From the IMG/VR virus record IMGVR_UViG_3300017756_000016, positions 1-48,032 of that record: a stretch of DNA of 48,032 nt, one strand, 5' to 3'. Positions 1 to 48,032 of the stretch are shown piece by piece. The notes under the pieces were generated by a model that saw only the letters and a list, made by a program, of their open reading frames with translations, made no database searches and was not told the origin of the DNA. This DNA comes from a virus. How positions within the stretch are numbered: position 1 is the first letter of the stretch; every line of letters starts with the position of its first letter. Position numbers and translations under genes: made by a program.

Positions 1-2961
1 AAGAGTTACAGAAGGAATCCTACCATAGTCAATACCAACATAAGATTGAGCAGCAAAATAGTCACCCGTTGCTTCGTGAGTGAATCTATCAAACACAATC
101 ATCAACTTTCTAAGAGGTTTAGTTGATGATGCATACCTAACAAGTTTAGAAATATCGTAGAAGTGACCTTTCTGGTTAGCATCAAGGAAGAAATCTGTAG
201 TAATATTTCTAGAACCATTATCGATAGATCCTTCTGCATCATTTGAAAGACCAGAGATAACTTCATCGTTAGCATCAAAACCACGAATAGTTTCACCTAA
301 CTGGAAGAATGTATCGTTTTCATATACAAAATGGCAGACGTATGAAACAGCGTTGAAGTTTACAACACGCCCTTTTGCTTTAGATGTCTGACCTTCAATA
401 ATAGTACCTTCTTTGAAGATGGTTGCATCTTGCATTTGAAGGTTAGGAATTATAGCAGCATTATCGTCTGATGATTCATAGATGGCGTGAACGTTATAAA
501 CGTCAGTAGATCCAAGTGAAATCTCTTCGTCTTCAATACGAGTTCCAAACAATGAACCATATGTAAGACCATACTTAACAGCATCAGATGAGTTAGTGGT
601 TCTCTCAACCTTCATAACTTCCATCTGAGTAGCATTCTTCAACTTCTTCTCTGCTTGGTTTTTAGAGATAGAAGCAATCAAACGACAAGATGTAACACCA
701 GTTAAACCAGAAACAGTCAATGATGTTCTTGGAGTACCAGTTGTGTTAAATGCAAGATTTGATTCGATGTCAATCAGTGTACCTGGGGTAGGTGCAAGAG
801 ATACTAACTGATAGTGATCCTTATCATATGCAAGGAACTGTTCATCAGCAGGTAAAGAAATCGTAAAGTCATTAGCACCAGTAACTGTGATGTCGTCAAA
901 AGAACGTGCAACAATAGCAGATTCATCACTAATATTATTGATCGATTCTTTTGGCATCTCGATCATAAGATCAGCAGTCTCTCTATCATAAATCTGAGGA
1001 CGCAATCTAACTAAGAATCCATAATCCCCTGCTGGAATATTGTTACCAGAGTAGGTAGCAGTAGTAGCAGTTGTAATCTTATTATCGATATTACCTGAAA
1101 CAGTGCTAATTCTATCAGCGAACAGAGCGTTTACTCCGTTCTGAGTAAAGATGTCATTTGGTCTGATGTCTAATGTGAAGTTAGATTGTGTACCAGTTAA
1201 CGTACCAGTAGCACCCGCAGAACTTACATTAAAGTTTGTACCAAGAATAACAACCTGAGCATCGTTGATGAGGTCTCCAGCAAATCTAATGTTGTTTGTA
1301 TCTGGATCTCTACCGATCATTGAACGTGCATCGGTAACTTGGAATGAGAAATGGTCGTTTAGAGTACCGATTTCAATACCATCACGCTCAAGAATCTCCC
1401 CATTTCGGAATGAACCATAAACTTGGTAAACGTTGAATACTGAACCACCTGATACATCGCCTTCAACAAATGCTTTTGCCCTAGAAGTTCTACCTCTAAT
1501 AACGTGTCCTTGAGTAAGTGTGACTGCAGCATCTGTTTTAAAGATTGTTAGAGGTTGTAAGTCAAAAATATATGCTTTAAAAACTGTTGCTGTAGAAGTT
1601 ACATTAGTACCACTATGATATTCATATGCAGCAATACGACCAAGTGCAACAATCTGACCATTACTGGAAAGGTTATTACTTTGTGCTTGATCTCTAAACT
1701 CAATAACTTGATAGTTGGCAGTAATATTATTACCGTTGATGATAGGGGACCCCTGTACATTATTCATCAACATATACTGACCCAACTCAAACGGGATGAT
1801 TGAGTTCTGTAATGCAAGAGTTTCTCTTGGTTTGATCAAGTCAATGAAACTAGGAACCAGAGTTTCTGATTCGTAACCCTTAACGTATGCTTTACCAGGT
1901 CCAATCTCTACAGCATAGTGTGCAGTAGATGCATTATTACCTTGAGGTGAAGTCTCTCCAGGAAGATATACACCACCATTAGAACCATCATTATAATGTT
2001 CTCTAACTCTTACATCAAAATCACGAACAGTATAATCACCAGACTCGTCAAATGTTCTTCTAGCAAGTTCTTTTGCAAGTTCGTTATATGCAGATCTTTC
2101 TACAAAACTTTCAATCTGAGATTTATTAATTCTTAAAAGTTCGATGAAGTTTTTATCAGTATCATCATCGATAACTTTTTTAACTAGACTGGTTCTGATC
2201 CTAAATCTGTGAGCACCAGGAGCAGAATAGTTGGAAGTACCAGTAGCATTATCGTTTAGATTTGGATCATCTTCTGGAGTAACAATAGATTCGAAAATTT
2301 CTAGACCAATCCTATAAGAAGGATTGTTTGCATATTGATCAAGAATGATAGTCTGTTCAAGAACATCTACAAAGTGTCCTCTAATAAAGTAAACACCATT
2401 AGCAATACTAGCAGTAGAACCTACAGCAGTAGAGTTAGTAGGAAGCAACTGAGAGAAAGGAGTGCCGATCTCAATCAGAGAGTTACCATAAGTAATCTCA
2501 GAAGCACAAATCAACTGTTCGTTATCAACAAACTCTCTTGTATCTGAATCTGAACCACCAGATGTTAGATACTTAACGTATAATGTAATATAACCACGCT
2601 CAGATGTAGTAGAAGAAATACTGAATATAACTTTTGCTTTGATACCAGTGGTAAGACCTTCAATAATTTTACCAGTAATTTGTTGTCTATATTGTTCAAC
2701 GTCTGCACCCAAGAATGATCCTTGGAGGATAACTGCTTTAGCATCAAGGTCATAACCAATCTGACCAGGGATGACCATACTGCCATCCTTAAACATATGC
2801 GTACCAAACGACTCAACCTGATTTTGCATCAGAGATTGAAGCGTCGTTAGTTCACGAGCTTGGATAGGGTACCCAGGGCGGAACAGCACTCGGTAAAAAT
2901 TATTCGCCTTATCGAAATCATCGAAATAAGGAGCGATATTCAGATTGGTATTCTGAGGCAT
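1..2961 (-). CDS. DUF4815-type virion structural protein, 3' end cut by window edge
   Basis: An open frame of 987 codons starts with ATG at 2961 and runs off the left edge, so the C-terminus is missing. The N-terminus reads MPQNTNLNIAPYFDDFDKAN and continues with LFRPGYPVQARELTTLQSLM and a FGTHMFKDGSMV stretch. This is the signature of the DUF4815 family (lF-pG-plQarEL---QS---q------G-hiFkdGs-V) found in tail or baseplate proteins of T4-like marine phages. The rest is beta-rich and Asn/Thr/Gly-rich, with no membrane segment. It follows gp8 by 4 nt, the place where T4 carries gp9/gp10, so a role at the baseplate periphery or fibre attachment is inferred. The family is well supported; the exact role is not. 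Confidence 0.85.
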   Translation of the reverse strand, partial: MPQNTNLNIAPYFDDFDKANNFYRVLFRPGYPIQARELTTLQSLMQNQVESFGTHMFKDGSMVIPGQIGYDLDAKAVILQGSFLGADVEQYRQQITGKIIEGLTTGIKAKVIFSISSTTSERGYITLYVKYLTSGGSDSDTREFVDNEQLICASEITYGNSLIEIGTPFSQLLPTNSTAVGSTASIANGVYFIRGHFVDVLEQTIILDQYANNPSYRIGLEIFESIVTPEDDPNLNDNATGTSNYSAPGAHRFRIRTSLVKKVIDDDTDKNFIELLRINKSQIESFVERSAYNELAKELARRTFDESGDYTVRDFDVRVREHYNDGSNGGVYLPGETSPQGNNASTAHYAVEIGPGKAYVKGYESETLVPSFIDLIKPRETLALQNSIIPFELGQYMLMNNVQGSPIINGNNITANYQVIEFRDQAQSNNLSSNGQIVALGRIAAYEYHSGTNVTSTATVFKAYIFDLQPLTIFKTDAAVTLTQGHVIRGRTSRAKAFVEGDVSGGSVFNVYQVYGSFRNGEILERDGIEIGTLNDHFSFQVTDARSMIGRDPDTNNIRFAGDLINDAQVVILGTNFNVSSAGATGTLTGTQSNFTLDIRPNDIFTQNGVNALFADRISTVSGNIDNKITTATTATYSGNNIPAGDYGFLVRLRPQIYDRETADLMIEMPKESINNISDESAIVARSFDDITVTGANDFTISLPADEQFLAYDKDHYQLVSLAPTPGTLIDIESNLAFNTTGTPRTSLTVSGLTGVTSCRLIASISKNQAEKKLKNATQMEVMKVERTTNSSDAVKYGLTYGSLFGTRIEDEEISLGSTDVYNVHAIYESSDDNAAIIPNLQMQDATIFKEGTIIEGQTSKAKGRVVNFNAVSYVCHFVYENDTFFQLGETIRGFDANDEVISGLSNDAEGSIDNGSRNITTDFFLDANQKGHFYDISKLVRYASSTKPLRKLMIVFDRFTHEATGDYFAAQSYVGIDYGRIPSVTL

Positions 2962-2965
2962 TGGT

Positions 2966-4501
2966 TTAGAACTCTACTACGATCTTAATGTCTTCAATTT
3001 GGTCGCCAGCACGGGAGATTGCTCTCCTATTGTCTATGTAGATGACTTTTCCAGAGTCCTTTTTCACCTCGGATTTGGCGTAACCAGAAGTGAAAGACAT
3101 ACCTAAGTCATACTCAGTGTTATTAATAACACGAGTTGCTTCACCAGGTACGATAGGGAAGTTAATATCAGGGTCGGCAGAAGTACCAGAACCTGAACCA
3201 ACAACGGTGTTACCACCATCAAAGACTGTTTTATTACCAGAGATTTCAGGGAAGATACCGTCAACTCTGTTTTGGTAATACTTAAGAACTTTTGTTGTTG
3301 AGTTCCAAGATACAACTCGACCTCTAGCAGTCACTTGTTGACCACCAACAGTACGAGTTTGAGTAATAATTTCGTCAGTATTAAATGAACCTGTGAAATC
3401 TGGCGCGAAAATCACAGCGTTAGTAGCAGACAAAGTAATAGCGTCTGCCAATTCTTCAGTACCATACTTCAGAGGATTCAGAACCAAACCGATACGTCTG
3501 TAATCGTTATCAGTTGGGAAATCTCCAGAACCTTCATCGTATGTGAACTTAGTGTTGATCATAGTACGGAACCCACCCAATTCAATTTGGGGACCTGAAC
3601 CGTGTCCACCTTTCGGAGGAATGATAACGTCGATAGCACCACCAGATCCAGTACCAGCACCGATACCGTTAATCTCATCAATGATGACTTTACCAAAGGA
3701 ATAGTTGGCACCACCAGAAGTTACAGTAGCAGAGACGATACGACCACCGTCAACCACAACAGATATTCTTCCACCAGTTCCATCACCTTTGATTGGGATG
3801 TTCTCGTATGTACCGTTGTTATATCCAGAACCTGCAGATTGGATAACAACAGTGTCAATCTCACCACCAACAGCGTCAGACACAACAGCAGTATCAATCA
3901 ACACAGGCATATAATCACCTGAGAAGAATTTCAGTACCTGACCCACAGGGATCGTGTACATATACTTCCAACGATAACCGTCAGCAGTTGTGATAATAGA
4001 TGTAGATGTACCTGTCGGTTCAACCGTTGATGGTTTACCGTTAGGATCACTTGGTGATGTTCCATTGTAAATGCACTTATACGTTTGATAAGATGAGTTA
4101 ACAACGTAGAAGTCAGCATCATACAGTTTGGTAGCACCAGACGATGCAGTCTTACTGGATGAATAATCGTGACGATACATATCGTACACATAACCCAAAC
4201 CACCAGTGGTTTGCTCGGGTGGGATCCAGTCAATACGACGAATAACCTGAACAGCGTCGTTCGCAAGAACACGCTTCATCGAGATCATATCATCGAATGA
4301 ATCAGAAAACTCTTGGAAAGAGTCAACGGGGGTCGGAGGGTTATTCTCGTTATCCCATTCCTGAGGACGCCCAATGTACACATACAGACGATCTCTGTTT
4401 GCACCAGCAGCTATGTCACTCTGGTTCTTGTCAGGACCTTCCAGTGATTTGATGAATTTTTCCGCAGTAAAAATTCTAAATTGGTCAGTGAGTAGTGCCA
4501 T
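2966..4501 (-). CDS. gp8: Baseplate wedge protein gp8 homologue with inserted repeat module
   Basis: The 511-aa protein matches T4 gp8 as I remember it. Residues 17-50 carry FIKSLEGPDKN followed by VYIGRPQEW (T4: NSIGSGPDKN, TFGRSEPW). Residues 174-185 are DGYRWKYMYTIP (T4: DGYVWEYLFEIP). The C-terminus 485-511 has KVIYIDNRRAI and DQIEDIKIVVEF (T4: EMIYMENRPPI, DQTEEINILFTF). T4 gp8 has 334 residues. The extra length lies mainly at about 205-310, a Gly-rich GSGY-type module closely resembling one in the giant gp7-like protein (about residues 3045-3130). In T4, gp8 is a dimer in the baseplate wedge bound to gp6, gp7 and gp10. A T4-type late promoter lies 23 nt upstream of the start. Confidence 0.9.
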   Translation of the reverse strand: MALLTDQFRIFTAEKFIKSLEGPDKNQSDIAAGANRDRLYVYIGRPQEWDNENNPPTPVDSFQEFSDSFDDMISMKRVLANDAVQVIRRIDWIPPEQTTGGLGYVYDMYRHDYSSSKTASSGATKLYDADFYVVNSSYQTYKCIYNGTSPSDPNGKPSTVEPTGTSTSIITTADGYRWKYMYTIPVGQVLKFFSGDYMPVLIDTAVVSDAVGGEIDTVVIQSAGSGYNNGTYENIPIKGDGTGGRISVVVDGGRIVSATVTSGGANYSFGKVIIDEINGIGAGTGSGGAIDVIIPPKGGHGSGPQIELGGFRTMINTKFTYDEGSGDFPTDNDYRRIGLVLNPLKYGTEELADAITLSATNAVIFAPDFTGSFNTDEIITQTRTVGGQQVTARGRVVSWNSTTKVLKYYQNRVDGIFPEISGNKTVFDGGNTVVGSGSGTSADPDINFPIVPGEATRVINNTEYDLGMSFTSGYAKSEVKKDSGKVIYIDNRRAISRAGDQIEDIKIVVEF

Positions 4502-4523
4502 TGGACAGTTTCTACCTTCTCTT

Positions 4524-4531
4524 TATTTATA
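4524..4531 (-). promoter_or_regulatory. T4-type late promoter upstream of gp8
   Basis: The minus strand reads CTATAAATA, an exact T4 late-promoter -10 box (TATAAATA), 23 nt from the gp8 ATG. It lies in the only sizeable gap (4502-4535) of the left structural block. T4 late promoters need no -35 element and are read by RNA polymerase carrying gp55. Confidence 0.75.
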
Positions 4532-4535
4532 GGGG

Positions 4536-6410
4536 TTAGTCTGGTTCGTTTCTAATGTATGAAAGATATTCAATTTTCAAGGGTGTACCAACTACTCCTG
4601 TCGAACCGCCAGTGAGAGTTTCGTTAGCATTCCAAAGATAGTTTCCAGCGTTTGCAACAACTGTTTTAACTACCAAAGTTTTGGATGCATTATCCCAAGA
4701 TTTCACAGTCGCAGTAATACCTGTGATGGATCCCGTAACAGTTTCATCAACTGTAAAGTTACCATTAACAGGGTCAGTGCTACGCATTTTAAATTGCACC
4801 TCAGCAGGGTGCAAATCACCATCTCCTAGTTCTCCAGCAATGGAAACTGTAGGAGATAATGGAGGACTGGAACCATCAGTCATTTGGTCTCCAATCGCAA
4901 ACAGAGTAGTATTGGTACCACCAACGGTTTCCTCAATACCATAAAGTGATGATGCAATACCACCATCAAGACTTATCTCTCCTTGGAAGTCAGTGTTTGT
5001 ATTGATCAAATCGGGAATACCATCCCCGAGACCACCAACTTCATCATCATCTTCGAATGCTTTATCTTGAATGTAACTAATAGGAACAGTCAAGGTAATG
5101 ATTCTAGAATCTGCAAGGTCAATCAGAACGTGAGGTTCAACACCAGTGGAAGTTGCTGAAGCAACACCACCACTGAAGTCAATCACCTGTGATTTAACTT
5201 GAGAAGATCCACCATCAATGAAAGCAAGTTCATCAACCTCGAAGACGAGGTAGAGCGCTCTCTCAGATGGGACCCAATCATATACTCTCGCAATCTTATT
5301 ACTGGAACTTTCTGTTGTTCTAGTAACCCTGTCTCCCACGTTAAAGGTATATCCTGAGACACCGTTAGAATCATTTGCTAATGAATCTATCAGAACCTTT
5401 TGATCGTATCGGAAGTTAAGAGCACGGTCGCAACCAGTGAATGAGGTAAGTGTTTTACCTGTATATCTAATAACCTCTCTACCGATAAGAATCTTACCTG
5501 AACCAGGATAAGGAGTAGTCGTCTGTACATAGATTGTTTGATCGTTCTCATCTACATCTGCAAGTAGACCAGATATGTTATATAGATTTGAATTATAAGA
5601 TTGACGGTTACGTGCCTGTTTAGTAAGGTCGGTATTCCTCGTGAATAACACTTGAGGAGCAGATGAATAACCGCCTCCAGGATTAACAACATCAATAGTT
5701 GTAATAGAACCTAAATTGATATTTGCTTTTGCAGTACCACCAGATCCACCACCTCCATTAAGCAAGATCGTAGGTGCAGTTTCATAGAACTCACCGACGT
5801 TAGAAACATCGACAGATTTGATAACACCAAATTCATCGACTTCTGCAACACCAGTTGCACCTTGACCCCCGCCACCAGAGACAACTAAATTGATGTCTCC
5901 CAACTCATAGTTTGCACCAGGAACTTCTAGTGACAAACCAGTAACAAGACCAACAACGGGACGGAGTTCAGCACCTGATCCACCACCACCTTTTACTTCG
6001 GCAGTTGTGGGAGATGAGAAATACTCGTCACCGTTAGACAAAACTTGTATGTATTGAATAGATCCAGCAGGAGCAATGATAGTACCATCAGGTGCAACTT
6101 CATCCTGCTCATACAGGATTGCCTTTGCTACTGCACCGTTACCTACACCAGTTGTTTCTAATTCAATTCTAAATGGATCGTACCCTTCACCAGGATCCAA
6201 AACTCTTACTGAAGCAATCTGACCATTTGAAACTACTGGTTGTAAGACTGCATCTCTAATTGGGGTACCACAGTTACCGATTTTAAGTTGAGGAGGATCG
6301 GAAGAATTATATCCAGTTCCACCATCCACCACATAAACCTCTCTAACCCCAAATATGGAGTTAAAGATAGGTTCAATAATAGCGCCGCTTCCTGGTACTG
6401 TTCTTGGCAT
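4536..6410 (-). CDS. Virion structural protein built of GSGY-type repeats
   Basis: This 624-aa protein opens with at least six Gly-rich beta repeats (about residues 20-265), each of the form I--V-V---G-GY---P---i-GGGGsGa-a-A, for example VYVVDGGTGY and TTIDVVNPGGGY. The block is followed at about 285-345 by a module with KILIGREVIRYTGKT and FTGCDRALN, which recurs in the giant gp7-like protein (RINDDEVVQYKEKT, FIECTRSKN). The C-terminal half is beta-rich and unrecognised. There is no signal peptide or membrane segment. It ends 34 nt before gp8 and begins 4 nt after the stop of the 557-aa protein. Location and composition suggest a virion surface or baseplate accessory protein; no enzymatic motif is visible. 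Confidence 0.8.
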   Translation of the reverse strand: MPRTVPGSGAIIEPIFNSIFGVREVYVVDGGTGYNSSDPPQLKIGNCGTPIRDAVLQPVVSNGQIASVRVLDPGEGYDPFRIELETTGVGNGAVAKAILYEQDEVAPDGTIIAPAGSIQYIQVLSNGDEYFSSPTTAEVKGGGGSGAELRPVVGLVTGLSLEVPGANYELGDINLVVSGGGGQGATGVAEVDEFGVIKSVDVSNVGEFYETAPTILLNGGGGSGGTAKANINLGSITTIDVVNPGGGYSSAPQVLFTRNTDLTKQARNRQSYNSNLYNISGLLADVDENDQTIYVQTTTPYPGSGKILIGREVIRYTGKTLTSFTGCDRALNFRYDQKVLIDSLANDSNGVSGYTFNVGDRVTRTTESSSNKIARVYDWVPSERALYLVFEVDELAFIDGGSSQVKSQVIDFSGGVASATSTGVEPHVLIDLADSRIITLTVPISYIQDKAFEDDDEVGGLGDGIPDLINTNTDFQGEISLDGGIASSLYGIEETVGGTNTTLFAIGDQMTDGSSPPLSPTVSIAGELGDGDLHPAEVQFKMRSTDPVNGNFTVDETVTGSITGITATVKSWDNASKTLVVKTVVANAGNYLWNANETLTGGSTGVVGTPLKIEYLSYIRNEPD

Positions 6411-6414
6411 TTAC

Positions 6415-8088
6415 TTAACGAATATCGAGGGTTCCTAGCATTCCACTATGGATTGTGCACTGGTAATACAATGTACTAGGTGCATCCATAGGAACTGTGA
6501 ATGATTGCATACCTGTATTTGAACCAGTAATACCTGTGGTATATGCAGATCCACCTGATGCAGTTCTAATTGCTAGTGGATGTGCTCCTCCTGCTTGGTT
6601 GTGGAGATCATATGTAAATCCACGATAGAGAACAACAGTAGGACTACTGGTTCCACCTGATGCAGGAAATCCTGGTCCTGATACTGTGTAACTGCTGCTG
6701 CCAGCAGCAGTAAATCTGAACAGGATACAAGGAGAGGGTTTATGAATTGTGGCGTTATTATATCCCTTAATAATTGATGCACCTGCAGGAGCATTATTGA
6801 TCTGAGATTGGAATCCTCCACCAATTTCATTGAAGGTAGTACCATCGTTTGCAACTTCCAACTCACCATTGGAACCAATTTTCATTCTCTTGGTTCCAAT
6901 TTTGATCTCAGTATCAGTAGGAAGTTCTAAGTTATTAGAAGCATCAAACTTTAGTTTCTTAGTTCCACCAGATCCGAAACGAATTTCTGCAGTATCTGGA
7001 ACTTCAAGGTTACCACTTCCATCAAATTTGATTGATTTAGCAGCATCACCGCCAAAACGGATGTCAGTACCAGTAGGAAGATCCAAATTACCACTACTGT
7101 CCATAGCAATGACTTTCGTAGACCCACTATCACCAAAACGAATAGAACTGTTTGAAGGAAGTTCAAGGATGTCATTACTAAATTTAAGTTCTTTACCTGC
7201 AGCGAACTTCAGTGATTGTCCACCCAACTCAATGTTGCCTCCTTCATCCTCAGAAACCATACGGTTGTAGGATGTAATCTTGACAGCACTAGAGACAGAT
7301 AATTCTTGTGACTGATCAGCACCTGCAGCAGTTGTTGTTATATAGCCACGTGCTCCACCATTCTCAGCAACGAAGGAAGCAAACATAACTGTTGCCTTAG
7401 CACCAGTTGCATCTTCAATGTTGAGTTTAGTACCAACTTTCATTAATGAGAATCTAAGTCTAAACTTCTCTTCTTGAGTAGAATCTTCAGAAGCAAGTTT
7501 TGATGCAATAGTTCTGGTAGCACCAGTGTCAATACTATTAACAGTATGCTCTTGTCTCTTTCTACGATTTAATTCTTGTGTTACTGTGTCAGTAGAAATA
7601 CCAGTATCTCCCATCCAAATGGTGGATGTATCAAGGTACAAGTCTCTGAATTTCAGTGAGGGTGAACCTAGATCATAGGTTGCATCCGAGTTTGGTAGAA
7701 AATGAGTGTCAATAACAACGTTACCCGATCCGTTGTTAGAAAGATTAGTGATCGAAGAACCACCGCCTCCACCACCTTGTAGATCATCACCTGCTTGCCA
7801 ACGAGCATTTGCCTCGTTCCACTTCAGAACTTGACCGTTACTGACACCGCTAACATCAATATCGGTAAGATTGGAAACAGAAAGTTGACCTTCAGTGAAT
7901 ACTGAACCATTCCATTTTAGAACCTGATTAGTTGACGGACTTCCGACACTAATTTGCAGATTAGTATTGTCTCCAAGATAGGTGTATAACTCATTAATAA
8001 CATTGTTGAGTTTAATAGCACCATCTCTTAAGGTATCACCAGTGCCATCGTTTGCCGATACACCAATGTTAAGATTTTGCTTAGCCAT
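6415..8088 (-). CDS. Fibre-like virion protein with C-terminal cupredoxin-like domain
   Basis: The 557-aa protein starts MAKQNLNIGVSANDGTGDTL, an N-terminus common in marine T4-like virion proteins. A Gly-rich linker lies at about 103-110. Residues about 285-405 form tandem short repeats of the type IRFG-----K---D-SGNL-LP (five or more, about 22 residues each), resembling a beta-helical fibre shaft. The last ~105 residues look like a cupredoxin: GAHPLAI (H503) and, after a Gly/Thr-rich strand segment, YYQCTIHSGM giving C544, H547 and M550. The C-x2-H-x2-M spacing equals that of amicyanin, so all four type-1 copper ligands are present. Metal binding is inferred only. A late-promoter-like CATAAATA lies 25 nt upstream. 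Confidence 0.8.
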   Translation of the reverse strand: MAKQNLNIGVSANDGTGDTLRDGAIKLNNVINELYTYLGDNTNLQISVGSPSTNQVLKWNGSVFTEGQLSVSNLTDIDVSGVSNGQVLKWNEANARWQAGDDLQGGGGGGSSITNLSNNGSGNVVIDTHFLPNSDATYDLGSPSLKFRDLYLDTSTIWMGDTGISTDTVTQELNRRKRQEHTVNSIDTGATRTIASKLASEDSTQEEKFRLRFSLMKVGTKLNIEDATGAKATVMFASFVAENGGARGYITTTAAGADQSQELSVSSAVKITSYNRMVSEDEGGNIELGGQSLKFAAGKELKFSNDILELPSNSSIRFGDSGSTKVIAMDSSGNLDLPTGTDIRFGGDAAKSIKFDGSGNLEVPDTAEIRFGSGGTKKLKFDASNNLELPTDTEIKIGTKRMKIGSNGELEVANDGTTFNEIGGGFQSQINNAPAGASIIKGYNNATIHKPSPCILFRFTAAGSSSYTVSGPGFPASGGTSSPTVVLYRGFTYDLHNQAGGAHPLAIRTASGGSAYTTGITGSNTGMQSFTVPMDAPSTLYYQCTIHSGMLGTLDIR

Positions 8089-8112
8089 AGCGGTGGGGTT
8101 TTTCTACAGTTT

Positions 8113-8120
8113 TATTTATG
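8113..8120 (-). promoter_or_regulatory. Candidate T4-type late promoter (CATAAATA)
   Basis: CATAAATA on the minus strand lies 25 nt upstream of the ATG at 8088. It differs from the T4 late consensus only at the first base and has the same spacing as the gp8 promoter. It overlaps the stop codon of the preceding gene. Confidence 0.45.
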
Positions 8121-9855
8121 TGAGGTCGAACTCAAAATTAGTCAAGTCAAATCTAACGTTCGATGTAGTGAAGTCGGGATTGTTATTATCCCTATCAAAA
8201 GGAACGGCGGTCATATCGTATCGTCCTATATTACTATCCCATTTTAAAACACCTGATGTATCTGTACCACTGGTTCCACCAGTGACAGTTAAGATACTCA
8301 GATTAGATGCTAGAGGTGAGTTTAGTGCCTGTTGAGATTCACCAACAGGACCTATTAGCACTACTCTATATCTATAACCAGTCATATAAGATAGTGCTAC
8401 CAAAGTGTAAGTATTTGAAGTAGCACCAGTAATATTAGACCAAGCAAACCCACCATCAGTAGAGACCTGCCACTGATAATTTATAATTCCTGCTTGCGGT
8501 TGGACTTCTGCCAGAACAGTGAATGTTTGTGATCCACCGTTAGCAATAGTTGCATTGGTCGGTTGACTGTTAATAATAATATTGGGTGGTTCAGTATCAT
8601 CACCACCACCTGAATCTCCTCCTCCACTAGATGACTCTTGTTGGATACCTTGGTTTGCAGGAACATTAACCTGCTGTTTTGATACTAAACCAAAGATGAA
8701 TGGAAATTTAGGTTCATAACTCATATCTGCGATCACAGTACCGATCGCATTGTTCGCCATACCTGAGTGATTCAGGCAATAGTAATATAGATTTGCAGGT
8801 GCATCTTGGGGTACTGTAATTACAGTTTTAGCACCCGCCTGCCCAGGAGTTCCAAAATATGTTACTCCTGAATTGTATTCTGTACCTAGGTTCCAAGGTC
8901 CGTTCAAGGTTGCTGAGATACGAATATTGTGTGAAGCGTTTGAGGGATCTGACTGATCAAATGTATAGGTAGAACCTTTGGTAAAGGTTATGTCAGGATA
9001 TAAAACGCCATCAAGTCTGTATTTGTTGCCATCACTTTCTGCACTAACAGTGACAACATAAGTCTTATCATCCGAAAGATCGTCGTGAATCGACATAAAG
9101 TACGCAAAGGTACCATTCGGAAACTCGGGAGTATGACAATAACGCCCGTTATATGCATCAAGATTTCTTCCAGTTATATCAGCATTGTATTCATAGTCTT
9201 GAATAAATGCACCTTTAGGGTATGTTGAATCATATGCAGGTCTATTGACAGCAATCTGATCACGCATCTTATACCCTGTGACCATAATTTTAACCGCTGA
9301 TGTATTATCAGTCGGGTTATCATATCCATATGGTCCGTAAATAGGATACCCGTCAAAGCAAAAACCGATGATCTTAGAGTGACCATCAGGGTGACGCATA
9401 TTGTCACTTTGATATTGAGTAGAACCGTAGTAATCATTATAGTTTGACATTACCTGATTTGCTTTCCAGCAGTTCAAGAAATGCGAATCACGATAATGAT
9501 ATTGTCCTGTGGTTTCAGGATAACCTCCACAGTTGTCTTCACCAAAGTCAACAGCAGTGTTTGTTGCTGATCCAACCCAGTTAAAACCCTGTGGTGGAGT
9601 GCCATCTGGACCACCTGAGGCATTGTAGATAGCAACACCGTTAGCACTGATACCAACGATCCCTACAGGAAGTGTTCCTGAAGCAACTGTGTCATCTCCA
9701 CCTCTATATGTAAAATTATGTGAGAAAGTATATGATGTAATTGTATTAGAATTATCACTATTCGGGAAAGTACCAGAAAGCACAGGCGTTGGAAGACCAT
9801 TACCTGTGATAGTCAGAACATCTGTTACTGCGTTGTACTGTCCGTTTGCTGCCAT
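8116..9855 (-). CDS. YHYH-domain, cupredoxin-like and Ig-like virion protein
   Basis: Three domains can be read in the 579 residues. Residues ~1-270 are a YHYH-family domain with GQYHYRDSHF (YHY at 119-121) and GFCFDGYPIYGPYGY (164-178), ending in the NGRYCHTPEFPNGTFAYF stretch. Residues ~285-375 are cupredoxin-like, with SNASHNI (H309) and YYYCLNHSGM (C360, H363, M366), a complete type-1 copper ligand set. Residues ~415-515 form an Ig-like domain (SQPTNATIANGGSQTFTV, then YQWQVSTDGG). The Ig-like type recurs at the end of the giant protein and the YHYH-like core near its residue 1430. The start ATG overlaps the preceding stop (TAATG), implying coupled translation. It is probably a surface-exposed virion protein. 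Confidence 0.82.
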   Translation of the reverse strand: MAANGQYNAVTDVLTITGNGLPTPVLSGTFPNSDNSNTITSYTFSHNFTYRGGDDTVASGTLPVGIVGISANGVAIYNASGGPDGTPPQGFNWVGSATNTAVDFGEDNCGGYPETTGQYHYRDSHFLNCWKANQVMSNYNDYYGSTQYQSDNMRHPDGHSKIIGFCFDGYPIYGPYGYDNPTDNTSAVKIMVTGYKMRDQIAVNRPAYDSTYPKGAFIQDYEYNADITGRNLDAYNGRYCHTPEFPNGTFAYFMSIHDDLSDDKTYVVTVSAESDGNKYRLDGVLYPDITFTKGSTYTFDQSDPSNASHNIRISATLNGPWNLGTEYNSGVTYFGTPGQAGAKTVITVPQDAPANLYYYCLNHSGMANNAIGTVIADMSYEPKFPFIFGLVSKQQVNVPANQGIQQESSSGGGDSGGGDDTEPPNIIINSQPTNATIANGGSQTFTVLAEVQPQAGIINYQWQVSTDGGFAWSNITGATSNTYTLVALSYMTGYRYRVVLIGPVGESQQALNSPLASNLSILTVTGGTSGTDTSGVLKWDSNIGRYDMTAVPFDRDNNNPDFTTSNVRFDLTNFEFDLT

Positions 9856-10052
9856 TAGTCTATTTCAGAAAGGTTATATTCACAAATCATCGCAAAAGTT
9901 TGCTTCTTTAATGAATCCAGAAACAATTGCTCCTCAGCGGGACGAGCAGGTGATCCTGGCCACATTCTTATCGAGTAATCTAAATGGGAGTAGAGCATCC
10001 GAAGAGCGTCTATTCCCATCTTTAACTCGCAATAGAATCCTTCATCTTCCAT
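9855..10052 (-). CDS. Small conserved-looking protein between giant and YHYH genes
   Basis: A 65-aa frame fits exactly between two large structural genes: its ATG is 3 nt after the stop of the giant gene (TAA-ATA-ATG) and its own TAA overlaps the next ATG. The sequence (MEDEGFYCELKMGIDALRML...) is mainly helical and contains an RMWPGSPARP turn. No family was recognised. The tight packing supports its being translated. An assembly or chaperone role is possible but unsupported. Confidence 0.65.
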   Translation of the reverse strand: MEDEGFYCELKMGIDALRMLYSHLDYSIRMWPGSPARPAEEQLFLDSLKKQTFAMICEYNLSEID

Positions 10053-10055
10053 TAT

Positions 10056-13000
10056 TTAGTTATCGTCGAAGATTTGGTCTGGTGTGAAGTTGTCAACAGT
10101 AGTTGCTCCTATGTTAATTGTAAGAATTGCAGCGTTAGAAAGTGTTGGTGTTGCTCCAGCAGCGGTGAGTCCACATCTGAATTCATCTCCACCATCTGCC
10201 TGTGTAGTAGCAGGAGAAGTGAATGTAGGAGATGTAGCACCATTGACGTTATTCCAGTCACTCTCACCGTAGTTCTTCTTCTGCCACTGATAGGTTATTG
10301 ATCCACCAGCAGGATTAGTAGACGCGATCACGGTGAAGGATGCCACCTGACCTTGGTTAACGGTTGTGTTAACTGGTTGTGATTCAATGACGATTGCTTG
10401 CTCACCCTGTGCCTGATCTTGACCTGGAGGAACGTAGTTTGGATCATAGATGTCGATACCACCGTTGACTCCAACACCTGAAGGTGCGAAGAAGTTATCA
10501 GGAACAGTGGTGTTCACATTGATTGTTGGTTGTGCATAACCTTGACCTGCGTTCTTCACGTCAACACGTGCAAGACCAACAAGTGCCTTGATGCGTGCAC
10601 CAAAACCTGAGGATGAAATCACATCCACGTTAGGACGTGAATCGTAACCATCACCAGAGTTTGTAAGGATTGCTTCTGTAACACGTCCTTTCTCGATGAT
10701 TGCAAGAGCGTCTCCATTACGTCCCTTAACAGCACCCGAATATTCGAATGTGATTAGTGAGTTAGAAGATTCAATTAGAGCAACCTCTCTAGTCTCGTCC
10801 TCACCTTCGATCTGTAGGATGTCACCTGATTCGATTGGAGGAACAACGGTTGCCGCGATAACGTCAACGTCAGAACCAATGTAAGAGAAGGCGACGAAGG
10901 TTGAACCTGCACGAGGAACTTCAGAGAAGATGATTCTAGAACCAACGATCTCGAAACCAATTCCAGGTTCCTGAATAACACCGTTCAACTGACAGATGAT
11001 ATTGTTTTCAGGGAGGATAGTGTTGGACTGTACACCATCAGTTAGTGTAAGTGAGTAGAACACACCACCAAGTTTCAAGTTGAAGGAGTTCCTCAAGGAG
11101 TCAAAGTCGAATGAGATGTCATCCAACTGTCTCAACTTACCGACGTACACACCGTGGAATGTAGATCCAACAGCAGGTGCTTCAGTGAATTGGATGTTGT
11201 CAGAGAATGCTGTGTAAGCGTTGTTACCACCAGGAGGTTGGAGGATACCATTCACGAAGATCATCATATGACCTGCTGGATCTGGGAAGTATGCAGTACC
11301 GTTTTCTTGTGTTAACTTGAAGTTCTGCTGAACACCATCAAATCCTCTGAAGAATCTCTTCACACGCCCGCGTAGGGTCTTAGCGACTGAACACGCTGCT
11401 CTGAATCCTGCATCACCAATGATCTGAGCATTCTTGAGGAATGTACCAGAAGTATCACCAAGGTGAATAATCAAGCGAAGACCGATTTGTTGGATCTTCT
11501 CAATCTTACCGTAGGCAGATGTTGTGGTGATATTGACCTGTGTAATACCAGATGTATAAACAGATGGGAAGTTAGATCCAGGTGGAATCTTAGCAAGTTG
11601 ATATGCTGAGTCGTTTGCGATAGATGAAAGGTTATCACCGATACTTACGAAACGTCCAGTCTCATTTGCTAGGAAGATTGTATTGTTATCAAGGTCGTGT
11701 TCAGTAACAACGAATGTGTGACCAACAGACTGACCTGAGTTTTGGAGTTGTAGAACATCACCAACTTGGAATGTATCAGTAACACCAGTGTCAGTAATCA
11801 ATCCTGCGTACACGAAGGAAGTAATTTCAGTGGAGTGGATGTATTCACCAAATCCAGGAAGGAGTGTGAATGCTTCAACTTCGATAATCTGATCGGTAAC
11901 AGAACCGTAGATAACATCGTTAGGAGCAAATTCTCCAACAACAGTTTCAATGTCGTAGGTAATTCTACCTGATTGGTTATCGACTAGAGAACCATCATTG
12001 TTTCTAACGATAAGGGCGTTTGCTTTACCTGTATCTTCCTTAGAATAAAGGATGTCAGTAGCAATAAACTCACCTTGCTTGAAGTTGACCAGTGCTCTAT
12101 CGTGAATTCCTGCATTCACAGTTGCAGTTGCACCTGTTGTGATTCCTTCGATATTGTCAGAAGCGATGAAATCACCACCTGTCATCTCTACCTTGATGTA
12201 AGTTGAGTTGTCAGTTGCGATAATTTTACCAGTGTTTGCTGAAGCACCAGTCTTAACAATCATCTCTCCGTTAGTGAATGGAGTTCCACTACTTGTAACG
12301 GTGATAGGAAGGTACTTAACCTTGTAGTTAACAGCAGCGAGGTTATCTTGAATTCTGATAACTTCAGCATATGCACCTGATGATGTTCCGTAGAATATAT
12401 CAGCAGGTTCAATACCACCAGATGTAGGTGTAGGAATAATACGATCGCCATATGTGGTTGGAATCCTATTGATACCAGTCTCTCTCGCGATTGCAAGTGT
12501 ATGAATTTCTCCTGGAAGTCCAGGTGTTAGAGATGTAAGTTTGTCTCCATCAATGTATTCTGCCAAGTAGATTTTGGAAGAAGTAGTGTCTGGGTGGATG
12601 TAGTACGACTCCCTGTCAAGTTCCACAATATTTGTACCCAAGACAGTGTAATTAACTCGGTCATATGCTTCGAATGGATGATTGTTTTTAGAGATAGAAC
12701 CGTCAGAGTTTACATCAACACCAACGTCAATTGTTTGTTTGAGGTAAACAGTTGGCAACTTCGATTCTGCAAGAGCAGTATATACCAAATGCCACAACTG
12801 CTGAATCTTATGTACAGCAGTCATCGTAGGACGCATCTCTCTATCTTTGTAGAGAGGTTCGAAGTTGTAAGTTCCAGGTTCGGGAGCAGTACCAGAAAGG
12901 ATATGTGTGATCATATCTGTGGTTGCTGTCGCGTGGAAGATTAGATAGGTTCTAAAGATATTAGGGAATGCGACGAAATTACCCTCGGCATCAAACCAAG

Positions 13001-16000
13001 TATTAATTAGTTCGATTGTTTTAGCGTTACTATCAGTCAACAAGTCATAAATGTACGCTTTTCTGATTATATCGCCAAATGTTTGATCACCAGTGTATCC
13101 AGAATACTGGTTCACTGTCTTATAATATGCTTCTCTATTAATATAGAGATCATTGATTGAAAGTATGCGTGATGCCTGACGATACATTTCAGGAGCAGAT
13201 CCTAATGTATCCTCAAGAAGATCAAACAGAATGTTGGAAGCAGATGTTACGTTGTAGCAAACACCACCACCAAACAGTAGAGTGTTGTTTAATACAGGTG
13301 CGTTTCTACTAATGCCTTGGTTAGTGAAGTAACTACCATTTCCAGCAGCAGCATCTTTAACAATACCAATAACGATGTCGAATAGAGAACTGATAGTTGA
13401 GGATTCAACATTACAAGCACCAGATCCTGCCTGATCATATGTGATAGTGAGATCACGAACAGCGGCACGTTCACCTGTCAGTGGCCACTCGCCTGGTAGC
13501 GTACGTGAGATGCCATCTATGTAATTTTGTGGGTTACTTGTACCACTGTTGAACAGATCTACAGTGATTCCCATCAATGTTGTGATAGCAGATGCTTGAG
13601 TAGCACATCTTGTTGCTCCACCACCACCTGTGATCCAACTGATTGAATTAGTTGTAGAACTAACGAACGTGTGGTTATAGTTACCACCACCCTGTACAGC
13701 ATTAGATACAGCGGATACGAATGTATGAGGATACTGTTCACTAGAAGGTGAAGGGTTAACATTAACCTTGATTCGACCATTCTTAAACTTGATTCCGTTT
13801 GCAACTGCACTGGTAAATGTGTGAGTGTAGTTACCACCAGCAGAGATTGCGTTAGGTGTAGCACTTACAAATGTATGAGAAGTTGTGTTGGTTGAAGGAG
13901 TTCTGCCAGAAGCAAGAACGTTGACTGTGACTGTAGTTGCAGTTGCAGCAGTAACTTCAAGAGGAACATCGTATGCTCTATCCTTCTTCCAAGTAACACC
14001 ACCAGATGTTGCTGAAACAAAGGTGTGTGCAGTAACGTTAGTTGAAGGAATACCATCAGAAAGGAGAACCTGAACTTTAAAGGTATTGGCAGTTACGTTA
14101 GAGATTTCCAACCAAGATCCTGATGCAGGGTCACTGCTTCTTGGATATGCGTGGTTAGATCCATCACCATCTTGAGCACAAGTAAATGTAACTCCATTAT
14201 CAGCAATCTTAATTTGATCACCATTAGAGAACCCGTGCTGAGGAATAGTCAGCGTCATAATACCAGATGTGCCATTGTAAGCAGCATCAGTAACTGTATG
14301 AGTTGTAGTTGTAGTTCTAGGATACGAATGGTTGGTTGCGTTATCGTCTTCCTCACAAGTAAATGTAAGTGAATTGGGTTGAATCTTAAGATGTGAACCA
14401 GTAACAAGACCGTGACCATTACCAAGGGTCAAGATCATCAATCCTGTAACGGGATTGTATGCAACGTTTGAAGGCGTGAAGTTAACTGTGCCTGTAGTAC
14501 CAACGTTTACAGTAAATGTATTTGTAGCAACGTTTCCAATAGGAAGGTACTTGTTAGCAGCAGGATCAGATACACGAGGATATGAATGAACAGTATAGTT
14601 GTTGTCCATATCACAAGTGAAGTTCAGGGAGTTGCTAACAATCTGAACGTTGTCCCCGTTGGCGAACCCGTGGTTAGGAACCGTAAGAGTTAGAACACCA
14701 GTTGCAGGAACATATGCTGCATTAGTTGCAGTAAATTCAGAATCACCAATCTCAAGAACAGTTAGAGATTTACCTGATGCATAGTCAGTGGCACGAGGAT
14801 ATGAATGGTTAGTAGCATTACCATCCTTAGTACAAGTAAATGTAACTGCATTGTCAGGTAACTTGACGTGTCTACCAACATCCAAGGTGTTGGAACCGAT
14901 GTCAAGGAACATATCACCAGTTGTTTCATTGTATATTGCGTTCGTTACATCGTAGTTAACGTTACTAGTTGTACCAACATTGACTGTAAATGTAGAAGAA
15001 TTAGAAGATGTGACTGGAAGAAGAGCACCGTTTGAAGGATCAAGAGGTCTTGGATAAGTATGCTCTGATTGATTACTGTCAAAGTCACAAGTAAACTTCA
15101 ATGCATAAGTTGCAATCTGAACAGCGTCACCTGTCACCAGACCGTGACCAGTCTTAGTTAAGACCAAATCACCTGTTGCTGCATTATAAGTTGCGTTTGT
15201 AGGAGTTAACTGACCAGTTGTTGAACTGCTAGAGTCAATAGTAATACCATTATCATATTGAGGATAACCTTCAGTGTAACCATTAACATTAACTAACTGC
15301 TGTCTCATCACCTCAATAGCGATGTCACGTGCCTGTTCGAAGATGTACTTAACTTCAGTAGCCTGTGAATTGATGTGCTGGATAGCGTTTGCATCAGTGA
15401 TATAGAACTCAGTTGCATACCAGACCTTATTATTACCACCGTGCTTGAGGTTCCACGCCATTGCTTCAAGGATGTCAATAACATCATCGATACAAGACTG
15501 GTAACCATAACCACCAAATGTAAGGTTAGGGTATTGAGCATATCCACGTCCTACAGCAGTAGAAGCGATGAATCTCATATTATTGAGGATCTCATTACCT
15601 GCGTCGTAGTCCTTATTAGTAGTAGCGTTACTATCATAATCACCACGTGGAACTCCACCACCAATAGCATTTCCACCGCCACCACCAGCACTGACATCTT
15701 CGAAGGGAGTAAACCCAAGTTTATTGCGGATCGCGAGAACTGACATATCTCTCGCCATCTTATAAGCGTAGATTGTCTCTTGTGATTGACCAGTGACGTG
15801 ACTGAGACCCATATCTGTATTCAGATAGAGTGCTGCAGCATCATATACTTCACTGTTAGAAGAGAATCTCAAATCGTGAGCAACAGAGTTGATGAAATCA
15901 ACGATGTCATCCTCACAATGAACCTTACCACCAGGAACTCTGAAGTTGTAATGCTTGAATGCTGATGTCTTAGTTACAATGTCAACTGCTTCAGCAGCAA

Positions 16001-19000
16001 TAGTACGAGCATTTCTTTCAATGATGTTTGCAGAATCAAGTGCTCTATGTGATCCTTGGAAGATCTTAGGATCGGGAGGATAGAATGTGCTTTCGGTAAT
16101 TACTGATCCAGTTAGATCGTAGTTGACAGTAGCATCATATTCTTTTCTGTATGCAGTCAGGTCACTATACTGAAGTTGATAGAAATCATCGATAGTATTA
16201 GGAGTTGTACCTACAATATTAGCAATGTTCTCGTTTCTACCTACCAAGAGGTTCTGAAGTGCTTTATTTGCAAGGAACTTGACGTGCTCAAGAGCATCAA
16301 GCATTGCAAGCAATTCGTGCTCAATATAGTTAATATTACTCTGTGAATCAAGATAAGAATCAATCATACCCTGAATATTAGAGTTACCACCAGTGATCAA
16401 GTCACCTGCAACAGCGGGTACGATGTGATCTCTAATGTCTCTAACACACTTCTCTCTGCTAGGAATGTCAATCTTATCAATCTGGATAAAGTTGACCATA
16501 ACGTTCCATTCTTGCTCCATCATAGAGACTGCTTCATCAGCAATCACACCACGGTTGAAGTAAAGAAGATCAGCACCATCTCTAAATCTATGTCCTGTTG
16601 GAGACATAACTTCCAACATATTGTCAATCAAGTCAGAGATGAAACCTGTAATTGTAGATGCTGCAGGAGATGCGAAATAATTAGGAACTCTAATTCTGTT
16701 TGTGTACTCGCCAGTCAGATCAGTTGCATCTTTAGTGATGATGTCATTACAGATCTTACCAACTTCACGCCAAGTGTAGATTGACTGTAGAAGTTCACCG
16801 TTGATATGCTTCAGAGCACCAGATCCTTCCAAGTATCCTCTACCTGCAACGATTGTGTGATAGTTACCACCCAACTTAAGGTCATCGATAATAGCAGGGA
16901 TTATAAAGGAATGAGTATCGCGAATACACTTATCAGTACCTTGAGTTGAAGTACCTGTGTCACCTGGAATATTAAATGCAGGATATTTCGCCTTCATTCT
17001 ACCAACTGCTTCTTCAGCGATCCAATAACGGTTCTTATAGATGATGTCACCACAGTCTCTATAAGCATCACGAGAAACATCAACTTCCTCTGTCATAATC
17101 TCTTCACGCCAGAGTTCTACTCCATCGGCATTAGCAGAAGAGATGATAGTCTGTTCATATGTCGCGTAGACAGCAGAGAGTTCTATTGGGAATGGTGCTT
17201 CTCCGTTGAAACCAAACGAGATGTCAAGAGCACGGAAATCATAAACGGTGGGGGGTATAAACCCACTAGAATAGCTGGCGGTTCCTTTTCTGATAATAAG
17301 GTTATCCATATTACCTGTGAAAGTCTCACCATTGTTCCAAGATGCACCAACACTGATAGGACTATTACCATAGTCTGAAGCGTCAGTGTAATCTGATCCA
17401 ACCTGTTGTCCCGCAACGAACAGTTTGGTCACATTAGATGCTCTGGAAATAGCAATGTGATACCACTGATTTGCATTAGGAATAGCACCTGCAGCAGTGA
17501 TATGGTCAGTTGTGGCAATACCAAACTTCAGTGATGTACCCTGTAAGAAGATTGAACCAGCACTGCTGCTGGATGCAGTTCTGAAATCAATAAGTCTTTG
17601 TGTTCCAGATACAGTTGTAGGATAGATCCACATCTCGATCGTATAATCACCAGTGCCAAAAGCAAAGGCGGCATTAGAAGCGTGGTTGATTCTAGAAGAT
17701 GTACCAGAGAAATCTAGTGATCCTGTACCAGTTCCAGGGTTCAACTTATCAACAGTAACGTTGTTATAAGTGATTGTGGAGTTTGTGATGTACTCAGCAG
17801 TGGTGAATGCACCAGTAACACCTTTTGTATATGCCCATTTAGAACCAGCGTTGGTTCCGATGATCTCTGCAACAGCACCTGAAGATATACCTTTCAGTGT
17901 TTGACCGAAGTTGAAGAATCCACCAGATGATTTGTCCTTATAAGAATGCTTGATAGAACGGATTGTCTCACCTTCAGTGAAGGTGTACGCTGGTGCAATT
18001 CTAGGAACATTACTAATAGACCACTGATAAGTTGCAGGATTAGCACCAGTAGGATCTTGTAAGGTGTCAGTAACAATTTTGAAGAAGTTTGCAACAGCAG
18101 ATGTTTGAGCAACACAAGCATTTACATTAGGAATTGTAGTTCTACCTTGTGAGTAGTCTGCCTGAGGTGCAGTTGATGTAACTGCTGCTTGGAATGCCGC
18201 TCTAGTGCCTGGAGATGCAGTTGTACCAAGGTTTGTAATCAGAATGTCCATCAGTGTAGTGATGGCAGCAGCAACCGCCTGACAGGTCGGAGACGCAGTG
18301 TCAGCAGTGATAGAAATAGTTACTTGGTTCCAACCGTGTGATCCTACCTTAGTGACAGCAATATTTCTCATAATATCGAGAGACATTGCCTTTGCCTTAG
18401 TAAAGGAGTTGACAATAGTGTCTCTATCACCAGATGTCACACCATAATGAAGGATTCTGTCTGTTGCTTCCCAGATGAAATCGTTACCACCGTGTGCAAC
18501 GTTATAAGCAAGTGCTTCAATAACATCAACGATGTCTGATAGACAATGCTCATCTCCACCAGATACGTTATATCCTGGGTTCTGAGTCTTAGCATAATGA
18601 AGTGCTTCGTAAGCAATGTACCATTTGTTAGCAAGTAACAAGGTTCTAGCGTCACCGTGACTGTTGCTTACAACTTCATATTCTGGAGTGATGGTAAGAT
18701 CTTTCCACTGAGACAACGTTGTGTGCTCTGTGGTGATGTTAACCATATTAATACACTGGTTAGCGAGGTCTCTCGCAGCATTCATTGCATATACAGTCTG
18801 TGCTTCCTGTCCACCAACGTGATAGACAGTATTATTCTGAACATAGAAGTTTGCAGCATCCCAGACTTCAGAGTTACCATCGTGCTCAAGTTGCCAAGCA
18901 ATTAGGTTGAGCATATCAACGATGTCATCCTCACAATTAGCACTGCCTGTAGGAATGGTAAAGGAGGGGTAGAAAGCCAACATTCTGCCCACCGCTTCTT

Positions 19001-22000
19001 CAGCGATGAAGCGATTATTCTTCACAATCGCTTCAGCAGCGTTATTAGCACGAGTATCGTGTACTGTTCTGATAGAAGAGTTACCGAAGTAGATCTTCTT
19101 AAGTCTGATATTTGTTCCAGGTGCAAAGTCATTACCAGTTAGACTGTCGTAACGAATCTCTTGGTTTCTAACTGCTTCGAAATCTAGGAAGTCTTGGTTG
19201 TTAGTTGTCTCAGGATCGTATAGTTCAGTTGGGTTAATAACAGTTTCACCGATGTCATCAAGAATGACGTTCGGGAATGTGATTGAAGGAACTCTCTGGA
19301 AGACAAGAGCAAAGAAACTAGATGAAGGTGAAAGGTCAACAGTATCGATAATCTGATTAGATATTTCATCCTGATAAGGTGAGATAGCAGAAACAGTTGC
19401 TGCAATGTTAGATCTTGCAGAGTAGATTATGTCATTGAACTTGATCTCAAATTCACCAGTTTCAAACTTAGAAGTACCAGATGTTCTAGAAACAACCAGA
19501 GAGGTATTGATGTTACCTTCATCAAGGTTGTTCTCCTCAATGATTGCAAACTTACCAGATAAGTTAGTAACTCTCTCACCCTGTTCAAAGATTGTCTTAG
19601 ATGAAACTGGGAAGATACCACCAGTTCCTTCTCCAGAATCACCGATTCTAGAGTTAAATCCAGTAGCACTGTTAAGAATAAATTCGCCCTCTTGGAATCC
19701 TCCGCTTGGTCCGTTCTCAATATTAAGAAGGTCAATGTAGTCAGTACCAGAATCCACAACAATACCAGTTGCTTCAGAGATAATACCTCTGACCCTGTTA
19801 CCAACTAAGGGGAAGATACCACCGAGTTCAGAGAACTGAACACGAGTAATTAAAAGTTGAGTGAATGTAATATTTCTGAACTTAATTCTAGAAGGTGCCT
19901 TTGGAGGTTCAGAGAATACAATAGAAGGACCTGCTGTAGAGAATGAATCTCCAGGTGCCTGTGCGACACCATTAAGAAGAACAAACATCTGATCTTCAGT
20001 CGCAGTAATAGAACCACCCTCAACATTCAGTGGGAATTGAGTTCTGATACCATCAAAGTCTTCGGAAATGTTATCAATCTTCTTAACGATAGAAGTTAGA
20101 ATTTCCTCAGAGTTAGTAAGTCTCTTCTGTCTGAATAGGACTTCAGTGTTATTAAATTGTGTGTATATTGGTTGTGCGTTAGCAAATGATGTAATCTGGT
20201 TAATATTAGTGAATGCGTTGATATTAACTTCTTTAACAAGATCAGATACAACCTTTCTTCCAGAAATATCCTTACCACCAGTGATTGATAGTTCACCAAA
20301 TAGGTTGAATCCAACAGGGTGGTTTGTTTCTAGTACAGGTTTTCTCCACTGGTTGATAGGTGTTTCAGACTTAATAACGTAGGAGAAGTTCTGATAGAAG
20401 TAACTATCTTGAATTTTCTGAACGATTTCAGATGGTTTACCAACGTCATCGATAAACTGACCTGGAGTATTAGTTAGTGAGTCAATATTAAGAGTACCAC
20501 GAGCGATTGAAAGGTTATCAATCAAACCAGAAGCACGAGAAACTTCACCAGTTACACGCTCACCTGGGGTCCAAACACCGTCATAGTTCTCAAGTTTAAG
20601 GATTCTAGGTCCAATCTGCCAACCTTGGTTAGTAGAAACATAACCTGTAGCAGATGCAAGTTCAAGTGAAGAACCTTGATAAACAAGTTCACCTTCTAAG
20701 AAACGAGATGTTTCAACGATAGCAGTTGCTTGACCACCAAACACTTCGGTTAAGAGAATCTGTCTACCTTCACCTTGTGTCAAGAATGTGATGTAAGAAC
20801 CAGATTCAGCGTCAAGTTTAGTAAGTGAGATTCTAAGTTGGTCAGATTCAAGACCATTTGCCTCTCCAGCAATAGCATAGTAAGTCTGAGTAGAAGATAG
20901 ACTGACCAAACCAGCAGAACTTGGTTTTGGTAGAATACCAACTGTAGATCCAAGATCTTCTGCTCTCAACTGGATTTCAGCACCAGTCGTAATACCGTGT
21001 GGGAAGTTAAACTGTAGGTAACCGAGGTCAATGTTAACAACGTAGTTAAATTCTGACTTAAGTGTGACTGAAGGTTCAGAACTGTATCCTGCACCAGGAT
21101 CTTTGATGATAACTTCACTAAGACGATTATTCTTAACGATCGCTTCAGCAGCAGCACCTGATCCACCACCACCAGAAATAACAACAGCAGGTGTAGAGGT
21201 GTAACCAGAACCAGGGTTTGTGATCTTGATTTCTGCAAGAATAGCGGTATTAAACAACTGAAGGTTCACTGGGAAAGTGATTTCAGGTCTCAAAGTATAG
21301 TCGTGAGAATAACCGAAACCAAATTCGTTGTTCTTAAGTTTCTTGATACGTCCGATACTCTTACCTTGTAGGAATACAGAAGCACCTGAACCTTCAGAAG
21401 GAATCACAACATCAAGAATACCACCTGAACCAGCAAGTAGAGGTCCAAGAATTCCAGAAATAGAGTCAATATCTATAGATGCTGTTGTATATCCTTTACC
21501 AGCAGAGGTTAAAACAACGCTAGTGATAACACCAGTGAAGTCTCCATCATCAGTAACAGTGATATTACAACTTGCACCTTCTCCATCTCCTGAAATAGGT
21601 ACGTTATAGTACACACCATTAACATATTCAGTACCACCATTGGTGATACGAACCTTTTCAATCTCTCTGTTAGACGCAATATCAGTAACGATAGGTAATT
21701 TCTGATAGAATCCACCTGGATTCACCAATTTAATGGTTGAAATAGGTCCAATTGCCTTAATTGATGTTGTAGAGTAGATAGAACGTGGAAGTCCAAACTC
21801 ATTATTGCCTACAGGAGCGTTAGATTTCTCTGGTTCAACAAGAAGTGGGAAGTCAAACTCCAATCCATCACTAGAAACGTTAGAAATAGTGAATGTTCCT
21901 GCATAAGGAGACTGAATAACGTCAATAAATGATCCCTCACCAACAGGAGAGTTGTCTGCTGAGGTTCTAGATGGGTCAAAGTAGTATGAGATGTTAGTAA

Positions 22001-25000
22001 TATCTTCATTGATGATAAATTTAACCAACGGAGTCGGTGAATCATCATCAGTAAATCCAGGTGTACCCTCTCTAATGATGTTAATGAATGGATATTCCAG
22101 TTTATACTGGTTATCTCTAGAGAATGACAGGAAGTATCCAAGGTTAGAAGGATCGTCAAGGTCAAAGAGATACTGATGTCCTCTAACAAATAGGAACTTA
22201 GGATGCTTAGCGTAGATATTAATGTTAGAAACAGAAGAACCTGTACCTGAGAAGGTAGGATCCTGAACAGCAGTGCTTCTTATACGGAATGTGAAGTCTC
22301 TACTAGTAAATATTTCCTCAACAAAGAATGAACCGTTATATTCATTAGTAGCGAATCTCTCAGTAAAGATAATATCATTTACTTCATAGTTGTGTCTGCT
22401 AGTAGCAGAGCAGTAAACAAGGTCAGTATTTGTTAGTGCTTGTGAAGGAACAACGTCTTTATTGAGTTTTGCCTGAAGATTGAATTGTTTAACACCAACA
22501 AGACCACCAAATGTTGCAATCTTACCAGTTGCATCTACAGCAAATGTCAAGTTAACAGCATCAGCATCAATGGTGTCTCCTTTAATAAAGGTGGAGTCAG
22601 CATAGATCTGTTGAATTCTAATAGTATAGTCAGCAGAATTGAAAGGTTTCCAAGATGCAAATGCTGCAAGAGTACCAGATCCGTGAACACTGTTCGCCAA
22701 ATCTACTTGGAATGAACCTGCAGTCGATGTGAATGCCCAGTTGATATTACCATCAGAGACAGTACCTGATGTGTGTACAGGAGCAACAGCACCTGCAGTA
22801 GCAGTTGTACCAGATGTATAGATCTTACCGTTACTATAAACAACATCACCAACTGTATAGTTCTGATTTTCCTCCCAAACAGGAGTTGTGGTAAGAACGG
22901 TGAACTCTTTGTCCATCTCGTTCACATCACCAACAGTTGATTTTAGAAGTTTAGAGGTATCAAACGTACCAATAATCTTACCGATCTTACAAGAACTTGT
23001 TCCAACCTCAACGACAGTACCGTATGCAGATACAACATCATTACCACCAATCACAGAATACTGTTGAAGTATTGACCCTTTAGTAAAGGTAGCATTCTGA
23101 TTGAATGTGAGTGTCTTAACAAGGTCAATAGTAGAGTATTTTGCATCTCTAATATAGAACTTAGGAATAACCTTAGTAGTAAGAAGCAATTTCTTACCAC
23201 CCTGTGTAGGAATAGTTGCAGTTCTAGTTGCGTATGACTGGTCAGTAGATGTAACTGTATAAACTCCAGGGACGTGGGTTGATACAACATCTGAGTAATC
23301 AAGGATCTGAATACCAGCAGGACCTATTAACCAGGGGTTAACAGCAACCGACTGGGTATTAAACGTATAACTGCTGCTGGCGGCGACGTTTATGGTATGT
23401 CCTGTCTCTACATTATTCAGGGTGAATGAACCAAGTTTTGTCTTATCTTTGTCAATCTTATAAATGAATGCTTTATCAACTGAGTTTGTTCCAGTAACAA
23501 GACCAGCAGTGAATGCATCTATGTACTTAGCAGAAGGTGTAACAACAAAGTTGTCAATCCAACCGATCCAGTTGTTAGTAGAACTTGGAGTTGAGATAGG
23601 ACCAAGTGTTGCCTGCATCATATTAACGTCAACAGTAGCACTGTTAACTGAATGTGCTTCTACACCATTAATGTAGATACGATAGATGTAAGAACCAACT
23701 CCAGGGCGTTGCTTAGAAATAGCAACGTGAACCCACGCTTCAGAGTTAAATGTAGTCCAGAATGTTGTACCAGTAGAATATGAGGTAGATCCATTAAGAT
23801 CAAGGAAGATCTTACCGAAATTAGCACTACCTGAAGTACCATCGACACCAACCTTGACTTCTTGACTTAACTGAGAGACAATACCGAAGAATTCTGGGTT
23901 AGATGCCTGTGCAGCATATTGAGTATTGCCAAGAGCAAACCAACCTTCCATTGTCCACTCAACACTAATATCAGCAGTTGTACCATACTGAAGGAGCATT
24001 GAGTTAGAAGCATCAAGTTTCAGTGAAGATGCACCATTGTAGAACTTAGTATTATCAATAACAGCGTTGCCTGTGGCAGCCCACTGCTTGTTTGTACCAG
24101 TTCTTAGAGTGTCATTGTATGTTTCATCAAAGATGTTGTCTGCAGTGTTCCAGTTGAAGATAGCAAGTTGATCTGCCTCAACTTTATTACCAGCAATCAA
24201 AGTATCGCCAGAGTTGTCATTTGCAACACAAGTGGCGTGATAACCAATACCATTTGTCTCCGATACTTCAGCAGCAGAGAGAACAGAACTAGTATTCCAA
24301 GAAATCTTGACACTAATTGATTGAACAGCGTTGAAATCTCTTTCAACAACTGCACTGAGGTCAATATTACCAAATACATCAAAAGTGACCCCTGCATTCT
24401 TGATAGAAGTGTAAGTTCCAGTAGGAACGTAAATTTTAGCAGTTGCTACTTGTGTATAGTCTGCATTATCAAATTTAGCGTAAAGAACACCGTAGTTCTT
24501 AGCATTTGTATCAATAGCAGTTGCAGTTACATAAACTGAACCATATTCATCAATAGCAAATGTAGGATCAGCAAACTGATAAGCACCAGATTCGATTTGC
24601 TTAGACCACTGTACTTCAATAGTAGCAGTATCGTAGTATGTCTCACCAATAATGATATTGGCGGCACCTGCAGGATCAGAGATACCACAGAAGAGGAATG
24701 TATCATTGGTTCTCCACTCAATCTGATGAAGATGCTCACTTGCAGCGGCAGAAGCGATCTTACGCTTCTCCATAACAGATCCATCAATATCCATCAATGC
24801 AACCCACATATCGTCAGGTGCAGTGGAGTTTGAGTCAGTATGACCAGCAATCATCACACGACCATCTTGGTCGAGTCTGATATTAGAAGCATAGTCTCTT
24901 CTGGTAGATCCAGAGATACCAGCAATGTCACGCTGCCACTGAATAAGACCATCAGGATTGTTGGCATTGTCAAAACCTGACTGATACTTAGCAACAACAA

Positions 25001-28000
25001 TGTCAGGGTTGTGAGTTAGGTTACTAATATTTGGAACAGTCTCACCGACAACATAGATGTTATGAGGATTAGAGTTCTCAATATGAAGTGACTTCCACTG
25101 CAATGACTTATCATCAGTTGCAGGAACGGTAGGAATTAGAGTACGCTTCCAAAGCAATCTACCATCGCTATTAAACTTAGCAAGAACACCTGCTGTATCG
25201 CCACCTACAACTGTTGTCTTACCACAGACATAGAAAGTACGATCATCAGCAACTTTGATGTCATTGATAGTAAGAGTAGAACCTGCTTCTTCAAGGAATG
25301 CTAAGAAGTAAGTTGCTTTCTTGAATCTCTGAGGATGAGAAACACGAATCTGTGGAGGATTAGTTTCAGAGTATCCTGAACCAGAGTTAATAATACTTAC
25401 AGTTCTTACAGCACCACCTTCATCTCTATTGATGTCAATATTGAAATCTTGACCAGAGTCAGTAATGATCTCATATGTTGGAGGAATGTCCTCAGAATAT
25501 CCAAGACCTTCCTGATCAACAGTAACTCTTTCAACACCATCGATCACTTTCACTCTGAAAGTCTTATTGGTGTCATCAAGAATAGGTGTGGAGTTAATAA
25601 TGATCTGATCATCTACACGCAGTTCGTGCTCAGTTGCAGTAGTGATACGTCCATATGGGCGATCATTTGAGATATAAGAGTTGAAACCTGCAATATCTAA
25701 ACCTTTAACCGCTTCAACTTTTGCGGAGGCTCCGAAACCATCAGTTCCCTCGTTATCAAAGTATAGTTTATCATTGACTTTATATGATATACCTGGGTTC
25801 TCAACCACGAATCCGTCAACTTTAGCGTCTTCGAACTTGGTCGTAGTCTCAATATCAATATCAACAACTGATCTTGTAGAAACTTTAGGGTAGTAATCAA
25901 ATAATTGTAGTACGGGTTCTTCAGTGATCTGAATAGGTGTGGTGTCTTCAAGGTTATTGATAAGACCATCTCTATTAGTATCTTCAATTTCGAAGATAAG
26001 ATCCTCACCAAGTTCAGTAACAAGAGTATCAGTTGCTTGGTTAGGTGTACGATCAATATCAATATCCACATCCTCATAAGGATCACGGAATCTAACCACA
26101 TCAGCAGGGATATTGGTCTGTACAGCATCTTGAGAGAAGTTCCACTCATCAGGTGATGAATACAACTGAGGTCCACAAATGTATGGGAATATAGGATTAC
26201 CAGCATCAGTTGCGTCGATTGCTACGAAATAAGCGTAAACACCCTCAGGGAACTGAGGAGTCTTACAGAAACGACCGTTATACTGGTCTAAATCACCCTC
26301 TTGGAAAACATATTCATAATCATCAATGAATGATCCTGCAATATAATTGCTAAGAAGAGGACCATCTGCGCGAATTGGGGTAGGGTTAGTATCAACATCG
26401 TACAGAAGTACAGGTTTAATTCTATAAGATGAACGAATTCTTCTAACACCAGATGACTGGTCAGTAGCATCAATGTAACCGTAAGGTCCGTAGATAGGGT
26501 TACCATCGAAAGCCCAACCCAAAATAGGAGAGTGTTGGTATCCAGTCGAAAGTTCTTGTAATTGCTGTGTTGACTGATTCTTGAATACGTTATCACCAAG
26601 AACATATCTTAGTTGCTTAGGATCTGAAAGGTGTGCATATTCACCACCATATTGTGTATTATATCCTGCAAACACATAACCACGTGCTGTATCAAAGTTT
26701 GCTCCAAGTTCATCTTGAAGGTTTCTAGTCCACTCAAATACAGTTGCAGTAAATGCTGCTAGTTCACCAACCGCTCCCAAGCGAATAGTAGTATTACCAG
26801 TAGTATAACCAATACCTCTGTTTATAACAGTAACACCAATAACTTTACCTCTATCCTCACCAACAGTACCGATAGTTGCTCTTGCAATGGCACCGTAACC
26901 GTCTCCATTGATTACAATCTCAGGAGCAGTTGTGTATCCTCTACCTGCAGCAATGATAGCGATAGAAACGATTCTACCGTTAATGATGATTGATTGAGCA
27001 ACAGCACCTTCACCAGAGTTCAACTTAATAGTAGGAGAGGCAGTGTAAGTGGAACCTGTGTTATCAATACTTACAGATTGAATAGGACCACGTACCTGCG
27101 CGGTAGCAGTACATCCAGTACCACCCCCACCAGAGATGGAAACATCAGGTTGTGATGTATATCCTTGACCTGGGGTCTCAACAAGGATCTTAGATACTAT
27201 ACCATTGGTAATAACAGCGGTAGCAGTAGCACCGAATCCACCACCACCCACGATAGAAACAAGAGGACTAGAAGTGTAACCAGTACCCCCGCTAGAAACT
27301 GAGATCTCACTTAATGCACCGTTAACAACAACACTTGCGCTGGCACCACTACCGCCACCACCATTGATTTCAATAACAGGAGGATTAGCAGCATCATACC
27401 CAGTACCAGGGTTATCAATAGTTATACCAGTCAATCCACCAAACTTAATCTTAGTCTGTGACTTATAAGACCAAGTAGATACACCGTTTACCCAAGCACC
27501 AATAGGACCAAAGGATGTGTCTGTACGTCTAGAGATTGTATTGATAACTCTAGGAATACGGATCAATTTACGCTGGTTTCCAGGAAGTAGCGCAGATCCT
27601 AAGAAAGGACCAACCTGATAGTTTGGAATACCAGAGGATGCAATGTATGCATACTGATCATTGAAGAATGTATTCTGTACGTTGGTAGTAAAGTCTCTGA
27701 TAGCAACGCTAATACCCTCTTCAGGTGACTTACCTTTGTTGAGGTCAACAGAAAGAAGGATATTACCCTGTGGTGAGTTAGGGGCAGGGGCAGGAATATT
27801 ATATTCAAACAGTGTATTACTAATACGGGAGGTTACAAAGAAGGTACCGTTAAACACAGTTGGGTTTGCACCGTAGATTGTAACAGTGTCACCAACCAGT
27901 AGACCGTGGTTATTAGAGCAAGTAACCGTCGCAGTCTGATTATTAAGACCACCAGGGACGATATTGGCAATATTGATTAGTTTTTTAACGTTGTACAACC

Positions 28001-30836
28001 AAGAAGTGACTCTTTGGTCATTAGAAGTCGAACCAAGTGATGCAACGTTTAGTTTGTCACCAGGAAGATAGTATGAACCATTGTCAGACAATACAGTGGA
28101 TTCTGCATCAGCAATACCAAGAACACGTAGTTTACACTCAGTTTCAGTGCCACGGTTTACATAAACGAAGATGTCAGAGTAAACAATAGTACCAGCATCC
28201 CAATCTTCAACCACACCGTTCTTAGAACGAGTACATTCGATGAACTGGTTTAGTGTTTTCTCTTTATACTGTACAACTTCATCGTCATTGATACGGATTG
28301 TACCGTTTCTTTCTGGCCAACCGATAGTAGAGTCAACTGTAATAATGGACTCAGTAGTAGAAAGTTCCTCAACAAGGAGTGTTCTGTATGGGATAGTAAA
28401 AGAACCCTGCAGTGTTTCCTCAGAAATTGCAAGTTCATATACAGTACCAACACCAGTATCGATGGCAATAACGTTCTCAATCAGTGCAGATGCACCTTTT
28501 ACACCAGTATCAACAGGATCAACATACTGAATCAACTGTGAATCGAGTAGATTCTCAAGTGAACCTTCCAAAAGTTCTGCTCTGAGAACGGTATCTACGT
28601 TCCAAGTTGCAGCAGATGGTTTGATAATCTCATCTTTAGGATAAGAAACATCAACATTTTCAGAGTAAAGTATCTTAAAGAGGTACTGTGTGGAGATTTT
28701 CGTACCTTTCGATGCGTAAAAATCACCAATAGTCTTAATAATCTGCGGAGCATTAACTTTATTGTAGTCAATTTCCGCGTTTGGAAGATATTGATTTACG
28801 AATCTTCTGTATAATTCCTTAGCAAAAAGATTATCTAGATTACTAATAGTGCTTCCAACAGCGTGAGAAGACTGTTGTAGATCGGATTCTTTGCTGTATA
28901 TCTGATGACCTGCTTGGTCAAAGGAAGTAACGGCAGATACTCCGCGTTTTACGTTGACGAATGCTGATGGTTCGTATCCTACTCCAGAACTATGGATAGT
29001 AAAACCTGTAATCTCTCCAAAACCAACGTCACAAGACGCTTCTGGTGCAGGAGGAGCAGCGATAAAGACCTTAGGAGGTTCTGTATCAGAGTATCCAGTA
29101 CCAAAGTCAGTGATATTAATGTCAGTGATTTCACCGTTGAAGATGGTAGCAACTGCTGTTGCACCAGTACCACCAATAGGTTGATTGTTAGAATCCTTTC
29201 TATTATCAACGATATACACAGATGGAGCATCGGTATAACCCTTACCACCTGTCAATAGTTCAATATTAGTAACTCTACCACCAGTACAAGATACATCAAG
29301 GATCTGTGCACCAACAGGGTCAATAATCTTTGCCCTGATGTTACCTTCATATCCTTGACCTGAAGAAATAAGATTAATGCTTGTTACTCTACCGTCAGCA
29401 TCAAGAATTGCCTGAGCAGTTGCATTAATAGCATTATCTCCAGTAGGAGGATCCATATACACCAAAGGTGCAGTTGTGTATCCTGAACCATTGTCTACGA
29501 CTGAGATTGATCCTGCAACGATTGATCCGTTTTCGACTGTAGGATTGGTGCAAGTAGCACCACCAGGATTAACAAACTTAATTGAAGGAATGCGGTCATA
29601 TCCACTTCCTGAAGAAGTAACACGCAGTTCTGTAACACCTTCGATTTCATCAGATACAATTGCTGTAATAGTTGCTCTACTGCCTTCTGCATCAGAAGGT
29701 GCATCCACAATTACCACAGGAGGATTGTTAGATGAATAACCTTGACCAGCAAATAGAAGTTGAGTGTTCTTGATACCATTTACAAGTGCTTCGGCAGTAG
29801 CACCAGAACCAGGACCTTTATTTGACTGAATAGTGATCTTGGGAGCAAAACTTACTCTGTAACCACTACCACCATTTCTAACAAGGATGTCATTAACTGA
29901 TGCATTTACGATTTGGGAGACTGCTGACGCACCTGAACCAAATTCAGGAGCAATCAGTTCAACAGATCTTACGTCAATTGTAGCATTTTGTGAAACAGGT
30001 TGCTTGAAGATGATCTTATCTTCAAAAATTGTGAATTCTTCGAACGGTCTCTTCTCTGTTCTGTTGACAACAACGATCGCTGCCACAGTAGAAAGAGGAC
30101 TGTATGCTTGAGTGTTGAGTTTTAGTGCAAACTCAGTAGCATCAACAGCAACTGTAATGGTGTCCAGAGAACGGACTGGAACGCTTGTGTAACCAATCAG
30201 ATAACGAATGGTATTGACTGCACCTGTCAACACCCCTGTAGTCGGTGCTGGAGGGTTTACAAAGCGTATCTTGTCTCCTTCAACGAAGTAATCCCTGTCA
30301 GGGAACATAAAATCGTTATTTACGATCACCAAAAGGTGATTTGAAGACTGAGGTGAAACTGGTTTACCTAACTGTCTTAAATTAAATTCTGTCTTTGCAC
30401 TATCAAACTGAGTATTGATAGGTTCAAATTCTTGTACTTTTCTATCAAATTCTTGTTTATTGACCCCTGGAGTGAAAACAATGTCAGGAGAATGTGTTAC
30501 AGACTCGTAATATAGAACTTCATTGTCAATTTTTATAGTACCATCTTTCTCTAAGAAGTAGTTTACATTCTCAGCAATAATTTTATTCTCTGTAGCATCA
30601 ACCGCTTCTAGTACAGCAGATTCAGACGACAAGAAATTTGGATCGAATTCACCCGACCCAATGTCAACATATGAAAGTATATTGTTTAAAATGTCGTAAG
30701 GACGACCTGATTTCTCCTGCGACTTGTAGTATTCTGTCAACAAGTTCACGAACTGGTCGTGATCCTCCTTGATAAACGCAGGAATCTGACTACTCAGTCT
30801 TTGAGAGACCTTAATTGCTGTGTTGTGTGCAACCAT
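10056..30836 (-). CDS. gp7: Giant gp7-like baseplate protein, 6926 residues, multi-domain
   Basis: This single uninterrupted frame directly follows gp6, the T4 gene-7 position. Three segments resemble the C-terminal third of T4 gp7 as I recall it: ~15-60 (IPAFIKEDHDQFVNLLTEYY); ~665-740 (ELYRRFVNQYLP, then FYASKGTKIS and YLFKILYSENVDV; T4 FYSTKGIEAS, FLFKVLYNEEVEI); ~3480-3515 (YVIKSETPINQWRKP, HPVGFNLFGEL; T4 YVMKIKSNLPSSRWKSD, HPVGFGF). T4 gp7 has 1032 residues. Other parts, approximate: GSGY repeats 296-625, 1130-1350, 3030-3265; YHYH-like 1375-1560 (GWAFDGNPIYGPYGY); beta-propeller-like 1835-2210; LamG-like 2230-2440 and 4366-4540; degenerate cupredoxin-like 2866-3010; LNGV-Q-PG modules ~3590 and 6500-6650; helical repeats 3926-5183; SYPR repeats 5213-5586; HTFVSA repeats 5590-5735; Ig-like 6816-6916. 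It is inferred to be a wedge scaffold carrying surface adhesin modules. Confidence 0.85.
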   Translation of the reverse strand: MVAHNTAIKVSQRLSSQIPAFIKEDHDQFVNLLTEYYKSQEKSGRPYDILNNILSYVDIGSGEFDPNFLSSESAVLEAVDATENKIIAENVNYFLEKDGTIKIDNEVLYYESVTHSPDIVFTPGVNKQEFDRKVQEFEPINTQFDSAKTEFNLRQLGKPVSPQSSNHLLVIVNNDFMFPDRDYFVEGDKIRFVNPPAPTTGVLTGAVNTIRYLIGYTSVPVRSLDTITVAVDATEFALKLNTQAYSPLSTVAAIVVVNRTEKRPFEEFTIFEDKIIFKQPVSQNATIDVRSVELIAPEFGSGASAVSQIVNASVNDILVRNGGSGYRVSFAPKITIQSNKGPGSGATAEALVNGIKNTQLLFAGQGYSSNNPPVVIVDAPSDAEGSRATITAIVSDEIEGVTELRVTSSGSGYDRIPSIKFVNPGGATCTNPTVENGSIVAGSISVVDNGSGYTTAPLVYMDPPTGDNAINATAQAILDADGRVTSINLISSGQGYEGNIRAKIIDPVGAQILDVSCTGGRVTNIELLTGGKGYTDAPSVYIVDNRKDSNNQPIGGTGATAVATIFNGEITDINITDFGTGYSDTEPPKVFIAAPPAPEASCDVGFGEITGFTIHSSGVGYEPSAFVNVKRGVSAVTSFDQAGHQIYSKESDLQQSSHAVGSTISNLDNLFAKELYRRFVNQYLPNAEIDYNKVNAPQIIKTIGDFYASKGTKISTQYLFKILYSENVDVSYPKDEIIKPSAATWNVDTVLRAELLEGSLENLLDSQLIQYVDPVDTGVKGASALIENVIAIDTGVGTVYELAISEETLQGSFTIPYRTLLVEELSTTESIITVDSTIGWPERNGTIRINDDEVVQYKEKTLNQFIECTRSKNGVVEDWDAGTIVYSDIFVYVNRGTETECKLRVLGIADAESTVLSDNGSYYLPGDKLNVASLGSTSNDQRVTSWLYNVKKLINIANIVPGGLNNQTATVTCSNNHGLLVGDTVTIYGANPTVFNGTFFVTSRISNTLFEYNIPAPAPNSPQGNILLSVDLNKGKSPEEGISVAIRDFTTNVQNTFFNDQYAYIASSGIPNYQVGPFLGSALLPGNQRKLIRIPRVINTISRRTDTSFGPIGAWVNGVSTWSYKSQTKIKFGGLTGITIDNPGTGYDAANPPVIEINGGGGSGASASVVVNGALSEISVSSGGTGYTSSPLVSIVGGGGFGATATAVITNGIVSKILVETPGQGYTSQPDVSISGGGGTGCTATAQVRGPIQSVSIDNTGSTYTASPTIKLNSGEGAVAQSIIINGRIVSIAIIAAGRGYTTAPEIVINGDGYGAIARATIGTVGEDRGKVIGVTVINRGIGYTTGNTTIRLGAVGELAAFTATVFEWTRNLQDELGANFDTARGYVFAGYNTQYGGEYAHLSDPKQLRYVLGDNVFKNQSTQQLQELSTGYQHSPILGWAFDGNPIYGPYGYIDATDQSSGVRRIRSSYRIKPVLLYDVDTNPTPIRADGPLLSNYIAGSFIDDYEYVFQEGDLDQYNGRFCKTPQFPEGVYAYFVAIDATDAGNPIFPYICGPQLYSSPDEWNFSQDAVQTNIPADVVRFRDPYEDVDIDIDRTPNQATDTLVTELGEDLIFEIEDTNRDGLINNLEDTTPIQITEEPVLQLFDYYPKVSTRSVVDIDIETTTKFEDAKVDGFVVENPGISYKVNDKLYFDNEGTDGFGASAKVEAVKGLDIAGFNSYISNDRPYGRITTATEHELRVDDQIIINSTPILDDTNKTFRVKVIDGVERVTVDQEGLGYSEDIPPTYEIITDSGQDFNIDINRDEGGAVRTVSIINSGSGYSETNPPQIRVSHPQRFKKATYFLAFLEEAGSTLTINDIKVADDRTFYVCGKTTVVGGDTAGVLAKFNSDGRLLWKRTLIPTVPATDDKSLQWKSLHIENSNPHNIYVVGETVPNISNLTHNPDIVVAKYQSGFDNANNPDGLIQWQRDIAGISGSTRRDYASNIRLDQDGRVMIAGHTDSNSTAPDDMWVALMDIDGSVMEKRKIASAAASEHLHQIEWRTNDTFLFCGISDPAGAANIIIGETYYDTATIEVQWSKQIESGAYQFADPTFAIDEYGSVYVTATAIDTNAKNYGVLYAKFDNADYTQVATAKIYVPTGTYTSIKNAGVTFDVFGNIDLSAVVERDFNAVQSISVKISWNTSSVLSAAEVSETNGIGYHATCVANDNSGDTLIAGNKVEADQLAIFNWNTADNIFDETYNDTLRTGTNKQWAATGNAVIDNTKFYNGASSLKLDASNSMLLQYGTTADISVEWTMEGWFALGNTQYAAQASNPEFFGIVSQLSQEVKVGVDGTSGSANFGKIFLDLNGSTSYSTGTTFWTTFNSEAWVHVAISKQRPGVGSYIYRIYINGVEAHSVNSATVDVNMMQATLGPISTPSSTNNWIGWIDNFVVTPSAKYIDAFTAGLVTGTNSVDKAFIYKIDKDKTKLGSFTLNNVETGHTINVAASSSYTFNTQSVAVNPWLIGPAGIQILDYSDVVSTHVPGVYTVTSTDQSYATRTATIPTQGGKKLLLTTKVIPKFYIRDAKYSTIDLVKTLTFNQNATFTKGSILQQYSVIGGNDVVSAYGTVVEVGTSSCKIGKIIGTFDTSKLLKSTVGDVNEMDKEFTVLTTTPVWEENQNYTVGDVVYSNGKIYTSGTTATAGAVAPVHTSGTVSDGNINWAFTSTAGSFQVDLANSVHGSGTLAAFASWKPFNSADYTIRIQQIYADSTFIKGDTIDADAVNLTFAVDATGKIATFGGLVGVKQFNLQAKLNKDVVPSQALTNTDLVYCSATSRHNYEVNDIIFTERFATNEYNGSFFVEEIFTSRDFTFRIRSTAVQDPTFSGTGSSVSNINIYAKHPKFLFVRGHQYLFDLDDPSNLGYFLSFSRDNQYKLEYPFINIIREGTPGFTDDDSPTPLVKFIINEDITNISYYFDPSRTSADNSPVGEGSFIDVIQSPYAGTFTISNVSSDGLEFDFPLLVEPEKSNAPVGNNEFGLPRSIYSTTSIKAIGPISTIKLVNPGGFYQKLPIVTDIASNREIEKVRITNGGTEYVNGVYYNVPISGDGEGASCNITVTDDGDFTGVITSVVLTSAGKGYTTASIDIDSISGILGPLLAGSGGILDVVIPSEGSGASVFLQGKSIGRIKKLKNNEFGFGYSHDYTLRPEITFPVNLQLFNTAILAEIKITNPGSGYTSTPAVVISGGGGSGAAAEAIVKNNRLSEVIIKDPGAGYSSEPSVTLKSEFNYVVNIDLGYLQFNFPHGITTGAEIQLRAEDLGSTVGILPKPSSAGLVSLSSTQTYYAIAGEANGLESDQLRISLTKLDAESGSYITFLTQGEGRQILLTEVFGGQATAIVETSRFLEGELVYQGSSLELASATGYVSTNQGWQIGPRILKLENYDGVWTPGERVTGEVSRASGLIDNLSIARGTLNIDSLTNTPGQFIDDVGKPSEIVQKIQDSYFYQNFSYVIKSETPINQWRKPVLETNHPVGFNLFGELSITGGKDISGRKVVSDLVKEVNINAFTNINQITSFANAQPIYTQFNNTEVLFRQKRLTNSEEILTSIVKKIDNISEDFDGIRTQFPLNVEGGSITATEDQMFVLLNGVAQAPGDSFSTAGPSIVFSEPPKAPSRIKFRNITFTQLLITRVQFSELGGIFPLVGNRVRGIISEATGIVVDSGTDYIDLLNIENGPSGGFQEGEFILNSATGFNSRIGDSGEGTGGIFPVSSKTIFEQGERVTNLSGKFAIIEENNLDEGNINTSLVVSRTSGTSKFETGEFEIKFNDIIYSARSNIAATVSAISPYQDEISNQIIDTVDLSPSSSFFALVFQRVPSITFPNVILDDIGETVINPTELYDPETTNNQDFLDFEAVRNQEIRYDSLTGNDFAPGTNIRLKKIYFGNSSIRTVHDTRANNAAEAIVKNNRFIAEEAVGRMLAFYPSFTIPTGSANCEDDIVDMLNLIAWQLEHDGNSEVWDAANFYVQNNTVYHVGGQEAQTVYAMNAARDLANQCINMVNITTEHTTLSQWKDLTITPEYEVVSNSHGDARTLLLANKWYIAYEALHYAKTQNPGYNVSGGDEHCLSDIVDVIEALAYNVAHGGNDFIWEATDRILHYGVTSGDRDTIVNSFTKAKAMSLDIMRNIAVTKVGSHGWNQVTISITADTASPTCQAVAAAITTLMDILITNLGTTASPGTRAAFQAAVTSTAPQADYSQGRTTIPNVNACVAQTSAVANFFKIVTDTLQDPTGANPATYQWSISNVPRIAPAYTFTEGETIRSIKHSYKDKSSGGFFNFGQTLKGISSGAVAEIIGTNAGSKWAYTKGVTGAFTTAEYITNSTITYNNVTVDKLNPGTGTGSLDFSGTSSRINHASNAAFAFGTGDYTIEMWIYPTTVSGTQRLIDFRTASSSSAGSIFLQGTSLKFGIATTDHITAAGAIPNANQWYHIAISRASNVTKLFVAGQQVGSDYTDASDYGNSPISVGASWNNGETFTGNMDNLIIRKGTASYSSGFIPPTVYDFRALDISFGFNGEAPFPIELSAVYATYEQTIISSANADGVELWREEIMTEEVDVSRDAYRDCGDIIYKNRYWIAEEAVGRMKAKYPAFNIPGDTGTSTQGTDKCIRDTHSFIIPAIIDDLKLGGNYHTIVAGRGYLEGSGALKHINGELLQSIYTWREVGKICNDIITKDATDLTGEYTNRIRVPNYFASPAASTITGFISDLIDNMLEVMSPTGHRFRDGADLLYFNRGVIADEAVSMMEQEWNVMVNFIQIDKIDIPSREKCVRDIRDHIVPAVAGDLITGGNSNIQGMIDSYLDSQSNINYIEHELLAMLDALEHVKFLANKALQNLLVGRNENIANIVGTTPNTIDDFYQLQYSDLTAYRKEYDATVNYDLTGSVITESTFYPPDPKIFQGSHRALDSANIIERNARTIAAEAVDIVTKTSAFKHYNFRVPGGKVHCEDDIVDFINSVAHDLRFSSNSEVYDAAALYLNTDMGLSHVTGQSQETIYAYKMARDMSVLAIRNKLGFTPFEDVSAGGGGGNAIGGGVPRGDYDSNATTNKDYDAGNEILNNMRFIASTAVGRGYAQYPNLTFGGYGYQSCIDDVIDILEAMAWNLKHGGNNKVWYATEFYITDANAIQHINSQATEVKYIFEQARDIAIEVMRQQLVNVNGYTEGYPQYDNGITIDSSSSTTGQLTPTNATYNAATGDLVLTKTGHGLVTGDAVQIATYALKFTCDFDSNQSEHTYPRPLDPSNGALLPVTSSNSSTFTVNVGTTSNVNYDVTNAIYNETTGDMFLDIGSNTLDVGRHVKLPDNAVTFTCTKDGNATNHSYPRATDYASGKSLTVLEIGDSEFTATNAAYVPATGVLTLTVPNHGFANGDNVQIVSNSLNFTCDMDNNYTVHSYPRVSDPAANKYLPIGNVATNTFTVNVGTTGTVNFTPSNVAYNPVTGLMILTLGNGHGLVTGSHLKIQPNSLTFTCEEDDNATNHSYPRTTTTTHTVTDAAYNGTSGIMTLTIPQHGFSNGDQIKIADNGVTFTCAQDGDGSNHAYPRSSDPASGSWLEISNVTANTFKVQVLLSDGIPSTNVTAHTFVSATSGGVTWKKDRAYDVPLEVTAATATTVTVNVLASGRTPSTNTTSHTFVSATPNAISAGGNYTHTFTSAVANGIKFKNGRIKVNVNPSPSSEQYPHTFVSAVSNAVQGGGNYNHTFVSSTTNSISWITGGGGATRCATQASAITTLMGITVDLFNSGTSNPQNYIDGISRTLPGEWPLTGERAAVRDLTITYDQAGSGACNVESSTISSLFDIVIGIVKDAAAGNGSYFTNQGISRNAPVLNNTLLFGGGVCYNVTSASNILFDLLEDTLGSAPEMYRQASRILSINDLYINREAYYKTVNQYSGYTGDQTFGDIIRKAYIYDLLTDSNAKTIELINTWFDAEGNFVAFPNIFRTYLIFHATATTDMITHILSGTAPEPGTYNFEPLYKDREMRPTMTAVHKIQQLWHLVYTALAESKLPTVYLKQTIDVGVDVNSDGSISKNNHPFEAYDRVNYTVLGTNIVELDRESYYIHPDTTSSKIYLAEYIDGDKLTSLTPGLPGEIHTLAIARETGINRIPTTYGDRIIPTPTSGGIEPADIFYGTSSGAYAEVIRIQDNLAAVNYKVKYLPITVTSSGTPFTNGEMIVKTGASANTGKIIATDNSTYIKVEMTGGDFIASDNIEGITTGATATVNAGIHDRALVNFKQGEFIATDILYSKEDTGKANALIVRNNDGSLVDNQSGRITYDIETVVGEFAPNDVIYGSVTDQIIEVEAFTLLPGFGEYIHSTEITSFVYAGLITDTGVTDTFQVGDVLQLQNSGQSVGHTFVVTEHDLDNNTIFLANETGRFVSIGDNLSSIANDSAYQLAKIPPGSNFPSVYTSGITQVNITTTSAYGKIEKIQQIGLRLIIHLGDTSGTFLKNAQIIGDAGFRAACSVAKTLRGRVKRFFRGFDGVQQNFKLTQENGTAYFPDPAGHMMIFVNGILQPPGGNNAYTAFSDNIQFTEAPAVGSTFHGVYVGKLRQLDDISFDFDSLRNSFNLKLGGVFYSLTLTDGVQSNTILPENNIICQLNGVIQEPGIGFEIVGSRIIFSEVPRAGSTFVAFSYIGSDVDVIAATVVPPIESGDILQIEGEDETREVALIESSNSLITFEYSGAVKGRNGDALAIIEKGRVTEAILTNSGDGYDSRPNVDVISSSGFGARIKALVGLARVDVKNAGQGYAQPTINVNTTVPDNFFAPSGVGVNGGIDIYDPNYVPPGQDQAQGEQAIVIESQPVNTTVNQGQVASFTVIASTNPAGGSITYQWQKKNYGESDWNNVNGATSPTFTSPATTQADGGDEFRCGLTAAGATPTLSNAAILTINIGATTVDNFTPDQIFDDN
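13630..14060 (-). repeat. HTFVSA tandem repeats within the giant gene
   Basis: About residues 5593-5735 of the giant protein carry five or six short repeats built around HTFVSA or HTFTSA (for example TAHTFVSAT, TSHTFVSAT, YTHTFTSAV, YPHTFVSAV, YNHTFVSST). They lie immediately C-terminal to the SYPR repeats. In DNA the units share the plus-strand core ACAAAKGTRTG with variations. Coding sequence continues through them. Confidence 0.7.
14080..15200 (-). repeat. Five tandem ~80-residue FTC-D-SYPR repeats in the giant gene
   Basis: Residues about 5213-5586 contain five copies of a unit of the form A-Y----G-l-Lt---HGl--Gd-v-i----l-FTC--D-N---HsYPR--DP. The YPR motifs lie near nt 15055, 14800, 14580, 14325 and 14145, so the period is about 180-255 nt. 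Each copy keeps one Cys and one His (FTC and H-YPR). The copies differ at many silent and replacement sites, so the duplications are not recent. Confidence 0.8.
15290..19060 (-). repeat. Six diverged helical repeats in the giant gene
   Basis: Between residues about 3926 and 5183 the giant protein carries six diverged units of about 100-115 residues. They share an N-R-IAeEAV-RM helix (for example NNRFIAEEAVGRM, KNRYWIAEEAVGRM, NMRFIASTAVGRG), a C--DIvDii-a-a-dL--GgN segment (CEDDIVDMLNLIAWQL, CLSDIVDVIEALAYNV, CIDDVIDILEAMAWNL), then H----q-e-iya---ArD-a--i. Starts lie near nt 19060, 18650, 17060, 16585, 16040 and 15610. The second LamG-like domain is inserted between units 2 and 3. Function is unknown. 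Confidence 0.75.
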
Positions 30837-30853
30837 TTTTTCGTATTACGGTC

Positions 30854-32932
30854 TTAGAAACAGGAGTTAAACTCGGGAAGTTCAAATACTGTTGTTGGAT
30901 AATCAATGATATTTAGTGGAGTTCCGTCAAAGTTAATTGCAGTAAAGTCATATGGATCAAATGCTCCAATGTTACTGCCATCAATTGTGTAATCAACTGT
31001 TGTGACAATCGGGTTAAAGATTGATGGGTCAACACCAGAACCAATGTTGATATTTGGTGATTTTGGAATCACAGTAACTGGAATACGATTTGTTCCGTCA
31101 GGAGTAGAATGTACATCTACAGGACCGACACAAACGATTCCATTCTTGTAATCTACAGTTCCCACTGAAGATTGAAGTGTAACTTCTTTTTCATCCTGTT
31201 TTGTAACCATAATGAGGTTGCCATAACCGTCATCACGGATATTTACAGGTAAAAGTGCCGAAGTATCATTATCAATGAACGATGTTGATGAAATTGAGTT
31301 GGAATCTGTACCTTGAATGGCAATAAGGTTCTCTGTGTATCCAGTAGCATAGAATGTGCCAGTTTTTACACTGGAATACTTGGGTAAACAAGTTCCGTCA
31401 CCACCACCATTACCTTTAGTTCCTCCAGAGAGGTCATTGGGATTCTCAATCTCATTTTCAAAGTCAACACACTTGGAGAATGTTTGACCAAATTCAAATC
31501 CATCAATGTTCATACCAAGTGTCATATGAGTGATGTTACCGCTAATAGCAGGATCTGAATCATCAATCATTCTCTGATAAGCAGAGATGTCAATACGACC
31601 ACTGAATCTGGATGAAGAACCCTGCTGATTGTACTGATCTACAGATCCAAGGATAGTTGTTGCAACTTCGTTGTTAGACAGGTTAGTCTTAGTGCCATCA
31701 AAGAACGCCCAAGTCTTAGGTCTGATATAAAGTGAAATAGGATCAATAATTACTGGTTCAATAGCAGCAATCGCATATTTCTGTAAATCATTCTTGATAC
31801 GCTTCTTCGTAGTGGTGTTTAGTGCAGCACCAGACTTAGTACGGATAGCAACGTACACCTTTCCGTACACAGGAGGATTAAGACGCTCTCCACCATATGC
31901 AGTCACTGATCTTGCAGGAGGATATACTTTCTTAGTGATATATTCGTAATCAGACTCAGTAACTGCTCTATTCTGACTGTTAAACGCCCTAGGAGCGTTG
32001 TATTTGATGGATAGGGTATTCTCTAACGCTTCACCGTCTTGAGACCCGTCTATGGTCACCAGAGAGATGCCTGCATTGTTGATAAAACGCCCTTCACTGT
32101 CCTGAACTCTACCAATGAAGTTAAATCGCTTACATCCGTTTGCATCAGGACCATCAGTGCGAATATACTTCATACGGATGACTTCACCAGAAATCAACCT
32201 ACGACAAATAACACCATCACCAAAGATGACGTTATAACGTAGATCATCAGTCTCTTCTAAGAAATAACCACGAGTTGTACCGTCTACATCAACAATATTC
32301 TGTACAAGATTGTAAGTATCGATTTCTGTTGACTGTGCATTAGGAGAAATTGACACAAACAGCAAAGAAGTATCAACACTCTCTGCAGGAACTAGGTATT
32401 CTCTTTTGTTAACGTCATCAACTGTGTAAGAGAACTCAAGAGTGTTTCCTTGATAGATGATAACCTTATCAAACGTCGCAACACCATCAGATTGATTAAC
32501 AGTTGCTCTGATCTCGTTAGGGAGAGTGAACGTGAATGGATCACCATTAGTAGTAGATACAAAAACATCTCCTGCTTGGAGAGAGACTTGCGTCGGATAT
32601 GAGGTACCATCACCAAGTGCTGCGGTTTGAACACTGAATCTAACACACGCTTTACTTGCTTTGATTGATCTTGGGGTATAGTTTAGTTGCTTTGCGACCT
32701 TGACAACGTTGTCTCTAACAGTTGCACTCTCAAGGAACGCCTCATTCATCGCCATATTAGCGTTGAAGGCAGCATAGTATGTGTTATATGATAATACGTC
32801 CAATAGATATGACGCAGAACTACCATCAAAGTCATAGTCCGTGAACTCGTTTCTCGTTCGCAGATATGATCTAATAGATTCTCTGATTTCTGTAAAATCT
32901 AATGAGGTTAAATTTGAGGGAATTGCTGCCAT
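30854..32932 (-). CDS. gp6: Baseplate wedge protein gp6 homologue
   Basis: The 692-aa protein matches T4 gp6 (660 residues). The N-terminal region has FTEIRESIRSYLRTRNEF, then YDFDGSSASYLLDVLSYNTYY and NMAMNEAFLESATVRDNVV (T4: FAEIKQNLIEWLNGQNEF, DYDFEGSRLNVLCDLLAYNT). The centre has EYRTDGPDANG-like YIRTDGPDANGCKRF and the VTESDYEYITKKVYPPARSV segment typical of gp6/baseplate-J proteins (T4: VTATDYDTFVSERFGSI). In T4, gp6 forms the ring that joins wedges around the hub. It starts 2 nt after the gp25 stop and ends 17 nt before the giant gp7-like start. About 30 residues are longer than T4, mainly a Gly/Asn-rich insert near 510. Confidence 0.92.
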   Translation of the reverse strand: MAAIPSNLTSLDFTEIRESIRSYLRTRNEFTDYDFDGSSASYLLDVLSYNTYYAAFNANMAMNEAFLESATVRDNVVKVAKQLNYTPRSIKASKACVRFSVQTAALGDGTSYPTQVSLQAGDVFVSTTNGDPFTFTLPNEIRATVNQSDGVATFDKVIIYQGNTLEFSYTVDDVNKREYLVPAESVDTSLLFVSISPNAQSTEIDTYNLVQNIVDVDGTTRGYFLEETDDLRYNVIFGDGVICRRLISGEVIRMKYIRTDGPDANGCKRFNFIGRVQDSEGRFINNAGISLVTIDGSQDGEALENTLSIKYNAPRAFNSQNRAVTESDYEYITKKVYPPARSVTAYGGERLNPPVYGKVYVAIRTKSGAALNTTTKKRIKNDLQKYAIAAIEPVIIDPISLYIRPKTWAFFDGTKTNLSNNEVATTILGSVDQYNQQGSSSRFSGRIDISAYQRMIDDSDPAISGNITHMTLGMNIDGFEFGQTFSKCVDFENEIENPNDLSGGTKGNGGGDGTCLPKYSSVKTGTFYATGYTENLIAIQGTDSNSISSTSFIDNDTSALLPVNIRDDGYGNLIMVTKQDEKEVTLQSSVGTVDYKNGIVCVGPVDVHSTPDGTNRIPVTVIPKSPNINIGSGVDPSIFNPIVTTVDYTIDGSNIGAFDPYDFTAINFDGTPLNIIDYPTTVFELPEFNSCF

Positions 32933-32934
32933 TT

Positions 32935-33342
32935 TTACGCCTTCTCTAAGAGGAAGTCAATAGTTTGAACTAGTTGTTCACCGATGATTGTGTAATCAAT
33001 CTCAACTTGTAGTTCATTGTCGTTATCAACATTACAACGAACATCATTAACTATCACTCTTGGTTCTAAACGCTTTAGGGTATTCCTAATTTCGTCATTT
33101 AGACCTTCAATCATAAAAATATCGAAGTTCTCAAACAACATTGATCTAACACGAGAACCTGTGGTTGGTTGGAACGGTCTTTCACCGAACTCTGTCAACA
33201 ACAGGTTCTTCATAGATTGTTTGATTGCGTTCTCGTTCTTAACCACAGAAAAATCTTCAGTATTGGGATTTGATTTCATCCCAATACCTAAATCTCTAAA
33301 CTGTCTGCTTAGATTCCTGTCTGCTTTGAACCTGTACGCCAC
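32935..33342 (-). CDS. gp25: Baseplate wedge protein gp25 homologue (GTG start)
   Basis: The 135-aa protein is the size of T4 gp25 (132) and has the family's core: KQSMKNLLLTEFGERPFQPT followed by GSRVRSMLFENFD at about residues 43-73 (the GERPF-P--G----LLFE signature of the GPW/gp25 fold). It ends in the VEIDYTIIGEQLVQTIDFLL strand. Gp25 together with gp6 and gp53 forms the conserved inner wedge. The start is GTG at 33342; no good Shine-Dalgarno is visible. It overlaps the upstream micro-gene by 47 nt. A late-promoter-like GATAAATA lies 21 nt upstream, inside that micro-gene, which supports this start. Confidence 0.92.
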   Translation of the reverse strand: MAYRFKADRNLSRQFRDLGIGMKSNPNTEDFSVVKNENAIKQSMKNLLLTEFGERPFQPTTGSRVRSMLFENFDIFMIEGLNDEIRNTLKRLEPRVIVNDVRCNVDNDNELQVEIDYTIIGEQLVQTIDFLLEKA

Positions 33343-33439
33343 GATCTGATACTTGTTTTAAGTATTTATCAGCTCTAGGATCAGTTACTAAACATCTGCC
33401 CGATCGGATGAACCAATCTGCTTGATCAACCTTAACCAT
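33296..33439 (-). CDS. 47-aa protein upstream of and overlapping gp25
   Basis: The sequence begins MVKVDQADWFIRSGRCLVTD and continues PRADKYLKQVSDRG. The start at 33439 is chosen because a clean GGAG lies 6 nt before it; an in-frame ATG 48 nt further upstream lacks this. A candidate promoter TATAAAAG lies 27 nt upstream. The last 47 nt overlap gp25 in another frame. No family was recognised; the SGR---DPRADKYL motif would be worth using as a query. Confidence 0.6.
   Translation of the reverse strand: MVKVDQADWFIRSGRCLVTDPRADKYLKQVSDRGVQVQSRQESKQTV
33363..33370 (-). promoter_or_regulatory. Candidate T4-type late promoter for gp25
   Basis: GATAAATA on the minus strand lies 21 nt before the GTG start of gp25. 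It differs from the T4 late consensus at one base and has the spacing seen at gp8 and at the 557-aa gene. Confidence 0.5.
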
Positions 33440-33465
33440 TTTGTTCTCCGTTTTTAAGTGAAGAA

Positions 33466-33473
33466 CTTTTATA
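33466..33473 (-). promoter_or_regulatory. Candidate promoter TATAAAAG before the 47-aa gene
   Basis: ACTATAAAAG on the minus strand lies 27 nt before the ATG at 33439, in a gap between two micro-genes. It may be a late-promoter variant (TATAAA core) or a sigma70-type -10. No -35 hexamer is obvious. Confidence 0.35.
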
Positions 33474-33495
33474 GTGGTTCCTATCACTGGTCATT

Positions 33496-33630
33496 TTATT
33501 TAGTATCCTTCCAAGTAGGAGGGTGAAATGAGCAATATTCGTTGAAGGTGATTTTCATCTCCTTGTCTGTTAGATTACAGTTCTTCGCTGCTTTAGGTAA
33601 GTTCCATTTCGCCTCGAATAACATTTCCAT
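33496..33630 (-). CDS. 44-aa protein, possible late micro-gene
   Basis: The frame reads MEMLFEAKWNLPKAAKNCNL and continues TDKEMKITFNEYCSFHPP. The FEAKWNLPKAAK pattern with a following helix and a C-terminal Cys/His/Pro segment resembles short proteins I recall from T4-like cyanophages. Two in-frame ATGs (33630, 33624) are possible; the first follows a weak GAGA. Its stop codon forms part of ACTAAATAAAATGA. It starts 20 nt after the stop of the MARSK gene, consistent with an operon. Confidence 0.65.
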   Translation of the reverse strand: MEMLFEAKWNLPKAAKNCNLTDKEMKITFNEYCSFHPPTWKDTK

Positions 33631-33650
33631 AGATTCTCGGGTTTCTGGTC

Positions 33651-33797
33651 TCACTTACCCTGACCCCTATACCTCTTGGTCTTACCATTCCGAGAGGTTG
33701 CTGTATATTTTGTGTGCCTTCCATTTCCTTGACGAGTCTTTTTAGGATTTGACTCAATAAAGACGCCTCCAGAGAGACCTGTTTTTGAACGTGCCAT
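33651..33797 (-). CDS. 48-aa highly basic protein (MARSKTGLSGGVF...)
   Basis: The frame reads MARSKTGLSGGVFIESNPKK then TRQGNGRHTKYTATSRNGKT and ends YRGQGK. About a third of residues are Lys or Arg. This type of short basic protein is familiar to me from T4-like cyanophage structural regions, but it has no assigned function. It is preferred over a longer overlapping frame (33593-33832) whose composition is unlike a phage protein. An extended -10 promoter (TGCTATAAT) lies 24 nt upstream of the ATG. Nucleic-acid binding is possible from charge alone. Confidence 0.72.
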   Translation of the reverse strand: MARSKTGLSGGVFIESNPKKTRQGNGRHTKYTATSRNGKTKRYRGQGK

Positions 33798-33820
33798 ACG
33801 TGTTTTGAAACTACTCTAGA

Positions 33821-33829
33821 ATTATAGCA
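33821..33829 (-). promoter_or_regulatory. Extended -10 promoter (TGCTATAAT) for the micro-gene operon
   Basis: TGC-TATAAT on the minus strand is a textbook extended -10 element. It starts just after the PAAR-like gene's stop and lies 24 nt before the MARSK ATG. No strong -35 hexamer is visible, which extended -10 promoters tolerate. The palindrome of the right-hand cluster is absent here. Confidence 0.5.
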
Positions 33830-33832
33830 CAA

Positions 33833-34375
33833 TTATCCTGCTAGGACATTAGGAGATCCATAAGCGATCTTAGACATACACGGATACCCTATGCTGACGG
33901 GCGGCAGACTGCCTTTACCTAAGTTATCACCCAATCTACCGATGGGTATCTTAAACGCCCTTACAGACTGATAGAACCCAGTATCAAGAACTCTAGGGTG
34001 ACCACCTGCAAGATCCTCTGCAGTCAGAAGTGAACACACTGTTGGAGTTGGAATAATACAAGTCGCTTTACCACAAGGACACAAATAGTTAATAATATTC
34101 GTTGTTGGTGACAAATGAGGTGTAAAAGCGTCACCCAAAACCATAATAGGCAGTCCATTGACAAGAACCATCGCTCTAGCAGGGTTCAGAGCAGTCAAAG
34201 GTACCAAAGGAGTTGGTGGCCACAGGCAAGTCAGGTTTTTCATCACAATTCCTAACCTAACAGGAGGTGATTTACAAGGTTGTGTTGAGTGAATAGTAGC
34301 AGGAATTGGAATACCGTGTCCTGTACAAGGTAATCCATTATGATTTGCTACTGGTTTGTTTAATCCTAGTGCCAT
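33833..34375 (-). CDS. PAAR-like tail-spike tip protein
   Basis: The 180-aa protein is rich in Gly, Pro, Thr and Cys and is made of short hydrophobic strands, typical of PAAR-repeat proteins. Examples are GLPCTGHGIPIPATIH near residues 14-30 and MVLVNGLPIMVLGDAFTPH near 69-87, which has the V-V-G-P----GD--T-H pattern of PAAR motifs. Several Cys/His residues could hold a metal, as in spike tips. T4 carries its PAAR protein (gp5.4) next to gp5 and near gp25/gp6, matching this location. It is about twice the length of gp5.4. Its ATG overlaps the upstream stop (TAATG). Confidence 0.62.
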   Translation of the reverse strand: MALGLNKPVANHNGLPCTGHGIPIPATIHSTQPCKSPPVRLGIVMKNLTCLWPPTPLVPLTALNPARAMVLVNGLPIMVLGDAFTPHLSPTTNIINYLCPCGKATCIIPTPTVCSLLTAEDLAGGHPRVLDTGFYQSVRAFKIPIGRLGDNLGKGSLPPVSIGYPCMSKIAYGSPNVLAG

Positions 34376-37300
34376 TAGTAACTTCCTAGATCACATTCGT
34401 CGAAATAAGGGTTCCCAAATCTATCTAGTGCCCTATCCATAAGAATAGTTGCACCTGTTAGGTAGTTTGTATAGTTCAATCTACCTCCAATTGGAGCAAG
34501 TTGGATGTTATTCTCGTTATCTGAGATAGCACCTGGGTCAAAAGAGATGGTTGAGTAGATCACATTTCTTAATGCAGCACAGTTAGTGAAGTAATTACTG
34601 AATGGAGCACTAGTACAAAGGTTACTTGCCCAGTTATCATTCGCATTTCCACTACTATCCCAAGAGTTATAGGTATCCAACACACCATCTACCACAAAAT
34701 TATGCCAACAGGGTTCTGGGAACTTGCCTCCAGAGCAACTTGCGAGTTGAATTGTGTTGTATGTAAGGGAGTATGTAGTCTGAGCACCCGTATTTGGGTC
34801 AGTAGTAGTGTGTGTAGAGGTGCCTGTACCATAAGAACTGAAGTTTCCATTACCTAACCACGTCTCCAACTGCTCTAATTCTGTACCATAGAAGTCAAAA
34901 GTGTTCTCATCACCCGAATCTGGGACGAATGTGTACTGACCTTTACCAGTTTCATAGCATTTACCCTCTACATTTGACCCTCTCTTACAAGAATGCGACT
35001 TTCCTTTGCCTGGGGCACCCACAAAACGCGGTGCAGTAAGAGTTGGTTTGGGTAAATCCTTCAAAAAGTCAATAAAATCCGTGTTTATTGCCTCCCCTTT
35101 CTTCATTACATTACCTTCTACCTCTAAAGTCACCTTAACTTGTGCGGATTCTCTATCAGAACCACAGTATTTGTACGGAAGGAACCCAAAAGTACGTGAA
35201 ACACCGTCCGTACCAATCTTTTCTTCGGGGCAAGGGATGTCAAAGAAGCGTCTGACGCCGTAAAGTGTGCTTTGTGCTACTTCAAGACAGTCTCCACCAA
35301 GTATTCCTGTCATACCATTGTTCATTCTTTGGTTAATTGTTCCAGATGCAGACTGACTTTCAGCAGTAACAGCAGCAAGTCTCTCTTCTTCCTTCTCAAG
35401 AGCAGGATTCCATTTCTTTGACTCTCTGTATATTTCACTTGGATTGATGTAATTTGAAATATTGTGCCAATCACTACCGATACCTGGGTCTAAACATTTG
35501 ATTGGTAGTACGTCTTTACAGAACTTTGTCTTTTCAGTATCACTTTTTTCGTGTGCTTTGAGATAAGATGTCACATATGTGGATGTGACGGGTTCATCAA
35601 ACTCCTGAACTGCATCAGCATACGCTCTTTTACCATCATCAAACAGTGAAGTGGTCGAAACAGGCACTTCATTACCGTTTTCGTCTGTCATAGAGGTTTG
35701 AATATCGACCATTGGCATATCTGGGTCATCCCACGTCTTATCAAACTGCTTTGTTGCCTCCTTCATCCCTGCTCCAATGAAATCGTCTTGTCTAGACTCG
35801 GTTTCCCTCTCTACAACGTAAACAATAACCTTATCACCAGGTGTATATCCTTTTCCCTTCTCAGTAATTGTTGCAGTCTTAACAGCACCAATCTCATTCA
35901 GTGTAATACGTGCTTCTGCTTGTTTGATCGATTTTGTGAACCCTGCATCAGTCAAAAACTTGTCATTCTTGATTTTACGGGTCAATTTACGTGCAGACTT
36001 CGTACTTTGATCAAATTCATCACTTGATTCAATGTTCACATTGTATTTTGCGAGTTTCGAGTCTTGAAATGCCTCAACAGTGTTCTCTGCGGTATCTGTG
36101 AACCCCTCTTCCTTCAATTCATCGGGAATAGACACAATTACATCAGGATTAACGTACCCCCGACCAGCATTTATGATCTCAATGGACCCAACACGCCCTT
36201 TTTTGTCAATAGTTGCAGTTAAAATTGCTTCATCGAGTGTTCTTCTAGGTATTAACGCTCTATTATCAATTTCTACCTTGAAATATGACAATTTCTTCGG
36301 AAATTCATAGACTCCGAAGAAAGCACCGCGATCTTTGATGCCATAACCCGCTAAAACAAGTGCAGTTGCACCATCATTGGCGGTAATGGTCTCATTGTAA
36401 CTAAAAGTTTGCCCATTTCTTGCTTTTCTGTGTCTTAAACGCATATAACCGCACTTAAGTTCGTCTCCAAAGTACCTAACTTGACTAATACGCCATCCTT
36501 TGACGTTCTCACCCACTAAGAAGGCACCTTCAGAAGACGTATAACGGAAAAAGATCATCTCATCATCAGTTCCACAAGTCCAGAACGAATCAGCAATACC
36601 ATCACCATTAGGTGCAGATACAGTTAAACGTGTCTTCTGTGTTTTCCAAGCATCCTCTCTAATCTTATAGTAGATACTCTTATATGTGATAGTGGGTTCT
36701 TCCTGCTGATCCCTAGCACCACTAATACAAGGAGCATCCGTAGTAGTGAAGTTAATACCAAATACAGGTCCCGCAAATGGATACTCAGTGTTATACAGAT
36801 AGTACACGAACTGCCCCTCAAAAGCATCGTGGAATCCTAAGAACCTAGGCAGTGCACATTTGACTGCTCCGTTCTTACCAAAGTACCATTCAAAGTTTGC
36901 ATTACTAGATGCAATGTCTGCTGCATTAGGATCACCCCATCCTTGTTGTGCAGGAGTCAGTGTTTCGTCTTCATATCTCCTTCTACTGTAACTAGTAGTG
37001 TAATTATACCAACCAGTACGGTCTACTTCACCAGTATCGACTGGACCACCAGTATCTACAACAGTTTTCTTCAGTCTAGGGGCAAATGCATTCATTACAT
37101 ACCCATAGATCCCTTGGTAGATATACTCTTCTTGAAAAGGTTGAGGAGAATTAGGAACTCCTGCCACCTGCTCGATATTAACCTCTTGTGCAGGGTTTAT
37201 AGTATAAAAATCATCGACATCACCATTACTATTCTTCTTATAGTGATACAAAGGTAAAAGAGTTTCACCTGGATTCAGAGTATCCGATGGAGCACTATTA

Positions 37301-37803
37301 CTTGTGTAGATATACCCTAAGAGTTCAACAGCACCAGAACTAGAACTAGAAAAGTAAGAATTATAGTTCGCACTATCATAATGTAGATAAAGAGGTTGTG
37401 ATCCTGACTGACTGTTCTTACTTAAGTAGAATGACCAGATACCATTCCTAGGTTCTCTATTATATCTCCTCGGACTCTGGGGAGACTTGTCAGGCATTGA
37501 TGGTTCGTACCAATAAGTATGATCCTCTCTTCTCCCGCTATAGAATCTATAAATTTCTCTTCTCTCTGCATCGCAGTTTGCAATACAGTTTTCTTGCTGT
37601 AATCCAATATAATATACCTCATCACGACCAAAGGCATAGGATCCAGGTCCCATACCCTCAATTGTTATCTGCCCATAAGGACTACCATCCTCGTCAGAAC
37701 CTGAAAAGGACGGGTGATCATCAGTAGTGTATTGACGTTGGTAAGAATAAGAATCAATAGGATTCTCATAACTTCTCCCCGTTTCAATTATGAATATGCT
37801 CAC
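34375..37803 (-). CDS. Large virion structural protein (GTG start)
   Basis: The 1142-aa protein starts with GTG at 37803 (VSIFIIETGRSYENP). Residues ~85-135 and ~185-210 hold two copies of an aromatic motif resembling DUF5648-type repeats (EIYRFYSGRREDHTYWY; LLPLYHYKKNSNGDVDDFYT). GSGY-type units occur at about 535-565 (IEIINAGRGY) and 655-680 (ATITEKGKGYTPGD). Between them is a charged helical segment (~570-640). The C-terminal third contains several Cys residues. There is no signal peptide, membrane segment or enzyme motif. Flanked by a coiled-coil protein (20-nt overlap) and the PAAR-like gene (TAATG), it is probably a tail or baseplate component. The exact role is unknown. Confidence 0.78.
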   Translation of the reverse strand: MSIFIIETGRSYENPIDSYSYQRQYTTDDHPSFSGSDEDGSPYGQITIEGMGPGSYAFGRDEVYYIGLQQENCIANCDAERREIYRFYSGRREDHTYWYEPSMPDKSPQSPRRYNREPRNGIWSFYLSKNSQSGSQPLYLHYDSANYNSYFSSSSSGAVELLGYIYTSNSAPSDTLNPGETLLPLYHYKKNSNGDVDDFYTINPAQEVNIEQVAGVPNSPQPFQEEYIYQGIYGYVMNAFAPRLKKTVVDTGGPVDTGEVDRTGWYNYTTSYSRRRYEDETLTPAQQGWGDPNAADIASSNANFEWYFGKNGAVKCALPRFLGFHDAFEGQFVYYLYNTEYPFAGPVFGINFTTTDAPCISGARDQQEEPTITYKSIYYKIREDAWKTQKTRLTVSAPNGDGIADSFWTCGTDDEMIFFRYTSSEGAFLVGENVKGWRISQVRYFGDELKCGYMRLRHRKARNGQTFSYNETITANDGATALVLAGYGIKDRGAFFGVYEFPKKLSYFKVEIDNRALIPRRTLDEAILTATIDKKGRVGSIEIINAGRGYVNPDVIVSIPDELKEEGFTDTAENTVEAFQDSKLAKYNVNIESSDEFDQSTKSARKLTRKIKNDKFLTDAGFTKSIKQAEARITLNEIGAVKTATITEKGKGYTPGDKVIVYVVERETESRQDDFIGAGMKEATKQFDKTWDDPDMPMVDIQTSMTDENGNEVPVSTTSLFDDGKRAYADAVQEFDEPVTSTYVTSYLKAHEKSDTEKTKFCKDVLPIKCLDPGIGSDWHNISNYINPSEIYRESKKWNPALEKEEERLAAVTAESQSASGTINQRMNNGMTGILGGDCLEVAQSTLYGVRRFFDIPCPEEKIGTDGVSRTFGFLPYKYCGSDRESAQVKVTLEVEGNVMKKGEAINTDFIDFLKDLPKPTLTAPRFVGAPGKGKSHSCKRGSNVEGKCYETGKGQYTFVPDSGDENTFDFYGTELEQLETWLGNGNFSSYGTGTSTHTTTDPNTGAQTTYSLTYNTIQLASCSGGKFPEPCWHNFVVDGVLDTYNSWDSSGNANDNWASNLCTSAPFSNYFTNCAALRNVIYSTISFDPGAISDNENNIQLAPIGGRLNYTNYLTGATILMDRALDRFGNPYFDECDLGSY

Positions 37804-38080
37804 TCTTTATTTGGGCAATATCTTCCTCAATTTTATTTAGTCGATCAAACAGAAGATCAAATAACTCTGCCAAGTTACGATGACTCTCCTCTCCAGGAGG
37901 TCTGTATTGAATCATATCAGGACCTTTCTGTAGAAACCCTTCCACAGTCTGTGATCTTGTCGCAAGATTCTTAATGCTTTCTGCGACCTTCTCAAACCTC
38001 CATTCTAGTTCTTGTTGATAATCATCGAACTCAGGTACTCCTGGGGTAGGTTGGTGGTCTCTGGGAAATTCAATACTCAT
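37784..38080 (-). CDS. Small coiled-coil virion-associated protein
   Basis: The 98-aa protein has two predicted amphipathic helices: YQQELEWRFEKVAESIKNLA (about residues 21-40) and NLAELFDLLFDRLNKIEEDI (about 69-88). They are joined by a loop with PPGEESHRN. The heptad-like spacing suggests oligomerisation. It overlaps the following 1142-aa gene by 20 nt and its start overlaps the stop of the HNH gene by 4 nt (ATGA). A baseplate or tail accessory role is inferred from context only. Confidence 0.7.
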   Translation of the reverse strand: MSIEFPRDHQPTPGVPEFDDYQQELEWRFEKVAESIKNLATRSQTVEGFLQKGPDMIQYRPPGEESHRNLAELFDLLFDRLNKIEEDIAQIKSEHIHN

Positions 38081-38961
38081 TGGAAAAACTCATCTAGTAC
38101 AGATACTTTGTTACTTACGAATGCATCTCCTTGACTATTACTATGGTTTCCACCACGTGCAATCAATGACTCGTAATTATTATCAACACCCCTCTTACGT
38201 TCAAGGTTGTGCCATCTACTATCATAACACTTCTGATTCATATGATCAATCTCAAAAAGTGCTGACATCTTACGTTTGCCCCTCTTGGACATACGGTTCC
38301 ATCCAATATCCTTAAGGAAATTTTTATCCCTACAGTTTGGTGGAACTTCAGTTATATCAATGAATGTAGCAGCAATGATCTGATGGGAACCAATATCCTT
38401 ACTTCCCTGTTCTGCAGATCCACTTACAAATGGAGCATAAGGACCATCCACTCCCTCTGGTAGAAGCAACGGACTGAAGTACCAATTATCACCATCACGA
38501 TACTTAATCTTATAATGAACCCTATCTCTCCACTTACCATCGAGACCTTTCTGACTCTTCATCTTACCGAACACTAGACAGTTATAGTCTCTTGACCACG
38601 TTTCCTTTGTTTTATACTTCTTCATAAAGGATGAGTGATGCATATGACTCACCAGTCTCCCCAGATTACTCAAGTGGTAGTAAGGAATGATAACTTCCCG
38701 ACCAGACTCATAATGACGCAAGCATCTCCATACCTCACCAGGAAGACAACTAATCTGTTCTCCCTTTCGCACACCTCGTAAACCTAATACTTCAATCAGT
38801 TCCTTATCTCCCTTTGTTTCCAGTTCCTCCATTAATTGCTGCCGACGTGGTGCTTGCACATCGTTTCCGTTGTTCTTCGTATTTAATGGTTGGATAAAGT
38901 TAGGTAACCAGTTCTGATCCCATTCCTTATCATATTTCCACGTATGAAGTTCGTATTTCAT
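38077..38961 (-). CDS. NUMOD4/HNH homing endonuclease-like protein
   Basis: The 294-aa protein has a NUMOD4-like segment at about residues 76-106 (EVWRCLRHYESGREV, then LSNLGRLVSHMH; compare the family pattern E-WK-i-gyeg-Y-vSNlGRvks). An HNH-like block follows at about 193-255: HQIIAATFID (H193), EIDHMNQKCYDSRWHNLERK (D239-H240, N252). HNH homing enzymes of this type cut phage DNA and spread with the host gene. It is free-standing, not inside a visible intron or intein, and sits at the border of the structural module. An in-frame fusion of NUMOD4 and HNH is usual; the ~85 residues between them are longer than in typical members. Confidence 0.72.
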   Translation of the reverse strand: MKYELHTWKYDKEWDQNWLPNFIQPLNTKNNGNDVQAPRRQQLMEELETKGDKELIEVLGLRGVRKGEQISCLPGEVWRCLRHYESGREVIIPYYHLSNLGRLVSHMHHSSFMKKYKTKETWSRDYNCLVFGKMKSQKGLDGKWRDRVHYKIKYRDGDNWYFSPLLLPEGVDGPYAPFVSGSAEQGSKDIGSHQIIAATFIDITEVPPNCRDKNFLKDIGWNRMSKRGKRKMSALFEIDHMNQKCYDSRWHNLERKRGVDNNYESLIARGGNHSNSQGDAFVSNKVSVLDEFFQ

Positions 38962-39020
38962 AATAGTTATTAGAATAGTTACGACGCTCGCGGGGTAACG
39001 TCTTAGTATGTTTAATGCCT

Positions 39021-39590
39021 TTAGAAGTAATTTAAGTTTAACACAAATCGAAATTTAGTGTCAGTCGTTGATGTTCCTGCGTGTGGAGTATTCACTGGAA
39101 AGAAAACAATCCTATTCGCCTTAGATTGGACTCTGGTCCCGTCCTTGAAGAACGTATAACCATCGTTATCATTTAAGTAGAACACAGCGGTTGTAGCGCC
39201 TGCAAAGACGTTATCTTGTCCAAATTCAGAATACTCTCCACAGTCTGTATGAAAATCGTATTCGATTAGGTTGTCTGTATGATGATTCAAATTCCCCTTG
39301 ATACGAATTAACGCTCTCGGTTGGATTCTATTGATTAAAGGTAAAATCATATCCCATTGCTGAGACTGAGGTCTGCCGCCCTCATAGAACTTATGTACCA
39401 TCTGCCAATTATATATCTCTTTCTTCTGTAATTCTGGGTCTATCATTCGTGCAACGTGCATTACCTTTGCGTGATTCAGATACCAAGGGAAACACTGATC
39501 ACCACAAATTTGTTCCTGCATACGCTCGAATTCTTCCTCTGGTAGGAAATTATCCACTACCCTTTGATGTTGCATCTTATGCTGTGTCAT
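39021..39590 (-). CDS. 2-oxoglutarate/Fe(II)-dependent oxygenase
   Basis: The 189-aa protein has the double-stranded beta-helix ligands of the prolyl-4-hydroxylase-like 2OG-Fe(II) superfamily: H114 and D116 in EYDFHTDCGEY, H170 in FFPVNTPHAG, and R181 in KFRFVLNLNYF as the 2OG-binding Arg. AVFYLNDNDGYTFF matches the strand before the distal histidine. Such enzymes are common in T4-like cyanophages. The substrate is unknown; nucleic-acid or protein hydroxylation are both possible. The start overlaps the previous stop by 4 nt (ATGA); an internal Met at residue 6 is an alternative start. Confidence 0.85.
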   Translation of the reverse strand: MTQHKMQHQRVVDNFLPEEEFERMQEQICGDQCFPWYLNHAKVMHVARMIDPELQKKEIYNWQMVHKFYEGGRPQSQQWDMILPLINRIQPRALIRIKGNLNHHTDNLIEYDFHTDCGEYSEFGQDNVFAGATTAVFYLNDNDGYTFFKDGTRVQSKANRIVFFPVNTPHAGTSTTDTKFRFVLNLNYF

Positions 39591-39790
39591 ACAAATCCCT
39601 CAGTTACTCCTAACTTCTCCCTAAGAGATCTATGAATCGCTTGAACTTTTGCAAGTTCCTTGCCACCACACACTTCTGGTTTGTACATCAGTGCCCACGC
39701 ACCACTATTCACAATGAGTTGACGTTCTTCTTTCGTCAAAGTAATAGTCCATTCATCAGATGTCGCAGTCTGTGTTGGTCGCAACTTCAT
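39587..39790 (-). CDS. Small hypothetical protein upstream of the 2OG oxygenase
   Basis: A 67-aa frame with a basic N-terminus and a helical C-terminal half (AKVQAIHRSLREKLGV). Tight overlaps on both sides (35 nt upstream, 4 nt downstream) place it in one operon with the oxygenase. No family was recognised. Synonymous composition is like its neighbours. Confidence 0.65.
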   Translation of the reverse strand: MKLRPTQTATSDEWTITLTKEERQLIVNSGAWALMYKPEVCGGKELAKVQAIHRSLREKLGVTEGFV

Positions 39791-39950
39791 AACGTTTCAG
39801 TGTTCCACATAGGGATGATAAAATTTCATCACACTTATTATAGCATTCGCCTTGGTGTGATGTGAGTCTACTGTCTTGATAATACCGTACTGCATCGTAA
39901 ATAACACGTTTGTGTTCGATACTTAACTTTGTCCAGTCTGGTTTGTTCAT
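39756..39950 (-). CDS. Small hypothetical protein
   Basis: A 64-aa protein (MNKPDWTKLSIEHKRVIYDA...) with three Cys residues. The ATG at 39950 is preferred over an adjacent GTG at 39953 because it overlaps the upstream TGA (TGATG), suggesting coupled translation. Not recognised. It overlaps the next gene by 35 nt. Confidence 0.62.
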   Translation of the reverse strand: MNKPDWTKLSIEHKRVIYDAVRYYQDSRLTSHQGECYNKCDEILSSLCGTLKRYEVATNTDCDI

Positions 39951-40117
39951 CACGGTTCAGTAAATTTTTTTAAGATGATCTTATCATCCTCCATTTCATA
40001 TTCTAGTTCATCACCATAGTACCAACCTGCTTCCTCTAGTAAAGTGTCAGGTAAAGTAACATATAGTTCGCCTGTATCGTCGTCCTCATCTATTGTAAGG
40101 ATATATCTATGAGACAT
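39950..40117 (-). CDS. 55-aa acidic protein resembling AbrB/MazE-like small folds
   Basis: The frame begins MSHRYILTIDEDDDTGELYV and continues TLPDTLLEEAGWYYGDELEY, then EDDKIILKKF. The order 'strand - LP--LLeeaGw--GDeleye--dd-iiLkK' is the pattern of swapped-hairpin AbrB/MazE-type domains, here with an acidic N-terminal strand pair. Its start overlaps the 3' end of the NlpC/P60-like gene by 11 nt. A regulatory or antitoxin-like role would be a guess; no toxin partner is evident. Confidence 0.65.
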   Translation of the reverse strand: MSHRYILTIDEDDDTGELYVTLPDTLLEEAGWYYGDELEYEMEDDKIILKKFTEP

Positions 40118-40526
40118 TCTTTCGTATCACATATAGTGTCTGTCCTATGTAGGGTTTTACCTTTTCTATCCTACTTACATCAAATGCCTTATGGTGAAGG
40201 ATATACCCATCTCCCAGATATACAGCACCGTGATTCAATCGATTACTATCTAAATTCATCAACAGTAGATCGAATTGCTCTAAATCATCGACACTAAACT
40301 CTTCGCCCATCTCAGAGACCTTCGTCGAGGTCCATCCCTCATCTTCCCAGATACTCTTCAAGAAACTTCGATTGTTAAAACTATAGTCTTCCTTACACTC
40401 GTGATAACCTGTCTCAATACCGAAATCAAACAGTAACTTGAAACATCCACCCCCTTTCTGTCCTCCCCATTCCCTTCCGATGAATGATGAATACATCTCC
40501 TTGTACTGCTCAACCTTTTTAGTCAT
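40107..40526 (-). CDS. NlpC/P60-like cysteine peptidase
   Basis: The 139-aa protein has the expected order of this superfamily. FIGREWGGQKGGGCFKLLFD carries the candidate nucleophile C28 at the start of a helix, and LNHGAVYLGDGYILHH carries H99 as the candidate catalytic His, in the usual 'hvgiylgdg-ilH' context. Tail-associated NlpC/P60 proteins of phages cleave peptidoglycan during entry. It lacks a signal peptide. An AGG lies about 9 nt upstream of the ATG. The low-conservation fit leaves room for a papain-like fold without activity. Confidence 0.68.
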   Translation of the reverse strand: MTKKVEQYKEMYSSFIGREWGGQKGGGCFKLLFDFGIETGYHECKEDYSFNNRSFLKSIWEDEGWTSTKVSEMGEEFSVDDLEQFDLLLMNLDSNRLNHGAVYLGDGYILHHKAFDVSRIEKVKPYIGQTLYVIRKNVS

Positions 40527-40646
40527 TTTTTTACCTGAGAAATTTTTTGATATATGGGGGACCCAAAAGGACGATTTCGATAATATACTCGTCCCTATAC
40601 TGTTGTAGGTTGCTGTAGGGGACCCGTTTTATATGTCGCTCCCCGT

Positions 40647-40823
40647 TTAGATTGGCACGTGATAACATAACCCTTCGCTGACCAGATACTGCAATTGTTT
40701 CTGATACTTAGTGAAGTGCGGTTGTATCTCTGTGTCTAGTATGAATTGACCCCACTCCACTAACTCTAATGGGGGGATTGATTCGGTTTCATACAGTTCA
40801 CATAGAAATTGAAATCTGTTCAC
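40647..40823 (-). CDS. 58-aa hypothetical protein (GTG start)
   Basis: Starting GTG-AAC, the frame reads (M)NRFQFLCELYETESIPPLEL and goes on to IQPHFTKYQKQLQYL. The start overlaps the upstream stop as GTGA. Helical, not recognised. Last of a chain of three overlapping micro-genes. Confidence 0.55.
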   Translation of the reverse strand: MNRFQFLCELYETESIPPLELVEWGQFILDTEIQPHFTKYQKQLQYLVSEGLCYHVPI

Positions 40824-40954
40824 GATTGAGTAGTGTAATCAAGATCTAAGTCATTCGATTCATCATCATAGGTTTCATAGTCATATTCTACCATATCCTC
40901 ATCGGTTTCGTCAAGTAGCACATCGATCCAGTCTAGTTTCCTAGGGTCATTCAT
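40820..40954 (-). CDS. 44-aa very acidic protein
   Basis: The frame MNDPRKLDWIDVLLDETDED continues with a run of Asp, Glu and Tyr. About 40 percent of residues are acidic. A strong GGAGG sits 9 nt upstream of the ATG at 40954; the ATG two codons earlier would be only 3 nt from it. Such acidic peptides can act as DNA mimics or inhibitors, but nothing here shows that. Confidence 0.6.
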   Translation of the reverse strand: MNDPRKLDWIDVLLDETDEDMVEYDYETYDDESNDLDLDYTTQS

Positions 40955-41111
40955 TTCCATAATCCTCCGATGAATTAAAGCGGTTTTGTTTCTTTGTTCT
41001 CCGTTGGTAATTCTTGTTAGTTAGTACCTCATTCGGTTTGTTTCTCTTTTCTCGTAATGACTTCGCTCTATTACTCTTGTATGTGTCATTACGTTTGTAT
41101 GTGCGTCCCAT
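40947..41111 (-). CDS. 54-aa very basic protein
   Basis: MGRTYKRNDTYKSNRAKSLR continues with a Lys/Arg/Asn-rich tail. The ATG at 41111 is chosen because a TATAAT box lies 32 nt upstream (41143-41148), overlapping the alternative ATG at 41144. It overlaps the acidic micro-gene by 8 nt, giving an adjacent basic/acidic pair. Not recognised. Confidence 0.52.
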   Translation of the reverse strand: MGRTYKRNDTYKSNRAKSLREKRNKPNEVLTNKNYQRRTKKQNRFNSSEDYGNE

Positions 41112-41142
41112 TGAATAGTAGGGGAAATTTCTGAACACCTGC

Positions 41143-41148
41143 ATTATA
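41143..41148 (-). promoter_or_regulatory. TATAAT -10 box for the micro-gene chain
   Basis: A perfect TATAAT on the minus strand lies 32 nt before the ATG at 41111. No palindrome of the right-hand cluster type is found 30-31 bp further upstream, and no -35 hexamer is clear. Confidence 0.4.
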
Positions 41149-41290
41149 TACCAATTTTCTCTATAGGGCAATTATTTCAATTTTCCCATAAAGGTTGACA
41201 GATTGATGTCGATATGTTAGGGTCTTAGGTCGCTATTCCTCCGCTAGTTTCCTTAATGTATAAAGTTTCTAAGTATGTTTATTTGTACAT

Positions 41291-41635
41291 TTATGAAATA
41301 GGTTGTTTATCTAGTCTAAGGTTAGAGACGTGATCATTTAATTTGTTCCCATCTATGTGTAACACATTGGTAACACTTGAGTGTAGGGATATAAAAGCAA
41401 GTGCGGTAAGTTTAGCAACTCTCCTTACTACTGTCTTACCATCTTGTCTTAGTGTTACTCTTCTATAACCATTTTCGTTAAGGTGAATTTTCAATTTCTT
41501 CCACTTTCCCCACTTAGTAGAATAAATGGATCCGAGGTTACTAACATAATAGTCTTCATAGTTAGGGATGGGTTTATATAGTGTTCCCTCGCTATCTCTA
41601 TAAGTGTTGTCATCAATTTTTGTAAAGGGATTCAT
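41291..41635 (-). CDS. NUMOD4/HNH endonuclease-like protein, catalytic His altered
   Basis: The 114-aa protein has a NUMOD4 motif at about residues 20-39 (YKPIPNYEDYYVSNLGSIYS) and an HNH-like part at about 70-107 (VRRVAKLTALAF, then VLHIDGNKLNDHVSNLR). In the family the first motif normally reads vHrLva-aF; here the His is Ala (VAKLTALAF), while H93, N100 and N105 remain. Loss of this His could make the protein inactive or only DNA-binding. It starts directly after the stop of the 2OG-oxygenase-like gene. It is much shorter than the 294-aa HNH gene and not a duplicate of it. Confidence 0.75.
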   Translation of the reverse strand: MNPFTKIDDNTYRDSEGTLYKPIPNYEDYYVSNLGSIYSTKWGKWKKLKIHLNENGYRRVTLRQDGKTVVRRVAKLTALAFISLHSSVTNVLHIDGNKLNDHVSNLRLDKQPIS

Positions 41636-42280
41636 TTAAGGTGCTACATTAAAGGATAGAGTAATACGGTTATGTTCTCCATTGATTTCATATCCGTGAG
41701 TTAGGTTACTGGGGAAAATGATAATATCTCCTTCAGTAGTGGGTACGTTTGCATCTAATAGATTAAACGCGGTTAGACCATTTTGCTTACATTGCATAAT
41801 TGGATAATAGGATGACTGTGTAATACGTTTAAACTTAAGAGGCGAATGCTTTTGTGGGTCATAGTTAATGAAATAGCATCCTGAGTATAAACAATTAGAA
41901 AACTCGTGAGGTGCGTATAGGGCGTTTTGTGATGCGACTTCAATATGTGAATCGATTAATTCCATACTTGATAAGTCATAATTAAGTGATTGTTCATTAA
42001 CCTGCTTAACTGCATCTAAAATGGTCTCTCTTACGTCCTTAAGTGTTGGATGGTCTAGGATGTTATTTTTCCCGATTTGCGTCACACCGTGGCATATATC
42101 GCTATTAGGGGATTGAAATAGGTCATCATTTGTGCAACTATTAATATAACTCGTAATTGCAAGTTTATCCCTTTCGTGGTTTTTATTGGTATAATTACCT
42201 ACAGGGGACATAAACAACCCATAGACGTTAGTCTGTGCGATGGATTCGAAATCGTCCGATAGTTCTTTAGGATTATGCAT
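41636..42280 (-). CDS. Putative 2OG-Fe(II) oxygenase (TIGR02466-like)
   Basis: The 214-aa protein ends in the pattern of the phage/bacterial 2OG-Fe(II) family TIGR02466: SNCLYSGCYFINYDPQKHSP (family: sgvYYl--p), a proline/Gly loop, then EGDIIIFPSNLTHGYEINGE with H195 as the distal iron ligand and R205 in HNRITLSFNV as the 2OG-binding Arg. The proximal ligands are less clear; H125 in APHEFSN is the best candidate. It is unrelated in sequence to the 189-aa oxygenase. It is the first gene left of the terminator and has its own TATAAT 30 nt upstream. Confidence 0.7.
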   Translation of the reverse strand: MHNPKELSDDFESIAQTNVYGLFMSPVGNYTNKNHERDKLAITSYINSCTNDDLFQSPNSDICHGVTQIGKNNILDHPTLKDVRETILDAVKQVNEQSLNYDLSSMELIDSHIEVASQNALYAPHEFSNCLYSGCYFINYDPQKHSPLKFKRITQSSYYPIMQCKQNGLTAFNLLDANVPTTEGDIIIFPSNLTHGYEINGEHNRITLSFNVAP

Positions 42281-42307
42281 AAAAAAAGAGGACTTGATTT
42301 AGTCCCC
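42281..42307 (-). terminator. Rho-independent terminator of the early cluster
   Basis: On the minus strand a 7-bp stem GGGGACT/AGTCCTC (one G-T pair) with loop AAATCA is followed by seven Ts that run directly into the ATG at 42280. It would end transcripts from the 42343-42657 gene and the small-gene cluster. Confidence 0.75.
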
Positions 42308-42309
42308 TT

Positions 42310-42315
42310 ATTATA
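42310..42315 (-). promoter_or_regulatory. TATAAT -10 box overlapping the terminator region
   Basis: TATAAT on the minus strand lies 30 nt before the ATG at 42280. Its expected start site (about 42303) falls within the first arm of the terminator hairpin, so transcripts from this promoter would lack part of the stem. Confidence 0.5.
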
Positions 42316-42342
42316 GTGTATATAGTGAATTAAGTCAACTCC

Positions 42343-42657
42343 TTAGAACGCTAACTCCATACCGTTAGCGAAATCTTCAGTCAAGTTCTTATAACCTACG
42401 AACCACTCAAATTGCTTTTGAAAAACTCTAGTGCCATAAGAGAATTCATCAAGAATAGCGTTTAGACGTGATTTAGTTGTATTTGACTGCCAACCGCCAT
42501 CGAACAATAAAACAGAATTATTTGTAACTGTCGCGATGTGATTGCCGTGAAGATAAACGTTTGCTTCGCCGTTAGCGTGTGAAACAGTAGTATTTGCTGA
42601 ACTGAAGTTGCTTCCGCTTCTGATTGCTGAGTTCATTTGAGTTTCGATCTTACGCAT
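42343..42657 (-). CDS. Conserved-type phage protein with GGW-SNTTKSRLNA motif
   Basis: The 104-aa protein contains VSHANGEANVYLHGNHIATV and then DGGWQSNTTKSRLNAILDEF. The GW-TnTTKsRlNAlL motif is one I recall from many phage hypothetical proteins; no function is established. The beta hairpin followed by a basic helix would suit nucleic-acid contact. It has an AGGAG 12 nt upstream and the palindrome-TATAAT module 33 nt upstream. It is the last gene before the terminator. Confidence 0.75.
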   Translation of the reverse strand: MRKIETQMNSAIRSGSNFSSANTTVSHANGEANVYLHGNHIATVTNNSVLLFDGGWQSNTTKSRLNAILDEFSYGTRVFQKQFEWFVGYKNLTEDFANGMELAF

Positions 42658-42689
42658 TTGAGTGGTGCTCCTGTGTTGCTTATACTAAT

Positions 42690-42747
42690 ATTATAGAGGA
42701 TTGAGACGCGATTGCTAGGGGTGTTGTGCCACTAGTCAAACTGTCTA
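42690..42747 (-). promoter_or_regulatory. Palindrome-TATAAT promoter module 1
   Basis: TATAAT at 42690-42695; imperfect palindrome at 42726-42747 (plus reading GTGCCA-N10-TGTCTA, loop CTAGTCAAAC), 30 bp apart. The leader contains ATAAGCAACA. The right arm overlaps the stop codon of the upstream gene. No -35 hexamer. Confidence 0.75.
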
Positions 42748-42867
42748 CTCCTCCCTTACTTCAAAGAGTTCATATGTTATCATATCAATCAGATCTACGT
42801 CAAGATCTTCTTTAAGTAATCCTCTGAGATTTTTTGAACTTAGTGCTTTAATTTCTTGATATGTCAT
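42745..42867 (-). CDS. 40-aa hypothetical protein
   Basis: The frame reads MTYQEIKALSSKNLRGLLKE then DLDVDLIDMITYELFEVREE. Its ATG overlaps the upstream stop (TAATG). It ends in the palindrome of module 1. Helical and acidic, not recognised. Confidence 0.6.
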   Translation of the reverse strand: MTYQEIKALSSKNLRGLLKEDLDVDLIDMITYELFEVREE

Positions 42868-43190
42868 TACTTGCCTACTCCATAGTCTGCTGCCGCTTGC
42901 TCAAGTTGGAATAAACTTCCCGCTCTGTATCCATCCTTATATGATGATTCGATCTTTTCATCGATCGCTTCAAAGTCATCTTCTGAGAGACCGCTCTCTT
43001 CAAAAATAAGTGCATTATCTGAAAACTTTCTCAACTCGTCAAGAACCTCATCATATGAAAACTGGCGGTTGATAGCATTCTCTCCAAATGCTAACTCATA
43101 AACCTCTTCAATAAATTCGTTTTTTGTCATTTGCTTTTGTATAGTAAGATTGTTCAATGTAAGATTAAGATCGGTGAAAATGTCGTGCAT
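42867..43190 (-). CDS. Acidic helical hypothetical protein
   Basis: 107 residues, strongly acidic and helical (FSYDEVLDELRKFSDNALIF; SGLSEDDFEAIDEKIESSYK). It begins 5 nt after the upstream stop; MTKNEF at residue 21 is a possible alternative start. No family recognised. Confidence 0.68.
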   Translation of the reverse strand: MHDIFTDLNLTLNNLTIQKQMTKNEFIEEVYELAFGENAINRQFSYDEVLDELRKFSDNALIFEESGLSEDDFEAIDEKIESSYKDGYRAGSLFQLEQAAADYGVGK

Positions 43191-43195
43191 AGTGC

Positions 43196-43390
43196 TTAGA
43201 ATGGATTTGTCCAGTTGTATGCTTGCCAGTCGGTAACCATACCATCCTGATTGAGGCAGTCAACAAAATTGTTCCAACTCTCACGCTTCGCTATGGTGTC
43301 ACCTCTAAGAGATCTATCCTGAGCAACTGCAACTTTCCAGTTGTAACGAAATTGATCTAGAACCTGTGCTTTAGTTGCTCTCCAAGTCAT
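43196..43390 (-). CDS. 64-aa hypothetical protein
   Basis: MTWRATKAQVLDQFRYNWKV... is rich in Trp (five) and helical. A clear AGGAG precedes the ATG, and the palindrome-TATAAT module lies 33 nt upstream. First gene of a three-gene unit with the next two downstream. Not recognised. Confidence 0.75.
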   Translation of the reverse strand: MTWRATKAQVLDQFRYNWKVAVAQDRSLRGDTIAKRESWNNFVDCLNQDGMVTDWQAYNWTNPF

Positions 43391-43422
43391 TTGAGTTTTT
43401 CTCCTTTGTTGCTTATGTACTT

Positions 43423-43480
43423 ATTATAACGGATGAGAACCGCCTGTGTAGGGTAGGTGTGCCAGTTCGTGAACTGTCCT
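43423..43480 (-). promoter_or_regulatory. Palindrome-TATAAT promoter module 2
   Basis: TATAAT at 43423-43428; GTGCCA-N10-TGTCCT at 43459-43480, 30 bp apart, with an inner palindrome GTTCGTGAAC. Leader ATAAGCAACAAAGGAG leads to the ATG at 43390. Confidence 0.75.
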
Positions 43481-43511
43481 AGAAAGTGGTCAGTCTTAAC
43501 TGTCTCATCTA

Positions 43512-43664
43512 TCATTTATTAAGGGGACTATTGAAATATGCTTTATTAACTGTGTAAACCGTGAAAATCGCGACGATGATACCAAAGAACCCTAACCAAA
43601 GAATTGGGGAATGGGGGAAATCGTAAAATGGAACTGTTTTGTCGAGAACTGTTGAAAATAGCAT
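43512..43664 (-). CDS. 50-aa single-span membrane protein
   Basis: The frame reads MLFSTVLDKTVPFYDFPHSP followed by a transmembrane segment ILWLGFFGIIVAIFTVYTV (about residues 21-39) and a short basic tail. It starts one nt after the stop of the 25-aa peptide. No family was recognised. Candidates are an inner-membrane modulator of the host or a lysis-related peptide. Confidence 0.62.
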   Translation of the reverse strand: MLFSTVLDKTVPFYDFPHSPILWLGFFGIIVAIFTVYTVNKAYFNSPLNK

Positions 43665-43665
43665 C

Positions 43666-43743
43666 TTAGTAATTAGGATTGTAATAGTTGAGAAATAGCA
43701 CTAATATAAGTGCGATGAGTAAAATTGAAATTGCTGTTATCAT
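43666..43743 (-). CDS. 25-aa hydrophobic membrane peptide
   Basis: MITAISILLIALILVLFLNY plus five residues is one transmembrane helix. Its ATG overlaps the upstream stop (ATGA), and it is followed at once by a second membrane protein. Such short peptides are easily missed; the coupling arrangement is the main support. Confidence 0.5.
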   Translation of the reverse strand: MITAISILLIALILVLFLNYYNPNY

Positions 43744-43937
43744 TCAGATTCATATATTGAAACTGAAGCAAGTTCAGTATTTGCAGATTCTTGAGATTCC
43801 ATCACATAAGTTTCATATGATGTATCTGAGAAGAGTTGATAATATAGATCATTCATAAGACCAAATTCAAAACTCGTGCCCGCGTGCTCTTCAGTCACTC
43901 CCTCGTAGCATTTGAGAATTTCATCGTATTGTGTCAT
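43740..43937 (-). CDS. 65-aa acidic hypothetical protein
   Basis: MTQYDEILKCYEGVTEEHAG continues with many Glu, Asp, Ser and Tyr. AGAGGAAAAG precedes the ATG, and module 3 lies 25 nt upstream. It is co-transcribed with the two membrane peptides. Not recognised. Confidence 0.72.
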   Translation of the reverse strand: MTQYDEILKCYEGVTEEHAGTSFEFGLMNDLYYQLFSDTSYETYVMESQESANTELASVSIYESE

Positions 43938-43961
43938 CTTTTCCTCTGTGTGTATGTAGTT

Positions 43962-44023
43962 ATTATAAGGGATGGATTTGAGTTTTGTGTGAGGTGTTGT
44001 GCCAGTAGTGGAAGTGGCACAAC
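43962..44023 (-). promoter_or_regulatory. Palindrome-TATAAT promoter module 3 (best palindrome)
   Basis: TATAAT at 43962-43967. The palindrome here is perfect over nine bases per arm: GTTGTGCCA (43996-44004), 10-nt loop, TGGCACAAC (44015-44023). Its core GTGCCA begins 31 bp upstream of the -10. Confidence 0.8.
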
Positions 44024-44035
44024 ATAGGTTGACAT

Positions 44036-44461
44036 TTAGTAAACGATCTGACTATTGTCAATGATTAGGATTATAAATCCTAGTTTGTTCAAGATATTCT
44101 TATATCTTGCGATTTGAGTATTCTTGCGATATTCCCAAAGATCATTACCAAATGCGATATAAGAAACTTTTGCTGTTTTGGTCTTATCAATGTGTATCGC
44201 TCTGTAATCATCTTGACTAATGTCATCGTGGGCAACATCGTAAACGATCTTAGCAACTACTTCGCCGCCGATGATTAGATTTGAAAATTGTGAACTCTCG
44301 TGCTTATGGTGAACTGAAACACCATTTTTCCAGTCTCCAGATCCATAAGTGTTGATAGCATTCAAAACTAGTGACTGATATACATCTAGTTTGACCTCTG
44401 GGTCTAGACCTATTCTAAGTGTGTCTTTTTTGATGAGTTCTTTGTATTCTGTAGGTGTCAT
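44036..44461 (-). CDS. 141-aa hypothetical protein
   Basis: The protein (MTPTEYKELIKKDTLRIGLD...) is mixed alpha/beta, with VSVHHKHESSQFSNLIIGGE in the centre and a hydrophobic C-terminus (LGFIILIIDNSQIVY). It has no recognisable motif and no signal peptide. Its own promoter module 4 lies 24 nt upstream. It ends just before the palindrome of module 3. Confidence 0.75.
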   Translation of the reverse strand: MTPTEYKELIKKDTLRIGLDPEVKLDVYQSLVLNAINTYGSGDWKNGVSVHHKHESSQFSNLIIGGEVVAKIVYDVAHDDISQDDYRAIHIDKTKTAKVSYIAFGNDLWEYRKNTQIARYKNILNKLGFIILIIDNSQIVY

Positions 44462-44484
44462 AGTTGTTTGTTGCTTATACTAAT

Positions 44485-44543
44485 ATTATAGAGGATGTAT
44501 ATCCAATAATAAACAACGTGTGTGCCACTAATACAACTGGCAC
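44485..44543 (-). promoter_or_regulatory. Palindrome-TATAAT promoter module 4
   Basis: TATAAT at 44485-44490; perfect GTGCCA-N10-TGGCAC at 44522-44543, 31 bp apart. The last base of the palindrome is the end of the upstream gene's stop codon. Leader ATAAGCAACA. Confidence 0.78.
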
Positions 44544-44755
44544 TAGAATCTTTCTAAAACTTTGCATTTTGTGTAATCATATACAGGGTGAAATAATGTT
44601 TCATCGTTACAGATTTCGAACTGTGGTCTACAATAGCGTCCCCATCTTCGAATAACTGTCCCAATAATTCGCTGACCTATTGGGTCAGTATATGCAACAA
44701 TGTCACCGATACTAATCTCTGTGAATGTGTCATAAGTGTTGTAATCTTTGATCAT
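44543..44755 (-). CDS. 70-aa small beta protein
   Basis: MIKDYNTYDTFTEISIGDIV continues AYTDPIGQRIIGTVIRRWGR. The pattern 'i-iGDiVay-dp-gq-iiGtVirrw' fits a small SH3/KOW-like beta barrel, often a nucleic-acid or protein binder. The start overlaps the upstream stop (ATGA). Identity is unknown. Confidence 0.68.
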   Translation of the reverse strand: MIKDYNTYDTFTEISIGDIVAYTDPIGQRIIGTVIRRWGRYCRPQFEICNDETLFHPVYDYTKCKVLERF

Positions 44756-44982
44756 TGTGCAACCGCTCTTGTCTCTGTGATTATGTCTCTTACTCTCTCG
44801 CGATCGAGTGAGTCACCATCACCGAACTCAATATTAGTGTTTGATGCACATAAATCGAGGTATCTGAGTATCGCGATTGCGATCTCTCCAGTTGTTAATC
44901 CATCTATAGGATATAATACATCGGGATGATATGGTGCATAAAATGATTCGATGTAATCTAGAAATTCTTGAAAGTTGTGCAT
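44752..44982 (-). CDS. 76-aa hypothetical protein
   Basis: MHNFQEFLDYIESFYAPYHP, then a hydrophobic helix TGEIAIAILRYLDLCASNT and a charged C-terminus. It is packed between neighbours with 3-4 nt spacing or overlap. Not recognised. Confidence 0.68.
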   Translation of the reverse strand: MHNFQEFLDYIESFYAPYHPDVLYPIDGLTTGEIAIAILRYLDLCASNTNIEFGDGDSLDRERVRDIITETRAVAQ

Positions 44983-44985
44983 TGA

Positions 44986-45180
44986 TTAAACTCCTTTAAC
45001 TCTTTTTTGTAGGTAGGTAGATTGTGCTTGACATACATTGTCAACTAGGTTATCAAATGTTTGAGCATCCCAACCCTTTTGCTCTGCAATGTCTAACTCG
45101 TATGCTGTCATTACAAGATCATAGAGTAACTCGTATTGACCGTTTGAGACTTCGATATTCATTCCTTTGATTGATTTCAT
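44986..45180 (-). CDS. 64-aa helical hypothetical protein
   Basis: MKSIKGMNIEVSNGQYELLY continues with DLVMTAYELDIAEQKGWDAQ. AAAGGA precedes the ATG and module 5 lies 29 nt upstream. First gene of a unit with the next two downstream genes. Not recognised. Confidence 0.72.
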   Translation of the reverse strand: MKSIKGMNIEVSNGQYELLYDLVMTAYELDIAEQKGWDAQTFDNLVDNVCQAQSTYLQKRVKGV

Positions 45181-45208
45181 TTTAGTTTCCTTTGTTGCTT
45201 ATGTCCTT

Positions 45209-45266
45209 ATTATAGAGGGTTAGTAGCGCTCTGGGATGCTTTTGTAGTCACTTTGTGAACTGTCAC
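45209..45266 (-). promoter_or_regulatory. Palindrome-TATAAT promoter module 5 (inside coding sequence)
   Basis: TATAAT at 45209-45214; degenerate palindrome TAGTCA-N10-TGTCAC at 45245-45266, 30 bp apart. The palindrome lies within the 3' end of the upstream gene, which may explain its weaker left arm. Leader ATAAGCAACAAAGGA. Confidence 0.6.
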
Positions 45267-45414
45267 AATGCTCCTTGACAAGATACTCGCCTGTCATTAT
45301 TCTTTCAAATACTGCGGTCTGATCATCAGTTAGATCAAAATCCATATCTCTGAGAGTATCCCAAAGTTTCGTCATTTGATATGACTCGTCGAATGACATA
45401 GGTATATTAAGCAT
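45220..45414 (-). CDS. 64-aa acidic hypothetical protein
   Basis: MLNIPMSFDESYQMTKLWDT continues helical and acidic. It overlaps the upstream gene by 8 nt. Its last codons contain the module 5 palindrome. Not recognised. Confidence 0.65.
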   Translation of the reverse strand: MLNIPMSFDESYQMTKLWDTLRDMDFDLTDDQTAVFERIMTGEYLVKEHCDSSQSDYKSIPERY

Positions 45415-45631
45415 CTGGGTTATTAACTCCTGAGAATACTCTTAATTCAGTTGCATAGTTAACTAGTTGATCAAATCCCTCTTCATTTACCTTTATCTTA
45501 TTCAAGAGCATATAACCTGCTTCCTCACTTAGAAACCTCATAATGGTCTCAAATTGCTCTAACGCTTCAAAACTAAATCCAGTCTCTGCTTCAACTTGTG
45601 AGCGATCTGGGAATGTGTTGTTTTCAATCAT
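45407..45631 (-). CDS. 74-aa acidic helical hypothetical protein
   Basis: MIENNTFPDRSQVEAETGFS, then FEALEQFETIMRFLSEEAGY. Strongly acidic. Module 6 lies 26 nt upstream with leader ATAAGCAACACAGAAAC. Not recognised. Confidence 0.7.
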   Translation of the reverse strand: MIENNTFPDRSQVEAETGFSFEALEQFETIMRFLSEEAGYMLLNKIKVNEEGFDQLVNYATELRVFSGVNNPDA

Positions 45632-45656
45632 TTGTTTCTGTGTTGCTTATGTTTAT

Positions 45657-45714
45657 ATTATAGTCATTATATGGTGCATATAATGTAATGATGTGCCAGT
45701 TATATTATTGGCAC
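45657..45714 (-). promoter_or_regulatory. Palindrome-TATAAT promoter module 6
   Basis: TATAAT at 45657-45662; perfect GTGCCA-N10-TGGCAC at 45693-45714, 30 bp apart. A second inverted repeat (ATTATATG/CATATAAT) fills 45666-45684 in the spacer. The upstream gene's stop codon lies inside the palindrome loop. Confidence 0.78.
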
Positions 45715-45863
45715 TCATCCTCAAAACGCTCGCGTGCGATATACTCGCAATGCTCAACAAGTGCTTCCTCGCTCATCATTTTGTCGAGACCTGTGGATTT
45801 CATTAGTTCTAACTCATCTTCGTAGAATTCGATGAGCATATCTTCGTGATGTGAAACTGACAT
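45705..45863 (-). CDS. 52-aa acidic hypothetical protein
   Basis: The frame reads MSVSHHEDMLIEFYEDELEL then MKSTGLDKMMSEEALVEHCE. It starts directly after the upstream stop (TAA-ATG). Strongly acidic and helical. Not recognised. Confidence 0.65.
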   Translation of the reverse strand: MSVSHHEDMLIEFYEDELELMKSTGLDKMMSEEALVEHCEYIARERFEDECQ

Positions 45864-46028
45864 TTAAACCACCTCCGCTAGATTGTCGAACCAGTCAGAA
45901 GTTTCCTTCTGTGGGTGTTGCTTTTTATATAAGTCTTCGACTGAGCAACCCTTACGTCTTGCAACTTGTCTTGCTATCATTGCTTCCCATCTTAGGAATG
46001 ACTCATAACTTCTGTTTGTTCTGCACAT
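45864..46028 (-). CDS. 54-aa basic/helical hypothetical protein
   Basis: MCRTNRSYESFLRWEAMIAR continues QVARRKGCSVEDLYKKQHPQ. The N-terminal half is basic and helical, the C-terminal half acidic. Module 7 lies 24 nt upstream. Not recognised; DNA binding is possible from charge. Confidence 0.68.
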   Translation of the reverse strand: MCRTNRSYESFLRWEAMIARQVARRKGCSVEDLYKKQHPQKETSDWFDNLAEVV

Positions 46029-46051
46029 AATGTTTGTTTGTTTATACTATT

Positions 46052-46109
46052 ATTATAGTAAATGTGTGGTGCATATGGTAACATTATGTGCCACTAGTTG
46101 AACTGTCAC
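46052..46109 (-). promoter_or_regulatory. Palindrome-TATAAT promoter module 7
   Basis: TATAAT at 46052-46057; GTGCCA-N10-TGTCAC at 46088-46109, 30 bp apart, loop CTAGTTGAAC. The spacer shares TGGTGCATAT with module 6. The right arm covers the upstream gene's stop codon. Confidence 0.75.
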
Positions 46110-46339
46110 ACAATACGATCCATAAAGATCCATTCATATGTACCATCTTCAGGGTCACGTCCATCAACAACGAACTCTTCATAGATCGCATCAGCATCGT
46201 CAAAACGATTTGCTTCGATATGTCTCGTGACCTGATTCATATAGTGCTCGCCGAGAAGATCGATTGAAGTTTGCATTAGTTCGTTAAATTCCTGATTTTG
46301 GTCGTATTCGTGGATTTCGTTATTTAATTCGTGTTCCAT
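46106..46339 (-). CDS. 77-aa acidic hypothetical protein
   Basis: MEHELNNEIHEYDQNQEFNE continues helical and strongly acidic, ending GTYEWIFMDRIV. It overlaps the nuclease-like gene upstream by 20 nt, so the two are probably co-expressed. An acidic partner overlapping a possible nuclease could be an inhibitor; this is speculation. Not recognised. Confidence 0.68.
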   Translation of the reverse strand: MEHELNNEIHEYDQNQEFNELMQTSIDLLGEHYMNQVTRHIEANRFDDADAIYEEFVVDGRDPEDGTYEWIFMDRIV

Positions 46340-46826
46340 AGGTTTGAATCGCTTTGTTGGGGATAGTGTAACCTAGTCGTGGGTCTTTTCTGATCTTATC
46401 AGAATGAAATTGCTTTTTAAGACTAGGTAGTAGCAAGTTCAGTACATCGTCACCTGACATTTGCCAGACTTCGACAACTTGACCATTTTGGTATCTTGCA
46501 AAGAAGTGATCTTTGTACTTGCCAATTTTCTCTTCTTTGAGATACTTGAGTTGATCTTCCCAAGTATCTTGAACTGAAATACCGTTGTAGGTAGCAGTTA
46601 GTTTCTTACCTATAGTAGATTTATATTCAACAGGATTCCCATCCTGATCAAATGCATCAGCACCTGAGTAATCATCAGCAACGTTGTGCCCTAGGATGCC
46701 TGCCAAGTGAATCTCACGTGAGCGTGCATAACTGAATGGGTCTCCCCATCCGTGTTGGTCGCAAAGAGCATACATCTGCTCAAAGAGTTGCTGATATTGT
46801 TGTTCGGGTGTTGATGTCACTTGCAT
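46320..46826 (-). CDS. Possible PD-(D/E)XK nuclease-like protein
   Basis: The 168-aa protein starts at ATG 46826 (MQVTSTPEQQ); a longer frame to 46898 is rejected because it would run through the TATAAT box at 46849-46854. Residues 34-70 show a PD-(D/E)XK-like order: a helix with E38 (ARSREIHLAGILG), then D57 and D60 in SGADAFDQDG, then E67-Y-K69 in NPVEYKSTIG. The C-terminal half is mixed alpha/beta, with VVEVWQMSGDDVLNLL. Phage early nucleases of this fold degrade host DNA or process replication intermediates. Family membership rests on motif spacing only. It could be an inactive or unrelated fold. Confidence 0.7.
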   Translation of the reverse strand: MQVTSTPEQQYQQLFEQMYALCDQHGWGDPFSYARSREIHLAGILGHNVADDYSGADAFDQDGNPVEYKSTIGKKLTATYNGISVQDTWEDQLKYLKEEKIGKYKDHFFARYQNGQVVEVWQMSGDDVLNLLLPSLKKQFHSDKIRKDPRLGYTIPNKAIQTYGTRIK

Positions 46827-46848
46827 AGTTCTTTTGTTCGATACCTCT

Positions 46849-46906
46849 ATTATAAGGGGAAACCCATCCTGTGTGTGGATGGGTGGGACACTAGTCAAAC
46901 TGTCAC
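46849..46906 (-). promoter_or_regulatory. Palindrome-TATAAT promoter module 8
   Basis: TATAAT at 46849-46854; GGGACA-N10-TGTCAC at 46885-46906, 30 bp apart, loop CTAGTCAAAC identical to that of module 1. It extends to GTGGGACA/TGTCACAC with one mismatch. The upstream stop codon begins two bases beyond it. Confidence 0.75.
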
Positions 46907-46907
46907 A

Positions 46908-47141
46908 CTAGCAGGATGCAGGTAAGTAGTTTTGTGGTTCAGTTAAGAAGTCAGTCACCTGATAACCAATATCGAGACGTGCGTTGATTGTCTCAGTCAT
47001 TTCTCGTTTGTTCATCAAACGCATTGACATAGCATTAACCTCGCCCCACTTGTTTTTCAAACTGAGAGTATAAACGAATTTGTCACTCAAAATGCTATGG
47101 GGACGGAACTCAACTGTCATCGATCCTGCTGTGAGTTGCAT
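46908..47141 (-). CDS. 77-aa hypothetical protein
   Basis: MQLTAGSMTVEFRPHSILSD then strands and a helix with MSMRLMNKREMTETINARLD. AGGAG precedes the ATG and module 9 lies 26 nt upstream, inside the 3' end of the upstream gene. Not recognised. Confidence 0.72.
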   Translation of the reverse strand: MQLTAGSMTVEFRPHSILSDKFVYTLSLKNKWGEVNAMSMRLMNKREMTETINARLDIGYQVTDFLTEPQNYLPASC

Positions 47142-47162
47142 TTGGTCTCCTGTGCTTTACCT

Positions 47163-47486
47163 CTATATTATAGAGGATGGATCAAGGTCTAGTGGTTCGG
47201 GTGTGACAGTTTGTGGTTTGGCACGAAGTGTCATCTGCTGCCAGTCATCCCACTCTGTTCCATAGTTAGATTCCACTAGTGGTTTGATCTCTTGCATCAA
47301 TCCTACTATTGCGTCTTTACCATAATAATCGTGTTCGATAACATCGTGACCAGTACAACTTGATCCCCACTCTGTTACATCGCTGTCAATTCTTGCAACT
47401 AAACCGCGTGCATAATAGTGAAGCATACCTAGTTCTCTTCTGGACAATTTGATTGTAAATTCTTTTTTATTGTTAGTTTGATTCAT
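47163..47486 (-). CDS. 107-aa hypothetical protein
   Basis: MNQTNNKKEFTIKLSRRELG continues MLHYYARGLVARIDSDVTEW and GHDVIEHDYYGKDAIVGLMQ. The N-terminal 'fti-lsrrEl-ml-yy' strand-helix is seen in small phage proteins, but I cannot name a family. The ATG overlaps the upstream stop (TAATG). Its final ~60 nt contain module 9, so its 3' end doubles as a promoter. Confidence 0.72.
   Translation of the reverse strand: MNQTNNKKEFTIKLSRRELGMLHYYARGLVARIDSDVTEWGSSCTGHDVIEHDYYGKDAIVGLMQEIKPLVESNYGTEWDDWQQMTLRAKPQTVTPEPLDLDPSSII
47167..47224 (-). promoter_or_regulatory. Palindrome-TATAAT promoter module 9 (inside coding sequence)
   Basis: TATAAT at 47167-47172; GTGACA-N10-TGGCAC at 47203-47224, 30 bp apart, within the coding sequence of the 107-aa gene. 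The leader is AGGTAAAGCACAGGAG, a diverged version of the common one. Confidence 0.65.
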
Positions 47487-47644
47487 TATACTATCCTCGC
47501 GTCTAATACTGTTACAGGGTCGATAAAGAAACCGTTATCGATTGTATTGACTACTACGTTTTGGTTGATAGCATCACCGTCAGGGCAATTGATTTCGTCT
47601 TCTGTATCAACTTCAACTAGTAATGTGATTTGTACTCTTGTCAT
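47486..47644 (-). CDS. 52-aa hypothetical protein
   Basis: The frame from ATG 47644 reads MTRVQITLLVEVDTEDEINC then PDGDAINQNVVVNTIDNGFF. It is a small beta-rich acidic protein. A longer frame from a TTG at 47761 is possible, but its extra 39 residues cover a structured inverted repeat and look non-conserved. The stop overlaps the next ATG. Not recognised. Confidence 0.62.
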   Translation of the reverse strand: MTRVQITLLVEVDTEDEINCPDGDAINQNVVVNTIDNGFFIDPVTVLDARIV

Positions 47645-47672
47645 CGTATTAGGTTGTGTAATATTGTGACCA

Positions 47673-47721
47673 TCAGAGCGAGGGTATCCCTCAGCGATTT
47701 GTAATGTGAGCAACGCTCTGA
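47673..47721. other. Nested inverted repeat in the leader of the 52-aa gene
   Basis: A perfect 8-bp outer repeat TCAGAGCG (47673-47680) and CGCTCTGA (47714-47721) encloses a 5-bp hairpin GAGGG-TAT-CCCTC (47680-47692). It lies between a possible promoter near 47791 and the ATG at 47644. It may be a leader RNA structure, a small RNA or a protein-binding site. Confidence 0.5.
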
Positions 47722-47803
47722 CGGTTGTGTGAGGTGTGGAAGAGGTTCGAATTGAAAGCAATTAGTGAATGCTACCCTTGCCTTCCACATTTATAATATA
47801 CCA

Positions 47804-47828
47804 ATAAAAAAGACCCCTGTGGGGTCTT
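47804..47828 (-). terminator. Rho-independent terminator of the rightmost gene
   Basis: An 8-bp perfect stem AAGACCCC/GGGGTCTT with a 3-nt loop is followed on the minus strand by a T-run (47804-47811 overlaps the stem end). It ends transcription of the gene at 47859-48032. Confidence 0.85.
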
Positions 47829-47858
47829 AGTAGTACAGTTATTTAAGTGTCACATAGT

Positions 47859-48032
47859 TTACCAGAATGTCCCCAAATGTGATACCTTATCGAAGAATGC
47901 TTCCCTGTATGTGTCATCAATGCTGTTGGCATCTACAGTATAAAGATCCCCTTTGAGTTTCTTGCATTTACCAGTAGAACCCTCGATCCACATTAATTCT
48001 TTTGTGTGTCCACCTCTATCTGCAGGTGCTGT
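47859..48032 (-). CDS. Hypothetical protein, 5' end cut by window edge
   Basis: The last 57 residues are present: RGGHTKELMWIEGSTGKCKK, then LKGDLYTVDANSIDDTYREA and FFDKVSHLGTFW before TAA. The frame is open to the edge. A terminator follows 31 nt after the stop. No family was recognised from this fragment. Confidence 0.65.
   Translation of the reverse strand, partial: TAPADRGGHTKELMWIEGSTGKCKKLKGDLYTVDANSIDDTYREAFFDKVSHLGTFW

Follow-up and report, generated by a model that had tools for sequence, protein, structure and literature searches.

What controls the cluster of small genes on the minus strand of a 48-kb IMG/VR virus record, in which one promoter-like layout recurs in front of gene after gene? 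We analysed the whole stretch of 48,032 nucleotides (hereafter, the window) and followed the layout into other phage and host genomes.

The module array and its genomic setting

Between positions 42690 and 47224 the minus strand carries nine modules, each composed of a dyad of 22-24 bp, a gap of 30-31 bp, the hexamer TATAAT and an ATG start 22-32 nt beyond it (Table 1). The nine -10 boxes and nine palindromes listed in a first-pass annotation all lie where it had placed them, and none of the nine modules has a TTGACA-like -35, as it had also stated. Seven modules have 30 bp between the 22-mer and TATAAT; in the other two (dyads 43999 and 44522) the distance is 31 bp. The site is best given as a 24-mer, made up of the 22-mer plus a flanking T and A. 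The same annotation had described the sequences as more uniform than they are. The pattern GTGNCA-N10-TGNCAC, assigned to all nine, is exact in five, with one mismatch at 46885 and two or more at 42726, 43459 and 45245; the leader ATAAGCAACA follows five dyads (42726, 43459, 44522, 45245 and 45693) and is missing from the other four; and the supposedly frequent loop CTAGTNNAAC is present in three (42726, 46088 and 46885) and not in the rest. In module 4 (dyad 45693) the distance from TATAAT (45657-45662) to ATG is 25 nt, and another TATAAT is found upstream of this -10.

Table 1. Modules on the minus strand of the window, with the reading frames that they precede
Module	Extent	Dyad	Gap (bp)	-10 hexamer	Downstream ORF(s)	Remarks
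1	47167-47224	47203-47224	30	TATAAT 47167-47172	46908-47141 (77 aa)	dyad and -10 both within upstream ORF 47163-47486
2	46849-46906	46885-46906	30	TATAAT 46849-46854	46320-46826 (168 aa)	hairpin ACCCATCC/GGATGGGT inside the 30-bp spacer
3	46052-46109	46088-46109	30	TATAAT 46052-46057	45864-46028, 45705-45863	
4	45657-45714	45693-45714	30	TATAAT 45657-45662	45407-45631, 45220-45414	
5	45209-45266	45245-45266	30	TATAAT 45209-45214	44986-45180, 44752-44982, 44543-44755	dyad within ORF 45220-45414
6	44485-44543	44522-44543	31	TATAAT 44485-44490	44036-44461 (141 aa)	
7	43962-44020	43999-44020	31	TATAAT 43962-43967	43740-43937, 43512-43664	
8	43423-43480	43459-43480	30	TATAAT 43423-43428	43196-43390, 42867-43190, 42745-42867	
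9	42690-42747	42726-42747	30	TATAAT 42690-42695	42343-42657	Kyanoviridae Gp96, PF23790
Weak tenth	~47795-47854	47831-47854		TATATT ~47795-47800		composite PWM 15.8 bits; spacer filled by terminator AAGACCCC-ACA-GGGGTCTT + T run

Judged by sequence similarity, the window represents part of the genome of a T4-like cyanomyovirus (Kyanoviridae). Its nearest DNA matches are P-TIM40 and P-RSM1, its baseplate protein is 50-56% identical to those of P-RSM6, S-WAM1 and P-TIM40, and a Kyano_Gp96 domain is encoded by ORF 42343-42657. Downstream of the module cluster come gp25, gp6 and a giant structural ORF, in the order seen in Syn9 (gp55-gp101) and P-TIM40 (genes 55-99). Two other kinds of promoter are evident elsewhere in the window. 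Late boxes of sequence ATAAATA occur only three times (33363, 8113 and 4524), and each closely precedes an ORF that is large or structural; a host-like sigma-70 promoter (TTGACT-N17-TATAAT) precedes the 2OG-Fe(II) oxygenase ORF at 41636-42280. Since the structural genes have ATAAATA and the oxygenase a sigma-70-like promoter, the small genes form a separate class. These promoter types agree with published work on such phages, which distinguishes early, middle and late classes (PMC5082946). Scans for Rfam families and tRNAs found nothing in the window.

A locked spacing and a free -35 region

The recurrence of the module is not a product of base composition. Allowing one mismatch, the window contains nine matches, a number that no dinucleotide shuffle of it equalled, so that the array survives the shuffled control named in the first-pass annotation. 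We also trained a composite PWM on copies from IMG/VR. Above 18 bits it gives 13 matches in the window, a figure that counts some dyads once on each strand; the shuffles give none. The spacing from dyad to -10 is locked. A pattern search of IMG/VR with the 30-31 spacing returned at least 120 stretches, compared with 22 for a control spacing of 40-41. In eight isolate genomes we also picked dyads without regard to any promoter: at a gap of 29 or 30 from the 24-mer there were 63 instances of TANNNT, 27 of them TATAAT, whereas other distances averaged 3.4. We base the statement about spacing on these two comparisons and set aside a histogram whose loci had themselves been chosen by their spacing.

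Across 99 metagenomic copies the consensus of the site is TGTGNCANTTNNNNAANTGNCACA, with a preferred gap of 29 from the 24-mer (30 from the 22-mer); TGCCC often lies directly 5' of TATAAT and an A-rich leader follows it. The -35 region holds little information, and TTGA at a usable -35 spacing is found in only 9 of the 99. An intrinsic terminator lies within 11 of 177 spacers (shuffle mean 0.18), from which it follows that the -35 sequence is free and that, where the spacer is so occupied, the upstream gene has its terminator nested between the operator and the -10. An apparent asymmetry at dyad positions 7/16, with G/G or C/C preferred, was rejected, its p value of 2e-5 rising to 0.34 once similar sites were clustered.

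The dyads might be read as RNA hairpins, that is, terminators or processing sites that end upstream transcripts, in place of DNA operators. This would fit the presence of inverted repeats between small genes and of real terminators beside some of them, but the distance to the -10 is fixed, there is no T-run 3' of the dyad, and some dyads (47203, 45245) fall within coding sequence. Additionally, positions 7/16 form a Watson-Crick pair in 55 of 203 cases, fewer than the 86.5 expected under independence, a test that the clustering of similar sites weakens. We regard the hairpin reading as very improbable.

On balance we favour an operator of early promoters, bound by a dimeric activator that would replace the -35 contact; the timing, the binding, the activation and the type of binder are what we infer. 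The modules would serve a T4-like cyanophage (Kyanoviridae) as early-class promoters. A dimeric DNA-binding protein would occupy the quasi-palindrome, which would be centred near -53 and extend from about -65 to -42. These positions assume a +1 about 7 nt after the -10, and on that assumption they bear out the first-pass view of a dimer-type site placed far upstream. The bound dimer would help the host sigma-70 RNA polymerase to start at promoters with a strong -10 and no -35, standing in for the -35 contact in the manner of P2 Ogr and P4 Delta, which act from sites upstream of -35. A single site at one spacing, with no -35 and with any sequence tolerated in its place, is what would be expected if a dimer replaces the -35 contact. 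The nine or ten units would then switch together as one regulon, of genes that are small, mostly of unknown function and probably concerned with host takeover. The first-pass annotation had proposed one promoter-linked regulon, and the analysis supports this.

The main rival is a repressor operator, at which the -10s would fire at once with host RNA polymerase until a later phage protein on the dyad shut the early genes off. A dyad for a dimer at a fixed place is compatible with this, and a similar footprint would be expected; early genes also need switching off, and in P-HM2 the early transcripts are the first to reach their peak, at 0.5 h (PMC5082946). The dyad is found, however, at a single distance, upstream of the core contacts of RNA polymerase (-42 to -65), whereas repressor sites more often overlap the -10 or -35 and tolerate varied spacing, and the missing -35 suggests a promoter that needs help. 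Shut-off by a repressor is therefore a reading that we think rather unlikely.

Distribution of the module and the nature of its proposed binder

A search of related phages, as the first-pass annotation had suggested, finds the module far beyond the window, in Kyanoviridae isolates and in IMG/VR. It is clear in seven Kyanoviridae isolates (P-TIM40, Syn9, S-PM2, P-SSM2, P-HM2, P-RSM1 and S-RSM4), and the small-gene clusters of Syn9, P-TIM40, P-SSM2, P-HM2 and P-RSM1 carry it. It is weak or degenerate in P-RSM6, and degenerate or rare in S-WAM1, where AACCTGCACA makes up one half of a variant site; such half-site variants are present in P-SSM2 as well. S-CREM1 has two matches above 18 bits, while ACG-2014d and the pelagiphage HTVC008M have none above that value. 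No module at all was found in T4 or in the T7-like cyanophages P-SSP7 and Syn5, and none in the scanned part of the P-SS2 genome. S-TIM5 shows weak look-alikes at 163-171 kb. Among the 16 IMG/VR records searched, seven encode the T4-like capsid protein gp23, including every record longer than 95 kb.

The host genomes bear on who would supply the binder. A host transcription factor conserved in marine picocyanobacteria could have been borrowed, as proposed for PhoB and NtcA; early genes require a factor that is present at time zero, and cyanophages have predicted sites of the Pho-box and NtcA types (PMC3037559). Against this, the exact dyad occurs in only two of 300 Cyanobiaceae genomes, once in each, and no correctly spaced -10 follows it in either; six host genomes have no dyad even with one mismatch allowed. 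Nor is the sequence GTA-N8-TAC or a Pho box, and the operator varies between phages that share a host group. We consider a borrowed host factor improbable. The near-absence of sites from hosts and the drift of the operator between lineages suggest that the activator we favour would be phage-specified, either brought in by the virion or synthesised at the very start of infection.

A Pfam scan of about 100 early or core proteins revealed no HTH or ribbon-helix-helix domain, and the Ogr/Delta zinc-finger domain was likewise absent from the early-cluster and core proteins scanned, which make up part of the proteome. The 83 early-cluster proteins, with further core and window proteins, include one DNA-binding fold, an AbrB/MazE-like protein of about 55 aa that is found in most Kyanoviridae tested. 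This early protein makes a poor candidate for the regulator: it is very acidic (pI 4.0-4.6), it was undetected in the module-rich P-HM2, and ACG-2014d encodes it despite having no module that exceeds 18 bits. Nor did phyletic profiling point to a regulator when we asked for genes that accompany strong modules and that ACG-2014d lacks.

ACG-2014d and S-CREM1 manage almost without the operator, which, like the fruitless search for a regulator, we count against the explanation proposed here.

A broader picture is possible, which we put forward tentatively and hold to be somewhat doubtful. In much of an abundant family of ocean viruses, host-takeover genes would be run by a phage-specific activator that enters together with the genome, has a DNA-binding fold of a type so far unrecognised, and stands in for the -35 contact from a dimer site near -53; the -35 region, freed for the terminator of the upstream gene, would make for very compact, insulated promoters; and the operator would drift together with its regulator.

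Comparison with known systems

The dyad and its position are unlike the T4 early -35 or the MotA box, and the absence of the module from the T4 genome agrees with the first-pass judgement that these are not T4 early or middle promoters. Resemblance to T4 is seen in the late promoters, whose ATAAATA boxes precede structural genes in the window also. Cyanomyoviruses are without homologues of Alt, ModA, ModB, MotA and AsiA (PMC2984593), which leaves early transcription in T4-like cyanophages puzzling. A 24-bp operator with exact geometry would allow the probable early regulon to be listed from sequence in cultured and uncultured cyanophages alike, and could serve as bait for isolating the regulator.

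Cyanophage promoters of the NtcA and Pho-box kinds also have regulator sites upstream of phage -10s (PMC3037559). The NtcA site (GTA-N8-TAC) and the Pho box (CTTA-N7-CTTA), however, do not match the module site, itself near-absent from hosts.

Doron et al. reportedly described in 2016 a "novel regulatory element" for the early genes of Syn9, with similar results in P-TIM40. The phages are the same, as is the claimed role in early-gene control, and the module is probably that element because Syn9 and P-TIM40 both carry it in the same small-gene cluster. No description of the motif was found in papers that cite Doron et al. 2016. The window is thus probably another instance of a known element. 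What comes from the present analysis is the geometry, the spread, the near-absence from hosts and the nested terminators, which may overlap with that earlier work.

The late promoters of P2 and its relatives (Ogr, P4 Delta, 186 B) likewise combine an upstream dyad, no -35 and one regulator for several phage operons. The centre of an Ogr-type site lies near -55, and that of the cyanophage dyad would lie close by. P2 Ogr is a zinc-finger activator with the site TGT-N12-ACA (PMC3931495), whereas the cyanophage consensus, TGTGNCANTTNNNNAANTGNCACA, has TGT-N18-ACA and so differs from it in sequence. The two also differ in their targets, Ogr acting on late genes and the cyanophage module on genes that are probably early.

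Spacer hairpins, operator variants and outlying modules

An intrinsic terminator or hairpin is held within the 30-bp spacer between the operator (the dyad read as the predicted docking site of a dimeric protein) and the -10 box in 11 of 177 spacers, against a shuffle mean of 0.18; such spacers occur at the module-carrying loci L018, L009, L032, L088 and L097 and in two modules of the window. In S-WAM1 and P-SSM2 a variant operator is found in which one half-site is AACCTGCACA, which hints that the operator drifts from one lineage to another. S-TIM5, a myovirus outside the Kyanoviridae, has five weak look-alikes of the module (163774-170888). Some modules are directed away from their neighbours, toward stretches where no ORF is evident or annotated, and might be promoters of small RNAs.

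Positions of modules, promoters and ORFs
Feature	Sequence	Position	Strand
Module with spacer terminator/hairpin	window	46849-46906; 47795-47854	
AACCTGCACA half-site	S-WAM1	44108-46093	
AACCTGCACA half-site	P-SSM2	58535; 67742	
Module facing ORF-poor stretch	L084	723-781	-
Module facing ORF-poor stretch	L085	2208-2266	-
Module facing ORF-poor stretch	G002 (L105)	37033-37090	+
Module(s)/module region facing ORF-poor stretch	P-SSM2	66356-66614	-
Sigma-70 promoter	window	42310-42338	-
ATAAATA late boxes	window	33363-33369; 8113-8119; 4524-4530	-
HNH endonuclease ORF	window	41291-41635	-
Giant ORF	window	10056-30836	-
AbrB/MazE-like gene (PF04014)	window	39950-40117	-
AbrB/MazE-like gene	P-TIM40	57539-57703	
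AbrB/MazE-like gene	Syn9	53843-54016	
AbrB/MazE-like gene	P-SSM2	about 69216-69410	

Other promoters and ORFs of the window

A 2OG-Fe(II) oxygenase ORF (41636-42280) is preceded by a sigma-70 promoter of host-like type, TTGACT-N17-TATAAT, which belongs to a different class from the modules. Only three ATAAATA late boxes are present versus 10.6 expected by chance, all with large or structural ORFs directly downstream. The best phage matches of the HNH endonuclease ORF are in Enterococcus phages and other non-cyanophages, and the single giant ORF (6926 aa) occupies the same position as the giant structural genes Syn9 gp101 and P-TIM40 gene 99.

An AbrB/MazE-like small protein

Most Kyanoviridae tested keep an AbrB/MazE-like protein (PF04014) of ~55 aa with a pI of about 4. 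Acidic residues apparently stand in place of the DNA-contact arginines of Bacillus subtilis AbrB; speculatively, the phage protein might be an antagonist of a host AbrB-type regulator.
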